Shown piece after piece: positions 1 to 64,000 of a stretch of 64,000 bases of DNA; position 1 is the first letter of the stretch, and each line of letters begins with the position of its first letter. Made by a program: the position numbers and the translations under genes. This stretch comes from a virus. The notes under the pieces were generated by a model. That model had not been told where the DNA came from and made no database searches. It saw only the letters and a list, made by a program, of their open reading frames with translations. Location: IMG/VR virus record IMGVR_UViG_3300022700_000048, positions 1 through 64,000 of that record, one strand, 5' to 3'.

Positions 1-282
1 GGAAATCCACATAGAAATTTTAATCCAACAAATAAGGTTAGAACAAATTTTTTTGAAATTCTTTTAAGAGAATTAATGATTGGTAAAACAATATATTTAG
101 ATGATGATACATCAATATATATCGATGATTTAAATTATCAACCAAAAGTTGAGCAAATTTTAATAAAATCAGGAGAAGAGGTATATAAATTACCAATTAA
201 TCAAAATTTTGATTTTGATTATGATCAAATTAGTATATTGTTTCCAACAGTAGGTAAAATAACAGGAAAGGTTAGTAGATAA
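1..282 (+). CDS. C-terminal part of an unidentified phage protein (5' end outside window)
   Basis: The reading frame is open from the first base of the window, so the methionine at 76 is probably internal and the gene starts upstream. Ninety-three residues are visible, acidic and beta-rich in appearance, with no motif I recognise. It ends two bases before the next gene, which suggests one operon. A structural role is only a guess from position. The reading frame is secure; the function is unknown. Confidence 0.7.
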   Translation, partial: GNPHRNFNPTNKVRTNFFEILLRELMIGKTIYLDDDTSIYIDDLNYQPKVEQILIKSGEEVYKLPINQNFDFDYDQISILFPTVGKITGKVSR

Positions 283-284
283 GT

Positions 285-698
285 ATGAAATATTATTCAA
301 CATATGATGGTCGTAATTTTTTTATTTCAAAGAATAGTACATTACCTAAATTAAAATTACCATTATTACAATCAATACGTGAACAATATAATATTACTGA
401 TGAAATGCTTGAAAATGTTGGTGTAACATTTTCAATGAAAAATATTGAAAGTGGTATATATCATATTGCAAATACACCAGCGGATTTAGTAATAAATGAT
501 AATCTTGATAAGTATCCTGATGAAGAAAAATATACACTTGAATATAAATTCAAATTAAGGGATACAAAAAATTTGGGTAGATTTGAAGGTGAATTTAAAG
601 TTGATTTTTTAGATAATAATGGTAAAATAACACTTCCTAATAATCAACCAATTAATATTATTATTGGTGATTCAATGACTAAAACAACTGTAATATAA
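285..698 (+). CDS. Hypothetical protein, 137 aa
   Basis: Starts two bases after the stop of the preceding frame and ends 59 bases before the helicase gene, so it closes an operon. The product is mixed alpha/beta, has no membrane segment or cysteine cluster, and matches no family I recognise. The region immediately downstream carries a new host-type promoter, which marks the border between this upstream block and the replication block. Confidence 0.7.
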   Translation: MKYYSTYDGRNFFISKNSTLPKLKLPLLQSIREQYNITDEMLENVGVTFSMKNIESGIYHIANTPADLVINDNLDKYPDEEKYTLEYKFKLRDTKNLGRFEGEFKVDFLDNNGKITLPNNQPINIIIGDSMTKTTVI

Positions 699-711
699 GA
701 AAAATATTTTC

Positions 712-741
712 TTGCTTTCTTATATATTTTCACTATCTTTG
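712..741 (+). promoter_or_regulatory. Bacteroidota-type promoter for the helicase-polymerase operon
   Basis: TTG at 712-714 and TATCTTTG at 734-741 are separated by 19 bases, matching the Bacteroidota consensus TTG-N19-ish-TAnnTTTG. The start codon of the helicase lies 15 bases downstream of the -7 element, so the leader would be about ten bases. No WGTATTTATW motif is present here. Confidence 0.75.
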
Positions 742-756
742 TAATAAAATTTTTAT

Positions 757-2556
757 ATGCAAAATGCTGTTTTTGTTGTACATTGTGAAAGAATACCACG
801 CAAACAAGCCTATAAGGTGTGGTTTCCATATAATGAACAACTTATAGAAATGATTCGTAAATTACCTAATGATTCACGAAAATGGCATAGTTTTGAAAAA
901 ATTTGGGAATTAAAAACGTCTGCATTATATACCCTAATTAAGGGATTTAGAGGTTCCAATAAAATTCATTTTGATTTTGGTAATCCTGATAGTAGAAAAA
1001 TTTTTATTCAGCAGATAAAAAAGATTGAAAAAAAAGAAAGAGAACGGAAAAAAATGATTGCCGATCTCGAAAAAAAGAAAGAACATTGGGTTAAATGGAA
1101 AGAAGAACTTGAAGATAATTATTTAAAATATTGGGATAAGGTTCATAAAAATTTAAAAGAGGATGTTAAATTATATCCACATCAGGTTGTTGCAACAATG
1201 TTTCTTAATGAAACAAGAAGTGCTCTAATCTCCCATGAAATGGGGCTTGGGAAGAGCATTATCAGCATTGCTTATATTGAAATGAATAATTTTGAGAAAG
1301 TATTAGTAATAACACCAAATTCACTTAAATTTAATTATTATAATGAAGTTGAAAAATTTACTAATAGTAAAGCACATATTGTAAATTGGAGAAAAAATAA
1401 ATATTCAATTGAAGAAGCTAAATATGTAATTGTTAATTATGAATATTTTAATCCATCATCAAAAACTAAAGTGGATAAAAAATGGAAAAAATTAAAAATT
1501 AATAAAAATGAACTTGATGTTGTAATTTGTGATGAAAGTACAAGATTAAAAAATACTAAATCAAATACATATAAAAATTTTAAAAGATTATTAGGTAAAC
1601 CAGATGTTTTCAGAAACAAAAAAGTAAGTAAAGTATTTTTAAGTGGAACACCTGCCCCTAATAGGGCATATGAACTTTATTCAGTACTTAATCAAATATC
1701 ACCATTAGATTTTGCCACAAAAAAATATTTTTATGAATATTATTGTGGTATGACCTATGATCTTAACGGTTTTGGTTGGGTTAGTGATGGTTCACAGGCT
1801 AAATTAGAAGAATTATATCATAAAATTGCACCATATACACATAGGAAAAGAAAGAAAGATGTTTCAACCGATCTCCCCGATAAAATATATCAAAGAATAA
1901 TATTAGAAATGAAAGATAAAGATTATAATATATATTCTGATATTGAAAGTGGTGTTGCAAATGAATTTGTAGAAAGACCCACAGCAAATCCATTAACAAT
2001 AATGATTCGCTTGAGGCAATATACTTCTCATTTAAAAGTTAAAGAAATGAGAGAAATAATTAATGGTATTATTGAAACAGGAGAAAAGATTGTTGTTGTT
2101 GATTCATTTAAAAACCCATTGTATGATTTATATGAAGAGTTTAAAGAAATTTCAGGGATACATACTGGTGATCAAACACCTGAAGAAAGAGCAGAGACTG
2201 TAAGGAAATTTCAAGACCCTGATGATCCAATGTTAATATTTTTTGGTTCAATTCAAACAATTAATTATGGTCTTACTTTAACAGCAGCAAGTAAAATGTT
2301 TGTTATGACAGTACCATATTCAGTGGGTGAGTATGATCAGGTCGCAGATCGTTGCCACCGCATAGGGCAGGAAAATGTGGTTAATATATATCCATTAATA
2401 TTTCCAGATACGATTGATGATTATGTATATTCATCAGTTGAAAATAAAAGAGCAGAAATTGTTAAGGTAATAGATAATGAGGATTATAAGTCAAATGTTG
2501 ATGATTCAGTATTACATGAAGTAATTAATAAAATAAAAAGAAAATATGATAAATGA
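757..2556 (+). CDS. SNF2-family DNA helicase/translocase (UvsW-like role)
   Basis: A two-lobe superfamily 2 ATPase of 599 residues. The first lobe has Walker A GLGKS near residues 163-167, a Walker B variant DEST near 259-262 and the SGTPAPN motif III. The second lobe has the typical QTINYGLTL segment and the arginine-finger motif QVADRCHRIGQ near 528. The first 130 residues look like the N-terminal region of SMARCAL1/HARP-type annealing helicases, followed by a charged helix. By analogy with T4 UvsW it may rewind or branch-migrate DNA during recombination-dependent replication. It starts an operon that continues through the polymerase and overlaps the next gene by 11 bases. Confidence 0.9.
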   Translation: MQNAVFVVHCERIPRKQAYKVWFPYNEQLIEMIRKLPNDSRKWHSFEKIWELKTSALYTLIKGFRGSNKIHFDFGNPDSRKIFIQQIKKIEKKERERKKMIADLEKKKEHWVKWKEELEDNYLKYWDKVHKNLKEDVKLYPHQVVATMFLNETRSALISHEMGLGKSIISIAYIEMNNFEKVLVITPNSLKFNYYNEVEKFTNSKAHIVNWRKNKYSIEEAKYVIVNYEYFNPSSKTKVDKKWKKLKINKNELDVVICDESTRLKNTKSNTYKNFKRLLGKPDVFRNKKVSKVFLSGTPAPNRAYELYSVLNQISPLDFATKKYFYEYYCGMTYDLNGFGWVSDGSQAKLEELYHKIAPYTHRKRKKDVSTDLPDKIYQRIILEMKDKDYNIYSDIESGVANEFVERPTANPLTIMIRLRQYTSHLKVKEMREIINGIIETGEKIVVVDSFKNPLYDLYEEFKEISGIHTGDQTPEERAETVRKFQDPDDPMLIFFGSIQTINYGLTLTAASKMFVMTVPYSVGEYDQVADRCHRIGQENVVNIYPLIFPDTIDDYVYSSVENKRAEIVKVIDNEDYKSNVDDSVLHEVINKIKRKYDK

Positions 2557-2911
2557 TGATAAATTAAGAGAAAATCCAATACGTAATTTTTTATTTCAAT
2601 TAATGATATTAGATTATGATATATCTAATAATGAATTATATGATAGTATTTTTGAAAATATTGTTTTTATTTTAGAACAAATGAATATTAGTAGTGAATC
2701 AATAATATATTTAGAATATAAAATAAAAAAAATAAAAAAAGAACATATAAAAATAATACCAGAAAATATAATAACAGCACTATGGTTTGCTGGAATATTA
2801 CCATATGATTGCGATTCGGTGTATAATAAAAATGAAATAGAATATAACGATAGAATTTATAAATTTAATAAAAAAACAAAAAAATTAACATGGAAAAAAA
2901 TAAAAAAGTAG
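2546..2911 (+). CDS. Hypothetical protein, 121 aa
   Basis: Overlaps the helicase stop by 11 bases and the following QueC-like gene by 22 bases, so it is translationally packed into the replication operon. The product is mostly helical and lysine-rich with an aromatic patch (ALWFAG). I do not recognise a family. The overlaps on both sides strongly support that it is a real gene. Confidence 0.65.
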   Translation: MINDDKLRENPIRNFLFQLMILDYDISNNELYDSIFENIVFILEQMNISSESIIYLEYKIKKIKKEHIKIIPENIITALWFAGILPYDCDSVYNKNEIEYNDRIYKFNKKTKKLTWKKIKK

Positions 2912-3729
2912 TTGTTTTATTTTCAGGTGGTTTAGATTCTACATATTTAGTGTGGGATAACTTAAAAAAGGGTAATGTTGTAATACCTGTTTATTTTACA
3001 ATAACTAATAATGGTGATAAACCACAATTAGAAAGAAATAGAATTAAATTATTATATAAAAAATTTCATGAAACATATGGTGATTTAATTAAAGAACCTG
3101 AAAATGTTATGGGAGTTGAAATTACAAATTTAGGTTCTGGTTTACATTTTCATCAAGTTCCCGTATGGATTTTAGGATTACAATTTTGTCAAATAAGTTA
3201 TTTAAATGAAATACAAATTGGTTATATAATGAATGATGATGTTATTTCATATATTAATGATATTAAAAAAATATATAATTCATATAAAGGAATTTTAGAT
3301 AAACAAATACCATTAAAATTTCCATTATTAAAAATAAAAAAAGAATTAATATTTAAAGAACTACCTAAAAAATATCGTGATTTAACAGTTACTTGTGAAA
3401 ACCCCAAAATTATTGGTAATGAAAATGCCACTATTTTAAATTATGAACCATGTGGAAATTGTCCGGCATGTGTGAAAAAAATTCATGTTTGTAATGAATT
3501 TGATAATATTCCAGAAAATTATAGAAAATCAGAAATATTAAATAGTATTGGTTATTTAAATAAGTTTGGTAACATTTTAAATTCTGAACAAGAAAATAAT
3601 AGGCATTGTATTACGTTTGAATTTGAAGAAGATTTATCAACTAATTTAAAAAATGAAATTGATTCAATACCTGATTTAACATCTAAATCAATACCAAGAT
3701 ATAAACAATTAGAAATTAATTTTGAATAA
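2890..3729 (+). CDS. QueC-like 7-cyano-7-deazaguanine synthase family protein
   Basis: N-terminal PP-loop ATPase motif SGGLDS at residues 12-17, and a C-terminal cysteine cluster (Cys near 168, then CGNCPAC near 188-194) that matches the zinc site of QueC. QueC converts CDG to preQ0, a precursor of queuosine and of deazaguanine DNA modifications made by some phages. The protein is about 50 residues longer than bacterial QueC (279 versus roughly 220-230), with a divergent middle. No QueD, QueE, FolE or transferase gene is visible in the window, so its pathway cannot be completed from here. It lies between the helicase and polymerase genes, consistent with a DNA-modification role. Confidence 0.8.
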   Translation: MEKNKKVVVLFSGGLDSTYLVWDNLKKGNVVIPVYFTITNNGDKPQLERNRIKLLYKKFHETYGDLIKEPENVMGVEITNLGSGLHFHQVPVWILGLQFCQISYLNEIQIGYIMNDDVISYINDIKKIYNSYKGILDKQIPLKFPLLKIKKELIFKELPKKYRDLTVTCENPKIIGNENATILNYEPCGNCPACVKKIHVCNEFDNIPENYRKSEILNSIGYLNKFGNILNSEQENNRHCITFEFEEDLSTNLKNEIDSIPDLTSKSIPRYKQLEINFE

Positions 3730-3740
3730 AAAATAATATT

Positions 3741-6700
3741 ATGAATAAACTTAATATTCTTAATGAAATAAAAGCCTTTTTAGATGGATATAATGAAGAT
3801 TTAAAATATTTAGTTCATGTAGAAGCAAATCCTAATGTAAATTATGCCGAGTGTATTATTCACCCACCAAATGAAGAGAAACGAATTGAAAAAATACAAT
3901 ATGAACCTTTTATGTATATGAAAGATTTAAAAAGTAATAATATTACCTTATTTAATAATGATAAGGAATTTATTAAAGAAAAAATGGTTCAATATGGTAT
4001 TAAGATAAAAAAATTAAAAACTGGTGGACAAAAAAGATTAGAAAATGGTTTTTGTTATAAAATAACAAGCACTAAATCATATAAATCAATAATTAATTTT
4101 TTTCGTGATGGTGGTGTTTATATATATGAAAAAGCTAGAGATGATGAGGGAAATGTAATTGAAAATAATAAAGGTAAACCAATATTTTTATATCGTCATT
4201 TATTTTATTCCCCTAAACCATATGAACAATTTTTAATTAATAAAAAAGCAAGATTATTTAAGGGTTTTGAGGAGTATGAAGATATTCATAAATTAACATT
4301 TGATATTGAATCAACGGGTTTACGTCCTGAAATATCAAGAGTTTTTGCTATTGGTGTTAAAGATAATAGGGGATTTGAAATAGCATTAGAGGTTGAAAAA
4401 ACAGATGATGATGAGGCAGAAGCTAATTTAATAAGAGATTTTTTTAATACTATTGCTAAAATAAAACCAGCTATTATTATTGGACATAATTCAGAAGAAT
4501 TTGATTTTTATTATCTATTGGGTAGAGCAAAGATATTAGGTATTGATTTAAATTTAATACCAACATCATTAAAAAGAGAACAAAAAATAAAAAGAATACC
4601 AAATTCAAAAGTAAAAATTGGTAATGGGTCTGAAGAATATACGGCAACAAAAATGTGGGGTATTTCAATAATTGATACATTACATGCAGCAAAACAAACT
4701 GCTGCAATGAATAGTGATTTAAAGAAAACTAATTTGAAATATGTTGCAAAATACGAAAAAATTGCAAAAAATAATAGAACATATATAAAGGGTGAAGATG
4801 ATTCAATTGGTAGATATTATCATGAAAATCCAATATTTTTAGCAAATGATAAAAATGAACATATTGAAATACCTAAAGAATTTCAAAAAACAGGGAAAAG
4901 ATTATTTATTGCTCAACAAAAAAAGAAGGAATTAACAGAAGATCAATATAAAAAAATAAAAAAACATTGTTTTAATAATGATCCTGATTTTGTAAAATGG
5001 TATAAGGAAAATAAATTATTAGAAAATAATATGAAGATATTTGTTCAAGGTAAAACACTTTTAAAACAATATCTTCTTGATGATTTATATGAAACAGAAA
5101 AGGTTGATGATTTATATAATGCCTCTTCATTTATGTTAGCAAAAATTGTACCCACAATATATCAAAGAATATGTACAATGGGTACTGCATCAATTTGGAA
5201 TTTACTTTTAACGGCATGGAGTTATGAATATGATATTGCTATACCACATCCAGATGTGAAAAAAGAATATTCAGGTGGTCTTACACGTTGTTATAAAATA
5301 GGCTATACAAAAAAATTAGCAAAAATTGATTATGCATCATTATATCCGATGTTACAGTTAACATGGGATATATTTCCAATATTTGATATTAGTAATGCAA
5401 TGAAGAAAATGCTTATATATATGACAACAACTCGTAATATATATAAAAAATTGGGTAGATCAGAATTATTAGAAAATGAAGAAATTGAATTATTAAAAGG
5501 AATTGATCATGAAACATATATAAAATATAAAAATAAAACATTAACAGAAAAAGAAAGAAATATCTTTAATGTGAAGCAATTACCACTTAAAATTCTAAAT
5601 AATTCACAATATGGTGCATTAGGTTCAGATGTTTCATTTAATTGGTCAGATAACGTATGTGCTGCTCGTATTACAACGTCAGGTCGTTTAGAGTTAAGAC
5701 ATGCTATTTCATGGTTTAAAAATTTTGGTATGACACCACTGCTTGCAGTAACGGACGGCGTTAATTTTCATATTCCTGATAAAACTAAAATAAGAATATC
5801 TGATGATGGAATAAGTGAGGGAAATAATGAGGGTTTAATTGAGGAAATGTGGAAATATAAAGGTGAAACAGGTCTTAATGCAATAATTGAATATTTTAAT
5901 GATTCTGAAATGAGAAAACCATATATGGCAGCAGATAATGATGGTGAGTTTGTTTCATGTTTAAATTTATCACGTATTAATTATGCACTTTTAGAAGAGA
6001 AAAAAGATAAAAAAACCGGAAAAATTAATAAAAAAATTAAACTTACTGGTAATACAATTAAATCAAAAGTATTATCAGAATATATTGAAGAATTTATAGA
6101 TAATGGATTACAATTGATTCTTGAGGGTAAAGGATATGAATTTGTTGAATATTATTATGATTATGTTGAAAATCTTTTTTATCAAAAAATACCATTAAAG
6201 AAAATTGCGAGTAAAAGTAAATATAAGCAAACATTAAAGGATTATTTAAATAGAGGTGTTGATAAAAATGGTAGGAAAAAGGGTAAACAAGCACATATGG
6301 AATTAGTATTGGAAGAAAGAGAAAATATTGCTGAAGAATTATTTGAAAAACATAAAGAAAATCTTCAATTTATTAAAGATGAAAATGATTTAACAATTGA
6401 AGATAAAATGAAATTAGTTGATGTATATATGCCACCTGAACCAGAATTGGATAGTACTATTTATTATGTTAATACTGGTTATAGAAAATCACATGGTGAT
6501 TCACAAAAGATAAAAGATAAAAAAACAGATAAAAAAAGATTTGCAGCTAAAATTATTAGTAATAAAGATTTGATTGAAAATCCGGATATGACTGGTGAAT
6601 ATAATGTTGATAAATATATTAATGCATTTAATAAACGTGTTAAAACAATATTAGTTGGTTTTGATCGTGAAATTGCTGAAAAAATACCTGCTCGTATTGT

Positions 6701-7430
6701 TAGAAAGAAAGTTAAAGATGAAGAGACTGGTAAAAAGAAAGAACGAGTAAATCTTGAACGTAATTTTTTTACAAAAGATCAATTAGTATTAAAAAATTTT
6801 GATAATGATGATTTTGATGAATCAATGCATTTACAAGAAAAGGAAGTAAATTTTTGGAATGAAACTGGTTTTGATCCACGTTTAGTTTGGAATGGGTTTA
6901 AAATGTATGACGATATGAAAATATATTTTGAAATATATGAAAATGCACTTAAATATTTAAACAATAAAATGAAAAAAGCAGGTAAACCACCAATTAAATC
7001 TAGGAATGAAAAAATAAATAATGGTGAATATGTTTTATTAAAAAATGGTTCGGAATATAGTGTTGGTTATAATAATGGTAAATTTATTGAAATTATTCGT
7101 GAAAATGTAAATATACCAAAAAGTAATATTGAAAAAGAATTAGATAAAAAAACAAAAAAAGAAGAAGAAAAAAGAAAACAGGAAATTGATAATTTACAAG
7201 GTGGTATAGCTAATAAAACAAAAGCTGAAATTGATTTTGAAAATCAAATAAAATTAAGAGAAAAATATTTTCCAATTTTTAAAAAGAAATTTAATTTACC
7301 TGATGATATGACTTATGATTTTTATCAACAAGATACTGATGGGATTGGTGATGAAATGCTTGATAAATTTATAAAAACTGAAGAACAAAAAAATGAAAAT
7401 GAAAAAACTAAATATTTAGGTATTGATTAA
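3741..7430 (+). CDS. DNA polymerase family B with 3'-5' exonuclease domain
   Basis: A 1229-residue replicative polymerase. The exonuclease domain has DIES (Asp near 188), the GHNSEEFDF motif II and a YLLDD motif III-like segment. The polymerase domain has motif A DYASLYP (near 530), motif B with NNSQYG (near 620) and motif C as VTDG near 670-673. Motif C is unusual: the first Asp of the usual DTD appears replaced by Val, while the second Asp (672) is kept. The C-terminal 500 residues are lysine-rich and longer than in T4 gp43 (about 900 aa). It is the last gene of the replication operon; a late-type motif follows at 7454. Confidence 0.95.
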   Translation: MNKLNILNEIKAFLDGYNEDLKYLVHVEANPNVNYAECIIHPPNEEKRIEKIQYEPFMYMKDLKSNNITLFNNDKEFIKEKMVQYGIKIKKLKTGGQKRLENGFCYKITSTKSYKSIINFFRDGGVYIYEKARDDEGNVIENNKGKPIFLYRHLFYSPKPYEQFLINKKARLFKGFEEYEDIHKLTFDIESTGLRPEISRVFAIGVKDNRGFEIALEVEKTDDDEAEANLIRDFFNTIAKIKPAIIIGHNSEEFDFYYLLGRAKILGIDLNLIPTSLKREQKIKRIPNSKVKIGNGSEEYTATKMWGISIIDTLHAAKQTAAMNSDLKKTNLKYVAKYEKIAKNNRTYIKGEDDSIGRYYHENPIFLANDKNEHIEIPKEFQKTGKRLFIAQQKKKELTEDQYKKIKKHCFNNDPDFVKWYKENKLLENNMKIFVQGKTLLKQYLLDDLYETEKVDDLYNASSFMLAKIVPTIYQRICTMGTASIWNLLLTAWSYEYDIAIPHPDVKKEYSGGLTRCYKIGYTKKLAKIDYASLYPMLQLTWDIFPIFDISNAMKKMLIYMTTTRNIYKKLGRSELLENEEIELLKGIDHETYIKYKNKTLTEKERNIFNVKQLPLKILNNSQYGALGSDVSFNWSDNVCAARITTSGRLELRHAISWFKNFGMTPLLAVTDGVNFHIPDKTKIRISDDGISEGNNEGLIEEMWKYKGETGLNAIIEYFNDSEMRKPYMAADNDGEFVSCLNLSRINYALLEEKKDKKTGKINKKIKLTGNTIKSKVLSEYIEEFIDNGLQLILEGKGYEFVEYYYDYVENLFYQKIPLKKIASKSKYKQTLKDYLNRGVDKNGRKKGKQAHMELVLEERENIAEELFEKHKENLQFIKDENDLTIEDKMKLVDVYMPPEPELDSTIYYVNTGYRKSHGDSQKIKDKKTDKKRFAAKIISNKDLIENPDMTGEYNVDKYINAFNKRVKTILVGFDREIAEKIPARIVRKKVKDEETGKKKERVNLERNFFTKDQLVLKNFDNDDFDESMHLQEKEVNFWNETGFDPRLVWNGFKMYDDMKIYFEIYENALKYLNNKMKKAGKPPIKSRNEKINNGEYVLLKNGSEYSVGYNNGKFIEIIRENVNIPKSNIEKELDKKTKKEEEKRKQEIDNLQGGIANKTKAEIDFENQIKLREKYFPIFKKKFNLPDDMTYDFYQQDTDGIGDEMLDKFIKTEEQKNENEKTKYLGID

Positions 7431-7453
7431 TATGATTAGATTAAATAATTGGT

Positions 7454-7463
7454 AGTATTTATA
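7454..7463 (+). promoter_or_regulatory. Putative late promoter motif AGTATTTATA
   Basis: Ten-base motif shared by about 20 gene starts in the window. The downstream start codon (7480) is 16 bases away. It separates the polymerase operon from the accessory block. Confidence 0.6.
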
Positions 7464-7479
7464 TTAAAATATATTATAT

Positions 7480-8136
7480 ATGCGTAAAAAATTTAAGAAA
7501 AAAGATATTGATGAAATTATTAATTCTGATGGTGAATTAATAGGTGGTGATGATTCACCAAATAGTGGTTCCAATTTAGAAACACAAGCTAATAATACAA
7601 CTGATTATAATGCAAAAATTGGGCATCAACCATATAGGTATGATATGCTTGGTCGTTTTGGTTTTACTCTTTTACCTTTTTTCGAAGGTGTTGAAGGTGA
7701 AGAAAATAAACCAAATGAATTAATTAATGAATTAGCCAAATACATGTATAATAGATATATGGAAATTCTTGAATATTATTATCGAAATCCAGAAAAATTG
7801 AAATCTGATTTTAGAAAAAAATCTGAACAAGATTCTGAAGATAATATTAATGATGTTGATTATAAAAATGCTGAAGATATACTTGAAATAATAAAAAAAC
7901 ATTTTGGTGATTCGTTAAAAGAACTGGATGAAAATTTAAAAGAGAATATTGATGAAAATAGTTTTATTGAAGGGAAAATGTTAGATAAAAAGGATAAAAA
8001 AAGTGATGTTGTTAATAAAAAGAAGGATAATGATGTTCTTGATAAAGAAAAGAAAACTGAAAAAATCGCTGATTTAATTAATAAATTAGATAAAGATGAT
8101 GTAAAAAAAATAAAAAATTTATTAGAAACTGAGTAA
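7480..8136 (+). CDS. Hypothetical virion-associated protein, 218 aa
   Basis: First gene after a late-type motif. It has a charged N-terminus, a central aromatic segment (YRYDMLGRFGF, near 50-60) and a long acidic/lysine-rich helical C-terminal half with predicted coiled coil. It overlaps the next gene by one base (TAATG). No enzyme motif is visible. The late motif and position suggest a structural or scaffold-type protein, which is inference only. Confidence 0.6.
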   Translation: MRKKFKKKDIDEIINSDGELIGGDDSPNSGSNLETQANNTTDYNAKIGHQPYRYDMLGRFGFTLLPFFEGVEGEENKPNELINELAKYMYNRYMEILEYYYRNPEKLKSDFRKKSEQDSEDNINDVDYKNAEDILEIIKKHFGDSLKELDENLKENIDENSFIEGKMLDKKDKKSDVVNKKKDNDVLDKEKKTEKIADLINKLDKDDVKKIKNLLETE

Positions 8137-8921
8137 TGAATTCAGAATTATATAATAAAACATATCAGTTACCAACTGAAATTTTAAAACATATTCAGAA
8201 GGTTTTAACATCATATCCAACTGGTGAGGGTGTTAAACGTGCAAAGCATTTATTAAAAAATAAATATGTAACATATCAATCACTTAAAAGATTGAAAAAT
8301 TTTTTTGATCATTATAATGGTGATAATGAACAACAATATGAATTAGCAGGTGGTGATTTAATGAAATCATTTGTTGAAAAAACATTACAAAATGATAGAG
8401 ATGCTGTAAAGAGAAGTGATGATATAAAAAGAGATGTTACTAATAATCCTAATCTTGGTACAAAAGCACAACAGACACCACAATTAAATGAAAATAATGA
8501 TATAAATAATATTACAAATGATGATTTAAAAAAAAATGCTTTAGGAATAATAATAAATGATAATAATCAAATTCTTTTATTAAAAAGAAATCCCAATATT
8601 GAACAATGGCAACCCGGTAAATGGGCACTTGTTGGTGGTGGTATTGAAGATAATGAAACATCAGAAGAAGCATGTAAACGTGAAATAAAAGAAGAAACTG
8701 GATTAATAATTGATCAATTTAAAGAAAAATTTAACATACAAAGAAATCCAGACAGTATTGAATATATTTTTATATCAAAATATGATGGTGATCCATTAAA
8801 TATTAAATTAAATTTTGAACATATTAAATATGGTTGGTTTTCACCTGAAGAAATTAGATTTTTAGATCATGTTCCTAATTTAATTGATTATGTTAATATT
8901 GCATTTAAAAAATACGATTAA
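8136..8921 (+). CDS. Nudix hydrolase fused to an N-terminal helical domain
   Basis: The last 125 residues are a Nudix domain with a full Nudix box: GGGIEDN, then REIKEETG near residues 167-190, matching GX5EX7REUXEEXGU. The first ~130 residues are a separate helical, basic domain that ends in an Asn/Asp-rich linker. Nudix enzymes cleave nucleoside diphosphates linked to another group; the substrate here cannot be told from sequence. The extra N-terminal domain is atypical for free-standing Nudix proteins and could be a virion-attachment or nucleic-acid-binding part (inference). Confidence 0.85.
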   Translation: MNSELYNKTYQLPTEILKHIQKVLTSYPTGEGVKRAKHLLKNKYVTYQSLKRLKNFFDHYNGDNEQQYELAGGDLMKSFVEKTLQNDRDAVKRSDDIKRDVTNNPNLGTKAQQTPQLNENNDINNITNDDLKKNALGIIINDNNQILLLKRNPNIEQWQPGKWALVGGGIEDNETSEEACKREIKEETGLIIDQFKEKFNIQRNPDSIEYIFISKYDGDPLNIKLNFEHIKYGWFSPEEIRFLDHVPNLIDYVNIAFKKYD

Positions 8922-8955
8922 AAAAAAATAATTTTAAATAAAAACACAAAAAATT

Positions 8956-9195
8956 ATGAGTAGATTAGAAGAAATGAGTAAACAATATAGAGAAGAACAA
9001 ATTTCTCGTAATGATTATGATAAAAATGATGAATATTCTGGAACACATCCAAATGCTTTATCAGATGGTGATGAATTGGGTAAAGGTGAAAAAAATGATT
9101 CTGTTGGTAGTAAAACCGATATTGAACAAAGAAATTTACAAAAAGCAAGAAATAAATATAATTTTAATAAACCATATAATGATAGTACAGCATAA
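8956..9195 (+). CDS. Small hydrophilic protein, 79 aa
   Basis: A polar, charged, probably disordered protein with no recognisable domain. Its stop codon overlaps the start of the next gene by one base, so the two are translationally coupled. An alternative frame from 9011 is a shadow without support. Confidence 0.55.
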   Translation: MSRLEEMSKQYREEQISRNDYDKNDEYSGTHPNALSDGDELGKGEKNDSVGSKTDIEQRNLQKARNKYNFNKPYNDSTA

Positions 9196-10094
9196 TGCTT
9201 AATGAGTTAAAAATATTATTTAAAAATATAAAAAATTTTAGAGGTGGATTATTAAATGAAGTTGCTGGTGAAGGTTCAATACGTGATGCTATTAATGATA
9301 ATAAAATTTTATATATTTATTATAATGGTGATGAAACAATGCAAAAGGGTTATCGTACAATTAGACCATTTGTTTTAGGTTCACATAAAGAAAGTGGTAA
9401 TAAAGTTTTAAGGGCATGGCAAGATGCTGGTTCAAGTGCAAGTTTTAGAAATATACCAACTAATTCTCGATGGGGGCATAGATATGAAAAAGGACATGAA
9501 TTTTTTGATAATCCTAAACGTGGTGGGACACAACCGGGTTGGAGATTATTTAGAGTTGATAAAATAGTATCTATATTACCAACAGGTGAAAAATTCACAC
9601 CTGATGAATATTTTAATGTAAGTGGTGTTGAATATAACCCTAATGATAAAGAAATTAATGTAGATATTGCGATATCTAAAGATATGGGTGCTGATACTAA
9701 AGTTAGTGGTACTGATTCAATTAGTAAACCTGATAAAGTATTAACAAAAGTTAAATCAAGTACTTTTGATAAACAGACAAAAAAATTTAAACAATTTTTT
9801 AAAGCAGCAAAAAAAACAAGAGAAATAACAAAAAATGAAGTAGAATCATTATGGGATGCTGTAAAAAAATATAGGAAAAAATCACCCAAAAATTATCATG
9901 TAGTTGAAAATGAGAAAGGTGATATGGTACTTGTTACTAATAAAGCTATAGAAAGAGGTGATATCCCTAAAGAAGCTATTGTTGGTAATTTGCAAGATTT
10001 ATATAATAAATTTGTAAAAACAAGAGGTTCAATACCAACAGATTTTTTTAATAAACAAAAAAATGATTTATTAAATCAGAGAAATAAAAAATAG
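9195..10094 (+). CDS. WYL-like domain protein, 299 aa
   Basis: Residues about 20-150 resemble a WYL domain: an initial strand ILYIYYNG, then YRTIRPFVLG, a strand ending in LRAW, and the closing WRLFRVDKI segment. WYL domains are ligand-sensing SH3-like folds, often in transcription regulators of phage defence. There is no HTH in this protein. The C-terminal half is lysine-rich and helical and could contact DNA or the capsid. Its start overlaps the previous stop by one base. The WYL call is pattern-based and moderately secure; the role (injected regulator or structural protein) is unknown. Confidence 0.55.
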   Translation: MLNELKILFKNIKNFRGGLLNEVAGEGSIRDAINDNKILYIYYNGDETMQKGYRTIRPFVLGSHKESGNKVLRAWQDAGSSASFRNIPTNSRWGHRYEKGHEFFDNPKRGGTQPGWRLFRVDKIVSILPTGEKFTPDEYFNVSGVEYNPNDKEINVDIAISKDMGADTKVSGTDSISKPDKVLTKVKSSTFDKQTKKFKQFFKAAKKTREITKNEVESLWDAVKKYRKKSPKNYHVVENEKGDMVLVTNKAIERGDIPKEAIVGNLQDLYNKFVKTRGSIPTDFFNKQKNDLLNQRNKK

Positions 10095-10111
10095 TTTTTT
10101 ATTTAATTTAA

Positions 10112-10121
10112 AGTATTTATA
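10112..10121 (+). promoter_or_regulatory. Putative late promoter motif AGTATTTATA
   Basis: Exact copy of the recurrent motif, 30 bases before the start codon at 10152. Confidence 0.55.
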
Positions 10122-10151
10122 AAAAATAATAAAAATTTATAAACCGAAATA

Positions 10152-10805
10152 ATGGCAAATAAACAAATAGATTTATCTAAATTAAAAGATGAAATACACA
10201 GTAGAAAACAAGCTACAAATAATACTGTTGATGATGATGGTAATGATGTTAAAGATAAATTTTTAAATAATTTAGTTGAATCATTAAATTCAGGAAGACC
10301 ATCAGAAGCCACTGATAAAATAAGAAAAGTTGATGAAATTGCTGCAGAAAAATCAGGTGATAAACCAGCATCCAATAATAGTAATAATTCTGTTTCTTCT
10401 GAAGTAGCTAAATATAAGGGTCAACAAAATGCAAATCAAAACAATCCATCTGTTGTTAATAATGAAAATGATAGAGATGAAAAATTATATGAAGAACTAG
10501 AAAGAAGAAAAAAAGAAATGCTTGGTGGTGGTGCATTAAAATATAATCAAACAAAATCAACACAAACACAAGAAGTAAATCAATCACAATCAGGTAATAT
10601 CATTAATGAAGAAAAAATATATGAAACTGTTAATAATGTGATTTCTGAAAAGTTTGCAACAGTTGTTGATCAAGCAATGAAAGATTCTATTGTTGAAATA
10701 TATGCAGAAGCTAGAATGAAAGAAGTTTTAGAAGAAAATAGAAATATTATTCGTAAGATTGTTATTGATACAATAAAAGAACTTCAATCAAAAAAGAAAA
10801 AATAA
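10152..10805 (+). CDS. Hypothetical Asn/Gln-rich coiled-coil protein, 217 aa
   Basis: A charged N-terminus, a long low-complexity Asn/Ser/Gln middle, and a C-terminal helix (last ~60 residues) likely to form a coiled coil, ending in a run of lysines. No catalytic motif. It is a single-gene unit between two late-type motifs. The overall shape resembles phage scaffolding or internal head proteins, but there is no direct sequence proof. Confidence 0.6.
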   Translation: MANKQIDLSKLKDEIHSRKQATNNTVDDDGNDVKDKFLNNLVESLNSGRPSEATDKIRKVDEIAAEKSGDKPASNNSNNSVSSEVAKYKGQQNANQNNPSVVNNENDRDEKLYEELERRKKEMLGGGALKYNQTKSTQTQEVNQSQSGNIINEEKIYETVNNVISEKFATVVDQAMKDSIVEIYAEARMKEVLEENRNIIRKIVIDTIKELQSKKKK

Positions 10806-10849
10806 TAATTAATGAATTTTTCATGTTGGGATATTTTTATTTAAATTAA

Positions 10850-10859
10850 TGTATTTATA
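10850..10859 (+). promoter_or_regulatory. Putative late promoter motif TGTATTTATA
   Basis: Recurrent motif with T in the first place, 22 bases before the start at 10882. Confidence 0.5.
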
Positions 10860-10881
10860 GTAAATATTCTAACATTTTTTT

Positions 10882-12348
10882 ATGAATACCAAAAAAAATT
10901 ATAAACCATTAAAGTTATATGAATTAATTGATATGAATCGTGGTGGTATTTATCATGATTTTACACACGGTATTGAAAATAGAAGGGCATGGTGGGGATT
11001 TCAACCATATTATCCACCAAATGATGAACCCGGTTTTGTAAATGAAAATTTTATTAAATTTGTTGAATCTCGTGATAATTATTTAATTCGTAGACCAATA
11101 TTTCATATGACAACATTAGAAGAAGAATTTAATAATGCTGTAAAAAATCTTTCTGAATATGTGAACAAATCTAAAAATAGTTATAAATTTTATAATAATT
11201 TAAGAAAACTTCAGGAATATCTAATAGAGTGTGGTTCAATTAATGAAGAAATAGTGTTAAAACCATTAAAAAATGAAGATGGGAGTACTAAATTTTCAAC
11301 AGATAATAATGTGGGGGGTGATCAATTTCCAGCATATAATAATAAATCAACAGAACCATCAATTGAGAATAATTTAGATGCTAATTCATTTATGTATCAT
11401 GAAAACGATAATAAAAATCGTAGAATAGTGGACGAAGAATATTTGGGTAATATACATCAAAATGTTGAAGTTTTTAAAAATCCTAAATCAATAAAAAGAT
11501 TAGAACCAAATATTAGAGGAATTGTTACAGAAAATGGTGATTTATATGTTGTTAATTGTGGTAATTATGATATCATACATAATGATTTTTCAAAATGGTT
11601 AAATATAATGGGATATCCAATACCATCAAATATATATGATTATTTAGAAAATAATATCCCACTTCAAAGATATGAAAAAACTAATAAATTTTATCTAGGG
11701 GAAAGTATGACAACGCAAAGAATTAATAATCATATTGATAGTTTTAGAAAAATAATAAAAAGAGCAGGAAATAAGAATCCAACAATTAATTTTATATTAG
11801 AAAACATTAATAAAACATTTAATTTAGATGATGCTATAAAAAATTTAAATGAAAGACAAAAGGCATGGATTCCGGGTTCAAAAGCTGTAACAGTTAAACA
11901 AAAATGTCGTCTTGGGGGGGTAAATGGTAAATCAGCAGCTTGTAATCAAGGTGATATATCTAATTTGGAATTTTCTTCACTTGATGAAGAAACAAAACTT
12001 GATCAAGGATTTGTGGATGGTTGGCATAGTTATGATATTTTACATAATGATGATGTTGCTGGTGAAATGGAAGTTAGTAATCGTGATAAATATATGGTTT
12101 TAAATAGAATATATATTAATCCAGAGCATAGAGGAATGGGTCATGCTAAAGATGCAATGAAAATTTTAATTGATTATGCTGATAAAAATAATAAAATAAT
12201 TGCATTAACACCTGATAATGTTTGGGGTGCAAGTAAACAAAAATTAAGAAAATGGTATTCATCATTAGGTTTTGTTATGAATAAAGGTCGGAATGCTGAT
12301 TATAAAATACAAGCTGCAATGATAAGATATCCTAAAAATAATAATTAA
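10882..12348 (+). CDS. Large protein with C-terminal GNAT acetyltransferase domain
   Basis: 488 residues. The last ~110 contain the GNAT signature: a strand LNRIYINPEHRG, the acetyl-CoA loop RGMGHAKDAM and the closing KWYSSLGFVM. The region before it (about residues 330-355) carries two cysteines in a segment rich in small residues (KCRLGG, AACNQGD) that I cannot assign. The first 250 residues are unassigned and start with aromatic-rich sequence. GNAT enzymes transfer acetyl groups to amines; the target is unknown. A large non-catalytic N-terminal region suggests a multidomain effector or virion protein rather than a simple metabolic enzyme. Confidence 0.75.
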   Translation: MNTKKNYKPLKLYELIDMNRGGIYHDFTHGIENRRAWWGFQPYYPPNDEPGFVNENFIKFVESRDNYLIRRPIFHMTTLEEEFNNAVKNLSEYVNKSKNSYKFYNNLRKLQEYLIECGSINEEIVLKPLKNEDGSTKFSTDNNVGGDQFPAYNNKSTEPSIENNLDANSFMYHENDNKNRRIVDEEYLGNIHQNVEVFKNPKSIKRLEPNIRGIVTENGDLYVVNCGNYDIIHNDFSKWLNIMGYPIPSNIYDYLENNIPLQRYEKTNKFYLGESMTTQRINNHIDSFRKIIKRAGNKNPTINFILENINKTFNLDDAIKNLNERQKAWIPGSKAVTVKQKCRLGGVNGKSAACNQGDISNLEFSSLDEETKLDQGFVDGWHSYDILHNDDVAGEMEVSNRDKYMVLNRIYINPEHRGMGHAKDAMKILIDYADKNNKIIALTPDNVWGASKQKLRKWYSSLGFVMNKGRNADYKIQAAMIRYPKNNN

Positions 12349-12409
12349 TTGTATTATTATTTTGATAATAAAAAGATAAATTGTCAAAATTTTTATTTTT
12401 TTGATAGAT

Positions 12410-12565
12410 ATGATTAATATTCCCGATTTAATGGATTTTTTAAAAAAATATGGTACTAAAATAATATTATGTGGTGGTGGTATAAGAGAATGTTTAAAAG
12501 AAGTTGAAATAGCATTAATGGCATTAGATAAAAATTATAATATATTAACTAAATATACATACTAA
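12410..12565 (+). CDS. Small protein, 51 aa, just upstream of the 2H phosphoesterase
   Basis: ATG at 12410 and stop at 12563-12565, one base before the next start codon, so it is packed like a real gene. The peptide has a hydrophobic strand followed by CGGGIRECL and a helix (EVEIALMALDK). This composition looks like a folded mini-protein or the conserved C-terminal part of a larger enzyme. No family is assigned with confidence. It may belong to the RNA-repair block that follows. Confidence 0.5.
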   Translation: MINIPDLMDFLKKYGTKIILCGGGIRECLKEVEIALMALDKNYNILTKYTY

Positions 12566-12566
12566 A

Positions 12567-12968
12567 ATGAGTAAAATTGCATATAGTGGTGTTGTACTTG
12601 ATGAGAGATCAAAAAAAAGATTATTAAAACATTTTAAAGATTTAATACCAGATGATTGGGAAATTATCGCACATCATATGACAATTAATATGGGTGAAAT
12701 TAATCCAAAATATGAACAATATCTTGGAATGCCATTACCTTTATGGGTTGAAGATTTTGGTATTAATGAAAAAGTGGCAGCAGTAAAAGTTTCAGGATTT
12801 CCTTCTGAAAAAGAAATACCACATATTACATTAGCTGTAAATAGAAAAGAAGGTGGTAAACCGTCTATGTCGGATAATATAGAAAACTGGTATCCAATAA
12901 AAAAAACAATAAAACTTGTTGGTAAAGTACAAGAAATTCCTTTAAATTTAGAAGAAGAACAATTTTAA
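12567..12968 (+). CDS. 2H phosphoesterase of the RNA-repair (Swiss Army Knife / fungal tRNA ligase) type
   Basis: 133 residues with both 2H motifs: HMT at 37-39 within AHHMTI and HIT at 86-88 within PHITLAVN. The opening YSGVVLDERS segment and the closing NWYPI segment match the phosphoesterase domain found in multidomain RNA-repair proteins, where it processes 2',3'-cyclic phosphate ends. The next gene is a HAD phosphatase of the kind found in the same repair proteins, so the two look like a split repair module. No ligase or polynucleotide kinase is visible in the window. Confidence 0.8.
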   Translation: MSKIAYSGVVLDERSKKRLLKHFKDLIPDDWEIIAHHMTINMGEINPKYEQYLGMPLPLWVEDFGINEKVAAVKVSGFPSEKEIPHITLAVNRKEGGKPSMSDNIENWYPIKKTIKLVGKVQEIPLNLEEEQF

Positions 12969-12978
12969 ATTAAAAATT

Positions 12979-13548
12979 ATGAAAAAATTGTGTGTTTATG
13001 ATATGGATGGTTGTTTAATTGATACTCCTGAAAAAGAAGAGGGTAAACAAATTTGGAAAGAAAAAACTGGTAAAGAATTTCCATATAATGGGTGGTGGAG
13101 TAAAAAAGAGAGTTTAAATACCGAAATTTTTAACATAAAACCAAATAAATCAATTTATTCTAAATTTAAAAAAGATATTATTACCCCTAATACATATGTT
13201 ATTATTTTAACTGCAAGAATAGAAAAATTAAGACCCGAAATTAAGAAAATTCTTGATTTAAATGGTATTAAACCAGATGAATTAATATTAAAACAAGGTA
13301 GTGAAACAAAAGGTGATGTTTTATTACATTATGTTCAAAAATTTCCTAATTTAAAAGTAATTAATGTTTATGACGATTTTGCCGGGGGTATGAAACATAA
13401 AATTAAAGAATTTACAGAAATAAAAAATAAATTACCAGAAAATATCCAATATAATATTTTTTATGTAAATAATGATAATATTAAATTAATGGAATCAAAT
13501 AGTAACGTATTAAAATTCATTCATGAAGAATTGAAAAAAATAAAATAA
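12979..13548 (+). CDS. HAD-superfamily phosphatase, RNA-repair type
   Basis: 189 residues with HAD motif I DMDG (Asp8, Asp10), motif II Thr78 in ILTAR and motif IV DD at 131-132 in VYDDF. The organisation matches HAD domains of Swiss Army Knife RNA-repair proteins. Ten bases separate it from the 2H phosphoesterase gene, so they are one operon. The likely job is removing a 3' or 2' phosphate from RNA ends. A general nucleotide phosphatase is the alternative. Confidence 0.8.
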   Translation: MKKLCVYDMDGCLIDTPEKEEGKQIWKEKTGKEFPYNGWWSKKESLNTEIFNIKPNKSIYSKFKKDIITPNTYVIILTARIEKLRPEIKKILDLNGIKPDELILKQGSETKGDVLLHYVQKFPNLKVINVYDDFAGGMKHKIKEFTEIKNKLPENIQYNIFYVNNDNIKLMESNSNVLKFIHEELKKIK

Positions 13549-13549
13549 T

Positions 13550-13559
13550 AGTATTTATA
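13550..13559 (+). promoter_or_regulatory. Putative late promoter motif AGTATTTATA
   Basis: Exact motif directly after the HAD stop codon and 16 bases before the ATG at 13576. The spacing supports that ATG over the in-frame TTG at 13570. Confidence 0.6.
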
Positions 13560-13575
13560 TAAAAAATAATTGATA

Positions 13576-14391
13576 ATGATTGATTTAAGATATAAACCAA
13601 GGCATTTACCACAAATATCAATACCTTTTGATGTTGTGATGGATGAATTAAATCAAATGGGAATTGAAAATGAAATAATTGAAATTAATCCAGATGATTT
13701 AAATCCAATGCAAGGTATTGTGTTTTCTGATGAAGTTGGATCATTTAATCCTGATGTAATGAAACCAATTTGGATTTCAAAGGATAATGATGTAATTGAT
13801 GGACATCATAGATATTTAGCTGGAATAATGTCAAAAACACCAATAATTGGTGTTAGGGTTGGTCTTAATGGTAAAGATGCTGCTAGAGAATTAAATAGAA
13901 TTCAGGATATTTATGAGTATGAGCAACAAAGACAAATGGAAGAAGTTGTTACACATGATACAATTAATAAACATAATGATGATGAAAATGATGTTAGTAC
14001 TAATGAATTTTTAGCATCATTAGAAGAAATGGAAATTCCCGAAGGTGAAGGAAACACATGTAAAATATTTGGTTATAGACAAAAACCAATTATGGAAAAT
14101 TCAGTTATTGGTAATTTTTTTATGTTAAAACCAATGGATGGATACGATAAATATGAAATAGATTTTGAAAATTTATTAGATACTAATAATTTGGGCATTC
14201 AAAATGATATTTGTGATCCAATAGATTCTTTAGCAAATATGTGGTTTCCAAATGTTGATTTTGAAAATATGAGTGAACCATACAAGTATTCACCACAAGA
14301 ATTAAAAAATAAAGCAATTGTTGATAGAGCAAAAAAAATGGGATATGATGGAATTAAGTATGGTGATACTATATTACAAGGATTAAAATAA
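13576..14391 (+). CDS. ParB/Srx-like nuclease-fold protein with an extra C-terminal domain
   Basis: The first ~120 residues resemble a ParB/sulfiredoxin fold: INPDDLNPMQ, then WISKDNDVIDGHHRYLAG, the usual GHHR-type loop that binds a nucleotide phosphate. The C-terminal half ends in a segment (ELKNKAIVDRAKKMGYDG, IKYGD) that resembles the end of ADP-ribosyltransferase domains of phage polyvalent proteins; I hold this loosely. The start is set at the ATG because of the late-motif spacing. Possible roles are DNA binding or an injected modifying enzyme. Confidence 0.65.
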   Translation: MIDLRYKPRHLPQISIPFDVVMDELNQMGIENEIIEINPDDLNPMQGIVFSDEVGSFNPDVMKPIWISKDNDVIDGHHRYLAGIMSKTPIIGVRVGLNGKDAARELNRIQDIYEYEQQRQMEEVVTHDTINKHNDDENDVSTNEFLASLEEMEIPEGEGNTCKIFGYRQKPIMENSVIGNFFMLKPMDGYDKYEIDFENLLDTNNLGIQNDICDPIDSLANMWFPNVDFENMSEPYKYSPQELKNKAIVDRAKKMGYDGIKYGDTILQGLK

Positions 14392-14413
14392 TAAATATAA
14401 AAAAATATAAGTT

Positions 14414-14836
14414 ATGAATATATATAAAATTACAAACATTAGTGATAAATTAGGGAAAAGAGATAATAATTATAATTCAACATTAAAAATTTCATATATA
14501 AATGAAATGGTGAAAAAAAATATTGATTTAAAACCTAATAATACAATATATTTTAAAGCAAATTCATTACCACTTTCAGTACAAAAATTTAAGATAAAAA
14601 AATTGGTTAGTGTTAATGAAATTAGTGAAAAAGAATTTAATAATATTAAACAAAATAAAAAATCAAAACAAAAATCAACAACAACAAGTACAACAAAAAA
14701 ACCAAAAAAATCAACAAAAAAATCATCGTATAAAAAATCAACATCAAGTAACAAGAAATCAACAACCAAAAAATCAACAACTACTACAACAACAAGTAAA
14801 ATAGATGATTATGATGAAAACATTTTGAATAAATAA
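14414..14836 (+). CDS. Protein with a histone-H1-like Lys/Ser/Thr tail, 140 aa
   Basis: The first ~75 residues form a compact basic domain; the last ~65 are a low-complexity tail of alternating lysine, serine and threonine (KKSTKKSSYKKS-type). Such tails bind nucleic acid without sequence specificity, as in histone H1. An internal out-of-frame reading is a shadow. A strong terminator follows at 14861. Role unknown; DNA packaging or condensation is a reasonable guess. Confidence 0.6.
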   Translation: MNIYKITNISDKLGKRDNNYNSTLKISYINEMVKKNIDLKPNNTIYFKANSLPLSVQKFKIKKLVSVNEISEKEFNNIKQNKKSKQKSTTTSTTKKPKKSTKKSSYKKSTSSNKKSTTKKSTTTTTTSKIDDYDENILNK

Positions 14837-14860
14837 TAAAAATATCTATTATATTATATG

Positions 14861-14889
14861 GTCAACCAAAATTGGTTGACTTTTTTTTT
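14861..14889 (+). terminator. Rho-independent terminator
   Basis: GTCAACCAA and TTGGTTGAC form a 7-9 bp stem with a very short loop, followed by nine T. It ends the accessory operon; a late motif follows 30 bases later. Confidence 0.85.
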
Positions 14890-14918
14890 ATTTGATTTTT
14901 TTCTTTTTGAAAAAATAG

Positions 14919-14928
14919 AGTATTTATA
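14919..14928 (+). promoter_or_regulatory. Putative late promoter motif AGTATTTATA
   Basis: Exact motif after a terminator and 34 bases before the glycosyltransferase start at 14963. Confidence 0.6.
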
Positions 14929-14962
14929 ATAAATTATATTATTTTATAAAAAACTATAAAGT

Positions 14963-16348
14963 ATGAATGATAAGATTAAAATTTTATTTTATAATGTTGA
15001 TAGTGCTGGTGTAAATTATTTTCGTACACAAACACCAGCAATGGAATTAGAAAGAAATCATTCTGATGAATTTCATGTTGAAATTAATCCACAAATTGAT
15101 TTTAATGATCCTAATGTTTTAGATTATTTAAAATCGTTTCATATAATACATTATCATAGACAATTTTTACCTAATAATAATAAAATGTTAGAACTTTCAA
15201 AAGAATTGAAAAAAGCTGGGACTACACTAATTGTTGATGTTGATGATTATTGGTATTTACATCCTAAACATCCATTTTATTCTTTAAGTAAAGAAAAACA
15301 AATGCACATACCAATAATAGAAAATTTAAAAATTGCTGATTATGTAACAACTACAACTAGTATATTTGCTGATGAGATAAAAAATGTAACAAAAAAAGAT
15401 AATGTTGAAGTATTTTATAATTCAATTGATCCAACATGGATGAAACAATTTAAAAATAATTGGAAACCTGATCCAGATGGACGTGTTAGAATAACGTATA
15501 TGGCTGGCTCATCACACATGGTTGATGTTGAACAATTACGTGGTGTATTCAATGTTTTAAGAAATGACCCTAAATTAAAAGATAAATTTAAAGTAATTAT
15601 TGCAGGTTGGGATACTGAAGGTAGTACAACTGAAGTTACATTTAATCAGGAATTCGGTGCAGAACTTCAAGAAAGAGGTTTATGGGATCAAAAAATGGTG
15701 AAGGCAATTAATAATACTCGTGGTAATGTTGATCAACTTCCAAATATACCACAAGATTTGAGAGAAAAATATAGAGGTAAAGTATTTAATGAAAATAAAA
15801 GAGATATAAAATCTGAAGAATCTGTTTATTATTTATATGAAAAAATATTAACTGATAATCATAAATTAATTGAAAATGATGATTATTATGAATGGTTAAT
15901 GAATTTTGAAAGAGATGTACAGTATAATGGTAATGAGGGTAATTTTAAACGGGTTTGGACACAAAAAGCTAATACATATGCTAATACTCTTAATGAGACT
16001 GATATTGTTATTGCACCACTTGCTGATAATAATTTTAATAAAATGAAATCAAATTTAAAACAAGTTGAATGTTGGTCAAGAAAATTACCAATTGTATGTT
16101 CGGATATCCCACCATATAATGTGGATGGAAAACATATGGAAAATTGTGTTTTAATACCAAATAAAAAAAATGCACACAAGTATTGGTCAAAATATTTAAA
16201 AAATTTAATATTAGACGGCGATTTAAGAAAAAAATTGGGTGAGCAATTATATAAAGATTTTAGTGAGAAGTATCATTTAGCAAATGTTACAAAAAAACGT
16301 GCTAATTTTTATAAAAAAATTGTAAAAAAATCATTAGAAGTAAAATAA
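14963..16348 (+). CDS. Glycosyltransferase, GT-B fold (GT4-like)
   Basis: 461 residues. The N-terminal lobe has LFYNVDSAGVNYFR and a helix-strand pattern ending in VDVDDYW; the C-terminal lobe has TYMAGSSHM and VECWSRKLPIVCSDIPPY, the region that in GT4 enzymes contacts the sugar nucleotide, followed by a terminal helical stretch. It would transfer a sugar from an NDP donor. Placed directly before tail genes, it may glycosylate a virion protein or DNA base; the acceptor is unknown. It opens the long structural operon. Confidence 0.8.
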   Translation: MNDKIKILFYNVDSAGVNYFRTQTPAMELERNHSDEFHVEINPQIDFNDPNVLDYLKSFHIIHYHRQFLPNNNKMLELSKELKKAGTTLIVDVDDYWYLHPKHPFYSLSKEKQMHIPIIENLKIADYVTTTTSIFADEIKNVTKKDNVEVFYNSIDPTWMKQFKNNWKPDPDGRVRITYMAGSSHMVDVEQLRGVFNVLRNDPKLKDKFKVIIAGWDTEGSTTEVTFNQEFGAELQERGLWDQKMVKAINNTRGNVDQLPNIPQDLREKYRGKVFNENKRDIKSEESVYYLYEKILTDNHKLIENDDYYEWLMNFERDVQYNGNEGNFKRVWTQKANTYANTLNETDIVIAPLADNNFNKMKSNLKQVECWSRKLPIVCSDIPPYNVDGKHMENCVLIPNKKNAHKYWSKYLKNLILDGDLRKKLGEQLYKDFSEKYHLANVTKKRANFYKKIVKKSLEVK

Positions 16349-16359
16349 ATAATTAAAAT

Positions 16360-16746
16360 ATGAATATCATAAAAAGAATAAAAAATTGGTTTTCAAAAAA
16401 CAAAAGAAAAAAAACCATTTTTAATGAAATAAAAAAAAGTACAGAAACATTAAAACCAACAAATAAAAGATTAAAAGAAGTTTCTAATAGAATTGATAGA
16501 GGTGTTGAAATTTTAAATTATCTTGAAAAGAGTGATAAAAAAAATATCAATAAATTTAATAATGAGAAATTAGTTTGGGATTTAAGGTCTTTAATTGAAA
16601 AACACTTTTCAAATGAAAATAAAATATTAAAAGAAGAAATTAGATATCTAAATAATCTTATAGAAACTAAAGATAATAAAATAAATAGATTATATGATGA
16701 TATTAATAAATTAAATAATAAAACTAAAAAAAACATATTTAAATAA
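16360..16746 (+). CDS. Coiled-coil protein, 128 aa
   Basis: A basic N-terminus with an aromatic patch and then near-continuous heptad-like helix to the end (about residues 20-125). Its last base overlaps the start of the next gene (TAATG). No known family. The position between a glycosyltransferase and baseplate genes suggests a structural or assembly part. Confidence 0.6.
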   Translation: MNIIKRIKNWFSKNKRKKTIFNEIKKSTETLKPTNKRLKEVSNRIDRGVEILNYLEKSDKKNINKFNNEKLVWDLRSLIEKHFSNENKILKEEIRYLNNLIETKDNKINRLYDDINKLNNKTKKNIFK

Positions 16747-17627
16747 TGAAAGAGTTTTTTCGTAAAGTATTTCTCTGGATAGCAATTAAAATTCATAGTA
16801 TTTTTTTAATGATTAGTATTTCACTTAGAAATACAGAACTTGAAATTTTAAAAGCAGACCCAAATAATCTTAGTGAGAATAAAAAAACTCATCAAAAATG
16901 GTTTAGAAGTACAATTTTACAAAAATTTCATGCTGGTCAACGAGATGAAAAATATGTTCAGGATTATTATAAATTATTAAAAAAAGCTGATGAATTTACA
17001 TTAAATGCAACACAACATAAAAAGGCAATTGCTGCTGACAGATGGAGTATGAATTTAGGAAAAAAAGATCAATATGGTCGTAGATATGATCATATTGGAT
17101 TTTTTGATTCAAATCATAAATATTATGGAAAAACAATGAAAGAAGTAATTGAACAAGAAAAAGAAGAGAGAAGAACAAAAGATGATGAATACGAACTTTT
17201 AGGAATCATTAATAATACTCCAATACCAGTTGGTTTATCAAAAATTGATGATGTTGTTGATACAGAATATAAATTAAAAGATTTATATGAACCATCAAAA
17301 AAATTTAAATTTCCAATTAAAATTACTAGAAAGCATGATGTTGTTAATAAAATTGAACAACTTACTGAAATGATGCATATAAAAAAAATTGGTTTTGAAT
17401 ATCGTCAATTAGAATTTTTTATACCTTTAAAATTTAAAACAGAAGAAATAAAAAATAAAGGTAAAATTTTTAAAGAATTAACGAATTTAAAATATGTTTA
17501 TGTTAAAGATAAATATGGTGAATTAGTTGGATTTAAAATAAAAAAATTCTTAAAAAGAATTAAACATAATAATACATATGATGTATGGAAATTCCAAGCT
17601 AAAGAAATGGAAACAATTAAATTATAA
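16746..17627 (+). CDS. Hypothetical structural protein with an N-terminal hydrophobic segment, 293 aa
   Basis: The first ~25 residues include a hydrophobic stretch (LWIAIKIHSIFLMISISL) that could be a membrane anchor. The rest is soluble and mixed, with a KWFRSTILQKFHAGQRD segment and repeated lysine-rich strands near the end. No family is recognised. Translational coupling to the previous gene and closeness to the baseplate genes argue for a tail or neck role. Confidence 0.6.
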   Translation: MKEFFRKVFLWIAIKIHSIFLMISISLRNTELEILKADPNNLSENKKTHQKWFRSTILQKFHAGQRDEKYVQDYYKLLKKADEFTLNATQHKKAIAADRWSMNLGKKDQYGRRYDHIGFFDSNHKYYGKTMKEVIEQEKEERRTKDDEYELLGIINNTPIPVGLSKIDDVVDTEYKLKDLYEPSKKFKFPIKITRKHDVVNKIEQLTEMMHIKKIGFEYRQLEFFIPLKFKTEEIKNKGKIFKELTNLKYVYVKDKYGELVGFKIKKFLKRIKHNNTYDVWKFQAKEMETIKL

Positions 17628-17640
17628 AAATTAAAAAGAT

Positions 17641-18084
17641 ATGGCTAAAAGTGAATTTATAAATAATCTAAAAAGAGCGGTTGAAGAAGGTGATTTTAAT
17701 TCAGATGCTGCAAAAAAAATAAATGAAATCGATAAGGAAGCTAATAATATCAAAAAAAATAAATCAAAAGATGATATTGAAAAATCGATTAATAATAGAA
17801 TTAAAGATTCTAATGCTAAAACAGTTGATAAAGATAAAATTGCTGAACTAAATTCTAAATATGAGAATGAAATGCAAAATAGAGCAAAAGAAGAAAAAAT
17901 TTATGCAACTATTGCAACTTTAGATAATTTAGAATATGCTATAGATAAGGCATTTGATGAATTAAAAAGTTTTATTATACAACAAAAAACAAAATATGAT
18001 TCAAATGATGAAAGTTGTAAAGAATTGTATGAAAAAATGGATAAATTAATAAATAAATATAATTTTAAATTTAAAGAAGAATAA
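17641..18084 (+). CDS. Helical protein, 147 aa
   Basis: Entirely charged helix-forming sequence with two long predicted coiled-coil stretches. No catalytic motif. It sits three bases before the next gene in the structural operon. Function unknown; chaperone or tape-measure-associated roles are possible but unproven. Confidence 0.6.
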   Translation: MAKSEFINNLKRAVEEGDFNSDAAKKINEIDKEANNIKKNKSKDDIEKSINNRIKDSNAKTVDKDKIAELNSKYENEMQNRAKEEKIYATIATLDNLEYAIDKAFDELKSFIIQQKTKYDSNDESCKELYEKMDKLINKYNFKFKEE

Positions 18085-18087
18085 TTT

Positions 18088-18537
18088 ATGGCGAATTACA
18101 GAGAATTATCACATGAAAATAAAGAATTATTTAATAATGTATTAGATACAACATCAATACCAACATGGGTTGATTTTGGTTTATTAGCAAATGATAAACA
18201 AAAAGAAATTTCTAAAATACAAAAAGCTAATGATGTTTATGAAATATTAACTGATGGGATAAATTTTGTTATTATAATTAATGAAGAAATTTTTGATCAA
18301 TTAGATGATGAACAACAAAAATTAGTTTTTCAAGAAGAATTAACTGGAATTGTATATGACAGTGAAAAAGATAAAATAATTTACAATAAACCAGATTTTA
18401 CAACATATAGTGATATATTAACTAAGTATGGTCATAGTGATATTATTACTTTAAAAGAAACAATTAAATCATTATATGATCAAAAAAAACAAAAAGAACA
18501 AGAAGAGAAAGAAGCAAAGAAAAAAAATAATCAATAG
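18088..18537 (+). CDS. Hypothetical protein, possibly a degenerate metallopeptidase-like fold
   Basis: 149 residues. The centre reads FVIIINEEIFDQLDDEQQKLVFQEELTG (split here by position: strand near residues 54-61, helix near 66-90). This is the layout of small phage metallopeptidase-like proteins in which a strand is followed by a helix bearing HExxH, but here the histidines are absent (QEELTG). The C-terminus is a charged tail. If related, it is inactive. A terminator follows. Confidence 0.55.
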   Translation: MANYRELSHENKELFNNVLDTTSIPTWVDFGLLANDKQKEISKIQKANDVYEILTDGINFVIIINEEIFDQLDDEQQKLVFQEELTGIVYDSEKDKIIYNKPDFTTYSDILTKYGHSDIITLKETIKSLYDQKKQKEQEEKEAKKKNNQ

Positions 18538-18554
18538 TTCATTCATACTAAAAG

Positions 18555-18594
18555 AATCCTCTCATTAATAATCAAACAATGAGGGGATTTTTTA
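18555..18594 (+). terminator. Rho-independent terminator
   Basis: AATCCTCTCATT pairs with AATGAGGGGATT (12 bp with one G-T pair) around an 11-base loop, followed by T-rich sequence. It ends the 14963-18537 operon. Confidence 0.85.
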
Positions 18595-18600
18595 TTATTA

Positions 18601-18610
18601 AGTATTTATA
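18601..18610 (+). promoter_or_regulatory. Putative late promoter motif AGTATTTATA
   Basis: Exact motif just after a terminator and 14 bases before the gp25-like start, a clear operon boundary. Confidence 0.65.
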
Positions 18611-18624
18611 AAAAATGTTGTTTA

Positions 18625-19005
18625 ATGAAAACTATTAATATAAAATTTCCATTAACGGATAATACTGAAAAGAATTCATATTATAAAATGAATCGTATTA
18701 CAAAAGATGCTTTCAGTTCTGATTTATTATTATTATTATTAACAGAAAAGGGTGAAAGATTTTATTATCCTAATTATGGAACTAATTTATTAAAATATAT
18801 TTTTGAACCAAATGATAATATATCAGCACAAGATATTGAACAACAAATAAAAAAGACAGTATCTTTATATATACCCAATTTAACAATAAAAAAAGTTGAA
18901 TTTAACAAACCTGAAGAGTCTGATATTCAATTAAATGTTAAAATAAAATTTATGTATAGTGAAGATACTTTTAGTGAAAACGGTGAATTAGATTTAAATT
19001 TTTAA
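18625..19005 (+). CDS. Baseplate wedge protein, T4 gp25-like
   Basis: 126 residues with the gp25/GPW signature: LLLLLLTEKGERFYYPNYGT followed by LLKYIFEPND near residues 33-60, the lysozyme-like fold used in contractile-tail baseplates. Length matches gp25 (132 aa). It joins the baseplate hub to the wedge by analogy with T4. The next gene is the gp6/J-like wedge protein, the usual neighbour. Confidence 0.9.
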   Translation: MKTINIKFPLTDNTEKNSYYKMNRITKDAFSSDLLLLLLTEKGERFYYPNYGTNLLKYIFEPNDNISAQDIEQQIKKTVSLYIPNLTIKKVEFNKPEESDIQLNVKIKFMYSEDTFSENGELDLNF

Positions 19006-19014
19006 TAAATATTT

Positions 19015-20868
19015 ATGGCAACAACAAATCCAGTTAAATACGGTAGTAGAACTTTTAGTGAAATTAAAGATGATTTAATAGCATTAATAAGACAACAATA
19101 TCCTGATGTTTTGGGTGATTTTACAGATTCAAGTGTTGGATCAATGTTAATTGATCTTAATGCTGGTGTAGCAAATAATTTATCGGTTAATACCGATAGA
19201 GCATTTCAGGAAACTCAATTAGAATATGCACAACAAAGAAATTCTATTTTAAACATTGCAAAAAACATGGGATTCAACATACCAGCAAGAAGACCATCAG
19301 TAACAGTTGTTGATTTTACTGTAACTGTTCCTGTAAATGGTGATAGACCTGATGCATCCTATTATCCAACTCTTCTACCCGGTGCGCAAGTAATTGGCGG
19401 TGGTAAAATATTTGAAACACAAGATATTATAGATTGGAATTCACGAATTAGTAATTTAGGTGACCCTAATCGCTCAATATTACCAAATTTAGATTCAAAT
19501 GGTATTATACAAAGTTATAATGTTACTAAAAGAGAAGTTGTTGTAAATGGTTCAACAAGTATATTTAAAAGAGCAATTACAGCAAGAGATGTGACACCAT
19601 TTTTTTCAATAACATTACCAGACCCAGATGTAATAGAAATTGAAAGTGTTATATTATTAGAAGGCACTAATTATAGTTCAAATCCAAGTGTATCTGAGTT
19701 TTATAATACTGAAAATAGATATTATGAAGTTGATTATTTGGCACAACAAAAAATATTTGTTGAAAACCCTAATAGTTCATTTAATACAAATGAAAATGAA
19801 GAAAATAATATTAAAGCAGCAAAATGGATTGATGTTACACAAAAATTTATTAAAGAATATACACCTAATGGATTTTGTAGATTAACATTTGGTTCTGGTG
19901 ATCCAATATCTGAACCATTTGAACAAGGTTTTTTAAAAGAAGGTGTAACAAATAGACAATTTTTAGATAATTTTTTAAAAAATACTTCATTAGGTAAAAT
20001 GTTAAAAGCAAATAGTACCTTATTTGTTAGATATAGAACTGGTGGGGGTAGTAATAGTAATTTAGGTGCAAACACACTAACAGAAATTGGTAATATTCAA
20101 TTAAATGTTGAGGGTTCAAGACAAGATTTTAATCAAGAAGTTCAACGTAGTTTAACAGTGAATAATCCAATACCAGCTATAGGTGGAAATGATGGGTTAA
20201 GTACTGAACAAATTAGACAATTAATTAAATATAATTATTCATCTCAAAATAGAGATGTTACAATAACCGATTATTTATTTCAGGTATATAAAATGCCGGG
20301 TAGATTTGGTTCACCATTTAAAGCAAATGCATATAAAGAAAACAATAAAATTGTTATTCCAATTTTAAGTATTGGTTCAGATGGTAAATTATCAAATCAA
20401 AGTAATAATTTATTAAAGGAAAATTTAACAGAATATTTAAGTGGATATAGAATGATTAATGATTTTATTGAAGTAAAAGATGGTAAAATTATTAATCTTG
20501 CTTTTGATATTGATTTATATGTTGAAAATATTTCAGATAATACAATTGCTAATAATATTATTGATACTGTAAGAGAATTTTTTAATATTAATAATTATGA
20601 AATGAATACTGATATTCATATAACTAAATTAGAAAATCAGTTATCACAAGTAAATGGTGTTATTAATGTTATTAACATTAAGGCATATAATAAGGTTGGC
20701 GGACAATATTCAAATAATGTTATATCTCAAGAAATATTAAATGTTAGTACTGGTGAAATTAATTTAATTAATAATACTGTATATTCAACAACAGATTCTA
20801 TGTTTGAAATAAAATATCCTGAAAAAGACATTAATGTCTTTTTAAGAAAAAGAGTTGGTAGTGTGTAA
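19015..20868 (+). CDS. Baseplate wedge protein, gp6 / baseplate J-like
   Basis: 617 residues. The N-terminus (YGSRTFSEIKDDLIALIRQ, then FTDSSVGSMLIDL and an alanine-rich helix) is typical of J-like baseplate wedges. The middle contains the long beta insert, and the C-terminal part has the repeated strand-helix units of J-like proteins (VINVINIKAY). In T4, gp6 forms the core of the wedge ring. The gp25-like gene immediately upstream supports the call. Its last base overlaps the next ATG. Confidence 0.88.
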   Translation: MATTNPVKYGSRTFSEIKDDLIALIRQQYPDVLGDFTDSSVGSMLIDLNAGVANNLSVNTDRAFQETQLEYAQQRNSILNIAKNMGFNIPARRPSVTVVDFTVTVPVNGDRPDASYYPTLLPGAQVIGGGKIFETQDIIDWNSRISNLGDPNRSILPNLDSNGIIQSYNVTKREVVVNGSTSIFKRAITARDVTPFFSITLPDPDVIEIESVILLEGTNYSSNPSVSEFYNTENRYYEVDYLAQQKIFVENPNSSFNTNENEENNIKAAKWIDVTQKFIKEYTPNGFCRLTFGSGDPISEPFEQGFLKEGVTNRQFLDNFLKNTSLGKMLKANSTLFVRYRTGGGSNSNLGANTLTEIGNIQLNVEGSRQDFNQEVQRSLTVNNPIPAIGGNDGLSTEQIRQLIKYNYSSQNRDVTITDYLFQVYKMPGRFGSPFKANAYKENNKIVIPILSIGSDGKLSNQSNNLLKENLTEYLSGYRMINDFIEVKDGKIINLAFDIDLYVENISDNTIANNIIDTVREFFNINNYEMNTDIHITKLENQLSQVNGVINVINIKAYNKVGGQYSNNVISQEILNVSTGEINLINNTVYSTTDSMFEIKYPEKDINVFLRKRVGSV

Positions 20869-21059
20869 TGGAAGTTATAAAAAAGACAATAAAACAAGCA
20901 GTAACAACAGGTACTACAAAAAATAGTACTGGTAATACTTTTATTATTATCCCTGATTTAAATGCAAACTATCATATGAAGGTATTATTAACTGCAAAAA
21001 AAATTGATTTAGGGTTTTTTGATGCATATGATGATAACATGAATTTTAATAATGAATAA
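20868..21059 (+). CDS. Small baseplate-operon protein, 63 aa
   Basis: Starts at the stop codon of the wedge gene (TAATG). The peptide has a Thr/Asn-rich N-terminus and an acidic end. No family. Packing makes it likely to be translated. Confidence 0.55.
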   Translation: MEVIKKTIKQAVTTGTTKNSTGNTFIIIPDLNANYHMKVLLTAKKIDLGFFDAYDDNMNFNNE

Positions 21060-21067
21060 TTTAAATT

Positions 21068-21523
21068 ATGGTAATAACAGGTGAATCAAAAAGTAGATTA
21101 TCAGAATTAAAAAAACATGCAGTATCTAATAATTTTTTTAATAGATATAAATTATCAAATGGTAGTAGTAATGATGGTGTAAATAAAAATAAATCAAATC
21201 TTTCATCATCACCCCAAAAAATTGTTTATTATTTAGGTGGTATAACATATACAGATTTATTATATGATGATGGTAGTCTTGTAACTAAATTTGAGTTTAT
21301 GGGGCAAGAATATAATTCACCTGATTTTATTAATAAACCTATAATAAAAGACCCAAATAAGGGTAATTTAATATCAAAACCAAAAATTAATGATGATGTA
21401 TTTATAATTAGACAAGAATTATCAGCATTTGATAAAAATTATAAATTAAAAGATATAAATAGTTTAATTGAATTAACCACATATGCAGGTGGGAAATTCT
21501 TTAACATAGTAAAAAATACGTAA
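21068..21523 (+). CDS. Hypothetical baseplate/tail protein, 151 aa
   Basis: A soluble protein with a Ser/Asn-rich linker (residues ~30-50) followed by a beta-rich part (KIVYYLGGITYTDLLYDDG). I do not recognise a family. It lies two bases before the next structural gene. Confidence 0.6.
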   Translation: MVITGESKSRLSELKKHAVSNNFFNRYKLSNGSSNDGVNKNKSNLSSSPQKIVYYLGGITYTDLLYDDGSLVTKFEFMGQEYNSPDFINKPIIKDPNKGNLISKPKINDDVFIIRQELSAFDKNYKLKDINSLIELTTYAGGKFFNIVKNT

Positions 21524-21525
21524 AA

Positions 21526-22428
21526 ATGGCAGTTGGCACATATGGTACAGTAAAATCTTCAGACGTTGCACTTACAGATATTGATATGTTTTATACATAT
21601 TCACCAGATAGAGAAACTATAAGTGATGAAGTATTTCGATTAGATGCAACACAATTATTATCATATAGTACGTTACCTGAAGATGACCAAATTGAAGGTA
21701 ATGAAAATATATTAGAGGGTTTATATAATCTAACATTACCTGCAAATATATTTAATCAAATTGGGATATATACAATTTATTTAAGACCCAAAGTTGAAGT
21801 AACAACAATAATAGATTGTAGTGTATTATCATCATTACCAACAGTTAAAGGTATTGTTTTAGAAGCTAATTCATTACCCGAAAAATTAAGAGCAAATAAT
21901 GCTATGCAAGGTTATAAAATTGAATATATTGATGATAATGGTACTAAAATAAGAAATGTAACTAGATATGTAGTAACATCAAATAAAGTAGTTCCTGTTG
22001 CTCAAAATGTTGGTACAACATCACAAAGAGCAATTAGATATCGTTTTGATGATTCTGGAACATTGATATTTCTTCAACTTACACCAAGTAGTTCGTCAGA
22101 TTTAAAACCTAATGTGAAACCATTTATTGGTAATGCTGGTCAAACAATTTTAATATCCAACACTTATTTTAATCCAATTATGATTGAAGTTGATTTAGTT
22201 GAAAATACTATAGAATCGTTAACTAATTATATTGCTGGTGAACAAATTAAAGATGTAGATAATGGTATATTAACTTATTATGATAAAGATAGAAATATTA
22301 TTAAACAATTTGATTTATATGAAGTTAAAGATGACGTAACGAATGTATCATTATATGATGTTAAAGAAGAAAGAGATAATATTGATGAATCTCAAAATTT
22401 TGATAATATAACAGAAGATATACAATAA
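21526..22428 (+). CDS. Hypothetical tail/baseplate structural protein, 300 aa
   Basis: Beta-rich throughout with a C-terminal acidic tail. The repeated strand-turn composition and the absence of catalytic residues fit a structural protein. Gene order after gp25-like and gp6-like suggests a wedge or tail-tube-terminator protein, but no specific T4 counterpart can be named. A strong terminator follows. Confidence 0.6.
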   Translation: MAVGTYGTVKSSDVALTDIDMFYTYSPDRETISDEVFRLDATQLLSYSTLPEDDQIEGNENILEGLYNLTLPANIFNQIGIYTIYLRPKVEVTTIIDCSVLSSLPTVKGIVLEANSLPEKLRANNAMQGYKIEYIDDNGTKIRNVTRYVVTSNKVVPVAQNVGTTSQRAIRYRFDDSGTLIFLQLTPSSSSDLKPNVKPFIGNAGQTILISNTYFNPIMIEVDLVENTIESLTNYIAGEQIKDVDNGILTYYDKDRNIIKQFDLYEVKDDVTNVSLYDVKEERDNIDESQNFDNITEDIQ

Positions 22429-22454
22429 ATAAAAAATTTATAATTTTTTATAAA

Positions 22455-22481
22455 AAAATCCCGATAAATTATCGGGATTTT
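22455..22481 (+). terminator. Rho-independent terminator
   Basis: AAAATCCCGAT and ATCGGGATTTT form a perfect 11 bp stem around a five-base loop. It separates the baseplate operon from the large tail gene. Confidence 0.9.
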
Positions 22482-22490
22482 GTGTTTATA

Positions 22491-22500
22491 TGTATTTATA
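22491..22500 (+). promoter_or_regulatory. Putative late promoter motif TGTATTTATA
   Basis: Recurrent motif ten bases after a terminator and 16 bases before the GTG start at 22517; this spacing supports the GTG as start. Confidence 0.65.
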
Positions 22501-22516
22501 TTAAAATAAAAAGATT

Positions 22517-25500
22517 GTGGCAAAAGTTAAAGTAATAAACAATAAACTTGATCAAAATTTAAATGGTGCTAATTTTGATAATACGGTATCTCAAACATTA
22601 TTTAAATTTGGTAATTTTAAAGTAACATCTAATTTTGATGGTAGAAAATTAATTAATTATAAAAATGAATTAAGCACATTTGTAAGAGCAATTAATTTAG
22701 AAAATTTACCATTAACAGAAACAGAATCTAAACAAACAGTAAAAAATACCAATAATGTTGTTTTAAATTTAGATAGATCAAATTTGAATACTTTCACTAA
22801 ATTTGGATCAGCATATGAATTTATTAGAGTATCAATTGAAAACATTATTGTAAATTATCCCGGAAGTTTATATGTTAATTCACAAATTGAAAGAGGTGGG
22901 AAACACACTTTTTATGATTTTACATATGATCCCATAAAAAATATTTCAAAATTTAAAATACCTTCAAATTCTACTGTTAATAAATTTGGGTTGGTTTTTA
23001 ATCGTGGAAATGATAGTGAACCAAATAATAATAAATTAAAAAATTTAAATAAATCATTTTATGATTATGTTATTTGGTCAACAAGATATTCTAGTGATAA
23101 TAGTCACACTATTATTGGGTTTACTGGTGATACTGAATCACATGAATATCTTAGTGTAGAGTGTATTGGTAATCCATTTCCATTTTTAAGTGGTGGTAGT
23201 AATACTGCTAAATTTAGTTTTCATATAAAACCTAATACAAGAATTTTTGATGATTTTAGAATATCATTAAATGATTATGAAAGATATATTGTATCTACTA
23301 GATCAAACACTGATGCATTTCAATTTATAATGAAAGAACCTAAATTATTGGATGATGGTACTATCAATTATACTGATAGAATTATTAAATGGAGAACAAT
23401 TGACGGATATAATATTGAAATTGATACACCAAGTTATGGAAATTTTTTAGAAATTGTATTAAGTGTTGCTGATAAATACGATCAAATAAAGAGTGATTTA
23501 ATTGCTAGATTTTTAACACCAACATCATTACAAACATATGATTTAACTGATAATAAGAAAACTAGTAAATTATTAAGAATTTATGGTGCTGAGTTTGATC
23601 AAATAAAACAATTCATTGATTCATTAGTTTATATTAATCGTGTAACATATGATAAAAAAAGAAATATACCTGATCAAATTGTTAGTAATTTAGCAAGAAC
23701 ATTTGGATGGGATTATTTTCAATTAGTGAAAGAAGAAGAATTAATTGAAAGATTATTTGATTTTCAAGAAGCTGAGAGAGATTTAAATAAAGACTTAATA
23801 CCTGCAGAGGTTGATATTGAATTATGGAGAAGAATATTAATTAACACAAATTATTTTTGGAAATCAAAAGGAACTCGTGATGCAATAAAGTCAATATTTT
23901 TAATGATTGGTATTCCTGAACCATTTATTAATATTACAGAACATGTCTATACTGTCGATGGTAGAATTGATCCACGTGAAGTTCCATTATCATTAAATGA
24001 TTTACCCTCAATATCGTTACCATATAATAATAATGGTTATCCAATAGCACCTAAAGAAACATCAGATTTTTATTTTCAAATTTCTGGAAATAGTGATGGT
24101 GGTCAAACATATATGAATAACTTTCGTAATGTTGGTTTTGATTTGAATTATCAGGTTGATAATAAGAAATCGTGGATTCAAACAGAAGCAACATATAGAA
24201 AACACTATTCATCACCAGATTATTATCAATTAGATAGTCAATTAGTTCTTAATACAAAAGAAGTTGATATTGCTCTTGATATAACAAGAGGTGTTGAATA
24301 TAGTGTTTATAAGTACATTAAAGAACAGGATTTTCCTGCAAATTCAACAGCATATACAATGCCATATTCATATGTTAACTTATCTTTAGGTGTTCCACAA
24401 GGTGGTACACAAACATTTACATTACCATCTAATATGATGCCATCTGAAGGTGATATTGAAGTTCGATATAATGGTATTCTTTTAAATTCAGATAAAGTTT
24501 ATTCAGGTGGAACAACAACAATTGGCAATAGTGAAAATGATTATATTATTAGTGGTGATACACTAATATTAAATGAACCAGCAAATAAATCTAATAATAA
24601 TAGAGATGTTGTTCAAGTTACATATATTTATAGTGGTCAAACATCTAATCCAATAACAGGATTAACAGCTAATTATATTGTTTCAAGAGTTGTCCCCCAA
24701 TACCCATATACAAAAATTACATTACCTGAAATTCCTTCGGGTGATATACAATTAACAATTAATGGTATTGCTGCAACAAAAGGTACACCACAATTTCAAG
24801 CTGATTATTCAATAAATCCAAATAATCCACAAGAAATAATAATACAAAATTCAACATTAATATCATATTTTTCACAAAACCCATATACACAAATAGCAAT
24901 GGTTCATGTAAACCAACCAGATGCATTAGAAGCTAAAAATGAAATAATTAGAGTTGATAGTCTTCAAAGTGGTAAAATTTATTATAAAGCATCAGCAAAT
25001 AAAACTGTTCTACGTTTAAATTATAAAATTATTAATGTAAAAAATGTAAAAATATTAGTTAATGGAATTGCACTTGAACCTAATAATGATTATAAAATCA
25101 ATCCAAATAATGATTATGAATTATATCTTCCTGCGGGTATTAATTTAGGTGATATAATTAGCGCATATTATCTTATTGGGGGTGATATAGTACAAACACC
25201 AGTAATTGATGATGAATTTGGTCTTGGTGATATTTCAGAAATGTCATTTTTAGAATTTTTAGATTTAATGAAAAAAAGAACAATTAATGCAACAAATAGA
25301 AAAATAATAACAGATTTTAAGGGTGGGTGGTATCCAACATTATTAAATATTTATACAACATATTTACATAGAGCAAATTTAAATAATGAAGATCAATTAA
25401 AATCAAATGGGTATACATTTGAAAATTTATATCCCTTTTTAAACAAATATAATGCTTTCTTTCAAAAATTTGTTGATCAATTATTGTCATCAACAATAAT

Positions 25501-26236
25501 ACAGGATAAAGGTGGGTTATTAATTAGAAATACAATATTCACTAAACAAAAATATGCATATAAAAGAGGTGTTAGCTTTGATTTTGGTGGCGGTATTTCA
25601 AAATCTTTAAATTATTTTGGTAGTGATGATGCAACATATTTAAAAAGACCACTACAACAAGTAGCTGAATGGACTGATGATGTAATTTGTACACCTGATT
25701 TATGCGATGATTTTGAGGTTAAAAATGTCCAAGTCATTTATCCAACTGTTACTACTACAACAACAGCAGCACCATATGATTCAATATTAAATATTGTTGA
25801 ACAATCATCTTCATATACTCCAATAACAAATGGTTATGAATCACAAGTAGTATATGGATTAGAATTTTCACCATCAATATTACCAGATTATACTGTTAAT
25901 CTTAATTTAGATTTTGATTATATTTTAAATAATTCCAGTGGTGCAACAGATCAATTGACAATTCTTGAAGTTCAAGTTAAAATAAATAATAATATTGTTT
26001 ATAACATATCAAAATATAACAATAATATAGAAAATCAAATATCAACTGGTACAACATTAATATCTATAGGTGCTGGAGATAATGTTACAATAATATTATA
26101 TAATAGTGCACAAGAAAGTTCAAGTAATGAAATAATATCAGAAACTATTATGACACCAAATGTGGAAGATGTGTTACCAAATGGAGAAATAGGTGTTATC
26201 ATACCATCAATAATAAGAAATAAAGTAAATACATAA
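22517..26236 (+). CDS. Giant baseplate/tail protein, 1239 aa
   Basis: Starts with GTG at the standard distance from a late motif. Residues about 300-480 (ISDLIARFLTP-type region through FWKSKGTRDAIKSIF) resemble tail protein I/gp7-type baseplate parts that anchor fibres. The middle contains repeated beta domains with the recurring pattern IxVxxNGIxL (around 660, 780 and 860), and residues near 1075-1085 form a threonine run with AAP, a linker also seen in two fibre genes downstream. The last 150 residues form another beta domain. Likely a structural hub that joins baseplate and fibres. Confidence 0.7.
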   Translation: MAKVKVINNKLDQNLNGANFDNTVSQTLFKFGNFKVTSNFDGRKLINYKNELSTFVRAINLENLPLTETESKQTVKNTNNVVLNLDRSNLNTFTKFGSAYEFIRVSIENIIVNYPGSLYVNSQIERGGKHTFYDFTYDPIKNISKFKIPSNSTVNKFGLVFNRGNDSEPNNNKLKNLNKSFYDYVIWSTRYSSDNSHTIIGFTGDTESHEYLSVECIGNPFPFLSGGSNTAKFSFHIKPNTRIFDDFRISLNDYERYIVSTRSNTDAFQFIMKEPKLLDDGTINYTDRIIKWRTIDGYNIEIDTPSYGNFLEIVLSVADKYDQIKSDLIARFLTPTSLQTYDLTDNKKTSKLLRIYGAEFDQIKQFIDSLVYINRVTYDKKRNIPDQIVSNLARTFGWDYFQLVKEEELIERLFDFQEAERDLNKDLIPAEVDIELWRRILINTNYFWKSKGTRDAIKSIFLMIGIPEPFINITEHVYTVDGRIDPREVPLSLNDLPSISLPYNNNGYPIAPKETSDFYFQISGNSDGGQTYMNNFRNVGFDLNYQVDNKKSWIQTEATYRKHYSSPDYYQLDSQLVLNTKEVDIALDITRGVEYSVYKYIKEQDFPANSTAYTMPYSYVNLSLGVPQGGTQTFTLPSNMMPSEGDIEVRYNGILLNSDKVYSGGTTTIGNSENDYIISGDTLILNEPANKSNNNRDVVQVTYIYSGQTSNPITGLTANYIVSRVVPQYPYTKITLPEIPSGDIQLTINGIAATKGTPQFQADYSINPNNPQEIIIQNSTLISYFSQNPYTQIAMVHVNQPDALEAKNEIIRVDSLQSGKIYYKASANKTVLRLNYKIINVKNVKILVNGIALEPNNDYKINPNNDYELYLPAGINLGDIISAYYLIGGDIVQTPVIDDEFGLGDISEMSFLEFLDLMKKRTINATNRKIITDFKGGWYPTLLNIYTTYLHRANLNNEDQLKSNGYTFENLYPFLNKYNAFFQKFVDQLLSSTIIQDKGGLLIRNTIFTKQKYAYKRGVSFDFGGGISKSLNYFGSDDATYLKRPLQQVAEWTDDVICTPDLCDDFEVKNVQVIYPTVTTTTTAAPYDSILNIVEQSSSYTPITNGYESQVVYGLEFSPSILPDYTVNLNLDFDYILNNSSGATDQLTILEVQVKINNNIVYNISKYNNNIENQISTGTTLISIGAGDNVTIILYNSAQESSSNEIISETIMTPNVEDVLPNGEIGVIIPSIIRNKVNT

Positions 26237-26238
26237 TA

Positions 26239-27153
26239 ATGAAACTATTAATAGCATTACCGGAGCATAATTATTTTTTATGGCAAATGTTGGTTCAAAT
26301 TAACAATTTGAAAAAATTTGGATATGATAAAGATACTATTTATGTTATTGGTAGACAAGATATTAAGCGTAATGAAAATTTAGATAATATAATAAAACAC
26401 ACAAAAACAAATTGTAGTTTTTATACATATAATGATGATAGAAATGATTATACATATTCATCTTCTTTAAGACCACATATTCTTCATAAATTATTTTTAG
26501 ATTACCCCGAATTTAAAAATGAATCGTTTTTTTATATAGACCCTGATGTTATTTTTACAAAAAAAATAAGATTTAATGATATTGAAAAAAATGATATATG
26601 GTATTTAAGTGATACACGTTCATATATTGGTTCATCATATATAAAAAGTAAAAGTAATGAATTATTTAATAAAATGTGTGATGTTGTTGGTATTGATCCT
26701 CAAATTGTTGAAGATAATGATAAAAATGCTGGTGGTGCACAATATTTTATGAAAAATTTAACACCATCTTTTTGGAAAAAAGTTGAAAACGATAGTATAA
26801 ATTTATATAAATTAATGATTAATACACAAAATAAATACACTCCCGAAGCACCGATTCAGGCTTGGACTGCTGATATGTGGGCGGTATTATGGAATGCTTG
26901 GTTAATGAAATATGAAACAAAAATTGTAAAAAGACTAAATTTTTCATGGGCAACCGATCCCATTTCAAAATGGGATAAGTGTAGCATTTATCATAATGCT
27001 GGTGCTGTTGGTGATAATAATTTTTTTAAAAAAACTGATTATCAAAAATCACCTTTTAATGAAAAATTAAAATGTTCATCAAAATATTGCTCATTTAATT
27101 ATGTTAAAGAAATTAAAGAAACTAAAAAAAATTATAAAAATATTTTATTCTAA
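26239..27153 (+). CDS. Glycosyltransferase, GT-A-like
   Basis: 304 residues. The N-terminus MKLLIALPEHNYF, the loop around SSSLRPHILHKLF and the DxD motif in FYIDPDVIFT (near residues 95-104) give a GT-A fold. Later segments AGGAQYFMK and the Trp-rich PIQAWTADMWA resemble peptidyl glycosyltransferases that act on serine or hydroxyproline. Located between a giant tail gene and a cysteine-rich fibre gene, it may add sugars to Ser/Thr-rich tail proteins. The last base overlaps the next start. Confidence 0.75.
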   Translation: MKLLIALPEHNYFLWQMLVQINNLKKFGYDKDTIYVIGRQDIKRNENLDNIIKHTKTNCSFYTYNDDRNDYTYSSSLRPHILHKLFLDYPEFKNESFFYIDPDVIFTKKIRFNDIEKNDIWYLSDTRSYIGSSYIKSKSNELFNKMCDVVGIDPQIVEDNDKNAGGAQYFMKNLTPSFWKKVENDSINLYKLMINTQNKYTPEAPIQAWTADMWAVLWNAWLMKYETKIVKRLNFSWATDPISKWDKCSIYHNAGAVGDNNFFKKTDYQKSPFNEKLKCSSKYCSFNYVKEIKETKKNYKNILF

Positions 27154-29033
27154 TGTTTAATAATACAAGAAAATATCGTCTAAATGTTGAGGAAATTAAA
27201 TCACATGGTATTAGTGCTAATACAAAAAATTATGAATATAATTTATTAAATAGTTTTAATGTTAATAATACCACATATCCACAATTATCTACAGAAGAAT
27301 TAGCAAATTTAAACATACCAAATTATTTAAGTCGTGTTTGCGATTATTTAACGTATATAAATATTGAAAGGGAAGGATTAAGAGAAAAATTAATTAATAA
27401 TGCATTAACACATACATCTGATTGTGAAATAAAATGTAAACTAAATTCAGATTTTTTAGTTTATCGGTTTTTAACTGGTGTTAGAGTTGTTAACATTGGA
27501 GAATTTAATGGTACTGTTGAATACAAAGCATATCCAATTGAAGATGATCCAAGTGGTTATACATGGCAAACAAGTGGAACATTTTTAAATTTAAATTTAA
27601 ATAAAATTTATGTATTTGAAGTTAGAGATATTGTAGATAATGAAGAATATTGTAAAGTTCAAAGAACAGTATCATTACCAACTTTAGTCCAAAGTACCAC
27701 ATTTACACCAGAAGAAAAATTAGTGTATCTTAATGAAGTTGCGTGTGGATCAAATAATCTTTATTATTATAATAATGGTACAATTAATATTGATCCGTCA
27801 TTAACTAATGATGAGATTGTTTGTATTAATTATAAAGTATTTGCAGATGCATATGGTGATGCTGAATCATGTGTACAATTATTTTGTAAACCTAATAATT
27901 GTAATACATTTTTAAATTATTCATGTCATACATCAGATGATGGTTTACAATCAGGTAATTTTACATTACGAGACGGTGATCAGATGTGTTATAATTTAAC
28001 TAATATAGTACCAACAGCAGGTTCTTGTGCATGTACATGTTTTGAAATATATAATGTTGATGGTGGCGGTACAACAGCACCATCAATTGATGAAAGTCGT
28101 TCATGTGTTACTAGATGTGCTTCAATACCTAGAGAAGAAATTATTTTTAATTTAGATGAATCAATAATATACTCAAATGAGTGTTGTGAAAAGAAAATTG
28201 GTAATTTTAATTTTTCACCGTCAATTCCAGAAAATGAATGTTTAAGTCTTGAATTAAATGATTTAGCAAGAATTAGTCCATATCAGAATACTGCATCAGC
28301 ATCAGTTATTGTTAAATGTAAATCACAAAGTGGGGTAAATTACGATACATTGTTTACAAATACATCTGGATTGCCCTCACCTACATCAAGAAGTATAGAA
28401 ATTAAACATGGTGATTCATTATGTTATGAATTAATGGTTGAAGCAGTTAATGGTGTTACTGGAACATCATGTATAAATGTTTTCAATATACCAACACAAT
28501 CAAATGGTATAAACACAAATATTGGACCATCTGGTAGTACATGTGTTGAAAAATATGTTGAACCATTAGCAGCAACTCTTTCTGTTTGTCAACAAAATGA
28601 AACATATGATGAAATAATAAACACTAAATTTGGTAATGGGTATATAAATATATCACCATCAATAACATTAAATCAATGCGTTAATATTAATTTTAGTGGA
28701 GAATTTTTAGTTTTTAGTGCAGATCAAAATATTAATAATTCTGGAACAATTAATATCTTTTGTAAAAAAGCAATTGATAATAATTACTCTATTAAATGTA
28801 CAATGGAAACAAATGGTTCTACTACTACATGTACTGGTAATATGTTTATTTGTTCTGGTGATAGTTTGTGTTATGCAATTTCAGCAAGAGCAGCTACATG
28901 TAGTACATCAGTATCAACTAATTTAAAATTAGATAGTGCTTCTGGATTTAATGGAATTGATCCGTCAGTATCATCAACAAAAAATAATCATTGTATATCA
29001 GTATCATATAATGAAAATAATAACATTTTATAA
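27153..29033 (+). CDS. Cysteine-rich tail/fibre protein with three tandem repeats
   Basis: 626 residues. Three modules of about 110-130 residues begin near residues 197, 344 and 478. Each has a strand with SPSI or DPSL, a cysteine before an LxL/INF strand, an xxFCK/VKCK strand, then GDxxCYxL and a closing cysteine. At least 25 cysteines in total, unusual for a cytoplasmically made phage protein and suggesting disulfides or metal sites. A fourth copy occurs in the gene at 31470. The N-terminal 190 residues are separate. Likely receptor-binding or decoration. Confidence 0.65.
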   Translation: MFNNTRKYRLNVEEIKSHGISANTKNYEYNLLNSFNVNNTTYPQLSTEELANLNIPNYLSRVCDYLTYINIEREGLREKLINNALTHTSDCEIKCKLNSDFLVYRFLTGVRVVNIGEFNGTVEYKAYPIEDDPSGYTWQTSGTFLNLNLNKIYVFEVRDIVDNEEYCKVQRTVSLPTLVQSTTFTPEEKLVYLNEVACGSNNLYYYNNGTINIDPSLTNDEIVCINYKVFADAYGDAESCVQLFCKPNNCNTFLNYSCHTSDDGLQSGNFTLRDGDQMCYNLTNIVPTAGSCACTCFEIYNVDGGGTTAPSIDESRSCVTRCASIPREEIIFNLDESIIYSNECCEKKIGNFNFSPSIPENECLSLELNDLARISPYQNTASASVIVKCKSQSGVNYDTLFTNTSGLPSPTSRSIEIKHGDSLCYELMVEAVNGVTGTSCINVFNIPTQSNGINTNIGPSGSTCVEKYVEPLAATLSVCQQNETYDEIINTKFGNGYINISPSITLNQCVNINFSGEFLVFSADQNINNSGTINIFCKKAIDNNYSIKCTMETNGSTTTCTGNMFICSGDSLCYAISARAATCSTSVSTNLKLDSASGFNGIDPSVSSTKNNHCISVSYNENNNIL

Positions 29034-29046
29034 AATAATAAATTAT

Positions 29047-29056
29047 TGTATTTATA
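29047..29056 (+). promoter_or_regulatory. Putative late promoter motif TGTATTTATA
   Basis: Recurrent motif 15 bases before the start of the fibre operon at 29072. Confidence 0.6.
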
Positions 29057-29071
29057 ATAAAAGAAAAATAA

Positions 29072-31462
29072 ATGGCATTTATTGAAAAAAAAGACCCAAC
29101 AGTTTTAAATATAAAATTAACATCTAAAGGTAGAGAACAATTATCTAAAGGTCAGTTAAATTTTAAATATTACGCTATTGGTGATAGTGAAATTGATTAT
29201 GATTTTAATAGAAATGCGGAATTTAATCCATTTTATTCAAATATTTTAAGACCAAATGATAAAAATCCTAAACAACTTTCATTTATACCACGAAATTTAT
29301 CTGGTGAGCCATATAATGAAATATCATCAGTACCATCAACACCGAGTACAATTGTAAATCAAGTACAACCAATAGGTTTTTTTAATGATAATGCTAATGA
29401 ATTTTTAGTTGATAGTGATCATGTGAAACAACCTGATATTGCAATTGAAATTTCGGGAATAACAGGTGGAACAATATTAAAACTAAAAAAAGCACCAACA
29501 TATCAAGCAAATCATAATGAACCCCAAGAAGGTGATTTATTGTTAGTAAAATGGACAAATCCTTTAAGCATTGATACAACTGGATATACAATTAATAAAA
29601 ATTATCCAACACCTATATTATGGTATAAAATTCAGAATATTAGTGGTGGTACATTAGCAAATAACAATCTTATTGTTGAAGTTGATAGAGAATTACCAGA
29701 TTTTAGTGAAATTACTGGTGGGAGTAATTCTATATTAGCTGGTGCAATGGTGTATTATAATTTTATGAATTATACTGGTGAAACTAATTATTCTACTGAT
29801 AATGTAGATGAAGCATTATTAACATTTTTACAAAATTGTGAATGTCCAACCACTGTATTCCCATTTTGGAATATGTCAATTCTTTATACTGAAGATATTG
29901 CGGGTGTTGATCCATTGAATGATGTAAATTATATTAATTATAATACAAAAAATTTAGCTGGTTTTGTATTATATATACAAAATCAACAAAAGTATAATGA
30001 TGATTACAATTATAAAAGAAAATTAGGTATTATACATTATACTAATAATTCTGTTTCAAATACATATGGTGAGAGTTTTTATGGTGATCCATTAAATTCC
30101 CGTGAAGCAACAGAAGTACCAACACTAGACCTTCCAACAATTATGTGGCATAAATCAAGTGGTACAACATTAGGGTTAAAATTAAAAGCATCTGGTTCAT
30201 TAAAATATTTAACAGGTGCAACCAGATTTTTAAATACAAGATATTATGATTTAGCTGATCCAGTTGGAAATGTTGTAGGTAAGGTTTTTTATGATTTAAA
30301 AATATTCTTAATAGAAGATCAAGAATTATTATTTGCAATGTCATATAAATCAAATAGATCATGGACTTTACCTGAACATGAAGTTGATATTAATGCTAAT
30401 GTTACATTTGGGTGTCCAGCATGCTTCTTACAATATGATGTTACAACAATACCACCAACATATATTAATGGTAATGATGGTCAAATTATCATATCGGATA
30501 TTCTTAATTCATCACTTGATAGTGTACCAACAAGTCCAGTAATATTAGAAATATTAACTGGACCTACTGGTAATACTGGACAAACAAAAATATATTTTAG
30601 TGAAATTACAGGTGATACAATAATTACAAACAATAATACCATTAATAATTATAATTTAAGTGCTGGTACATATACTGTTAAATTAATTGATACTGGTTTT
30701 GCTGATTGTATTGTTTCTACGGGAGTAACAATATCAGCTATAACATCACAATTAACAATATATGCTGAACAAACAACATATTCAGCACTTAATTCATATT
30801 TTAATATTATGCCTGTAGATAATAACCCAACACATATTAGGTTTAATAATGCATTAGTTGGTAATCCATTTGGAACAGCATATTTTACAATTACAGAAAC
30901 TGGTGCAACTAATACATATTTAAATAGTTTATCTAATAGTACTGTTGGTAATGATGCGCTTGGTAATCCAAGTAATCCGGGTAAATGGGTTGAAATTCCA
31001 AGTGGCAGTACATTAAATGTTACTAATTTAACATTTACACAACCATATCAAATATTTGTTAGAGACGCTACTGGTGATACGTTTAATGATATAATGCAAC
31101 AAGAAGCAATTGATTCACAAGTTTGGTCATATTATGTTGCAGCAGGAAACCCTTTATCAGAATCAAATGATATTAATGTTACAAAGGGTAGTGATTCAAA
31201 TGGTGAATATGTAGTAATTTCAAATTATATAGATGCATCTATTGATGGTTCAATTAACCCAATTATTGGTGATATTGAAATTAGTATACATAAAACTACA
31301 GAATTACCAAAACAATGGAATAGTACATCAAATGATGGTAGTTCAGTAAAACTATATATTAATGATTTATCAAGTGATAGTTATAATGTAACAATTAGAG
31401 AAAAATATGGATATATTACAATGTATAAAATAACAGCAAATAATACATTTACAATAATATAA
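29072..31462 (+). CDS. Tail fibre/adhesin-like protein with SprB-like repeat, 796 aa
   Basis: The N-terminal ~110 residues (LTSKGREQLSKGQLNFKYYAIGDSE) look like a conserved virion-attachment domain. The middle is beta-rich with glycine/threonine turns. Residues about 446-555 resemble a SprB-type repeat of Bacteroidota surface adhesins: CPACFLQYDV, NGNDGQIII and the closing GTYTVKLIDTGFADC. The C-terminal part has further beta domains. This suggests a fibre that borrowed folds from host adhesins. Confidence 0.7.
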   Translation: MAFIEKKDPTVLNIKLTSKGREQLSKGQLNFKYYAIGDSEIDYDFNRNAEFNPFYSNILRPNDKNPKQLSFIPRNLSGEPYNEISSVPSTPSTIVNQVQPIGFFNDNANEFLVDSDHVKQPDIAIEISGITGGTILKLKKAPTYQANHNEPQEGDLLLVKWTNPLSIDTTGYTINKNYPTPILWYKIQNISGGTLANNNLIVEVDRELPDFSEITGGSNSILAGAMVYYNFMNYTGETNYSTDNVDEALLTFLQNCECPTTVFPFWNMSILYTEDIAGVDPLNDVNYINYNTKNLAGFVLYIQNQQKYNDDYNYKRKLGIIHYTNNSVSNTYGESFYGDPLNSREATEVPTLDLPTIMWHKSSGTTLGLKLKASGSLKYLTGATRFLNTRYYDLADPVGNVVGKVFYDLKIFLIEDQELLFAMSYKSNRSWTLPEHEVDINANVTFGCPACFLQYDVTTIPPTYINGNDGQIIISDILNSSLDSVPTSPVILEILTGPTGNTGQTKIYFSEITGDTIITNNNTINNYNLSAGTYTVKLIDTGFADCIVSTGVTISAITSQLTIYAEQTTYSALNSYFNIMPVDNNPTHIRFNNALVGNPFGTAYFTITETGATNTYLNSLSNSTVGNDALGNPSNPGKWVEIPSGSTLNVTNLTFTQPYQIFVRDATGDTFNDIMQQEAIDSQVWSYYVAAGNPLSESNDINVTKGSDSNGEYVVISNYIDASIDGSINPIIGDIEISIHKTTELPKQWNSTSNDGSSVKLYINDLSSDSYNVTIREKYGYITMYKITANNTFTII

Positions 31463-31469
31463 AATATAT

Positions 31470-32732
31470 ATGTCAGATTTTAGATTTAAAATAAGCGGTG
31501 ATTCTGGTCCATTTTTGGCAGAATTATATGATGCAATAACATGTAGTAAAATTACATCAAAAATAATTGAATATTCTGGTTTATCAACACCCGATAAAGA
31601 AAATTACACGTGTGTAATTTTTAATGGGTTATATGAAGAAACTAATTATTATGCAAAAGTAATTGATAATATTGGTAATACTGCTCTTTCAATAACAGGA
31701 CAAACCCCAACAAATCCAATTGTTATTCCAACTGAAATTAATATTAATTTACTTGGAACATATTATGAACCACCACAAACACTTGAAACAATATGTACAT
31801 TACGATCACCAAAATATATAGAGATCACACCAGCACCAATAGGTAATCAATGTGTTACTGTTAATTTAAGTGCTGTTACTTGTTCTTCAAGTAGTTATAG
31901 TGACGCATATATTGAACTATATAAGAAATGTACTGAATCTGGTTCATACACATCAATTTGTACAATAACAAATAATACAACGAATGTTGATCCAATACAA
32001 ATTGGTGAGGGGGATGGTGTGTGTTATGACTTATATACTAAATTGGAAGATAATATTACTTCAGCCGATAAATATGCATGTGCTGAATTACAATTATTTA
32101 ATACAACAGCATCAGGATATGGTTCATGTTATGAAATAAATACGACAAATGATTGTTTAGACATATCACAATTTGAAGCAGGTACAACAACTACTACAAC
32201 TACAACATTATCACCAACAGTTGTATATATTGATGATATTAATACTAATACAGTAACATTTGGTCAATTAAAATGTGGAAATATAAATACATATCCAGCT
32301 ATTAATTCATCACAATCATTTAGAGTATGCTTTGAAATTATTAATAATTATGTTATTAATGAAACATTACCTGATGATATAAATCAATGTGGACGTATAT
32401 TAGAATCAAATAGTTTAATTGATGAATTGGGAACAAATGAAAAAGATGTTGGTACTTGTACGTGTAGGATATCAACATATATTGATATTGATTCAAATAA
32501 TATTATTAATAGTAATGTTAATGTTAATTCATTAGTTGGTGGTAGTAATAATAATTATGGTTGTAATTATTGTGAATATCAATGTATAAGAATTTGTCAA
32601 ATAACTAATATGAATAATGGTAATTTTATTTATGGAACTAGTGGTTATCCTTCAAGTATTTGTACATATTGGGACGGTAATTTACAGGGTTCATTAAATG
32701 GTGGTGGTGGATTATTAGAAAATAATATATAA
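31470..32732 (+). CDS. Cysteine-rich fibre protein with poly-Thr linker, 420 aa
   Basis: Residues ~1-100 form an SprB/fibronectin-like domain; residues ~109-230 are a copy of the cysteine-rich module of the 27153 gene (ITPAPIGNQCVTVNL, YIELYKKC, GEGDGVCYDLY). A run of threonines ending in LSP near residue 240 links to a second cysteine-rich part (CGNINTYPAIN, CRISTYID, YCEYQCIRIC). No catalytic residues. Part of the fibre operon with overlapping architecture in neighbouring genes. Confidence 0.65.
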   Translation: MSDFRFKISGDSGPFLAELYDAITCSKITSKIIEYSGLSTPDKENYTCVIFNGLYEETNYYAKVIDNIGNTALSITGQTPTNPIVIPTEININLLGTYYEPPQTLETICTLRSPKYIEITPAPIGNQCVTVNLSAVTCSSSSYSDAYIELYKKCTESGSYTSICTITNNTTNVDPIQIGEGDGVCYDLYTKLEDNITSADKYACAELQLFNTTASGYGSCYEINTTNDCLDISQFEAGTTTTTTTTLSPTVVYIDDINTNTVTFGQLKCGNINTYPAINSSQSFRVCFEIINNYVINETLPDDINQCGRILESNSLIDELGTNEKDVGTCTCRISTYIDIDSNNIINSNVNVNSLVGGSNNNYGCNYCEYQCIRICQITNMNNGNFIYGTSGYPSSICTYWDGNLQGSLNGGGGLLENNI

Positions 32733-32744
32733 AAATAAATATAT

Positions 32745-33464
32745 ATGTCAAATTTAATTAAATTTAATATTATTAATGGTGTTCCACCGTTTGAAGCAGA
32801 ATTAATTGGTAGTTCATTACCAAAACAAATATTTAATAGTATAGGACAACATTATTTTTATAATGTTTTAAATGGTTACTATACATTAAAAATTGTTGAT
32901 GCAAATGGATGTATATATGAAAAGGAAATTATTGTTGATCCATCAATAACAACAACTACAACAACATTAATACCTGAAGAATCAATTGTTGTTGGTCATG
33001 CACAAGACCCTTTACTTATTTTTAATCCTATTGCAACAAATAAAAATGATGATTTCGTTGGTTATCCAGATTCTGATGTAGTAACATTATATTTATGGTT
33101 TAAAACATATAATGGAAAACCATTAACAAATAATGTAGCAATAAGTTATAATATTGGAACAACTGGTGGGACAACAGATTCAACATTTAAATTTAATTCG
33201 GTTAGTGATGAAATACATACTGAAGTTCAAGAAGATGTTACTGGACCTAATGATTCTATTATTGGTAATATAATATTAAAAAAGGGATTTATTGAATCAT
33301 ATTTTGAATATATATATTATAGGGGGTCAACAAATAAAAGGTATCAAATTGAATTAAAATCAGGATTAGATAATTTTTATCCTAATAGTGAAACTAGTGA
33401 TGATATTGGTACTGATTACGGTATTTCAATTATTGATACTAATGAAATTATATTTAATTATTAA
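32745..33464 (+). CDS. Tail fibre protein with SprB-like domain and poly-Thr linker, 239 aa
   Basis: The first ~65 residues are a compact SprB-like repeat (GVPPFEAEL, GYYTLKIVDANGC). A threonine run followed by LIPE (near residues 68-76) leads to a beta-rich C-terminal domain. The layout repeats that of the gene before it. Probably a fibre tip or adhesin subunit. Confidence 0.65.
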   Translation: MSNLIKFNIINGVPPFEAELIGSSLPKQIFNSIGQHYFYNVLNGYYTLKIVDANGCIYEKEIIVDPSITTTTTTLIPEESIVVGHAQDPLLIFNPIATNKNDDFVGYPDSDVVTLYLWFKTYNGKPLTNNVAISYNIGTTGGTTDSTFKFNSVSDEIHTEVQEDVTGPNDSIIGNIILKKGFIESYFEYIYYRGSTNKRYQIELKSGLDNFYPNSETSDDIGTDYGISIIDTNEIIFNY

Positions 33465-33471
33465 TTTAAAC

Positions 33472-33481
33472 AGTATTTATT
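33472..33481 (+). promoter_or_regulatory. Putative late promoter motif AGTATTTATT, very close to the start codon
   Basis: Only three bases separate the motif from the ATG at 33485. If it is a -10-type element, the transcript would start at or inside the start codon. Confidence 0.5.
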
Positions 33482-33484
33482 GAT

Positions 33485-34252
33485 ATGGCAAAAGGATATA
33501 CAGCATTTATGACATATATGTTAATACCTGAAACTGGTACAACAAGTGGTATTACACAGGGATATGGTTACAGTCAAGCAATTCATTGTAATTATGAAAA
33601 GAATGTTTATTTTGAAGATTTAACAAACAAAGAATTTAATATATATTTTGAAAATCCAGATGAATTTAAATTTTTATCAACAAGTGGTGGTACCGGATTT
33701 ACAGCACATAAGTTAGTTGTGTTGGCACAATTAATAGATAATGAACCATATAATTCATTAAATGATGTAAAGCCATTTCCAAATGAATGGAGATGGTTTG
33801 ATGTTACTGAACAAATAATAGATTATAAATCAGGTCAAACATTAACTGCATCAGGTGTTTGTAGTACTGTCTTTAGAGTACCAATACATAAATATTATAT
33901 TGCTGATAAGTATGATCTTAGTTATTTAAATTATCCTCAAGTTTCAACAGGTAGTACAGCATCAACTGTTAATTATTTAAATTTTGGTGATGAAACATAT
34001 TTTATGGGAAATGTAACAACAAGTATAGAAGCAATTGCATATACAATGGATTTAGGTATTAATTTACCACTTAATCAATTTAATTCTACTGGTAACCCTA
34101 CATGGAATTCAAATTTAGATAAACAAGTTTTTATTTCAGAAATTGGGTTATATGATGAAAATAAAAATCTTGTTGGAATTGCAAAATTAAATAATCCCAT
34201 ACCTAAAGATGACACTATATCAAGAACAATTGTTTTTGCTATGGATTTTTAA
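33485..34252 (+). CDS. Tail/baseplate-associated structural protein, 255 aa
   Basis: Beta-rich protein ending in SEIGLYDENKNLVGIAKL and NPIPKDD, a pattern common to phage fibre-attachment or fibre-tip proteins whose C-terminal domain trimerises. No signal peptide. It is the last gene of the tail block; the next gene starts ten bases after its stop and encodes a membrane protein. Confidence 0.6.
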   Translation: MAKGYTAFMTYMLIPETGTTSGITQGYGYSQAIHCNYEKNVYFEDLTNKEFNIYFENPDEFKFLSTSGGTGFTAHKLVVLAQLIDNEPYNSLNDVKPFPNEWRWFDVTEQIIDYKSGQTLTASGVCSTVFRVPIHKYYIADKYDLSYLNYPQVSTGSTASTVNYLNFGDETYFMGNVTTSIEAIAYTMDLGINLPLNQFNSTGNPTWNSNLDKQVFISEIGLYDENKNLVGIAKLNNPIPKDDTISRTIVFAMDF

Positions 34253-34262
34253 AGATAAAACA

Positions 34263-34805
34263 ATGAAAAATAATAAAATAATCATATTTATAATAATTTT
34301 TTTATTAATAATTTCTATAATATTAATAAGAAAATGTGATAAAAAATCGGTAAATACTTATGATTTCCCTAACACAATAAATGTTATTAATTATACAGAT
34401 AATATTCGTGCCGATACTATAACAATGATTATTACACATATGATCATGAATTATGATACAATTAATATTGATATTTATCATTTTATTAATGATTTAAATA
34501 TTAATAATTATTCAATCATTGGTTTTATACAAAAAATAGATAAGCCACATACATATCAGATTTTTTTGGATAATGTAAGTCAAAGTAAGTTAATTACTGT
34601 TTTATCACACGAATTAATACATTTAGATCAAATGGAAAAGGGTGATTTAATATATGATTTGGGTAATACTGAATATGTAATATATAAAAATGATACTATA
34701 TTTTTTAATGAAACCCCCTATAAAAAAAGACCACATGAAATTGACGCATATTCAAGACAAAAAAATATTGAACAACAATTACGTAATCTTTTATATAAAA
34801 AATAA
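34263..34805 (+). CDS. Membrane-anchored zinc-protease-like protein, 180 aa
   Basis: An N-terminal membrane segment (IIIFIIIFLLIISIILI, residues ~5-21) is followed by an outside domain with HELIH near residues 115-119, the zincin HExxH motif, and HEIDAY about 40 residues later, which could supply the third zinc ligand (Glu). The upstream in-frame ATG at 34209 lies inside the previous gene; the ATG at 34263 directly begins a normal anchor and is preferred. It may act on cell-envelope proteins or host surface factors. No close family is named. Confidence 0.65.
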   Translation: MKNNKIIIFIIIFLLIISIILIRKCDKKSVNTYDFPNTINVINYTDNIRADTITMIITHMIMNYDTINIDIYHFINDLNINNYSIIGFIQKIDKPHTYQIFLDNVSQSKLITVLSHELIHLDQMEKGDLIYDLGNTEYVIYKNDTIFFNETPYKKRPHEIDAYSRQKNIEQQLRNLLYKK

Positions 34806-34837
34806 ATCATAAAATTTTATATTTTTTTATAATACGA

Positions 34838-34847
34838 AGTATTTATA
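34838..34847 (+). promoter_or_regulatory. Putative late promoter motif AGTATTTATA
   Basis: Exact motif, 39 bases before the RHH gene start at 34887. Confidence 0.5.
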
Positions 34848-34886
34848 TGAAAAATTGATAATTAAATAATTAATTTATTAATAAAA

Positions 34887-35078
34887 ATGGAAAGAAAATC
34901 TAATAATACAAAACCTAAATCAATTATAATTGATGGGAAATTACATTCTGATTTTAAATTATTATGTAAAGGAAAAAATTTAAAAATAGGTGCTGTTATT
35001 GAAGACCTTATTCGACTTTTTATAAAAAACCCAAGAGAAGTACAATCAATGATTGAAAATAATAAGGAAAATAAATAA
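34887..35078 (+). CDS. Small ribbon-helix-helix-like DNA-binding protein, 63 aa
   Basis: The central part reads IIIDGKLHSDFKLLCKGKN then IGAVIEDLIRLFI, the strand-helix-helix layout of Arc/MetJ-type regulators or RHH antitoxins. Basic N-terminus, acidic tail. Sixty-three residues is normal for this fold. It precedes the RuvC-like gene by 18 bases and may regulate this block. Confidence 0.6.
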   Translation: MERKSNNTKPKSIIIDGKLHSDFKLLCKGKNLKIGAVIEDLIRLFIKNPREVQSMIENNKENK

Positions 35079-35096
35079 AATTATAATATAAATAAT

Positions 35097-35708
35097 ATGG
35101 AAAATTATATATTATCTTTAGATATTTCAACAACTAATGTAGGATTAGCTTTATGGGATGAAAAGGGTAAATTAATTGAATTAAAACATTTAAGTTTAAA
35201 AACCGATAAAAAAATACCAATAGATCATAGAGATTTATATAAAGCTGAGTTATTTAGAAATTATTGTGAAGAATATAAAAATTATGTAAAAAGGGAGTTA
35301 AACGGAAAAATATCTAATTTATTTGTTGAAGCACCTTTACAACACACACCAAAAAATGTTAATACAACTGCTTTATTATTGGGTTTTAATGGTATGGCAA
35401 GATATGTATTAATGCAAGTTTTTGAATATAAACCAGAAAAAATTACAGTACATGAAGCTAGAAAATTATTTTGTCCTGAATTAGTACATCAGAAGAAAAG
35501 AAAGGGTGAATTAGTTGAGGTTTTATCATTTCCAACTGAATACAAAAAAAGAAAAAAACATTATATTTGGGAAAAGGTATATAAATTAGAACCACAAATT
35601 GAATGGTTTTATAATAGAAATAATAAACTTAAAGATATTAATTATGATATGAGTGATAGTTATGCTGTTGGTATTGGTGGGCTAAAAAAAATGGGAATTA
35701 TTAAATAA
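35097..35708 (+). CDS. RuvC-like RNase H-fold nuclease (Holliday-junction resolvase type)
   Basis: 203 residues with LSLDISTTNVG (Asp9), VEAP with Glu78, and the C-terminal DMSDS pair (Asp184, Asp187), the carboxylate set of RuvC-type resolvases. In phages such enzymes cut branched DNA before packaging, like T4 endonuclease VII in function though not in fold. It lies among recombination and replication genes, with two bases to the GIY-YIG gene. Confidence 0.85.
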   Translation: MENYILSLDISTTNVGLALWDEKGKLIELKHLSLKTDKKIPIDHRDLYKAELFRNYCEEYKNYVKRELNGKISNLFVEAPLQHTPKNVNTTALLLGFNGMARYVLMQVFEYKPEKITVHEARKLFCPELVHQKKRKGELVEVLSFPTEYKKRKKHYIWEKVYKLEPQIEWFYNRNNKLKDINYDMSDSYAVGIGGLKKMGIIK

Positions 35709-35710
35709 AA

Positions 35711-36019
35711 ATGAAATATGTATATTTAATACAATCATTAGAAAACGGTTATTATAAAATAGGTGTTTCAAAAGACCCACAAAAAAGATTACTACAATTA
35801 CAAACTGGAAATTCATCTAAATTAAAATTAATAGAATATTATCCTTCAGAATACGCAAATAAAATAGAAAAAAGCATTCATAATTTTTTATCACATTTAA
35901 AAAAGGAAGGTGAATGGTTTAATATATCATTATTAGAAGCACTTTCTTTTACTGAAAAATGTAAACAAATTGAAGAAAATATTAATATTTTAAATAAATG
36001 TAATAATGTATTTATTTAA
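35711..36019 (+). CDS. GIY-YIG-like nuclease domain protein (T5orf172/Mug113 type)
   Basis: 102 residues. Opens with YVYLIQSLENGYYKIGVS and has KRLLQLQTG and the late EGEWFN motif, the pattern of the T5orf172/Mug113 branch of GIY-YIG domains. It is a single-domain protein, free-standing and without DNA-binding modules, so either a small nuclease or a mobile-element relic. Directly follows the RuvC-like gene. Confidence 0.8.
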   Translation: MKYVYLIQSLENGYYKIGVSKDPQKRLLQLQTGNSSKLKLIEYYPSEYANKIEKSIHNFLSHLKKEGEWFNISLLEALSFTEKCKQIEENINILNKCNNVFI

Positions 36020-36024
36020 AATAC

Positions 36025-36055
36025 TTGTATTTTAAGTTTTTTTGTGTTATGTTTG
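36025..36055 (+). promoter_or_regulatory. Bacteroidota-type promoter for the metallophosphatase gene
   Basis: TTG at 36025-36027 and TATGTTTG at 36048-36055 with a 20-base spacer. The start codon is 42 bases downstream of the -7 element. Confidence 0.75.
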
Positions 36056-36097
36056 ACAATAAATTAATAAAAATTATATTTATTAAAATCTATATAA

Positions 36098-37642
36098 ATG
36101 ACTAGACAACGAATTGAAAGAGCTGTTGATGTTATAAAATATGCAATAAAATATAACATCTCATTAAATGAAGCATCAGTTAAATGTGGATATGCTAATA
36201 CATATGTAAAAAATGTTAAAGCAATACTTAAAGAAAAATATGAAAATGATATTATTGATGATGAGTTATTTTCTTTTTTTATGGATAAATATAAGGAATA
36301 TGAAAATATTCGAGATAATGAATTAAGTCCTCAAATAGATGAAGATGTTGATAAATCATTTATTGGTGAAAAATTAACATTTAATTCATCTGGTGATAAA
36401 GCAGATATCAATTGGAATGGTAATAGAACTCATTTTGATAAAACGTTTGGATGTGATAACGATATTGAAAATAAAGAACATTATGGGTATCCAAAAGGTC
36501 ATATAAAAACGTTAGAGCAATTATTAGATAAATGCAATATTGATAAAGATATATGGGATGTTGATCATTATCTTGTAAATAAATGGGATGTAACATCTTG
36601 GCAAGTAGGACATCCTCAAACATGGGAAAATTTTCAAGTTAAAGCAAAATTAAAATTAAAAGAAGCACAACATAAAGCTAAATTAGCTGGTGAAATATTT
36701 CAAGAAATGACCAAAAATTATAAACCACCAGTTATTGATTGGGATATTAATAATAGAAGTTATAAGGATGATGATGGTGAAAATAATTTATTTGAAGTAG
36801 CATTATTTGATATTCATTTTGGTAAATTAGCGTGGAATGGGGAGACTGGTGAAAATTTTGACACAAAAATAGCTAAAAAAAGATTTATTTATGCTCTAAA
36901 AAAATTAATTCAAAGAGCACAGGGTTATAAATATAATCGAATATTATTTCCAATTGGTAATGATTTTTTTAATTCGGATACTAGAGAAAATACAACTTCA
37001 CATGGAACACCACAAGATGAAGACCTTAGATGGCAAAAAACATTTGAAGCAGGTTGTAGTTTAATAGTTGATGGTGTTAATATATTAAAACAACTTGGTG
37101 TACCAATTGATATTGTTGTTATACCCGGTAATCATGATTTTGAACGTTCATTTTTCTTAGGGTCATATATTAAAGCATGGTTTAGAAATGATGAACAAAT
37201 AAATATTAATAATGCTGCTAAACCGAGAAAATATTATCGTTGGGGTAAAGTTCTTCTTGGTTTTACTCATGGAAGGCATGAAAAAGAAAATTCATTACCA
37301 ATGTTAATGGCTAAAGATAAAGATGGTAAAAAACATTGGAGTGAAACTGATTTTCATGAATGGCATTTAGGTCATTTTCATAGAAAGAAAACTAAGCAAT
37401 ATACTGTTTTAGATAAAACAAATTATACTGATGAAGAAGATGGTGTTATTGTAAGATATTTAGCATCTCTTACAGGTACTGAAGAATGGCATTTTAAAAA
37501 GGGTTTTGTTGGACAAATTAAAGCAGGTGAGGGTTTTATTTGGAATGATAAAACAGGTATGATTGGTAATGTAAATGCGAATTATATATTTGAGGGTTCA
37601 TTTGAAGAAAATAATGATATTAATACATTATTAAATTTATAA
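36098..37642 (+). CDS. Calcineurin-type metallophosphoesterase, 514 aa
   Basis: An N-terminal helical part that could be an HTH (SLNEASVKCGYANTYVKNV, residues ~27-46) precedes a metallophosphatase core: DIHFGK near 237, GNDFFNSD near 286, GNHDFERS near 345, THGRHEK and GHFH further on. This is the full metal-ligand set of DNA- or nucleotide-directed phosphoesterases. The helical start and placement among replication genes suggest action on DNA ends, but a nucleotide phosphatase is possible. It is expressed from its own host-type promoter. Confidence 0.85.
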   Translation: MTRQRIERAVDVIKYAIKYNISLNEASVKCGYANTYVKNVKAILKEKYENDIIDDELFSFFMDKYKEYENIRDNELSPQIDEDVDKSFIGEKLTFNSSGDKADINWNGNRTHFDKTFGCDNDIENKEHYGYPKGHIKTLEQLLDKCNIDKDIWDVDHYLVNKWDVTSWQVGHPQTWENFQVKAKLKLKEAQHKAKLAGEIFQEMTKNYKPPVIDWDINNRSYKDDDGENNLFEVALFDIHFGKLAWNGETGENFDTKIAKKRFIYALKKLIQRAQGYKYNRILFPIGNDFFNSDTRENTTSHGTPQDEDLRWQKTFEAGCSLIVDGVNILKQLGVPIDIVVIPGNHDFERSFFLGSYIKAWFRNDEQININNAAKPRKYYRWGKVLLGFTHGRHEKENSLPMLMAKDKDGKKHWSETDFHEWHLGHFHRKKTKQYTVLDKTNYTDEEDGVIVRYLASLTGTEEWHFKKGFVGQIKAGEGFIWNDKTGMIGNVNANYIFEGSFEENNDINTLLNL

Positions 37643-37678
37643 AAAAATCATAATATTTTATATTTTTTTATAAATTTT

Positions 37679-37688
37679 AGTATTTATG
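37679..37688 (+). promoter_or_regulatory. Putative late promoter motif AGTATTTATG
   Basis: Variant motif (last base G), 17 bases before the start at 37706. Confidence 0.5.
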
Positions 37689-37705
37689 AGAAAATATAAA
37701 ATATT

Positions 37706-38251
37706 ATGGCAAAGAAAAAAAACACTAATGTAACTAAATTAGCTAAAAGTAATACTAAAAAAAGTACAACTAATGCATCTACTAAGAAAAAACAAGAATC
37801 TAATAGTATTGATGTTAAAGCTAAAGAAAGAGTTAATAAATTATTAGATGATGTTAATTTAACCCCCAAAAAGGGTGAGGGTGATAATAATTTATTAGAA
37901 TTAAATGAAAAAAATGTACAAAGTCTTGAATGGCTTCAAGAACAAATTGATAAATTAAGTACTGAAAATGAAAAATTAAAAAAAGAAGCTGAAGAAGCAA
38001 AAGAAAACTATAAAAAATTATATTCACAATATCAAGCTGTTACTAATGGTAAAAATATTACTAATGATAAAAATAATTTAGTTCCCGATTCTATGATAAA
38101 AAACGGTGTAACTGATTTATTTAATGAATTTCAAAAAAATTATCTTGGTCAAAATCAACAAAAAATTAGATATACTGAAATTAAATTACCACATTTAATG
38201 AATAAAATGATTAAAAAGTTTTCATTTTTAAAAGAAATTAAACGTTTTTAA
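37706..38251 (+). CDS. Lys-rich, coiled-coil protein, 181 aa
   Basis: The first ~35 residues are a lysine/threonine-rich tail similar in style to histone tails; residues ~75-115 form a coiled coil; the C-terminus is a short folded part (RYTEIKLPHLMNKMIKKF). No known family. A strong terminator follows the stop, so it forms a single-gene unit behind a late-type motif. Confidence 0.6.
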   Translation: MAKKKNTNVTKLAKSNTKKSTTNASTKKKQESNSIDVKAKERVNKLLDDVNLTPKKGEGDNNLLELNEKNVQSLEWLQEQIDKLSTENEKLKKEAEEAKENYKKLYSQYQAVTNGKNITNDKNNLVPDSMIKNGVTDLFNEFQKNYLGQNQQKIRYTEIKLPHLMNKMIKKFSFLKEIKRF

Positions 38252-38278
38252 TTCGTTGGCTTTTTCTTATTTCAATTA

Positions 38279-38312
38279 ATGCTTCAAAAGAATTGTTTTG
38301 AAGCATTTTTTT
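38279..38312 (+). terminator. Rho-independent terminator
   Basis: ATGCTTCAAAA (38279-38289) and TTTTGAAGCAT (38296-38306) form a perfect 11 bp stem with a six-base loop, followed by a T run. The loop and right arm overlap the -33 region of the next promoter. Confidence 0.9.
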
Positions 38313-38323
38313 ATATATATTTG
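38293..38323 (+). promoter_or_regulatory. Bacteroidota-type promoter for the primase gene, nearly leaderless
   Basis: TTG at 38293-38295 and TATATTTG at 38316-38323, spacer 20. The ATG of the primase lies five bases after the -7 element, so the transcript would begin at or next to the start codon. The TTG lies inside the loop of the preceding terminator. Confidence 0.65.
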
Positions 38324-38328
38324 TCACT

Positions 38329-39366
38329 ATGATTAGAGGTAAAGAATTTCATGAAATTATTTATAATATCTTTGATGATGTTAAAGGATTAAATGAATCC
38401 GAGCAATTACAAGTTAATTGTCCAAGATGTCAAGAAAGAGATGGTTTACAATATCCAGATGGTAAATATAATCTTGAAATTAATACCCAAAAAAGAGTTT
38501 TTAAATGTTGGAAATGTGATGAACCTAAATTTAGCGGTTCGTTAGGTAGATTAATTAAATTATTTGGTTCATATGCTGATTATCAATTATATAAATCTTA
38601 TGCATCAATATTTAATGATTATAATTATAATGAAGATGAAAAAGATTTTGTTCAAGTTCAATTACCTAATGAAATGATTTATTTTTCACAAATGGATATT
38701 TCTAATCCTGAACATTTTGAAGCATATAGTTATCTTATTAATGGTAGAAAATTAACAAGAGATATTATTTTAAAATATAGGCTTGGTTTTTGTACCGAAG
38801 GTGAATATGCTGGTAGAATAATAATACCATCATTTGATGAATTTGGGGAAGTGAACTATTTTGTTGGAAGAACATATAAAAAAAATATAAAAATAAAATA
38901 TAAAAATCCTAAATCAGACAAAAAAAGATTCATTTTTAATGAAGGAATGATTAATTGGGATTCAACAATATATTTAGTTGAAGGAGTGTTTGAAATGTTA
39001 TCCTTCCCTGTTAATACAATACCTTTATTAGGTAAAGATTTATTGGATACGTTATTTTTTAAATTAAAAGAAATACACCCTAATGTTGTAATTATATTAG
39101 ACCCTGATGCATATAAATCAGCCATTGATTTATATTATAAATTATATTCTATTTATATTGGAAATGAAGATAAGATTAAAATTGTAAAATTACCAACGAA
39201 TGATGATTTAGATAAATTAAGAGAAAAATATGGACATAAGACATTAATAAAAACATTATATACTGCAAGAAAATTAATAACTGATGATTTTTTTGTACAT
39301 AAGAAAATAAATGATGGAAAAAAATATGGAAGATACAATTCTTATTCAAAATATTTTAAAGGGTGA
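38329..39366 (+). CDS. DNA primase, DnaG-type (zinc finger plus TOPRIM)
   Basis: 345 residues. The N-terminus has a zinc-binding module with CPRC (31-34) and CWKC (60-63). The TOPRIM part has the glutamate in YLVEGVFEM and the DPDAYK acidic pair. Size and layout match phage primases such as T4 gp61. No helicase domain is attached. Its 3' end overlaps the sigma factor gene by 56 bases in another frame. Confidence 0.85.
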   Translation: MIRGKEFHEIIYNIFDDVKGLNESEQLQVNCPRCQERDGLQYPDGKYNLEINTQKRVFKCWKCDEPKFSGSLGRLIKLFGSYADYQLYKSYASIFNDYNYNEDEKDFVQVQLPNEMIYFSQMDISNPEHFEAYSYLINGRKLTRDIILKYRLGFCTEGEYAGRIIIPSFDEFGEVNYFVGRTYKKNIKIKYKNPKSDKKRFIFNEGMINWDSTIYLVEGVFEMLSFPVNTIPLLGKDLLDTLFFKLKEIHPNVVIILDPDAYKSAIDLYYKLYSIYIGNEDKIKIVKLPTNDDLDKLREKYGHKTLIKTLYTARKLITDDFFVHKKINDGKKYGRYNSYSKYFKG

Positions 39367-39937
39367 TAAAAAATCCGAACAAGAATTATACAATAAATAT
39401 AAAAACATACTTACAAAGTTTTTAAAATCAAAATATCCACAAAATAATGAATGTGAAGATGATGTTTCTGAAATTTTAATAAAAATTTTTACATCATTAT
39501 CTAAATTTAATTCTCAAAAATCTAAATTTAAGACATGGGTTTTTACAATTGCAAATAATTATATGATTGATAAATCAAGATGTAAACATGTTTTAAAAAA
39601 TTCAGATAGTAATACATTTAATATTTCAATTGATAATATCACATACACTAATTCATTATCAACAATAACTTCTTATAGGAATTTTGATGAATCCTACCAA
39701 TCATTAACAACTCATGATAATAATTTTAATATAATTGATAATCAAACGTCAATTAATTATGTTTCAAATCAATTAAAAGCATGTGATTTTGCTTTTTTAA
39801 ATATGCATTATGGTTATGGGTATTCTTATTGTGAAATAGGAAATGAATTTAATATAAGTAGTGATACAGTTAGTAATAGGGTTAATTATGTAAAAGATAA
39901 ATTAAAAAAAAATAGTTGTAATGAAATTATTATTTAA
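39311..39937 (+). CDS. Phage RNA polymerase sigma factor, ECF-like
   Basis: 208 residues with a region 2 helix set (KYKNILTKFLKSKYP, EDDVSEILIKIF, FKTWVFTIANNYMIDKSR) and a region 4 HTH near the C-terminus (YCEIGNEFNISSDTVSNRV). Between them lies an Asn/Ser-rich linker. The size fits a compact late sigma like T4 gp55 or a bacterial ECF sigma. It is the natural candidate to read the WGTATTTATW motif. Start sites at 39311, 39314 and 39326 are all possible; the first overlaps the primase. Confidence 0.8.
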   Translation: MMEKNMEDTILIQNILKGDKKSEQELYNKYKNILTKFLKSKYPQNNECEDDVSEILIKIFTSLSKFNSQKSKFKTWVFTIANNYMIDKSRCKHVLKNSDSNTFNISIDNITYTNSLSTITSYRNFDESYQSLTTHDNNFNIIDNQTSINYVSNQLKACDFAFLNMHYGYGYSYCEIGNEFNISSDTVSNRVNYVKDKLKKNSCNEIII

Positions 39938-39942
39938 GAAAA

Positions 39943-39965
39943 AAAGGTCGCTTAATGCGACCTTT
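39943..39965 (-). terminator. Terminator between convergent sigma and Hsp20 genes
   Basis: AAAGGTCGC and GCGACCTTT form a 9 bp stem with a five-base loop. A long T run follows on the minus strand, so it best ends the leftward Hsp20 gene; on the plus strand the tail is weaker. Confidence 0.75.
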
Positions 39966-39995
39966 ACCAATTTTCAATCCACTTTTTAATCATAT

Positions 39996-40421
39996 TTATT
40001 TAATTTTTATTGATTTATTTGATTTTGCTTTATTTTCTTTAGGAATTTTAATCGATAATATTCCATTTTCAAGTGATGCATCAATTTCATTTATATTAAC
40101 ATCATCTGATAATGTAAATGATTTATTAAATTTACCATAAAAACTACCTTTATATAAATAATCATCACTTTCATTAATTTTATGTTCACCCGTTATTTGA
40201 AGTGTATTATCATTGATATTAATTGATATATCTTTTTTTTCAAAACCCGGTAACATAAAATTAATAATATAATTATTTTCATTATTAATTATATCATATT
40301 GTGGTGATTTTATCGTTTCATTGGGCATGAAACCAAAATTAAAAATATCATCATTTAATATTAAATCAATTAAATCATTTGATCTGTTTCTTTGTCTGTT
40401 TTGTTTTGCTAATGTTGTCAT
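39996..40421 (-). CDS. Small heat-shock protein, Hsp20/alpha-crystallin family
   Basis: 141 residues with the alpha-crystallin core: YDIINNENNYIINFMLPGFEKK (two strands, shown within 61-80 or so), NTLQITGEH and the signature ENGILSIKIPK. ATP-independent chaperones of this family are known in T4-like and marine phages, where they may help virion protein folding. It is alone on the minus strand among rightward genes, which sets it apart from its neighbours. Confidence 0.9.
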   Translation of the reverse strand: MTTLAKQNRQRNRSNDLIDLILNDDIFNFGFMPNETIKSPQYDIINNENNYIINFMLPGFEKKDISININDNTLQITGEHKINESDDYLYKGSFYGKFNKSFTLSDDVNINEIDASLENGILSIKIPKENKAKSNKSIKIK

Positions 40422-40609
40422 TGTTTTTTATTTTTTTTTTATGTTATTATTAATTTAATTAAGATTAACTAATTTTATGCCAAAAACTTTTAACTGTATA
40501 ATTGTCAGTTATTTATGTAATTTTGTCATTTTTTTATAAAAATTTTTTGATTTTTTGTCAGTGTTTTTCCTTTTAATAAAAGTTTCTTGATATTTTAAAG
40601 TAAATGGTT
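40422..40609. other. Intergenic region between divergent Hsp20 and SbcDC genes
   Basis: About 190 bases of AT-rich sequence without a credible ORF. It must hold the Hsp20 promoter on the minus strand, but I see no clear TAnnTTTG or WGTATTTATW copy in the right orientation for it. The SbcDC promoter lies at its right edge. Confidence 0.5.
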
Positions 40610-40617
40610 TATTTTTG
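40587..40617 (+). promoter_or_regulatory. Bacteroidota-type promoter for the SbcDC fusion gene
   Basis: TTG at 40587-40589, 20-base spacer, TATTTTTG at 40610-40617. The -7 element covers the in-frame TTG at 40615, which therefore cannot be the start codon; the ATG at 40639 is chosen. Confidence 0.75.
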
Positions 40618-40638
40618 TTTCATATAAAAAAAATTAAT

Positions 40639-43600
40639 ATGGAAAACAATAAATTTCGTATAGCACATTTAGCTGACATTCATATTCGTAAAATTCCAAC
40701 ACGTCATAAAGAATATGAACAAGTATTTAATAATTTATTTAAATCATTAAAAGAAAAAAAACCCAATCGTATTGTAATTGTTGGTGATTTAGGTCATAAT
40801 TATCTTGATCTTGGACCGGAACAGTTAGTACTTGCTAAAAAATTATTAAAGAGTCTTTCAGAAATTGCACCTGTTAGAATAACAAGAGGTAATCATGATT
40901 TTAGACAAAAAAATTCAAAAAGACTTGATAGTGTTGCAGCTATTGTGGATCAATTAGATTGTGATATTATTTATTATGATAAAACAGGATTTTATCAAGA
41001 TGATAATATTTGTTGGGCGGTATGGCATCATGGTCAAAAAAATAATAATCCTTGGAAAAGTAGAGAAGGTAAAAAGATTTTAACATATAAAGATAAAACT
41101 GATTATACATATATTGATTTATTTCATGATCCAATTTATGGTAGTAAATCATCAACAGGTTTTGATTTAAAAAAGAAATCATATTATAAATTAAATGATT
41201 TTAAAGGTGATTATTCATTTTTTGGTGACATTCATTTAAAACAAATATTCTCTAATAATACAAAAGCATATTGCGGTACGCTTATAACACAAGATTTTTC
41301 AGAAGGTGATGATCAATTTCATGGCTATTTGTTATGGGATATAAAAAATGGTAATATAGAAGAAGTACCAATAAAAAATGATTATTCATTTAAAAATATT
41401 AAATTAACACCGTTTACAGATTTTGATGATTTGGATTTTGAAATTGATAATCCAACAAAATATATGAAAATTCGTATTATTTGGTCTACACTTCCAAGTG
41501 CACGAAATAATGAAAATGAAAGAAAAGTAACAAAATATATTAAGGAATATGCACATAAAGAAAATATTATTTCAATTACACATAAAAATAATTTTATTGA
41601 AGATGATTCAATTGATACTAATGATGATATAACAGTTGATGATATTACTGATCAAGAAATTCAACATAATATTTTTAAAAATTATCTTGATAAAATTGGG
41701 TATGAAAATGATATAATAAACGATGTCATTACACTTGATGATGAAATAACAAAAAGAATTGAATTTGATAGGAATACACATATAAAATGGAGTGTTGTTA
41801 AATTTGGTGCTGAAAATTTTATGTCGTATGAGAAAATTGATATTAATTGGGGTGATAATGATGGTTTATATCAAATATCAGGCGTTAACACTGCTGGGAA
41901 AACAACAATACTTAAATTAATTTCATATATTTTATTTGGTGAAACATTAGAGACAGAAATCAGAAAAAAATATGGTGATAAGCGATTTATTAATGATAAA
42001 AATGATATTGATCATTGTAAGGCATATATGGTGTTAGAAGCAAATGGTGAATATTATGGTATAAAAAGAAGAACTGATATTGAAAGAAAAAAGGACGGTG
42101 AAATAAAAGGAGCACCAACAAAAGTTTGGTATTATATATTAGATTCACCTGATGATGAATTGAATGATGAAAAGTCAATTGATGTTTTAACTGAAGATAA
42201 TAAAAATAAAACACAGAAAAAAATTAATGAAATTATTGGATCATATCAAAATTTTAAACGTGTTGTTTTAACAACATCTGATACTCTTAATCGTATATTA
42301 TCTAATGATATGGCTATCTTCATTGATTCTTTATTATTTGATAGTGGATTAGATGTTTTTGATAAGAAATTAAACACTCTTAAAGAATATCAAAAAGAAT
42401 TTAATAAAAAATCTCGGATTACATGTAATGTTGAGACAACTACAAACGAAAATGAAAAATATACAGAAGATATTAAATTAATTGAAAATGAAATTAGTGA
42501 AATTGAAAATATAAATTTACCCGATATAAAAAATAGAATAAAAAAGGGTGAAAAATATGTAGAAACATTAACAAAGAAATTATTTAAAATAACCCCCGAA
42601 ATAGCCAATTTAAATATCGAAAATACTAAAAATGATATTAGGGATCACAATGAAAAAATAAATCAATATAAGGCACGAAATGAACTTATAAGTAAATCAA
42701 TTAAAACATTAAAAAAATCATATGATGAAGATAAATTGAATGAACTTATTGAAAAAAGAGATAAACATAAAGAAGAGGTGTATAATCTTAAATTAAAAAT
42801 TAAAGAATTGGAACGTGAAGTTGATGAAGAAAATCATAAAATTGAAATTGTTAATGGTAAAATTCATCTTGCAAAACAAAATGGTCAACAATTAAAAAAT
42901 AAAATTAAAGAATTAAAAGAAAGTAAAATATGTCCTGAATGTGGACAACCATTAACAGAAAAACATCAACACCATATTAATAATTCGGTAAAAAAGAAAA
43001 TAAAAGAAGCACATGATATTGCAGATGAAATTAATGAGCACCAAAAAATTATAAACGAAATACATACACCAAAAATTAATACAAAAAAAACTGAAATTGA
43101 AAATATTAAAAATGATATTAATGATAAGTCACTTCAAATGGAAGATGTGTTAAATCAAATAGGGGAATTAACCAACGATAAGAATGATGTTGAAAAGCGG
43201 AATGAATTAGTTCGAGAATTAGAACAAATTCCCACAAAAATTGAAAATGAAGAACTTAAAAAATTAGCATTAGAAAAGAAAATTGATGAATATAATAATA
43301 GTTTAACACAAATAGAAGAAAATAAAAAAATTCAAAAAAAGATAAATGCTGCAAAAGAAAGGATTAATAATCTTAGAACTAATGAAACTAATTATAATGA
43401 AACAATCCTCATTAAAAAGAATGAAATTACGAATAAATCACAAAAAATTAAAGATAACAAACAATTAATTTCAGATTTTAAAGCACAAGAATATCAAGAT
43501 AAAATATTTAATTTATATAAAAAATGTGTACATAGAGATGGTATACCAAGACAATTACTAAGTAATCATATTATACCAAAAATTAATATTGAACTTGGGA

Positions 43601-43980
43601 ATGTTCTTTCGGTAGCACCATTTAAAGTTTGGTTAGATGTTAATGATTTAAGACCTAAATTAGCATATTATAATACACCAAATTCCATTATTGATGCTAT
43701 TAGTGGTTCTGGTAAAGAAAGGACATTTGCGAGTATTGTTTTAAAAATGGCACTTAATGAAATTAATGTAAAATCAAAACCAACAATATTTTTACTTGAT
43801 GAAATTATGGGTAAATTAGATAATCAAGGTAGTGTTGATGAATTTATTGAAATATTACAAATAATTAAACAAAAATATAAAAAATTCTTAATTATTGAGC
43901 AAATGCATGAAGTAAATCCTGATTATTTAATTTCTGTAAATAGAACAGAAAATGGAATATCATCACTAGTAATTGAATAA
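40639..43980 (+). CDS. SbcD-SbcC (gp47-gp46) fusion: nuclease and SMC-like ATPase in one chain
   Basis: 1113 residues. The first ~340 are an Mre11/SbcD-type phosphoesterase: ADIHIRK, GDLGHN, RGNHDF and FFGDIHLKQ. From about residue 385 an SbcC/Rad50-type ATPase follows: Walker A GVNTAGKTT near 417-425, a long coiled coil with a zinc hook CPECGQ near 764, then the signature ISGSGKERT and Walker B FLLDEIMGKLD near 1052. In T4 and most phages and bacteria these are two genes. The complex resects DNA ends for recombination-dependent replication. No stop or frameshift separates the halves. Confidence 0.9.
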   Translation: MENNKFRIAHLADIHIRKIPTRHKEYEQVFNNLFKSLKEKKPNRIVIVGDLGHNYLDLGPEQLVLAKKLLKSLSEIAPVRITRGNHDFRQKNSKRLDSVAAIVDQLDCDIIYYDKTGFYQDDNICWAVWHHGQKNNNPWKSREGKKILTYKDKTDYTYIDLFHDPIYGSKSSTGFDLKKKSYYKLNDFKGDYSFFGDIHLKQIFSNNTKAYCGTLITQDFSEGDDQFHGYLLWDIKNGNIEEVPIKNDYSFKNIKLTPFTDFDDLDFEIDNPTKYMKIRIIWSTLPSARNNENERKVTKYIKEYAHKENIISITHKNNFIEDDSIDTNDDITVDDITDQEIQHNIFKNYLDKIGYENDIINDVITLDDEITKRIEFDRNTHIKWSVVKFGAENFMSYEKIDINWGDNDGLYQISGVNTAGKTTILKLISYILFGETLETEIRKKYGDKRFINDKNDIDHCKAYMVLEANGEYYGIKRRTDIERKKDGEIKGAPTKVWYYILDSPDDELNDEKSIDVLTEDNKNKTQKKINEIIGSYQNFKRVVLTTSDTLNRILSNDMAIFIDSLLFDSGLDVFDKKLNTLKEYQKEFNKKSRITCNVETTTNENEKYTEDIKLIENEISEIENINLPDIKNRIKKGEKYVETLTKKLFKITPEIANLNIENTKNDIRDHNEKINQYKARNELISKSIKTLKKSYDEDKLNELIEKRDKHKEEVYNLKLKIKELEREVDEENHKIEIVNGKIHLAKQNGQQLKNKIKELKESKICPECGQPLTEKHQHHINNSVKKKIKEAHDIADEINEHQKIINEIHTPKINTKKTEIENIKNDINDKSLQMEDVLNQIGELTNDKNDVEKRNELVRELEQIPTKIENEELKKLALEKKIDEYNNSLTQIEENKKIQKKINAAKERINNLRTNETNYNETILIKKNEITNKSQKIKDNKQLISDFKAQEYQDKIFNLYKKCVHRDGIPRQLLSNHIIPKINIELGNVLSVAPFKVWLDVNDLRPKLAYYNTPNSIIDAISGSGKERTFASIVLKMALNEINVKSKPTIFLLDEIMGKLDNQGSVDEFIEILQIIKQKYKKFLIIEQMHEVNPDYLISVNRTENGISSLVIE

Positions 43981-43985
43981 ATGAT

Positions 43986-44016
43986 TTGTATAATTAATTT
44001 ATTTATTATAAGTTTG
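43986..44016 (+). promoter_or_regulatory. Bacteroidota-type promoter
   Basis: TTG at 43986-43988 and TAAGTTTG at 44009-44016, spacer 20. It is followed at once by a late-type motif, so the downstream membrane-protein operon may be used in both phases. Confidence 0.65.
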
Positions 44017-44022
44017 TCAAAA

Positions 44023-44032
44023 AGTATTTATA
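44023..44032 (+). promoter_or_regulatory. Putative late promoter motif AGTATTTATA
   Basis: Exact motif, 23 bases before the ATG at 44056 and seven bases after a host-type -7 element. Confidence 0.6.
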
Positions 44033-44055
44033 AATGAAAATATAATTTATTGTAT

Positions 44056-45210
44056 ATGGATTTAAAAAAATATGATGAGTTAAGAAAAAAGATTCACACA
44101 AAAGATTTTGAAGGTAGAAATAAAAATTTAGATTATTGGTTATTTAAATTATCATTTTTAGGGAATATTGGTTCAATTTTTTTTGCGTTTTTTTTAGTTT
44201 CACCAGCATTAACTAAAGCAATTTCTGTTAATTTAATTAGTGGTGGATTTGGTGTAATTCTTAGTATTATTATTACTATTGGTTTATTAATCGCATTTGA
44301 AGCAATTAAAAGAATTTTAATTAAAAATCTTTCATTTAGTTTAGTGAAAAACAAATTTAAAATATTAAAAGGGACAATATTAGGTTGGTTCATTTTTTCA
44401 ACATTTATTGTTTCATTAAGTTTTTATTTTTCATTGAATGGTGCTAAAAATTTTGCAACAACAAGTTTTCAAAATAATAAAATTGTTGAAAATAATTTAC
44501 AAAATGAAATTGATAGTATTAGACAAGAATATGAAAATAAAAAACAACCATACATTATTGATAATAAAAAATTAAGAGATGCAAATAATAAAATTAGAAA
44601 AAAATATGCTGAAACTCCAATAAATTATAGAATAGTTAGAAATGATTATCAAAAGAGTATTGATAAAAATAGTGAATTAATTACTAATAATCAAAAAAGA
44701 ATTGATGAGTTAAATAATGAATTAGAATCAAAAATTAATAATTTAGAAAAAAAATATGAAAATAAAATATCTCAAAATAAAAAAGAAGAAGTTCAAAATA
44801 TTTGGTTATTCATTCTTATTTCAACATCAATTGAGATATTAATTATTATTGGTGTCTATTTTAGAGAATTTTATGAATATAATATATATATTACCAATTA
44901 TGAAAATTTAGAAAAGGTATATCAAAAAAGAGATAGATATCGAGCAATGCTCACATATATATATCGTGAAGGAAAAATAGAACATGGTGAAAGAATAATG
45001 GCAGCAGATAAATTAGTAGATTTAATTGCTGAAAATACTACAATTACAAACCCTAAAAAATTTGTTGAAAATTTTCTACGTGATATGGAAAATTTAGAAG
45101 TTTTTATTGTCCAAGGTAAAAGAAGATTAATTAACGCATCATATCAAGAAGCATTAAATGTTATTGAAAATTTTGATGATGCTCTAAAAATATTAAAAAA
45201 TATAAAATAA
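44056..45210 (+). CDS. Membrane protein with central coiled coil, 384 aa
   Basis: Three to four hydrophobic segments lie in the first ~140 residues (IGSIFFAFFLVSPAL, GVILSIIITIGLLIAF, ILGWFIFSTFIVSLSF), then a charged coiled coil of ~110 residues, one more membrane helix (IWLFILISTSIEILIIIGVY) and a soluble C-terminal part. The ATG at 44056 is preferred over the in-frame TTG at 44050. It is not a recognised family. Possible roles are superinfection exclusion or envelope remodelling; nothing in the sequence decides. Confidence 0.65.
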   Translation: MDLKKYDELRKKIHTKDFEGRNKNLDYWLFKLSFLGNIGSIFFAFFLVSPALTKAISVNLISGGFGVILSIIITIGLLIAFEAIKRILIKNLSFSLVKNKFKILKGTILGWFIFSTFIVSLSFYFSLNGAKNFATTSFQNNKIVENNLQNEIDSIRQEYENKKQPYIIDNKKLRDANNKIRKKYAETPINYRIVRNDYQKSIDKNSELITNNQKRIDELNNELESKINNLEKKYENKISQNKKEEVQNIWLFILISTSIEILIIIGVYFREFYEYNIYITNYENLEKVYQKRDRYRAMLTYIYREGKIEHGERIMAADKLVDLIAENTTITNPKKFVENFLRDMENLEVFIVQGKRRLINASYQEALNVIENFDDALKILKNIK

Positions 45211-45211
45211 T

Positions 45212-45439
45212 ATGAAAATATATAAATCTGATGAATTAAACGAAGATTATGAAAAAGGAGAGATGATAAAAGATTCTCTTCATATTGTAAATGATTTAGC
45301 TGAGAATGATCTTGGGGATATTGATGGTGAATTTAATAAAGATGATTTTAATTGGGAACAACTTCAAGATTTAATATTAAAAGCAAGAAATTTAAAGAAA
45401 AATAGATGGTGGGATGTTCCTAAATATAAAAGAAAATAA
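45212..45439 (+). CDS. Small acidic protein, 75 aa
   Basis: One base after the previous stop. Acidic and helical with a basic, Trp-containing end (KKNRWWDVPKYKRK). No family. It is packed in an operon with the membrane protein. Confidence 0.55.
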   Translation: MKIYKSDELNEDYEKGEMIKDSLHIVNDLAENDLGDIDGEFNKDDFNWEQLQDLILKARNLKKNRWWDVPKYKRK

Positions 45440-45443
45440 AATA

Positions 45444-45500
45444 ATGAAAAAAATTAATTTAGATCATAATATAGGAACACTTCCGGTTATTACATTATGA
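45444..45500 (+). CDS. Possible 18-aa leader peptide coupled to the next gene
   Basis: An 18-codon frame starts four bases after the previous stop and its TGA overlaps the next ATG as ATGA, the usual layout for translational coupling in this genome. The size is too small for homology; the case is positional only. Confidence 0.3.
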   Translation: MKKINLDHNIGTLPVITL

Positions 45501-46099
45501 AGCACATAGACAAGGAAACATATAAAATAAAACAAATTAATAGATATAAGAATAAAACAAAGAAAAAGCAAATTATCATATCTTTTAGTTTAAGAAAAAA
45601 TAATTATCACATCATTCATTCACAAAATAGAGAATACGGTAAATCTAAAAAATGGAATACATATACAATTTCAAGAGAAGGTAATATATATGAACATTAT
45701 AATCCTGAATATTATAGTGATTTTATGAATATTAAAAAAGTTGATAAAAAATCAATATCAATTGTGCTTGAAAATATGTGTTCAGTTGTAAAAAATAATA
45801 ATGGTAATTATATTAATTGGTTAAATGAATCATGTCCAAAAGATGTTGTTATTGAAAAACATTTTTTTGGCTCAAAATATTGGGAATTAATAAGGGAAAA
45901 ACAATATAATTCAACAATTTATTTGTGTAATTATCTTTGTGAACAATTTAATATACCTAAAAAAATTATTGACTTTCATTATTATAATGAAAATGTGGAA
46001 GATTTTAAAGGTATTGTTTTTAGAAGCAATTATTTTGAAAATAGTACAAATATACATCCTTTATTTGATATACAAAAAATAAAAGAAAATATTAAATAG
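45497..46099 (+). CDS. Degenerate amidase-2-like protein, 200 aa
   Basis: Central features follow the amidase_2/PGRP layout: TYTISREGNIYEHYNPEYY, then SISIVLENM, then a helix QYNSTIYLCNYLCEQFNIP. However the metal-ligand histidines (for example the HHT and the late H/C of real amidases, both present in the endolysin at 52325) are not evident. It could be an inactive peptidoglycan-binding or immunity-type relative. The call is structural pattern matching and should be read with caution. Confidence 0.45.
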   Translation: MKHIDKETYKIKQINRYKNKTKKKQIIISFSLRKNNYHIIHSQNREYGKSKKWNTYTISREGNIYEHYNPEYYSDFMNIKKVDKKSISIVLENMCSVVKNNNGNYINWLNESCPKDVVIEKHFFGSKYWELIREKQYNSTIYLCNYLCEQFNIPKKIIDFHYYNENVEDFKGIVFRSNYFENSTNIHPLFDIQKIKENIK

Positions 46100-46107
46100 T
46101 ATTTATT
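46098..46107 (+). promoter_or_regulatory. Putative late promoter motif AGTATTTATT
   Basis: Motif overlapping the stop codon of the previous gene, 16 bases before the start at 46124. Confidence 0.6.
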
Positions 46108-46123
46108 AATAAATTAATATTTT

Positions 46124-46588
46124 ATGAATAAAAGAATACTTGACATAAAGAAAAAAATTGATGGTAATAATTTACAAAAGAAAACCATAAAAGAGTTTGT
46201 AAAAAAGCAATTAACTACTCAAGATTTTGTAAAAAAAATGCGTTTAGTTAATGAACAAGAAGATAATGAACAAAAAAATTTAAAAACTGTATATGATCAA
46301 ACAAGAGAAGAAAAAAATTTTAGAAATAATGTGGATGATTTAAACGTTGTTGTTGATTTTAATCCATTAGAAGTTTATGATGATTTTGTATTTTGGGGTG
46401 GAACAATTGATGGTATTATACAATTTGTATATAAAGTAACACCTGATGAAGATACAAGTGGTGTTGAATTTAATTATCTTGAAGATTTTAATCCGGAAAA
46501 TGAAGATAATGAAGAAATTATTGAAAGAATTGAGAATTATTATGATCAATTTTATAAATACTGGAGAAATAATATAATACAAATATAA
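46124..46588 (+). CDS. Hypothetical protein, 154 aa
   Basis: Basic helical N-terminus (about 60 residues, containing LVNEQED, which resembles a prohead-protease site) and an acidic beta-containing C-terminal domain (FVFWGGTIDGIIQFVY). No known family. Single-gene unit between a late motif and a terminator, consistent with a structural component. Confidence 0.6.
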   Translation: MNKRILDIKKKIDGNNLQKKTIKEFVKKQLTTQDFVKKMRLVNEQEDNEQKNLKTVYDQTREEKNFRNNVDDLNVVVDFNPLEVYDDFVFWGGTIDGIIQFVYKVTPDEDTSGVEFNYLEDFNPENEDNEEIIERIENYYDQFYKYWRNNIIQI

Positions 46589-46617
46589 AAAACCCTATTT
46601 AATTTAGGGTTTTTTTT
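46587..46617 (+). terminator. Rho-independent terminator
   Basis: AAAAAACCCTA and TAGGGTTTTTT form an 11 bp stem with a seven-base loop and a T tail, directly at the stop codon of the preceding gene. Confidence 0.85.
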
Positions 46618-46623
46618 ATTATA

Positions 46624-46633
46624 AGTATTTATA
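46624..46633 (+). promoter_or_regulatory. Putative late promoter motif AGTATTTATA
   Basis: Exact motif seven bases after a terminator and 13 bases before the start at 46647. Confidence 0.65.
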
Positions 46634-46646
46634 AAAAAATATAATT

Positions 46647-47432
46647 ATGAAAACACAATTTAATTTTAGTTTAAAATCAATATTAATAATAGGAATTATT
46701 ATATTTATTTTATTTAGCGGTGGGTTTGGCATTTTTAGTAGTAAATTAAATAATATTAACCAAAAATTAGCAGAAAAAGCTAATTTAAATCGTGCCCTAA
46801 AAGATAGTATAACTTACACTGTTAATCAATATAATGAAGTAAAAGCAACTAAATTAACCCTTCAAGCCAAATTGAGAGATTTAAAAAAGTTAAATAGTAA
46901 ATTAACTGATAATCAGAAAGAATTATTAAACAGAATAAATAATTTAAAAGATAAAAATAATTTAATTTCTGCTGCACTTATAGATGCTGAAATTAAAATA
47001 GATTCTTTAAAAAATTTAATATCAGATAGTACAATTGTAAATGAAAAGGATAGTTCTATTACATTCATTGAAAATAATGATTCACTTAATTATAATATAA
47101 CAATTGGAAAAGTATTTGCAGCCTCAAAAGAATATGATCCAACATTTAGTATTAATAGTTTAATGATACCAAATAAACAATTTATAACATTTCAATTTGA
47201 TGATAATGATAAGTATTATCAAACACCCATTAAATTTACAATATCAAATTCATCATCATTTGTAAAAACAATTAATGCAGATAGTTATACAATACCAGAA
47301 ATTAATCCAGATGTTGTTAATCCATCATTTAGTGAAAAATTAAAAAAATTCCTTAATAGACCTACAGTGAAAATAATTGGAGGTGCAATACTTTTTGGGG
47401 GTGGTACTTATGTAGGTGCAACATTATTTTAA
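46647..47432 (+). CDS. Membrane protein with coiled coil and C-terminal glycine-rich segment, 261 aa
   Basis: N-terminal anchor (SILIIGIIIFILFSGGFGIF, residues ~10-30), a coiled coil over ~90 residues, a beta domain, and a C-terminal glycine-rich hydrophobic segment (IIGGAILFGGGTYVGATLF) that could form a second membrane helix. The layout resembles spanin- or channel-like envelope-crossing proteins, but this is inference. It forms its own unit with a hairpin downstream. Confidence 0.65.
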   Translation: MKTQFNFSLKSILIIGIIIFILFSGGFGIFSSKLNNINQKLAEKANLNRALKDSITYTVNQYNEVKATKLTLQAKLRDLKKLNSKLTDNQKELLNRINNLKDKNNLISAALIDAEIKIDSLKNLISDSTIVNEKDSSITFIENNDSLNYNITIGKVFAASKEYDPTFSINSLMIPNKQFITFQFDDNDKYYQTPIKFTISNSSSFVKTINADSYTIPEINPDVVNPSFSEKLKKFLNRPTVKIIGGAILFGGGTYVGATLF

Positions 47433-47454
47433 TGAAACATAAATAATAATATAA

Positions 47455-47496
47455 AAATGAACACATATATTGAATATTATATGTGTTCATTTGTTT
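47455..47496 (+). terminator. Long hairpin, probable terminator
   Basis: AAATGAACACATATA pairs with TATATGTGTTCATTT (15 bp) around an eight-base loop; the T tail is short. It ends the 46647 unit. Confidence 0.65.
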
Positions 47497-47520
47497 ATTA
47501 TCAATTTTTTAATATATTAA

Positions 47521-47530
47521 AGTATTTATA
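47521..47530 (+). promoter_or_regulatory. Putative late promoter motif AGTATTTATA
   Basis: Exact motif, 16 bases before the start at 47547; serves the small protein and the 1362-residue repeat protein. Confidence 0.65.
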
Positions 47531-47546
47531 GAAAAGTTACATTCTA

Positions 47547-47762
47547 ATGAAAAAAAAGGAAAAGGATGAAATTATTGATTTAATACAAAAAGAATTAAAA
47601 GATTTTGTTAAAGATGAATTAGATAAAGAAATGGCAGATATTTTACATAAATCAAATAGTAAAACACATAAAGAACTAATTGATATGATTAAGGATTCGT
47701 TAGAATCAGTGTTTAAACTATTATGGGTTAAAAAAGATTTTTGGAAAACAAATATAAAATAA
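47547..47762 (+). CDS. Small helical protein, 71 aa
   Basis: A single charged amphipathic helix with a Trp-containing C-terminus. The stop codon overlaps the next ATG (TAATG), so it is coupled to the large repeat protein and may be an assembly partner. No family. Confidence 0.6.
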   Translation: MKKKEKDEIIDLIQKELKDFVKDELDKEMADILHKSNSKTHKELIDMIKDSLESVFKLLWVKKDFWKTNIK

Positions 47763-50700
47763 TGAAAAAAAATATAACAGAAAAAAGAATTGATAGTACG
47801 TTTGATGAACCTCAATCTACTCAAGCAATTAATTTTCAAAATAAATTTGATAAAACTATGGCAATACATGGTATTAATTTAAGTGAAGTTGATAAACAAC
47901 TTAATGAAAAAGAACAATCATTAAAAAAGAAAATTTTTAGTTTATCTAAAATGGAAGCATTAGTATTTTCTGATCCTAAATTATCAGCAGTATATGATGA
48001 AATGGCTGAAAACGGTGAAGAAAAATATGGGTATCATTATAATGAAACAATTATGAATATAATTTTTAATGATTATGTCTTAAATAGTTCAAAATATTTA
48101 CAAAAATATAAGAAAGCCGTTCCCAAAAAGAAAAAAAGAAGAGATAAAAGTGGAATTGAAGCACTTAAAAAAGATACTAAGGATATAAAAAAACGTGAAA
48201 AAGAATTAAAAAAAGAAAAAGAAAATGAAAGTATAAATGAAACAACAGGTGCTGCTAAAGCAGGTGCATATTCAACAAAAGCTGGTGATAATACTAATTA
48301 TGAAGCTAATGACCTTTCTGATGGAAAAGAATGGAAAAAATTAATAGATGCTGAAATAGCTGAAATTGCTAAAGAAATGAAAATGAAGGATAAGAAGAAA
48401 AAAAAGAAAAAGGCAAAACCAGTTGATAAAACTAATTTTGTTGGTGGTAGTTCAGCAAAACCATCATGGAAAGGTGGAAAAATAGTTGATAATCCTAACA
48501 ATAATTTAAATGAATCACATATGGATAGTTTAAATAATGCAAAACAAAAAGCACAAAAAATAAGTAAAGAAGATGATGTAGTACAACATGTGAATCAAAT
48601 ATCTGATGATAATTATGAGGTTTCTGATTGGTATGATACTGATAAAACAATTGTGAGTTATGAAGGCGGTAGGGAATTAGATGAAAATAAATTAAATGAA
48701 AGTCATTTAGAAACAAGGGAAGATAAAATAGATTTTATTAAAAAGCATACAGATAAAATTGCACCTTCAAATTATCCAGAATCCGGAAAGTCAATTTATG
48801 ATTGGTTAAATGGATTAAATGATAAATCAATTGATAGAATTTATAAAAATATTGAAGATAAATTGGGTGTTGATGAAACAACAACTGCATCAAGTTCCGG
48901 TGCATATGTTGGTCCAGCTATGTGGGGGAGTGGTGATTTAATGAATGGTGGAAAAGAAAAGAAAAAAGATAAAAAACCTTATTGGAAAGGTGGTGAAATG
49001 ATTAAAGAGGGTAATTATTTAACAAATTCTAATGGATTTGAAAAGTATTACAATATGTTAACAGAAGGAAAAAATTTAGATATATCTGAAATAAAAAAAC
49101 AACTTGAAGGCACAGAAATAAAATCATTAGAACATGAAGGAATGGTATATGTAGAAAATGGTATTGCATATAGTGCTGATGATCAACAACCACTTAATTT
49201 AAATGATCAAGGATGGAGAAATTTATATAACGAATATTTTGAAAATGAATTTGGTATACATCCTGATACTATGAAAGATGATAATGATACATTTAGTTGG
49301 GATCAATTATCAAGTATGGGTTTAATTGAAAATGGTGATATGAATGAACATCATTTAGAAACAAAAGATCAAAAAATTAGATTTATCATGAATAATATGG
49401 AAGATACTATGCCAATTGAAATATTAAATGATATGTCTGATGAAGATATTGATACATTATATCAACAATTAGAATCTGAAATGGGATTAAATGAAAATCT
49501 TAATAGAGATGATATTATTGGTTTTGATAAAATTATGAGTCAGCTAAATACTATGGGTGCTTTTGATTATGATTTATTTAATGATGTGTGTGAAAAAAAT
49601 AATATTGATGGTGTAACATTGATTAATATGATTGCAAATGAAAGAAAAAAACAAAGTGATAAAGCATCATTGAATGAAAAATCTAAATCAAAATCTCAAC
49701 AACAAGCAGCAGGTATGGCACTTGCAGCCAAAAGGGGTGAAATGGATGTTGAAGATTTAAAGGGTGCTGCTAAACAAATGTATGATAGTATGAATACTGA
49801 TGATCTTGAAGATTTTGCAGAAACCGAACATGAGGGTTTACCAAAACATGTTGATGAAAATAAAGAAAATTTAGTTGATTTTGACATACCTGAATGGGCA
49901 ATGTCAGCATTGATTAATGATGACAGAAGTGGTTTAAGTGATGAAGATGAAGCAAAATTAGATGAATTTATTAATGATGTTGCTAATCAATATGGAAATG
50001 CGCATTTTCTATTAGGTGATATTGATGGTGAAGATAATTTGGGTTTTAAACATTCTAATGACATTGATAATTTAGGTAGTGATGTATATAGAGTATATAT
50101 TAATCCATCGAAACAATTAAATGAAAAATCAGAGTCCGAAGAACAAAGAAAAGCAGCAGGTGCTGCACTTGCAGCTAAAAGAGGTGAAATGAATGCTAAT
50201 GAATTGTATGGTGCTGCTAAAGATATGTATAATAGTATGAGTGAAGATGATCTTGAAGATTATGCATCTGGTGTTAAAGAAAATCAAAATGAAAATATGG
50301 AAATAAATGAACATCATCTTTCAACAAAGGAAGATAAAATGAAGTTCATAATGAAAGCAGATGAATTATTAACGGGTACACAAAGACCAGAAAATAAATT
50401 TTTAGAATATCTTAATAAATTAAATGATGAGAAATTACATAATTTATATTTAAGATATGAAAATAAATTAAAAAAAGAAGGTTATGATCCAACAGAAATA
50501 GATATTAATCAAAAAAGTAAATTAGATGAACATCATCTTGAAAATAATGAAGATAAAATAAATTATATAAAAAAAGTTGCTCCATTATTAATGCCAACAA
50601 CAATGGTTGATAGTTATATTGAATTATTAAAAAATTCTTCTGATGATATGATACATGATGCGTATTTAAAAGCAGAAGATATGCTAAGAAATAAAGGTAT

Positions 50701-51850
50701 TGACCCTGAAAAAATAACTGAAACAATGATTGATAATCAAGAAGATTCAATGAAATTAGACCCTAATCCAATAAATGTTGATGCCGGATCGGATATGCCC
50801 AAAGGTATGCAATCTAGTGGTTCAATGGGTGAAAGTAAAAAAAATAAAAATATTATGAAAGAATCAAATGAATATTTAGAAAAATTAAATAAAGATTTAA
50901 AACTTATTGAAATGCATCAAAATAAATTAGAAGAAGATCGTAAAACATCAAGTCTTGTAATGAAGGATCGATATGGTAAAGAAAATGAAAAAAATTTTAA
51001 ACAAGACCTTAAACATAGTGGTACAAAAGATATAATTGATACAACAAAAGAACTTGAATGGAAAGATCAACAAACAGAAGTTGGAAAAGACCCACAAAAA
51101 TTGGGTAAAGATATTGAAAAACAACATATGAAAAATACAAAAGGTGATTCATTTGAAAATAAAGGTAATTCAACAAATAATGATGGTAATGAAATACCTA
51201 AACGTAATTTAACTGATGATGAAGCTGATGAAGTTGATTTATATCGTAAAGGTCTTGGTGATTTTGTATATGATAATGAACCAAGTGAAAGATATAAGGA
51301 AAGAATGAAACGTGATATGGGTGAAAAGAATTATAAGAAAAGACAAGATAGACTTGATTTTCAAGCAAAAGCACCAATGTATAATAAAGATAGTACACCT
51401 GTTGATGATGGTATTGAAAAAGTTCAATATGATAAAGATAAAAGTAAATGGAATAGTAGAATGGGTATTAAAGAATCAACATTAACTGGTAAGTATACTG
51501 ATGAAATGGGTAAAACAAGAATTTTTGATTTTAGTACATTAAATGTGCAAGAAATTAATGATTTAAAAAATAATAAAAATGGTGCATTTTTTAAAATGGA
51601 CATGACCGGACTTGGTAATTCATATGATAAAAAAGGTCAAATTCTTGAAAATATTACAACTGCTATTAATGAATGGGAATTTTATACTGATGGTAATAAA
51701 AATGTATTTGCATATAAACCAATAAAAAAACTAAACGAAAATAAAGAAAAGAATAATAAAAAAAATGTTAATGAAGAGTTTAATAAAATGAAACATCTTT
51801 TAAATTATAAACCAAAAGATTTTATTGATACTAAAAAAAATAAATTATAA
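47762..51850 (+). CDS. Giant modular repeat protein with L/I-N-E motifs, possible head polyprotein
   Basis: 1362 residues, hydrophilic and helical. Four or five ~55-residue modules begin with N-E-x-H or D-E-H-H (residues ~249 partial, 311, 527, 847, 921), each followed by xxxDKIxFI and a closing L/Y-rich helix. Two DUF3008-like modules (AAGMALAAKRGEM and AAGAALAAKRGEM, near 637 and 786) are interspersed, as are basic, GxYVGP/GAYSTK segments. Many module borders carry LNE, INE or LDE, close to the (L/I)xE sites cut by T4 prohead protease. Interpretation as an internal head or scaffold polyprotein is inference. ATG 47762 is preferred to TTG 47741. Confidence 0.65.
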   Translation: MKKNITEKRIDSTFDEPQSTQAINFQNKFDKTMAIHGINLSEVDKQLNEKEQSLKKKIFSLSKMEALVFSDPKLSAVYDEMAENGEEKYGYHYNETIMNIIFNDYVLNSSKYLQKYKKAVPKKKKRRDKSGIEALKKDTKDIKKREKELKKEKENESINETTGAAKAGAYSTKAGDNTNYEANDLSDGKEWKKLIDAEIAEIAKEMKMKDKKKKKKKAKPVDKTNFVGGSSAKPSWKGGKIVDNPNNNLNESHMDSLNNAKQKAQKISKEDDVVQHVNQISDDNYEVSDWYDTDKTIVSYEGGRELDENKLNESHLETREDKIDFIKKHTDKIAPSNYPESGKSIYDWLNGLNDKSIDRIYKNIEDKLGVDETTTASSSGAYVGPAMWGSGDLMNGGKEKKKDKKPYWKGGEMIKEGNYLTNSNGFEKYYNMLTEGKNLDISEIKKQLEGTEIKSLEHEGMVYVENGIAYSADDQQPLNLNDQGWRNLYNEYFENEFGIHPDTMKDDNDTFSWDQLSSMGLIENGDMNEHHLETKDQKIRFIMNNMEDTMPIEILNDMSDEDIDTLYQQLESEMGLNENLNRDDIIGFDKIMSQLNTMGAFDYDLFNDVCEKNNIDGVTLINMIANERKKQSDKASLNEKSKSKSQQQAAGMALAAKRGEMDVEDLKGAAKQMYDSMNTDDLEDFAETEHEGLPKHVDENKENLVDFDIPEWAMSALINDDRSGLSDEDEAKLDEFINDVANQYGNAHFLLGDIDGEDNLGFKHSNDIDNLGSDVYRVYINPSKQLNEKSESEEQRKAAGAALAAKRGEMNANELYGAAKDMYNSMSEDDLEDYASGVKENQNENMEINEHHLSTKEDKMKFIMKADELLTGTQRPENKFLEYLNKLNDEKLHNLYLRYENKLKKEGYDPTEIDINQKSKLDEHHLENNEDKINYIKKVAPLLMPTTMVDSYIELLKNSSDDMIHDAYLKAEDMLRNKGIDPEKITETMIDNQEDSMKLDPNPINVDAGSDMPKGMQSSGSMGESKKNKNIMKESNEYLEKLNKDLKLIEMHQNKLEEDRKTSSLVMKDRYGKENEKNFKQDLKHSGTKDIIDTTKELEWKDQQTEVGKDPQKLGKDIEKQHMKNTKGDSFENKGNSTNNDGNEIPKRNLTDDEADEVDLYRKGLGDFVYDNEPSERYKERMKRDMGEKNYKKRQDRLDFQAKAPMYNKDSTPVDDGIEKVQYDKDKSKWNSRMGIKESTLTGKYTDEMGKTRIFDFSTLNVQEINDLKNNKNGAFFKMDMTGLGNSYDKKGQILENITTAINEWEFYTDGNKNVFAYKPIKKLNENKEKNNKKNVNEEFNKMKHLLNYKPKDFIDTKKNKL

Positions 51851-51851
51851 T

Positions 51852-52226
51852 ATGGAAAAACATTGGACTGATATAAATTATAATGAATTTATTAATGCTT
51901 ATAATAAATATCCACCAAATTGGTGGATACGAACAGTATTTAAATATTTTTCAAAAAGTAATGAAACAAAGAAAAATATGAAAGTAAGTAATATTTTTAC
52001 TGGCATTCTTATAGGATTATTCAGTTTAGGTGTGTTAGGTATTATTTTAAATTGGTCTGATAAAATAATTGGTATATTTACTGTATTATATTCAATAATA
52101 TTACCCACATTAATAATATTTATATTTATTGGTGTTTGGATGAATAATAAAAGAATAAAAAAAATAGCAAAATTATTAAATATTACAATAAAAGAATATG
52201 ATTTAATATCAAGGAGATATTTATAA
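51852..52226 (+). CDS. Membrane protein with two transmembrane helices, 124 aa
   Basis: A Trp/Tyr-rich N-terminus, then two membrane segments (IFTGILIGLFSLGVLGIIL and IFTVLYSIILPTLIIFIFIGVW) and a basic C-terminal helix. The ATG at 51852 follows the stop of the repeat protein by one base and is preferred over the overlapping in-frame 51825. Position before the endolysin makes holin or antiholin one possibility. Confidence 0.6.
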   Translation: MEKHWTDINYNEFINAYNKYPPNWWIRTVFKYFSKSNETKKNMKVSNIFTGILIGLFSLGVLGIILNWSDKIIGIFTVLYSIILPTLIIFIFIGVWMNNKRIKKIAKLLNITIKEYDLISRRYL

Positions 52227-52245
52227 AAAAAAAGATAGATTTTAT

Positions 52246-52286
52246 AAAAAAAGGAATGTATATTTTATTAATACATTCCTTTTTTT
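52246..52286 (+). terminator. Rho-independent terminator
   Basis: AAAAAAAGGAATGTAT pairs perfectly with ATACATTCCTTTTTTT around a nine-base loop; the right arm supplies the T run. Confidence 0.9.
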
Positions 52287-52297
52287 ATTGATAATAT

Positions 52298-52307
52298 AGT
52301 ATTTATA
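52298..52307 (+). promoter_or_regulatory. Putative late promoter motif AGTATTTATA
   Basis: Exact motif 11 bases after a terminator and 17 bases before the amidase start at 52325. Confidence 0.65.
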
Positions 52308-52324
52308 ATAAAATATAATTTATT

Positions 52325-53104
52325 ATGGGAAGTAGAAACATATTTACATTTGGTTTAATGTCTGATACATTAAAATACGCTACAAAGCAAAAAGAAAAAG
52401 AAAAAAAAGAATTTGAAAAATTAGATTTAAGTAAAATTAATTTTGTTAATTTCCCTTCAGATCAATATTATAGAAAACAAACTAAAAAAAATCAAATTGT
52501 GTTACATCATACCGTATCTGGACAAGGTGCTAATGGTGATATAAATTGGTGGTTACAAACATCATCTCGAATTGCAACACATATTATTGTTGATTGGAAA
52601 GGTCAAATATACCAATGTTACTCTTCAAAATATTGGGGGCATCATTTGGGCGTTAAATCAAATTTTATAAGGAAAATGGATACAAATAAATCAAATGTTT
52701 TTTTAAATAAACATTCAATTGGTATTGAAATTGATTCGTGGGGAGGATTAGTTAAAAATAATCGTAATTGGTATCCAGCAAAATGGGATAGTAATAAAAG
52801 AAAATTTATTGCAAATACATCATTTGCACCTATAAAAAATGTTCAAAAATACCCTAAAGGGTTTAGAGGTTTTTATGGTTTTGAAAAATATACTAATGAA
52901 CAAATAGAAGCTGTAAGAAAATTATTAGTTTATTGGAAATCTAAATATAATATTCCCCTAAAATATAATGATAATATGTGGGATGTTAATGAAGAGGCAT
53001 TAAATGGTGTACCGGGTGTATGGACACATGTTAGTTATAGAAATGATAAATCCGATTGTCATCCACAACCAGAATTAATATCTATGTTAAGATCATTAGA
53101 TTAG
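52325..53104 (+). CDS. N-acetylmuramoyl-L-alanine amidase endolysin (amidase_2/PGRP)
   Basis: 259 residues. The fold runs from IVLHHTVSG (His61/62) through ATHIIVDWKGQIYQ, SIGIEID and a helical part to THVSYRNDKSDCHP, where His235 and Cys245 match the zinc ligands of T7 lysozyme-type amidases. It cuts the bond between MurNAc and the stem peptide. No signal peptide, so release needs a holin. The N-terminal ~45 residues are an extra charged helix. It sits with several small membrane-protein genes, which supports a lysis block. Confidence 0.9.
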   Translation: MGSRNIFTFGLMSDTLKYATKQKEKEKKEFEKLDLSKINFVNFPSDQYYRKQTKKNQIVLHHTVSGQGANGDINWWLQTSSRIATHIIVDWKGQIYQCYSSKYWGHHLGVKSNFIRKMDTNKSNVFLNKHSIGIEIDSWGGLVKNNRNWYPAKWDSNKRKFIANTSFAPIKNVQKYPKGFRGFYGFEKYTNEQIEAVRKLLVYWKSKYNIPLKYNDNMWDVNEEALNGVPGVWTHVSYRNDKSDCHPQPELISMLRSLD

Positions 53105-53108
53105 TATT

Positions 53109-53546
53109 ATGAAACAAAATGATAATAATCAAATTACCACTAAATTCAAAATAATTAAAGATAGAATTGAAATATATAGAGATTTTACATTTAATTTATT
53201 ATATTATATTTATGATTATTATTTAGATAAAGAAACACTTTCATTGGATCAGGATATAAAAAACCATTTTTTATTTTGTTATAATAAAACATGTAATGAT
53301 TTTTTAAAAGAAGAAATTGATTTTAGAGAAAATAAAGAACTTATTGAATATTTTTATGTTTATTATTATCACCACTTTTATAAAGTTAATAATGACATTA
53401 AAATAGATTTTTTTATTAATTTTTGGAATAGTATATTTAATATTGATGGCTTAAAAAATAAAAATTTATTAAACGTTATGGTCGAATTATATCAAGTATT
53501 TGATCGATCAATTTCAAATAAAAAAAATATTTTAGAATTTATATAA
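53109..53546 (+). CDS. Hypothetical helical protein, 145 aa
   Basis: Aromatic-rich, mostly helical, with many Tyr and Phe (YYIYDYYL, YFYVYYYHHFY). No motif or family recognised. Four bases after the amidase stop, so co-transcribed with it. Confidence 0.6.
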   Translation: MKQNDNNQITTKFKIIKDRIEIYRDFTFNLLYYIYDYYLDKETLSLDQDIKNHFLFCYNKTCNDFLKEEIDFRENKELIEYFYVYYYHHFYKVNNDIKIDFFINFWNSIFNIDGLKNKNLLNVMVELYQVFDRSISNKKNILEFI

Positions 53547-53563
53547 AAAATTCTTGTATTAAC

Positions 53564-53573
53564 AGTATTTATT
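53564..53573 (+). promoter_or_regulatory. Putative late promoter motif AGTATTTATT with an overlapping imperfect host-type promoter
   Basis: The late motif lies 51 bases before the start at 53625. In the same place TTG at 53554-53556, a 20-base spacer and TACCTTTA at 53577-53584 form a one-mismatch TAnnTTTG promoter. Either or both may drive 53625-55022. Confidence 0.45.
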
Positions 53574-53624
53574 GATTACCTTTACAACTATAAAAAATTA
53601 CATTATATTATAAAATAAAAAAAA

Positions 53625-53927
53625 ATGGCAAATTTAAAGAAAGACCTTTTAAACAATTTAGGAAATGATAAGTATTATGCTGAACTCGAATTAGCACGTT
53701 TAGCACAAGACCCCAATATGGTTTATCGTGATAAAGTTAATGAGATGTCATATCTTCTTAAAGAATTGGCAGCTATTGATCTTTCAACACAATTAATTGG
53801 TAAGTATTTTCCAGATGAACAACAAGTAACGGATCAAAGTGGAATGGAACAGGGTCAATCTAAACCCCAACCCCAACCCCAACCAGACCAACCTAAACCT
53901 CATCCGGGACAATCACATGGGGAGTAA
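53625..53927 (+). CDS. Small protein with Pro/Gln-rich tail, 100 aa
   Basis: Residues 1-65 are helical and charged (LLNNLGNDKYYAELELARL); the tail alternates proline, glutamine and lysine. Such tails often connect virion proteins. The phage-like pairing with the gene at 54134 is noticeable. No function assigned. Confidence 0.6.
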   Translation: MANLKKDLLNNLGNDKYYAELELARLAQDPNMVYRDKVNEMSYLLKELAAIDLSTQLIGKYFPDEQQVTDQSGMEQGQSKPQPQPQPDQPKPHPGQSHGE

Positions 53928-53929
53928 AA

Positions 53930-54130
53930 ATGAACATATTTGCTGAAATATATCAGTTTTTATTTATATCTTCCATCATTTTTATTATTTATATTTTATT
54001 TGATATGATAATAAAAATGTATGGAAGATTTATTCAAAAAAATGATAGTATACGTTATGTAATGACAACACCAAGAAAAATCATTTTTTGGTTATCAATC
54101 TCTTTAATTTTAAGTTATTTAATTGTATAA
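53930..54130 (+). CDS. Small membrane protein, 66 aa
   Basis: Two hydrophobic helices (FLFISSIIFIIYILFDMII and IIFWLSISLILSYLIV) joined by a basic loop. Size and topology fit a holin or regulator of lysis, yet nothing proves this. Two bases after the preceding stop. Confidence 0.6.
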   Translation: MNIFAEIYQFLFISSIIFIIYILFDMIIKMYGRFIQKNDSIRYVMTTPRKIIFWLSISLILSYLIV

Positions 54131-54133
54131 TAA

Positions 54134-54673
54134 ATGAAAGTAGAAGAAAAATTAAAACCATTATCAGGATATTTAATTTCTATAAAAAGAAATACTGTAA
54201 ATGGATGGTACGAACTTCAAATTGGTGTTCCTGCTGATTGGATTTATAAAGGTAATGATATTATTAAATGTGAACCAATACAAACAGTAGATGCAGGACA
54301 TATTTTATTAATTTCACCAAAAAAAGATGATGTTATTGTTGATGATTTAATAGATTTTGTTGTTTTAATTATTGAAACAAATCAAAAAATTCGTGAAAAA
54401 GAAAAAGAATTTACAAATAAAATGGATACCGTAAAAAAAAGTTTAGAAGATGAAGCAAAACAATTTTATAAACAATTAGAAGATTTAAAAGAAAAGTCTT
54501 TTAGTAAATTTAATACTACTAATATAAAACCTGATAAATCATCAAATACAACATCATCAAAAGATGATGATAAAAATAATAAAAAAGACGATAATAACAA
54601 AATAACATCAAAAACAACTACTGAAAAAAAAGGTAGAGGAAGACCACCCAAAAAGAAAAATGAAAAAAAATAA
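54134..54673 (+). CDS. Coiled-coil protein with C-terminal AT-hook, 179 aa
   Basis: The N-terminal ~90 residues form a compact beta-rich domain; residues ~90-125 a coiled coil; then a low-complexity Lys/Asp/Asn/Ser linker; and the end carries GRGRPPKKK, a typical AT-hook core (RGRP) flanked by lysines. AT-hooks bind the minor groove of AT-rich DNA, and this genome is extremely AT-rich. It overlaps the next gene by 14 bases. A genome-binding or packaging role is inferred. Confidence 0.7.
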   Translation: MKVEEKLKPLSGYLISIKRNTVNGWYELQIGVPADWIYKGNDIIKCEPIQTVDAGHILLISPKKDDVIVDDLIDFVVLIIETNQKIREKEKEFTNKMDTVKKSLEDEAKQFYKQLEDLKEKSFSKFNTTNIKPDKSSNTTSSKDDDKNNKKDDNNKITSKTTTEKKGRGRPPKKKNEKK

Positions 54674-55022
54674 TGAAAATTTAAAATATGATGAATTATC
54701 TATTGATCATGACGATGATGAATTTAATTATAACGAATTTTCACAATTTTTAGAAGAACACACAAAAAGACAAAAAAAAAGAATGGCATCCGAAATAATT
54801 AATATGGGTGAAGATTTTCTTTCTGAAATTGATTATAAGAAACAAATTAAACAACAAGAAAAAAAACCCCATATAAATTATATTATAAAAAAAACCAATA
54901 AATATTCAGAAAAATATTTATTGGAATTAGATTATAATGATGTTTTTAAAATATATAAAGAAATCAAATATCAAAATAGATCAATTTTTAGAAAATTTAT
55001 TGAATTTTTGGGTTTAGTTTAA
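54660..55022 (+). CDS. Hypothetical acidic protein, 120 aa
   Basis: Begins inside the C-terminal lysine codons of the AT-hook gene, 14 bases of overlap. Charged with an acidic first third and a basic end. Its stop overlaps the tail of the convergent holin-candidate gene by nine bases. No family recognised. Confidence 0.6.
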   Translation: MKKNNENLKYDELSIDHDDDEFNYNEFSQFLEEHTKRQKKRMASEIINMGEDFLSEIDYKKQIKQQEKKPHINYIIKKTNKYSEKYLLELDYNDVFKIYKEIKYQNRSIFRKFIEFLGLV

Positions 55023-55352
55023 TATATCTCTTTCATCAGTATCATCTAATGAATCTTTCATTAATGATTCTGCTTTATTATTTTTTTTCTTTAATAAATT
55101 TTCTTTTTCAAGTTTTATTTTTTTATTTTCTTTAGCAGTTTTAAAACCAAGTAATGTTAATAAAAGAGTAATTAACTCACCAATTAGTATATAATCAATT
55201 TTTTTATTTTCCACCATAATCCAAATACTTACACCAACAGCAATAGTTAATAAAATTAATGTTATCAGTGCACCAAATTTAGTCATACTAAATTTTTTTG
55301 AATTTGTATCTCTTAGAATGTCTCTAAATAAATTTCTTTTCAGCATTTTCAT
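55014..55352 (-). CDS. Two-helix membrane protein, holin candidate, 112 aa
   Basis: A basic N-terminus is followed by two membrane helices (FGALITLILLTIAVGVSIWIMV and YILIGELITLLLTLLGFKT, split by a short charged loop) and a charged C-terminal helix. This class-II-holin-like topology fits phage holins of Bacteroidota. It is the only leftward gene between two rightward ones, with a late-type motif on its own strand 21 bases upstream. Confidence in the holin role is moderate. Confidence 0.6.
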   Translation of the reverse strand: MKMLKRNLFRDILRDTNSKKFSMTKFGALITLILLTIAVGVSIWIMVENKKIDYILIGELITLLLTLLGFKTAKENKKIKLEKENLLKKKNNKAESLMKDSLDDTDERDILN

Positions 55353-55362
55353 TATTTTTTTT

Positions 55363-55392
55363 TTGTTTTTAAATATAAATACTTTATATTTG
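55363..55392 (+). promoter_or_regulatory. Bacteroidota-type promoter for the exonuclease-like gene
   Basis: TTG at 55363-55365, spacer 19, TATATTTG at 55385-55392, 29 bases before the start at 55422. It interlocks with the leftward late-type motif. Confidence 0.7.
55374..55383 (-). promoter_or_regulatory. Putative late promoter motif AGTATTTATA, minus strand
   Basis: The motif reads on the minus strand, 21 bases before the start codon of the leftward holin candidate. It lies between the TTG and the -7 box of the opposing host-type promoter. Confidence 0.6.
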
Positions 55393-55421
55393 TTTTATAA
55401 AAACTAATAAATATTATAATT

Positions 55422-56222
55422 ATGGAATTATTTGAATTAGCATTTGAAAAAACAATTATTTATGAAACATTATTTTTTAATATTGTTTCAGCAACAACCT
55501 ATCCAAATGTATATGAATTTAAAGAAAAAAAACCAGAATTATTTAAACAATGGGAATTGATTGCTAAATCAAAATATAAAATTAATGAATATGATGATAA
55601 TAAAGCATATATGGCAATGCTTAATGATACTTATCTATCAAAAGCAATTTATTTTCCTGAATTCACTAAAATAATTGGTATTACATATGGTACAGTTGAA
55701 GCATCTGATGGAAAAATAATGAGACATATAAAAAAAATTGATGATAATAGTGAATTTGAGATAATAAAAAAATTTCAACAAATATTACATCAAATTTCAT
55801 CAGATGGTGTTAAATCAACACCACAATATTTTCCAACACTTTGTGGGCATAATATAATTAATAATGATATACCACTTTTTATTAAAAGATTATTTCACTA
55901 TAGAAATGAATTTGATAATAATACTAATTTATTACCATTTATTTTAAAAAAATATTTACAAGCAAAACCTTGGGATTCAAATATTCTTGATACTATAAAT
56001 TTATGGAAGTTTAATAGTATTAGTAATACACCCCTTTCTGTTGTATCAGATTTTTTAGGTTTAAAACGAAAAATTGATATTATGACTATGGAAGAAATAT
56101 CAAAATATTATTGGAATAATATTAATGATGATAAAGATAGAACGATGAAGCATATTACAATGCAATCTGCAAATCAATTGAATTTAGTGATACAAATTAT
56201 TAATGAATTAAGATCATTATAA
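55422..56222 (+). CDS. PolB-like 3'-5' exonuclease fold with degenerate catalytic residues
   Basis: 266 residues following the layout of stand-alone PolB-type exonucleases of Bacteroidota: an N-terminal strand LFFNIVSATTYPNV, the strand FTKIIGITYGTVEA, motif II CGHNIINNDIPLF and later PLSVVSDFLGLK. The first catalytic motif, normally DxE in a DIET-like strand, reads NIVS, and the third motif near the C-terminus also lacks its Asp (MQSANQLNLV region). Only the motif II Asp remains. It is probably inactive as nuclease and may bind DNA or act as a regulator. Confidence 0.7.
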   Translation: MELFELAFEKTIIYETLFFNIVSATTYPNVYEFKEKKPELFKQWELIAKSKYKINEYDDNKAYMAMLNDTYLSKAIYFPEFTKIIGITYGTVEASDGKIMRHIKKIDDNSEFEIIKKFQQILHQISSDGVKSTPQYFPTLCGHNIINNDIPLFIKRLFHYRNEFDNNTNLLPFILKKYLQAKPWDSNILDTINLWKFNSISNTPLSVVSDFLGLKRKIDIMTMEEISKYYWNNINDDKDRTMKHITMQSANQLNLVIQIINELRSL

Positions 56223-56232
56223 TAGTAAAATA

Positions 56233-56259
56233 AAAAAAACCCATTAATGGGTTTTTTTT
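56233..56259. terminator. Bidirectional terminator
   Basis: A palindrome with ACCCATTAATGGGT at its centre and A/T runs on both sides works for the convergent genes ending at 56222 (plus) and 56265 (minus). Confidence 0.9.
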
Positions 56260-56264
56260 ATTTA

Positions 56265-56558
56265 TTATTCAATCCATTTTAATACATTTTCAAATGGATT
56301 ATCCAAACCATCATCATAATATTCATCAAATATTTCTTCTTTCATATATGCTCTTTTAATTTTTTTATCCCCATATAAAAGATAGTCATTCATTTCAATA
56401 ATAGTTTCAAAGAATATATATATTTCATCTCTATATAGGTAAATAAAACTATTAATTTTTTTTAAACCATTATAAACATTATAATTAACAAGAACACCTA
56501 ACGTCCTGCCATCAGAATATGATTCTTCATGTGCTGTTTCAATTGAATAATCTTTCAT
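56265..56558 (-). CDS. Hypothetical protein, 97 aa
   Basis: Small acidic mixed alpha/beta protein without membrane segment. Eight bases separate it from the upstream M23 peptidase gene, so it is co-transcribed. No family. Confidence 0.6.
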   Translation of the reverse strand: MKDYSIETAHEESYSDGRTLGVLVNYNVYNGLKKINSFIYLYRDEIYIFFETIIEMNDYLLYGDKKIKRAYMKEEIFDEYYDDGLDNPFENVLKWIE

Positions 56559-56566
56559 AATATCAT

Positions 56567-57445
56567 TTATTTTTTTGCTAAATATTCATTTGTAATATGG
56601 GTATAGAAATACCCTAATGGGTCTCTTAATTCATTATGTTTATGTATTTCATAATGTAAATGAGGTCCAGTACTTCGACCAGTATTTCCAACAGTACCTA
56701 TTTTCTGTTTTTTTCTAACCCATTGACCTCTTTTGACATAAATAATACCCAAATGTGCATATAATGTTTCAAATCCATATGCATGTTTTATAACAACCCT
56801 ATTACCATACCCATATTTTGAATACATTATTTTTACAATTTTTCCACGTGCTGTTGAATATATTGGTGTACCCGGACGAGCAGAAATATCAATACCTTCA
56901 TGAAAGATATAATCACCAGTAATAGGGTGTTTTCTCATACCATATGGGGATGAAATTTTAATAAAGTCTTTTGTTTTAATTGGTGAAATATTTGGATAAT
57001 AATATATAGCGTTTTTATTTGTTTTGAATAAAGAAGATGTTTTTTTAACTTTTTCTAGTTCCAATGCTAACATTTCTGCAGCATATATCATCCTTTCGTT
57101 TAATAGTTTAAATATACTATCATTTTCACTAAAAATTAATTTTGCACTATCGTTTTTATATTTATGATAATTAATTGTATCAAAATTAACTCCTAACATT
57201 TGTGAATAAATAACATTATTATATTCTTTTATTTCATTTATTTTTCCTTCCATTTCTTTTAAATTCTTATTAAGAATTTTTATGTTATGTTTTAAATCAT
57301 AATTCTCATTTAGAAGTTGAGAATGTTTCATATCTTCATTACTGCTTGCAGTTGTTGTTGACTGTGGTTCAGTAACTGTTACATATAAGACTAATAATAA
57401 TACTAATATAAGTAACCTACGAAATATTGATTTTGTTTTTTTCAT
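56567..57445 (-). CDS. Membrane-anchored M23 (LytM-type) peptidase, 292 aa
   Basis: N-terminal membrane segment (LLILVLLLVLYVTVT, residues ~11-25), a coiled coil (about 40-80), a helical part and a C-terminal M23 domain with SSPYGMR, HEGIDISA (His182, Asp186), YAHLG (His231) and GPHLHYE (His264). All zinc and catalytic residues of active LytM are present. The general layout is that of Bacteroidota cellular M23 proteins, so capture from a host is plausible. It would cleave peptide cross-links of peptidoglycan from the periplasmic side. Confidence 0.9.
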   Translation of the reverse strand: MKKTKSIFRRLLILVLLLVLYVTVTEPQSTTTASSNEDMKHSQLLNENYDLKHNIKILNKNLKEMEGKINEIKEYNNVIYSQMLGVNFDTINYHKYKNDSAKLIFSENDSIFKLLNERMIYAAEMLALELEKVKKTSSLFKTNKNAIYYYPNISPIKTKDFIKISSPYGMRKHPITGDYIFHEGIDISARPGTPIYSTARGKIVKIMYSKYGYGNRVVIKHAYGFETLYAHLGIIYVKRGQWVRKKQKIGTVGNTGRSTGPHLHYEIHKHNELRDPLGYFYTHITNEYLAKK

Positions 57446-57628
57446 ACGATATGTTTTTATTAGATTATTTTTCGAGATAGTTTTTTTATTATTAGATATT
57501 ATTTTTATTATATCTAAAAATTAAAGAGTGGATTAGACAACTGTTTATAATATTCTTTTTTATTAATATGTCTAATTTATGAGAGTTTTTCAAAATTTAA
57601 TATTTAATTATATTATTTTTGTTTGTGT

Positions 57629-57638
57629 TATAAATACA
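57629..57638 (-). promoter_or_regulatory. Putative late promoter motif TGTATTTATA, minus strand
   Basis: Reads toward the M23 gene but 183 bases before its start, the longest distance of any copy. Confidence 0.4.
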
Positions 57639-57709
57639 AGATTTTTTTAAAATATATATTTTTTTTTCAAAACATTAATTAACAATTAATTAATTGAAAA
57701 TTATGCTGA

Positions 57710-57740
57710 CAAATTTATAAAATGTTATAATTATTAGCAA
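57710..57740 (-). promoter_or_regulatory. Bacteroidota-type promoter, minus strand
   Basis: On the minus strand TTG (57740-57738), spacer 20 and TAAATTTG (57717-57710). It faces the M23 peptidase gene. Confidence 0.55.
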
Positions 57741-57746
57741 CAATTT

Positions 57747-58514
57747 TTATAAAAAATTAATAATATCATCATCAAATCTATTAAATTCTAGCATTTTATC
57801 TTTTAATCTTTTCATAATGGTTTTAGAATTTAGTCTAAAAATGTGTGATTCATCAAGTCTTTCAAATCCACATTTTTTAGCTACATTATATAATTTATAT
57901 TCAGAAATTTCATCATCATTTTTTTCAATAAATTCATCAAGATTATAATAATTTCTAGCACTAATATTTTCATATAATTTTGGATTATTAAATGATTGTC
58001 TAACTATAATATTTCGTTCATTCCAAAAAAAATTAAAATCTATATTATTATTTTGAATTGGTTTTACTAATGCAAGTAATTGATTATTAATATCATCATA
58101 AATAAAATCTCTATATAAAAATTCTGTAAATTCTTGAGTTACCCCCCTTTTTCTATAATCTGGATGTACGATAAGAGTATGTAGTAATATCAATTTATTA
58201 ACATTATTTAATGATATTATATTATTATTTAATAAATAATTTAATTCATCATATGTATTTTCATGTTCATAATGTTCAAAATTATTTAAAAGATTTTGAT
58301 TAAATTCTTTAGCAAATTTAACGTTCCATACTGAAAATTGATATTCACCAATTTGAATTGGTGGTTTTTTTTCATCTATTCTTGTTTCAGAAATAATTCC
58401 ATCATATTCAGTTATAAAATTTTCATTTTTATCAATAAAATCAAAATTCTTTCTATAACTAGTTGTTTTAAATGTTAAATTATTCCATAAATTATAATTT
58501 TTATTCATTTTCAT
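57747..58514 (-). CDS. GNAT-family acetyltransferase-like protein, 255 aa
   Basis: The centre carries LILLHTLIVHPDYRKRG followed by VTQEFTEFLYRDF, the strand and acetyl-CoA loop of GNAT domains, although the canonical GxG is reduced to RKRGVT. Flanking regions are longer than in minimal GNATs. The substrate is unknown. It overlaps the upstream gene by four bases (ATGA). Confidence 0.65.
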   Translation of the reverse strand: MKMNKNYNLWNNLTFKTTSYRKNFDFIDKNENFITEYDGIISETRIDEKKPPIQIGEYQFSVWNVKFAKEFNQNLLNNFEHYEHENTYDELNYLLNNNIISLNNVNKLILLHTLIVHPDYRKRGVTQEFTEFLYRDFIYDDINNQLLALVKPIQNNNIDFNFFWNERNIIVRQSFNNPKLYENISARNYYNLDEFIEKNDDEISEYKLYNVAKKCGFERLDESHIFRLNSKTIMKRLKDKMLEFNRFDDDIINFL

Positions 58515-58918
58515 TCATCGTTTAATAATTCATGACCCTTATTAATGTCATGTAATAATTTTTTATAATAATTTTTTATTTCATTTTGGGGTAAAAAATG
58601 TTTTGGTTCTAAATTTTCTTCGATCCAATCAGACCAATACAAATCAATATCTAATCGATTCATATCATTTATAAAATCATTTAATGTTTTTGGTAATGGT
58701 AATTGTACAATAAAACCTTTGGGTTTTCTTATATAATAATAAACAGGGTAAAATTCCAATATAATATTATTATAAGTAAATTTCCACCAATCACCCATTA
58801 TTTTACCATTCCACCCATTAAAATATTTTAAAAGAAAATCTAAATCAAATTCATGATTTAGAAATTCTTTAAATTTTTTAGTTCCAATTGTTTTAAAATA
58901 TGGTACTACTTTATTCAT
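58511..58918 (-). CDS. Hypothetical protein, 135 aa
   Basis: Aromatic-rich soluble protein (FNGWNGKIMGDWWKF, LYWSDWIEENL). No known motif. Overlaps both neighbours by a few bases, indicating a tight leftward operon with the GNAT gene and the secreted protein. Confidence 0.6.
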   Translation of the reverse strand: MNKVVPYFKTIGTKKFKEFLNHEFDLDFLLKYFNGWNGKIMGDWWKFTYNNIILEFYPVYYYIRKPKGFIVQLPLPKTLNDFINDMNRLDIDLYWSDWIEENLEPKHFLPQNEIKNYYKKLLHDINKGHELLNDE

Positions 58919-59651
58919 ATATTTGATATATTTTTATTTGAGGCATTAATCTACCCTCATTAATTTTATAATCATGTTTATAATCAAAACCGATTTTTAA
59001 TTTATCACCAGAATCAGAAAGCACATAAAACATATTTCCTTTTTTATTTTTCAATTTAATTTGTCTGAATTTACAACTATATTCTAATTCACCACAATTT
59101 TTTATATTCCTAGATGTATGTCCGTATTTTATAGAACCATCTGAGTTTTTTCGTATGGGATAGAAGAATAATATCTTTGTTTGTGTTTGATTAGCTTGAC
59201 CACCACTAACAAAAAGTGTATTTATAAACATAACAATACAAGTTCCATTGTCAGTATGAACTTTTTCTATTACATTGTTTTTAGATCGATCATCATATAT
59301 TAAATAATTTTCATTTGATTTAGATCGAAAATGTCCAAATACTGCTCTGGAATCTGCCAGTTCCCACTTATTATTTTTATTTAATTTTCTTCTGTATAGA
59401 TATGCATCTCTTGCTTCTACATTTCTTCTATTTATCTTACTACCTTCTATTGGTTCGTATGAAATCATATATATCCACCCATTAACTTTAAAAATAATAT
59501 AATGTTTATTGACAAAATCATATGTTTTTTTTGTGTTTAAATCTATAGTATTAGGAATTTTCTTAATACTTGCTTTTTTTTGTATTGGTAATTGACTTTG
59601 AGCAAAACAGCTAATAAATAAGCTAACAGTAATTAATAATAATTTTTTCAT
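58911..59651 (-). CDS. Secreted protein with Sec signal peptide, 246 aa
   Basis: A clear signal peptide (MKKLLLITVSLFISCFAQSQ) with probable cleavage near residue 20. The mature part is beta-rich and basic, without a known domain. Export to the periplasm or surface is unusual for a phage product other than lysis or exclusion proteins; the cysteine lies inside the signal and does not form a typical lipobox. Function unknown. Confidence 0.65.
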   Translation of the reverse strand: MKKLLLITVSLFISCFAQSQLPIQKKASIKKIPNTIDLNTKKTYDFVNKHYIIFKVNGWIYMISYEPIEGSKINRRNVEARDAYLYRRKLNKNNKWELADSRAVFGHFRSKSNENYLIYDDRSKNNVIEKVHTDNGTCIVMFINTLFVSGGQANQTQTKILFFYPIRKNSDGSIKYGHTSRNIKNCGELEYSCKFRQIKLKNKKGNMFYVLSDSGDKLKIGFDYKHDYKINEGRLMPQIKIYQIYE

Positions 59652-59712
59652 AATTTTTTTATTTTATAGTTTAATATAATTATACGTATAAAATAAAAAT
59701 AATGTTACAATA

Positions 59713-59922
59713 TTATTGACCATTATATTCACCCACTACTAAAACCATTAAATTTTCAGGTGGATTGTTTATATTTTGTTTTACTATTTCATTAACATAA
59801 TGATCTGATAATAATTCACCAACGTTCATCCATGTTCTATCATTTAATTCAAAAATTGTTTCTTCAGTATCAGCATTAATATATTTAACTGTTAATCTTG
59901 GTGTATCTTTACTATATTTCAT
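59713..59922 (-). CDS. Small hypothetical protein, 69 aa
   Basis: Compact mixed protein with a strand-helix-strand pattern (RLTVKYINADTEETIFELN, then LMVLVVGEY). No family is recognised. Confidence 0.55.
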   Translation of the reverse strand: MKYSKDTPRLTVKYINADTEETIFELNDRTWMNVGELLSDHYVNEIVKQNINNPPENLMVLVVGEYNGQ

Positions 59923-59971
59923 TTTTATTTTCTTTTTTTCTTATTAAAATTAATTAATCCATTCATTTCAT

Positions 59972-60490
59972 TCATTTTTTTGGTATTTTTAATCCCAATT
60001 CTTTCATTTTTAATATTACTTCTGCATTTCCAATGGCATCGTTGACAGGATTATGATCGTGTTTAGTTTTTCTAAGATGTTTCCATTTGATGAAACTATC
60101 GTTCATCATACCACAATATAAGTCACCAATTCTACGACCAGAATATCCAAAGGGATTATAACCTAAATTAACATGAAAATAATAATTAATCCATTGCCAG
60201 TCATAGGCAACATTATCTGAGATCATTATTGGTCTTCCTTTAGAATTATTTTTTAACCATTGTGCAAATTCTTCCATAATTTGTTTTGGTTCATCAAAAT
60301 TTTCATGTTCTTTTCGTGAAAAACCACTTATTGAGAGTGTTTTTTCATCATAAATTGCCGATATTGGTGCTGTTTGACCATAAAATGTTTTATCAAGATT
60401 ATCATCAACACGTACTACACCAAAACATACCATACTATACAGTGGTGGTATTGGACCATCAGATTCTACATCTACTACAAACCAACTCAT
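59972..60490 (-). CDS. DEDDh 3'-5' exonuclease, RNase T/DnaQ-like
   Basis: 172 residues with DVESDG at the N-terminus (motif I), SDNVAYDWQWINYY (motif II) and HDHNPVNDAIGNAE (motif III, His and Asp five residues apart). This is a full active-site set. It could trim RNA or single-stranded DNA. The start overlaps the stop of the upstream small membrane-protein gene (ATGA). A second, different DEDDh enzyme lies at 62603. Confidence 0.85.
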   Translation of the reverse strand: MSWFVVDVESDGPIPPLYSMVCFGVVRVDDNLDKTFYGQTAPISAIYDEKTLSISGFSRKEHENFDEPKQIMEEFAQWLKNNSKGRPIMISDNVAYDWQWINYYFHVNLGYNPFGYSGRRIGDLYCGMMNDSFIKWKHLRKTKHDHNPVNDAIGNAEVILKMKELGLKIPKK

Positions 60491-60660
60491 TCAAAATCCT
60501 CCCAATCATTATTTTTTAATTGTTTATTTTCTTTATTAGAACAAAATAATAATTGAATTATTTTTAATATTAAATGTGATAGTATTACTAAAACAATTAA
60601 GAACCCAATAAAATGATTGGGTGTTTGACTAATAAAATTTAAAAAATCTGTAAGTGTCAT
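60487..60660 (-). CDS. Small membrane protein, 57 aa
   Basis: ATG at 60660 and TGA at 60487, which overlaps the exonuclease start as ATGA. One membrane helix (FIGFLIVLVILSHLILKIIQLLF) and an acidic C-terminal tail. The single-span topology fits many phage accessory proteins. Translational overlap and good composition make it a real gene. Confidence 0.65.
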   Translation of the reverse strand: MTLTDFLNFISQTPNHFIGFLIVLVILSHLILKIIQLLFCSNKENKQLKNNDWEDFE

Positions 60661-60663
60661 AAT

Positions 60664-60876
60664 TTATTCTTCTATTTTATTAAATAATTTGGTTACAAAA
60701 TCAACTCCTCTTTTTTTATACCAATATTTAAAAGTTTTATATTTTTCAGTGAAAAATGTGGATTCCCCTCCACCATTTCTAGGATAATCTATATAAGAAT
60801 CCTTTTCTTTAGCATCGTTAAAAATTTCCTTAACAATTTCTTTTATTTCTGAATATTTTTCAAATTTATCATTCAT
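60664..60876 (-). CDS. Small hypothetical protein, 70 aa
   Basis: Charged, helical with YIDYPRNGGGEST in the middle. It overlaps the start of the exported order upstream by four bases (ATGA with the HAD gene). No family. Confidence 0.6.
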   Translation of the reverse strand: MNDKFEKYSEIKEIVKEIFNDAKEKDSYIDYPRNGGGESTFFTEKYKTFKYWYKKRGVDFVTKLFNKIEE

Positions 60877-61364
60877 AACAATCGTTTTAAAATTTTTTCT
60901 TTAATTCCTGTTTGTTTAATACCTTCATAAATTTTTGGAGTTTGAACAAAATTTTCATCGGGCAAGAGATCGTGTAGATTTAAATCATCAATTGCAACCC
61001 AAGACGCAAAATCATATTTATTATTATATACATAATGCAATATTTCGGCTGCTCTACACAATTCTAATTCTTCTAATTTTGTGAATTTAACACCCCATAA
61101 TGTAGGAGTAAAATCAGTAATTGGTGTTATAATCCCATTCCATTCGAAAATTCTATTCATTGTCTCAAGATCATAATGTGTTTTCCAATCACTTGATAAA
61201 ATTATTTTAGCGTTTGTTTCTTTGAGAATTTCATTGAAAACTTTAACACATTTTTTATCGAAAGAATAACAATTCCATTCTTCATGTCTTTTTTTAGAAT
61301 AGAATTGTGCCGTTGTTGCTAGAACACCGTCTAAATCCAAATATATGAATGTATTATTTTTCAT
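60873..61364 (-). CDS. HAD-family phosphatase (RNA-repair-associated subfamily), 163 aa
   Basis: Motif I YLDLDGVL (Asp10, Asp12), motif II in IILSSDW and an acidic motif IV in AIDDLN. The WGVKFTKL and SSDWKT segments match the HAD branch seen with Swiss Army Knife RNA-repair proteins. It is thus the second HAD of this type in the window, the first being at 12979. The first 11 bases overlap the 3' end of the LAGLIDADG gene. Confidence 0.8.
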   Translation of the reverse strand: MKNNTFIYLDLDGVLATTAQFYSKKRHEEWNCYSFDKKCVKVFNEILKETNAKIILSSDWKTHYDLETMNRIFEWNGIITPITDFTPTLWGVKFTKLEELELCRAAEILHYVYNNKYDFASWVAIDDLNLHDLLPDENFVQTPKIYEGIKQTGIKEKILKRLL

Positions 61365-62334
61365 GTTTCCAAATATAATTTTTGTATTTATTGTTACGTT
61401 TTACGTTATAATTTAATGTATTTTCATGACATTTTAAATAATTACTAGCATCTTTTATAGTGTCCCAAATTTTTATTAATTTCATATTTAAATCATATTG
61501 TAATACTTTATTAAATCGTTTTTTGTTTTTTATTTTCTCTAAATTATTTAAACATATAAGATATTTTCTATTTAAATATTGAAATTGATCGTCATGGTAA
61601 ATAAAATTTAAAAATCTTAATGAATCGGAATACCACGTTATTTTCCATATATTTGGTTTATTATTGGTTACTTTATATATTTTATTAGATTTAATCGAAT
61701 ATTTTTCTCGAATATATTTTTTGATAAAAATTAATATTTCTTTTGTAGAAATTAAACTACATCTTAAATTATCGTTTATCATATTTAAACTACCATCCCC
61801 ATCAAATAACCCCGCAATAAAATAGGAATAATATTTTTCATTTATCTTGGGAAATTTTAATGTATTACTCTTATCTGAGGTTACACCTAAATTAATTAAA
61901 TTTCGTGTAAATAATTCATTACCAATTTGAATTGAATATCCAGTATATGTTTTATTAGTTCGTTTATCATATTTAATATTAGTACTTATTTTATGTTCGG
62001 ATTTAATATTTTTTTTAAAATTTTCTATAACACACTTATCTTTCGATACTAAACTAACTTTATTATTATGTTTATTTATATTACCGTCTGCACATAGAAA
62101 CCCTAACCAATATGCCTTATCTGGTGAATCAATATTTTTAAAATAATCAATATTTAAAGAAAGGTGGCTCATATTAATTCTACTTTTTTTTAATTTTTTC
62201 ACGTTATTTCTTTCGAGAATTAATCTAATACCAGATACTGATCTATTGAATATTTTTGCAAGTTCTTTTTCAGAATGATATTTATATTTATCAATTATTT
62301 TTAATTCTAAATCTTTACTTATTTTTTTTGTCAT
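61354..62334 (-). CDS. LAGLIDADG homing endonuclease with HTH and C-terminal DNA-binding module
   Basis: 326 residues. An N-terminal HTH (KELAKIFNRSVSGIRLILE), then two LAGLIDADG helices: YWLGFLCADGNI near 78 and FIAGLFDGDGSL near 190, and a C-terminal module (QYDLNMKLIKIWDT, then NYLKCHENTLNYNV) like the DNA-binding repeats of homing enzymes. It is free-standing; no intron or intein frame is seen around it. Its 3' end overlaps the HAD gene by 11 bases, so its insertion was precise or its end was co-opted. A late-type motif precedes it. Confidence 0.85.
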   Translation of the reverse strand: MTKKISKDLELKIIDKYKYHSEKELAKIFNRSVSGIRLILERNNVKKLKKSRINMSHLSLNIDYFKNIDSPDKAYWLGFLCADGNINKHNNKVSLVSKDKCVIENFKKNIKSEHKISTNIKYDKRTNKTYTGYSIQIGNELFTRNLINLGVTSDKSNTLKFPKINEKYYSYFIAGLFDGDGSLNMINDNLRCSLISTKEILIFIKKYIREKYSIKSNKIYKVTNNKPNIWKITWYSDSLRFLNFIYHDDQFQYLNRKYLICLNNLEKIKNKKRFNKVLQYDLNMKLIKIWDTIKDASNYLKCHENTLNYNVKRNNKYKNYIWKHEK

Positions 62335-62345
62335 AACATGTTTTT

Positions 62346-62355
62346 AATAAATACT
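62346..62355 (-). promoter_or_regulatory. Putative late promoter motif AGTATTTATT, minus strand
   Basis: Reads leftward, 11 bases before the start codon of the LAGLIDADG gene. It may have come with the element or be part of the host operon. Confidence 0.5.
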
Positions 62356-62378
62356 CTCATATCTAAGAAAATATATAT

Positions 62379-62600
62379 TTAATCTAAATCTAAGTTAATA
62401 TTTATTTGTTGTGGTGGAGTATATTGATCTGGATTTCGTTTTTGACTATCACTATACTCTGGTTTATTAGCATGAATTATAATTTTATTACAATGGGGGC
62501 ATTTAATATCATTGGTTATTACCATAAACATAAAATCTTCATGATAATAATTAGTATTTTTACCACAATGTTGACATTTAATTTGATGTTTTCGTACCAT
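62379..62600 (-). CDS. Zinc-ribbon protein, 73 aa
   Basis: Two CxxC knuckles (CQHCGK and CPHCNK) about 25 residues apart form a zinc ribbon; the tail is polar with Pro/Gln. Such proteins bind nucleic acid or polymerase subunits. Two bases after the upstream exonuclease stop. No further assignment. Confidence 0.7.
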   Translation of the reverse strand: MVRKHQIKCQHCGKNTNYYHEDFMFMVITNDIKCPHCNKIIIHANKPEYSDSQKRNPDQYTPPQQININLDLD

Positions 62601-62602
62601 AA

Positions 62603-63178
62603 TTATTTATTTTTTAAATTCCATATTTTTGATGCGTATTCAATTTGAATTTTTGCATCATCAATTGGATGATGTTTAACACCATTGAATTTTTTTAATG
62701 TTTGTTCTTTTATTTTAGGTGCTTTAGCCACTAAAGTTCTTAAATCTCTTTCGTTACGAAAATACCAAGGCATTTCATGATAACCACATGCAGTATATGC
62801 ATTTTCTAATAAACCAATATCAAATCGATTACTATTTCCCCATATTTCTATATTATGTTTATCCCCCAATTTTTTATACCATTTTTTAAATTCATTTAAA
62901 ACATAATGAAGTGATTCACCTCCTTTAGCAATTTCTTGTCGTGCTTTTTCGTTTTGGATTAACCACCAATAAATAGTTTCACCATTAACATTAAGACCGA
63001 CATCTAAACAAGATTGAAGATTAATTCTTGAATAAAATTCATCACCAATTTCATTAGTATTAATATTAAATTCAACAGCACCAATTGACACAATTGCACT
63101 ATTACTTCTTTTACCCATTGTTTCAAGATCAAGCATTACATGACCCAAACTTTCGACTGTTGTTTTTTTTATTTTCAT
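62603..63178 (-). CDS. DEDDh 3'-5' exonuclease, DexA/RNase AS-like
   Basis: 191 residues with VMLDLETMG and SIGAVEF (motif I), GNSNRFDIGLLENAY (motif II) and KHHPIDDAKIQI (motif III). The DLETMG start and spacing match the Rv2179c/RNase AS group, to which T4 DexA is related. It likely degrades RNA or single-stranded DNA ends. It is distinct from the shorter DEDDh enzyme at 59972. Confidence 0.85.
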   Translation of the reverse strand: MKIKKTTVESLGHVMLDLETMGKRSNSAIVSIGAVEFNINTNEIGDEFYSRINLQSCLDVGLNVNGETIYWWLIQNEKARQEIAKGGESLHYVLNEFKKWYKKLGDKHNIEIWGNSNRFDIGLLENAYTACGYHEMPWYFRNERDLRTLVAKAPKIKEQTLKKFNGVKHHPIDDAKIQIEYASKIWNLKNK

Positions 63179-63212
63179 TCTTATTTTTTTAAACTTATTA
63201 TATATTATATTT

Positions 63213-63734
63213 TTATCTCCAAAGTTGCAAAGATTTTAATTCATATGCAACAATTCTTCTTACAATTGCATCAAATGTTTTTTTTGAATATGAACCATCT
63301 GGAAGGTCATTACCACGTGTCCAATCTTCACCAACTCTTGGTTTTCTTCTACTTGCAATACAACCCAAATAACCATTTGGTTTATTTTCTGTTGGTGCAT
63401 ATCCTGATATTGAATAAATATTATTATCGGTATATAGACGACAACTAAAACGATTTTTATTATCATTTTGTTGGTTTTTATGGAAAATTAAAACCTGTGA
63501 ATCGACATTTCCATATTTAACAATACCTTTAAGCCAAATTGCAAAATCTGGTGCAATATCAATTAATTCTTCCCAATCAATTATTCTAGCATTATTTTTT
63601 TCTTCAAGACGTGCTTTAAGGTCTTGATTAAACTCTTCATTTGTCTGAATTCTATCTTCACCAGTAGATTCTGCTGGTGTATTATCAGAATGTTCAGGGG
63701 CATGATTGCCTGACTTGTTTTCTTCTTTTTTCAT
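63213..63734 (-). CDS. Hypothetical protein with acidic N-terminus, 173 aa
   Basis: The first ~45 residues are polar and disordered, the rest is a folded domain (ELIDIAPDFAIWLKGIV, then SRRKPRVGEDWTRGND) with a basic-aromatic patch that could bind nucleic acid. No family is recognised. Confidence 0.6.
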   Translation of the reverse strand: MKKEENKSGNHAPEHSDNTPAESTGEDRIQTNEEFNQDLKARLEEKNNARIIDWEELIDIAPDFAIWLKGIVKYGNVDSQVLIFHKNQQNDNKNRFSCRLYTDNNIYSISGYAPTENKPNGYLGCIASRRKPRVGEDWTRGNDLPDGSYSKKTFDAIVRRIVAYELKSLQLWR

Positions 63735-63757
63735 TTTTAATAAAATTTAATATAATA

Positions 63758-64000
63758 TTATTTTTGTTCTTGATAATTTGTTACATTATCAATATTCATA
63801 ATTAATTCTGTAAATTTATTTAAATCAATCTTATCTGGATACCATTTAGCAGCATTAATAAATATGAATCGTTTATATTTCCACTCATTTTGATATTTTT
63901 TATACATACTACTTTTTTGAGTTTCACTATATGATGCATTTGCACCAATATCACATAATTTTAAAATTAATGCACGATAATCATTAAGTGTTTTAGGTGC
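63758..64000 (-). CDS. C-terminal part of an unidentified protein (5' end outside window)
   Basis: Eighty residues are open to the window edge on the minus strand, with stop at 63758. Helical with KRFIFINAAKWYPDK, otherwise unassigned. It belongs to the same leftward operon; 23 bases separate it from the next gene. Confidence 0.6.
   Translation of the reverse strand, partial: APKTLNDYRALILKLCDIGANASYSETQKSSMYKKYQNEWKYKRFIFINAAKWYPDKIDLNKFTELIMNIDNVTNYQEQK

Follow-up and report, generated by a model that had tools for sequence, protein, structure and literature searches.

A 1362-residue modular protein on a probable jumbo-phage fragment: a likely prohead-core polyprotein with (L/I/V/M)xE sites between exchangeable units

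Introduction

Why would a phage encode a single very long protein made of many small units, and what purpose could be served by the short glutamate-containing motifs that recur between them? These questions are raised by an open reading frame (ORF) at 47762..51850 (+) in a 64-kb window on a virus record of 69,646 bases. The ORF is complete from ATG to stop and encodes 1362 amino acids. An initial annotation made from the letters alone had described repeated related units, bordered by tripeptides reminiscent of T4 prohead protease sites, and had suggested that the chain is cut into internal head proteins.

The cutting of head proteins by prohead proteases is classical, and the substrates of T4 gp21, the propeptides of giant phages and the polyvalent proteins are all already known. 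T4 gp21 cleaves after L/I-x-E, and gp22 is among the core proteins that it breaks into several fragments (PMC9026906); gp22, gp67 and gp68 are each cut into multiple fragments (PMC9026906; PMC9958956). In T4 IPIII, Asp instead of this Glu prevents processing (PMC9026906). Here we compare the 1362-aa protein with its homologs, and examine where its candidate sites lie and which partners are encoded by related genomes.

Results

Homologs and genome context

DUF3008 and DUF6926 are the only Pfam families above cut-off in the 1362-aa protein: DUF3008 (PF11450) matches in two stretches (143.1 bits against a cut-off of 24, E 2.8e-42, best at residues 642-697), and DUF6926 (PF21977) matches once, at residues 708-741 (E 1.9e-7). 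No enzyme domain is recognised, the PHROGs scan returns a group without assigned function, and neither scan revealed kinship to any T4 protein family. When the protein was compared with 50,697 phage records by tblastn, 0 matches were obtained; tblastn with a homolog gave matches through the DUF3008 region only, in cyanophages and one marine virus.

We gathered 40 distinct homologs, most of about 750-1360 residues (minimum 605). An N core and two C-terminal domains (C1 and C2) are present in 40/40, and a GAY module in all but one. The middle region consists of variable cassettes (FLVN, DDCY, GLGV, AFTS/AYGN, KGLQ, SLHD, DUF3008, DUF6926, AQKI, HH and others); homologs differ in which of these they have and sometimes in the order. 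A Pfam match to DUF3008 at E 0.01 or better was found in 20/24 homologs.

The window runs collinear with, and inverted relative to, the 88-178 kb region of a 339,898-base contig, which makes its record in all likelihood a piece of a jumbo phage genome. Two homologs are located on contigs of Bacteroidota metagenome-assembled genomes (MAGs), indicating that the hosts are probably Bacteroidota. The neighbours of the ORF are lysis genes (amidase, spanin-like) and DNA-repair genes, outside the head cluster.

Modules and candidate sites along the chain

Two candidate sites, LSE (residues 40-42) and LNE (47-49), lie at 47879..47908, before the N core, and are kept as [LIVM]xE in 38/40 and 39/40 homologs, respectively, a conservation that is possibly structural, as both adjoin predicted helices. 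The N core (residues 49-137; 47906..48172) is predicted to be helical, with a pLDDT of about 70-85 in a model of homolog L157. The next candidate site, INE followed by TTGA (158-160; 48233..48241), is kept in 21/27 in the 40-sequence alignment, with VEE, ITE, MNE and others at this position in homologs.

Basic GAY-type segments and two DUF3008-like units had been noted in the initial annotation, and both are borne out, by module profiles and Pfam, respectively. The first GAY-type segment, of KAGD/GAY type, occupies residues 159-211 (48236..48394); the second, the GAY module (372-416; 48875..49009), ends in the candidate site IKE (414-416), which is kept in 38/40 homologs. It is followed by an NYL segment (417-435; 49010..49066) that ends in the candidate site LTE (37/39 homologs). 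A GFDQ module (581-639; 49502..49678), which is shared with homolog L136, ends in the candidate site LNE (637-639), kept in 36/36 homologs. Directly downstream lie DUF3008 unit 1 (640-699; 49679..49858), ending in VDE (697-699), the DUF6926 unit (704-788; 49871..50125), ending in LNE (786-788), and DUF3008 unit 2 (789-844; 50126..50293).

The initial annotation's count of at least four related units also holds: there are four HH units of ∼50-65 residues, which start with LNE, MNE, INE or LDE plus SH or HH, and profiles built from the units, as had been proposed, recover all four. Two of the four are each 41% identical to the INE and LDE pair. HH unit 1 (NESHLETREDKI..., residues 311-372; 48692..48877) is preceded by LNE and followed by VDE, a site kept in 35/36 homologs; HH unit 2 (MNEHHLETKDQKI..., 527-578; 49340..49495) has three predicted helices and ends in LNE; HH unit 3 (INEHHLSTKEDKM..., 848-913; 50303..50500) is modelled as a three-helix bundle, mostly at pLDDT 80-90; HH unit 4 (LDEHHLENNEDKI..., 921-987; 50522..50722), likewise a three-helix bundle (pLDDT about 91-95), ends in ITE. 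A stretch starting with NESH at residue 252, which had been counted among the related units, proved to be a different module, AQKI (252-306; 48515..48679), preceded by a candidate LNE (249-251; 48506..48514) and also present in homologs L034, L036, L136 and L161.

At the C-terminal end, the C1 domain (1039-1236; 50876..51469) is followed by a candidate site, IKE before S (1236-1238; 51467..51475), that is kept in 40/40 homologs. The C2 domain (1239-1362; 51476..51847), with its conserved tail NKMKHLLxY, carries further candidate sites ahead of this tail: near 1261, 1296 and 1304, LNE at 1324-1326 and VNE at 1336-1338. Those at 1261, 1296, 1326 and 1338 are kept in 35-39 of 40 homologs, and that at 1304 in 13/24. 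Both the N and the C domains have a strong charge and are either helical or disordered.

Conservation of the motif

(L/I/M)NE occurs 11 times in the 1362-aa protein versus 2.25 times in composition shuffles (Poisson p 2.4e-5). No other of the 86 ORFs of its own contig has so strong an excess; in the homolog from the jumbo relative the counts are 7 versus 1.13 (p 1.8e-4), the highest among 464 ORFs. When 24 homologs are aligned, 15 of the 37 conserved Glu columns fall in [LIVM]xE with at least three different residues at x, as opposed to 2 columns for Lys (likewise of 37 conserved columns), 1 for Asp, 2 for Asn and 3 for Ala; across the other residues at the third position, the counts range from 0 to 3. 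The signal is also specific to the spacing, with 15 columns at [LIVM]xE and 6, 5 and 3 at longer gaps. Among 16 homologs absent from the first set, 10/22 Glu columns versus 1/24 Lys columns show the pattern.

Among 128 ortholog groups drawn from six genomes, the family of the 1362-aa protein gives the strongest signal and is a clear outlier: 12/19 of its conserved Glu are in the motif, where the background is 0.145 (p 1.6e-6). The next groups, a second modular family and a gp22-like scaffold, have nominal signals. Over the whole proteome, the conserved hydrophobic-x-Glu fraction is 0.145, versus 0.06-0.10 for other residues. Single sites or leaders are weak evidence and not diagnostic, because a scan for leaders also picked up a conserved hydrophobic-x-Glu near the N terminus of a DNA polymerase-like ORF (3741-7430) that is not head-like.

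The borders had initially been given as LNE, INE or LDE. The excess of (L/I/M)NE is real, and the candidate motif is wider, with V and M besides L and I at the first position, and N, D, K, Q, S and T at the second. Admitting V and M extrapolates from T4 gp21, which uses L or I (PMC9026906).

Position of the sites relative to modules

Taking the edges of long insertions and deletions among homologs as breakpoints, 312 lie within 3 residues of [LIVM]xE, compared with 191.5 in shifted controls, and 0/500 shifts scored as high; in the same test, no excess was seen for xK, xD or xN. The control [LIVM]xxE shows some excess (178 versus 127.8), so the richness of linkers in Glu explains part of the breakpoint signal. 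Of the Glu residues in linkers, 44% are in [LIVM]xE, versus 14% inside modules, and among the eight residues tested none of the seven others shows a linker excess; the module edges were set partly by eye, which favours this result and makes the breakpoint test the cleaner of the two. Together with the conserved columns, these tests uphold the initial suggestion that T4-like (L/I)xE sites lie between the parts.

In an AlphaFold model of residues 527-985, HH units 3 and 4 form confident three-helix bundles, and most border sites fall in stretches of pLDDT <50 between the HH units. Conserved sites are also found within the fixed C domain, a region without cassette exchange. Foldseek searches with both models against viral structures returned nothing at E ≤ 0.001, a null result that carries little weight because both models have low overall confidence.

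Prohead protease, capsid and other putative substrates in relatives

A search for a gp21-like protease, and for the same sites in capsid proteins, had been proposed as a check. In the window's own 69.6-kb record, a fragment without a head module, searches with the Gp23 protein and an S77 profile found neither Gp23 nor S77, and the protease was found in relatives instead. The 339,898-base contig has a head module with a Gp23 capsid protein (E 1.6e-74), Portal_T4 and an S77 prohead protease, both protease and portal being interrupted by inteins; another contig, IMGVR_UViG_3300042261_002390, encodes the S77 protease without an intein. Gp23 is present in 6 of the 23 contigs that bear homologs, five of which also encode the S77 protease; in the sixth, Gp23 lies at the contig end.

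The same sites are indeed present in the capsid proteins: all six carry SxMINE followed by S, with an invariant INE and variable residues thereafter. On either side of this INE are stretches in common with T4 gp23, which in T4 flank the cleavage site (residue 65; PMC9958956). The equivalence of the INE to the T4 site rests on these common flanks, because in the MAFFT alignment of capsid N termini the shorter leader has a gap opposite E65 of T4 gp23. The S77 protease itself keeps an [ILV]xE at residues 34-42, near its N terminus, the gp22-like scaffold has conserved [LIVM]xE-type sites, and a window ORF (9195-10094), together with five orthologs, has a conserved leader with L(K/N/T)E or INE as its last residues. 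A separate scaffold-like gene is encoded in the head cluster of these phages.

Discussion

We consider it likely that the 1362-aa protein belongs to the prohead core, as a polyprotein from which a gp21-like protease releases small head proteins by cutting at (L/I/V/M)xE. Points that count against this reading are the position of the gene beside lysis and DNA-repair genes and the failure to find capsid or protease genes on the 69.6-kb record. Its location in the head, the cutting and the retention of pieces as internal proteins are what we infer from comparison of the sequences. The fixed N and C domains would carry the chain into the assembling prohead; on completion of the shell, the gp21-like S77 protease of the phage would cut after the Glu of (L/I/V/M)-x-E in the linkers, as their conservation suggests. 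Cutting would strip the leader and core pieces and free the folded cassettes (HH, DUF3008, DUF6926 and others) inside the head, where some may stay, perhaps to be ejected with the DNA. Comparison of the homologs shows that phages gain, lose and shuffle cassettes close to the cutting signals, so that the payload differs from one phage to another under a constant cutting logic. A more specific version, which we regard as plausible at somewhat less than even odds, is that the N and C domains are a fixed carrier for exchangeable effector units set between protease sites, such that one gene delivers a changeable cocktail to the head and then to the host.

The chain could instead belong with T4 gp22, gp67 and gp68 among scaffold or core proteins, being shredded at its many sites to small peptides that exit the head and free space for DNA, with no unit kept. 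The multiple cutting of those three proteins is a precedent (gp22 has 16 [LI]xE within 269 aa), and the charged N and C domains of the 1362-aa protein are scaffold-like. Shredding would not, however, need module interiors that are poor in sites and in some cases predicted to fold compactly; the head cluster already has its own scaffold-like gene; and cassettes that vary so strongly between phages would be unusual for an essential scaffold. On these grounds we judge this alternative unlikely. A protein consisting of little beyond a DUF3008 unit (69 aa), annotated as 'virion protein' in the T4-like cyanophage S-SCSM1, also argues against it; virion proteins of S-SCSM1 were identified through mass spectrometry (PMC9602691), which the annotation presumably reflects. 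ORF137 of S-CREM2, seen in virions, was rejected as a family member, as the relationship is not clear.

The clustering of sites at cassette insertion points could also be expected of an intact virion or lysis-associated protein that is never cut, in which [LIVM]xE would serve as a signature of linkers or helix caps, or as a short recombination tag for cassette exchange; the somewhat higher proteome-wide frequency of hydrophobic-x-Glu, and the adjoining amidase and spanin-like genes, are in keeping with this. Yet conserved sites also occur in the C domain, where cassettes are not exchanged, a DNA-level tag would not explain why the first and third positions are constant when x and the flanks vary, and the capsid protein at its known cleavage position, like the protease close to its N-terminal end, bears this same motif. 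We therefore give this explanation little credence. A tail or lysis protein, as the neighbours might suggest, was likewise rejected, since the site evidence speaks against it.

The proposed polyprotein resembles the T4 gp21 substrates (gp22, gp67, gp68, gp23, gp24, IPI-III and Alt) in its hydrophobic-x-Glu sites, and gp22 in having many per chain; the relatives' genomes also encode a T4-type capsid, portal and S77 protease. Unlike these substrates, it is a long chain of distinct cassettes that differ between phages, whereas the T4 internal proteins are encoded by separate genes and have a single N-terminal propeptide each. The leader of the T4 internal proteins and Alt is about 10 residues (PMC9958956), shorter than the putative leader of the 1362-aa protein, with its N-terminal LxE at 42 and 49. 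Comparable are the head and ejection proteins of phiKZ and SPN3US, where a giant-phage protease (gp175/gp245) cleaves many head proteins after Glu and long propeptides have several sites each (PMC10052503; PMC9026906); those propeptides are removed to leave one mature domain, in contrast to the candidate sites here, which run the full length of the chain and separate its many conserved units. The polyvalent proteins (Iyer et al. 2017, PMC5512222) are likewise long, multidomain and predicted to be packaged, with proteolytic release discussed (P1 DdrB), but enzyme domains are recognised in them, often along with a protease domain of their own; in the 1362-aa protein no enzyme domain is recognised, and it would depend on the prohead protease. 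A neighbouring family with a GNAT domain, represented in the window by ORF 10882-12348, is nearer to the polyvalent proteins.

The cyanophage 'gp114' proteins of the T4-like phages S-CAM22 and S-RIM2 are long hypothetical proteins with a DUF3008 unit and INE, LNE and VDE borders; they match via the DUF3008 region, and have other modules and neither the N nor the C core of this family. Their genes adjoin that of the terminase small subunit. The literature searched contained no description, in tailed phages, of a cassette polyprotein with cutting signals between exchangeable folded units, in line with the remark in the initial annotation.

If this reading is correct, the released units would be candidates for new internal or injected proteins, and DUF3008 and DUF6926 would gain a testable role. 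The site signature would, in addition, offer a simple way to list the substrates of prohead proteases in uncultivated giant phages.

Candidate prohead protease sites in other proteins

Candidate cutting signals of the T4-type S77 prohead protease, (L/I/V/M)xE, also occur in other proteins encoded in the window. The protein at 9195-10094 carries a leader, FRGGLLNE|VAGEG (| marks the supposed cut point), which is a candidate capsid-targeting propeptide; it is conserved throughout the six genomes, its site reading L(K/N/T)E or INE. The ORF at 10882-12348 belongs to a second modular family, which ranks second in the whole-proteome test for conserved sites; its protein ends in a C-terminal GNAT domain. 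Its orthologs reach 2688 amino acids and contain repeats judged by eye to look kinase-like; in the five relatives they share an N-terminal LxE|F leader. An LNE site precedes the NUDIX hydrolase domain (Pfam, E 1.3e-19) of the protein at 8136-8921, possibly a packaged enzyme as well. In the small neighbouring ORF at 46124-46588, VNE (LNE instead in the ortholog on record L002, from a relative) closes an N-terminal part that is like a targeting leader. A cyanophage DUF3008 protein (L182:3495-3704) has the C-terminal end KRTFKEFLEYIE, a stretch similar to capsid targeting sequences of the T4 type.

Genomic surroundings and inteins in head genes

The modular protein ORF (47762-51850, + strand) has around it two Amidase_2 genes (Pfam) and one gene judged M23 peptidase-like by eye (45497-46099, 52325-53104 and 56567-57445). 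In the jumbo relative, the genes for the prohead protease and the portal (L005:16638-18545 and L006:5817-9305) contain one intein apiece; the protease ORFs of two other relatives, G002 and G003, are split likewise, and those of G011 and G012 are intact.
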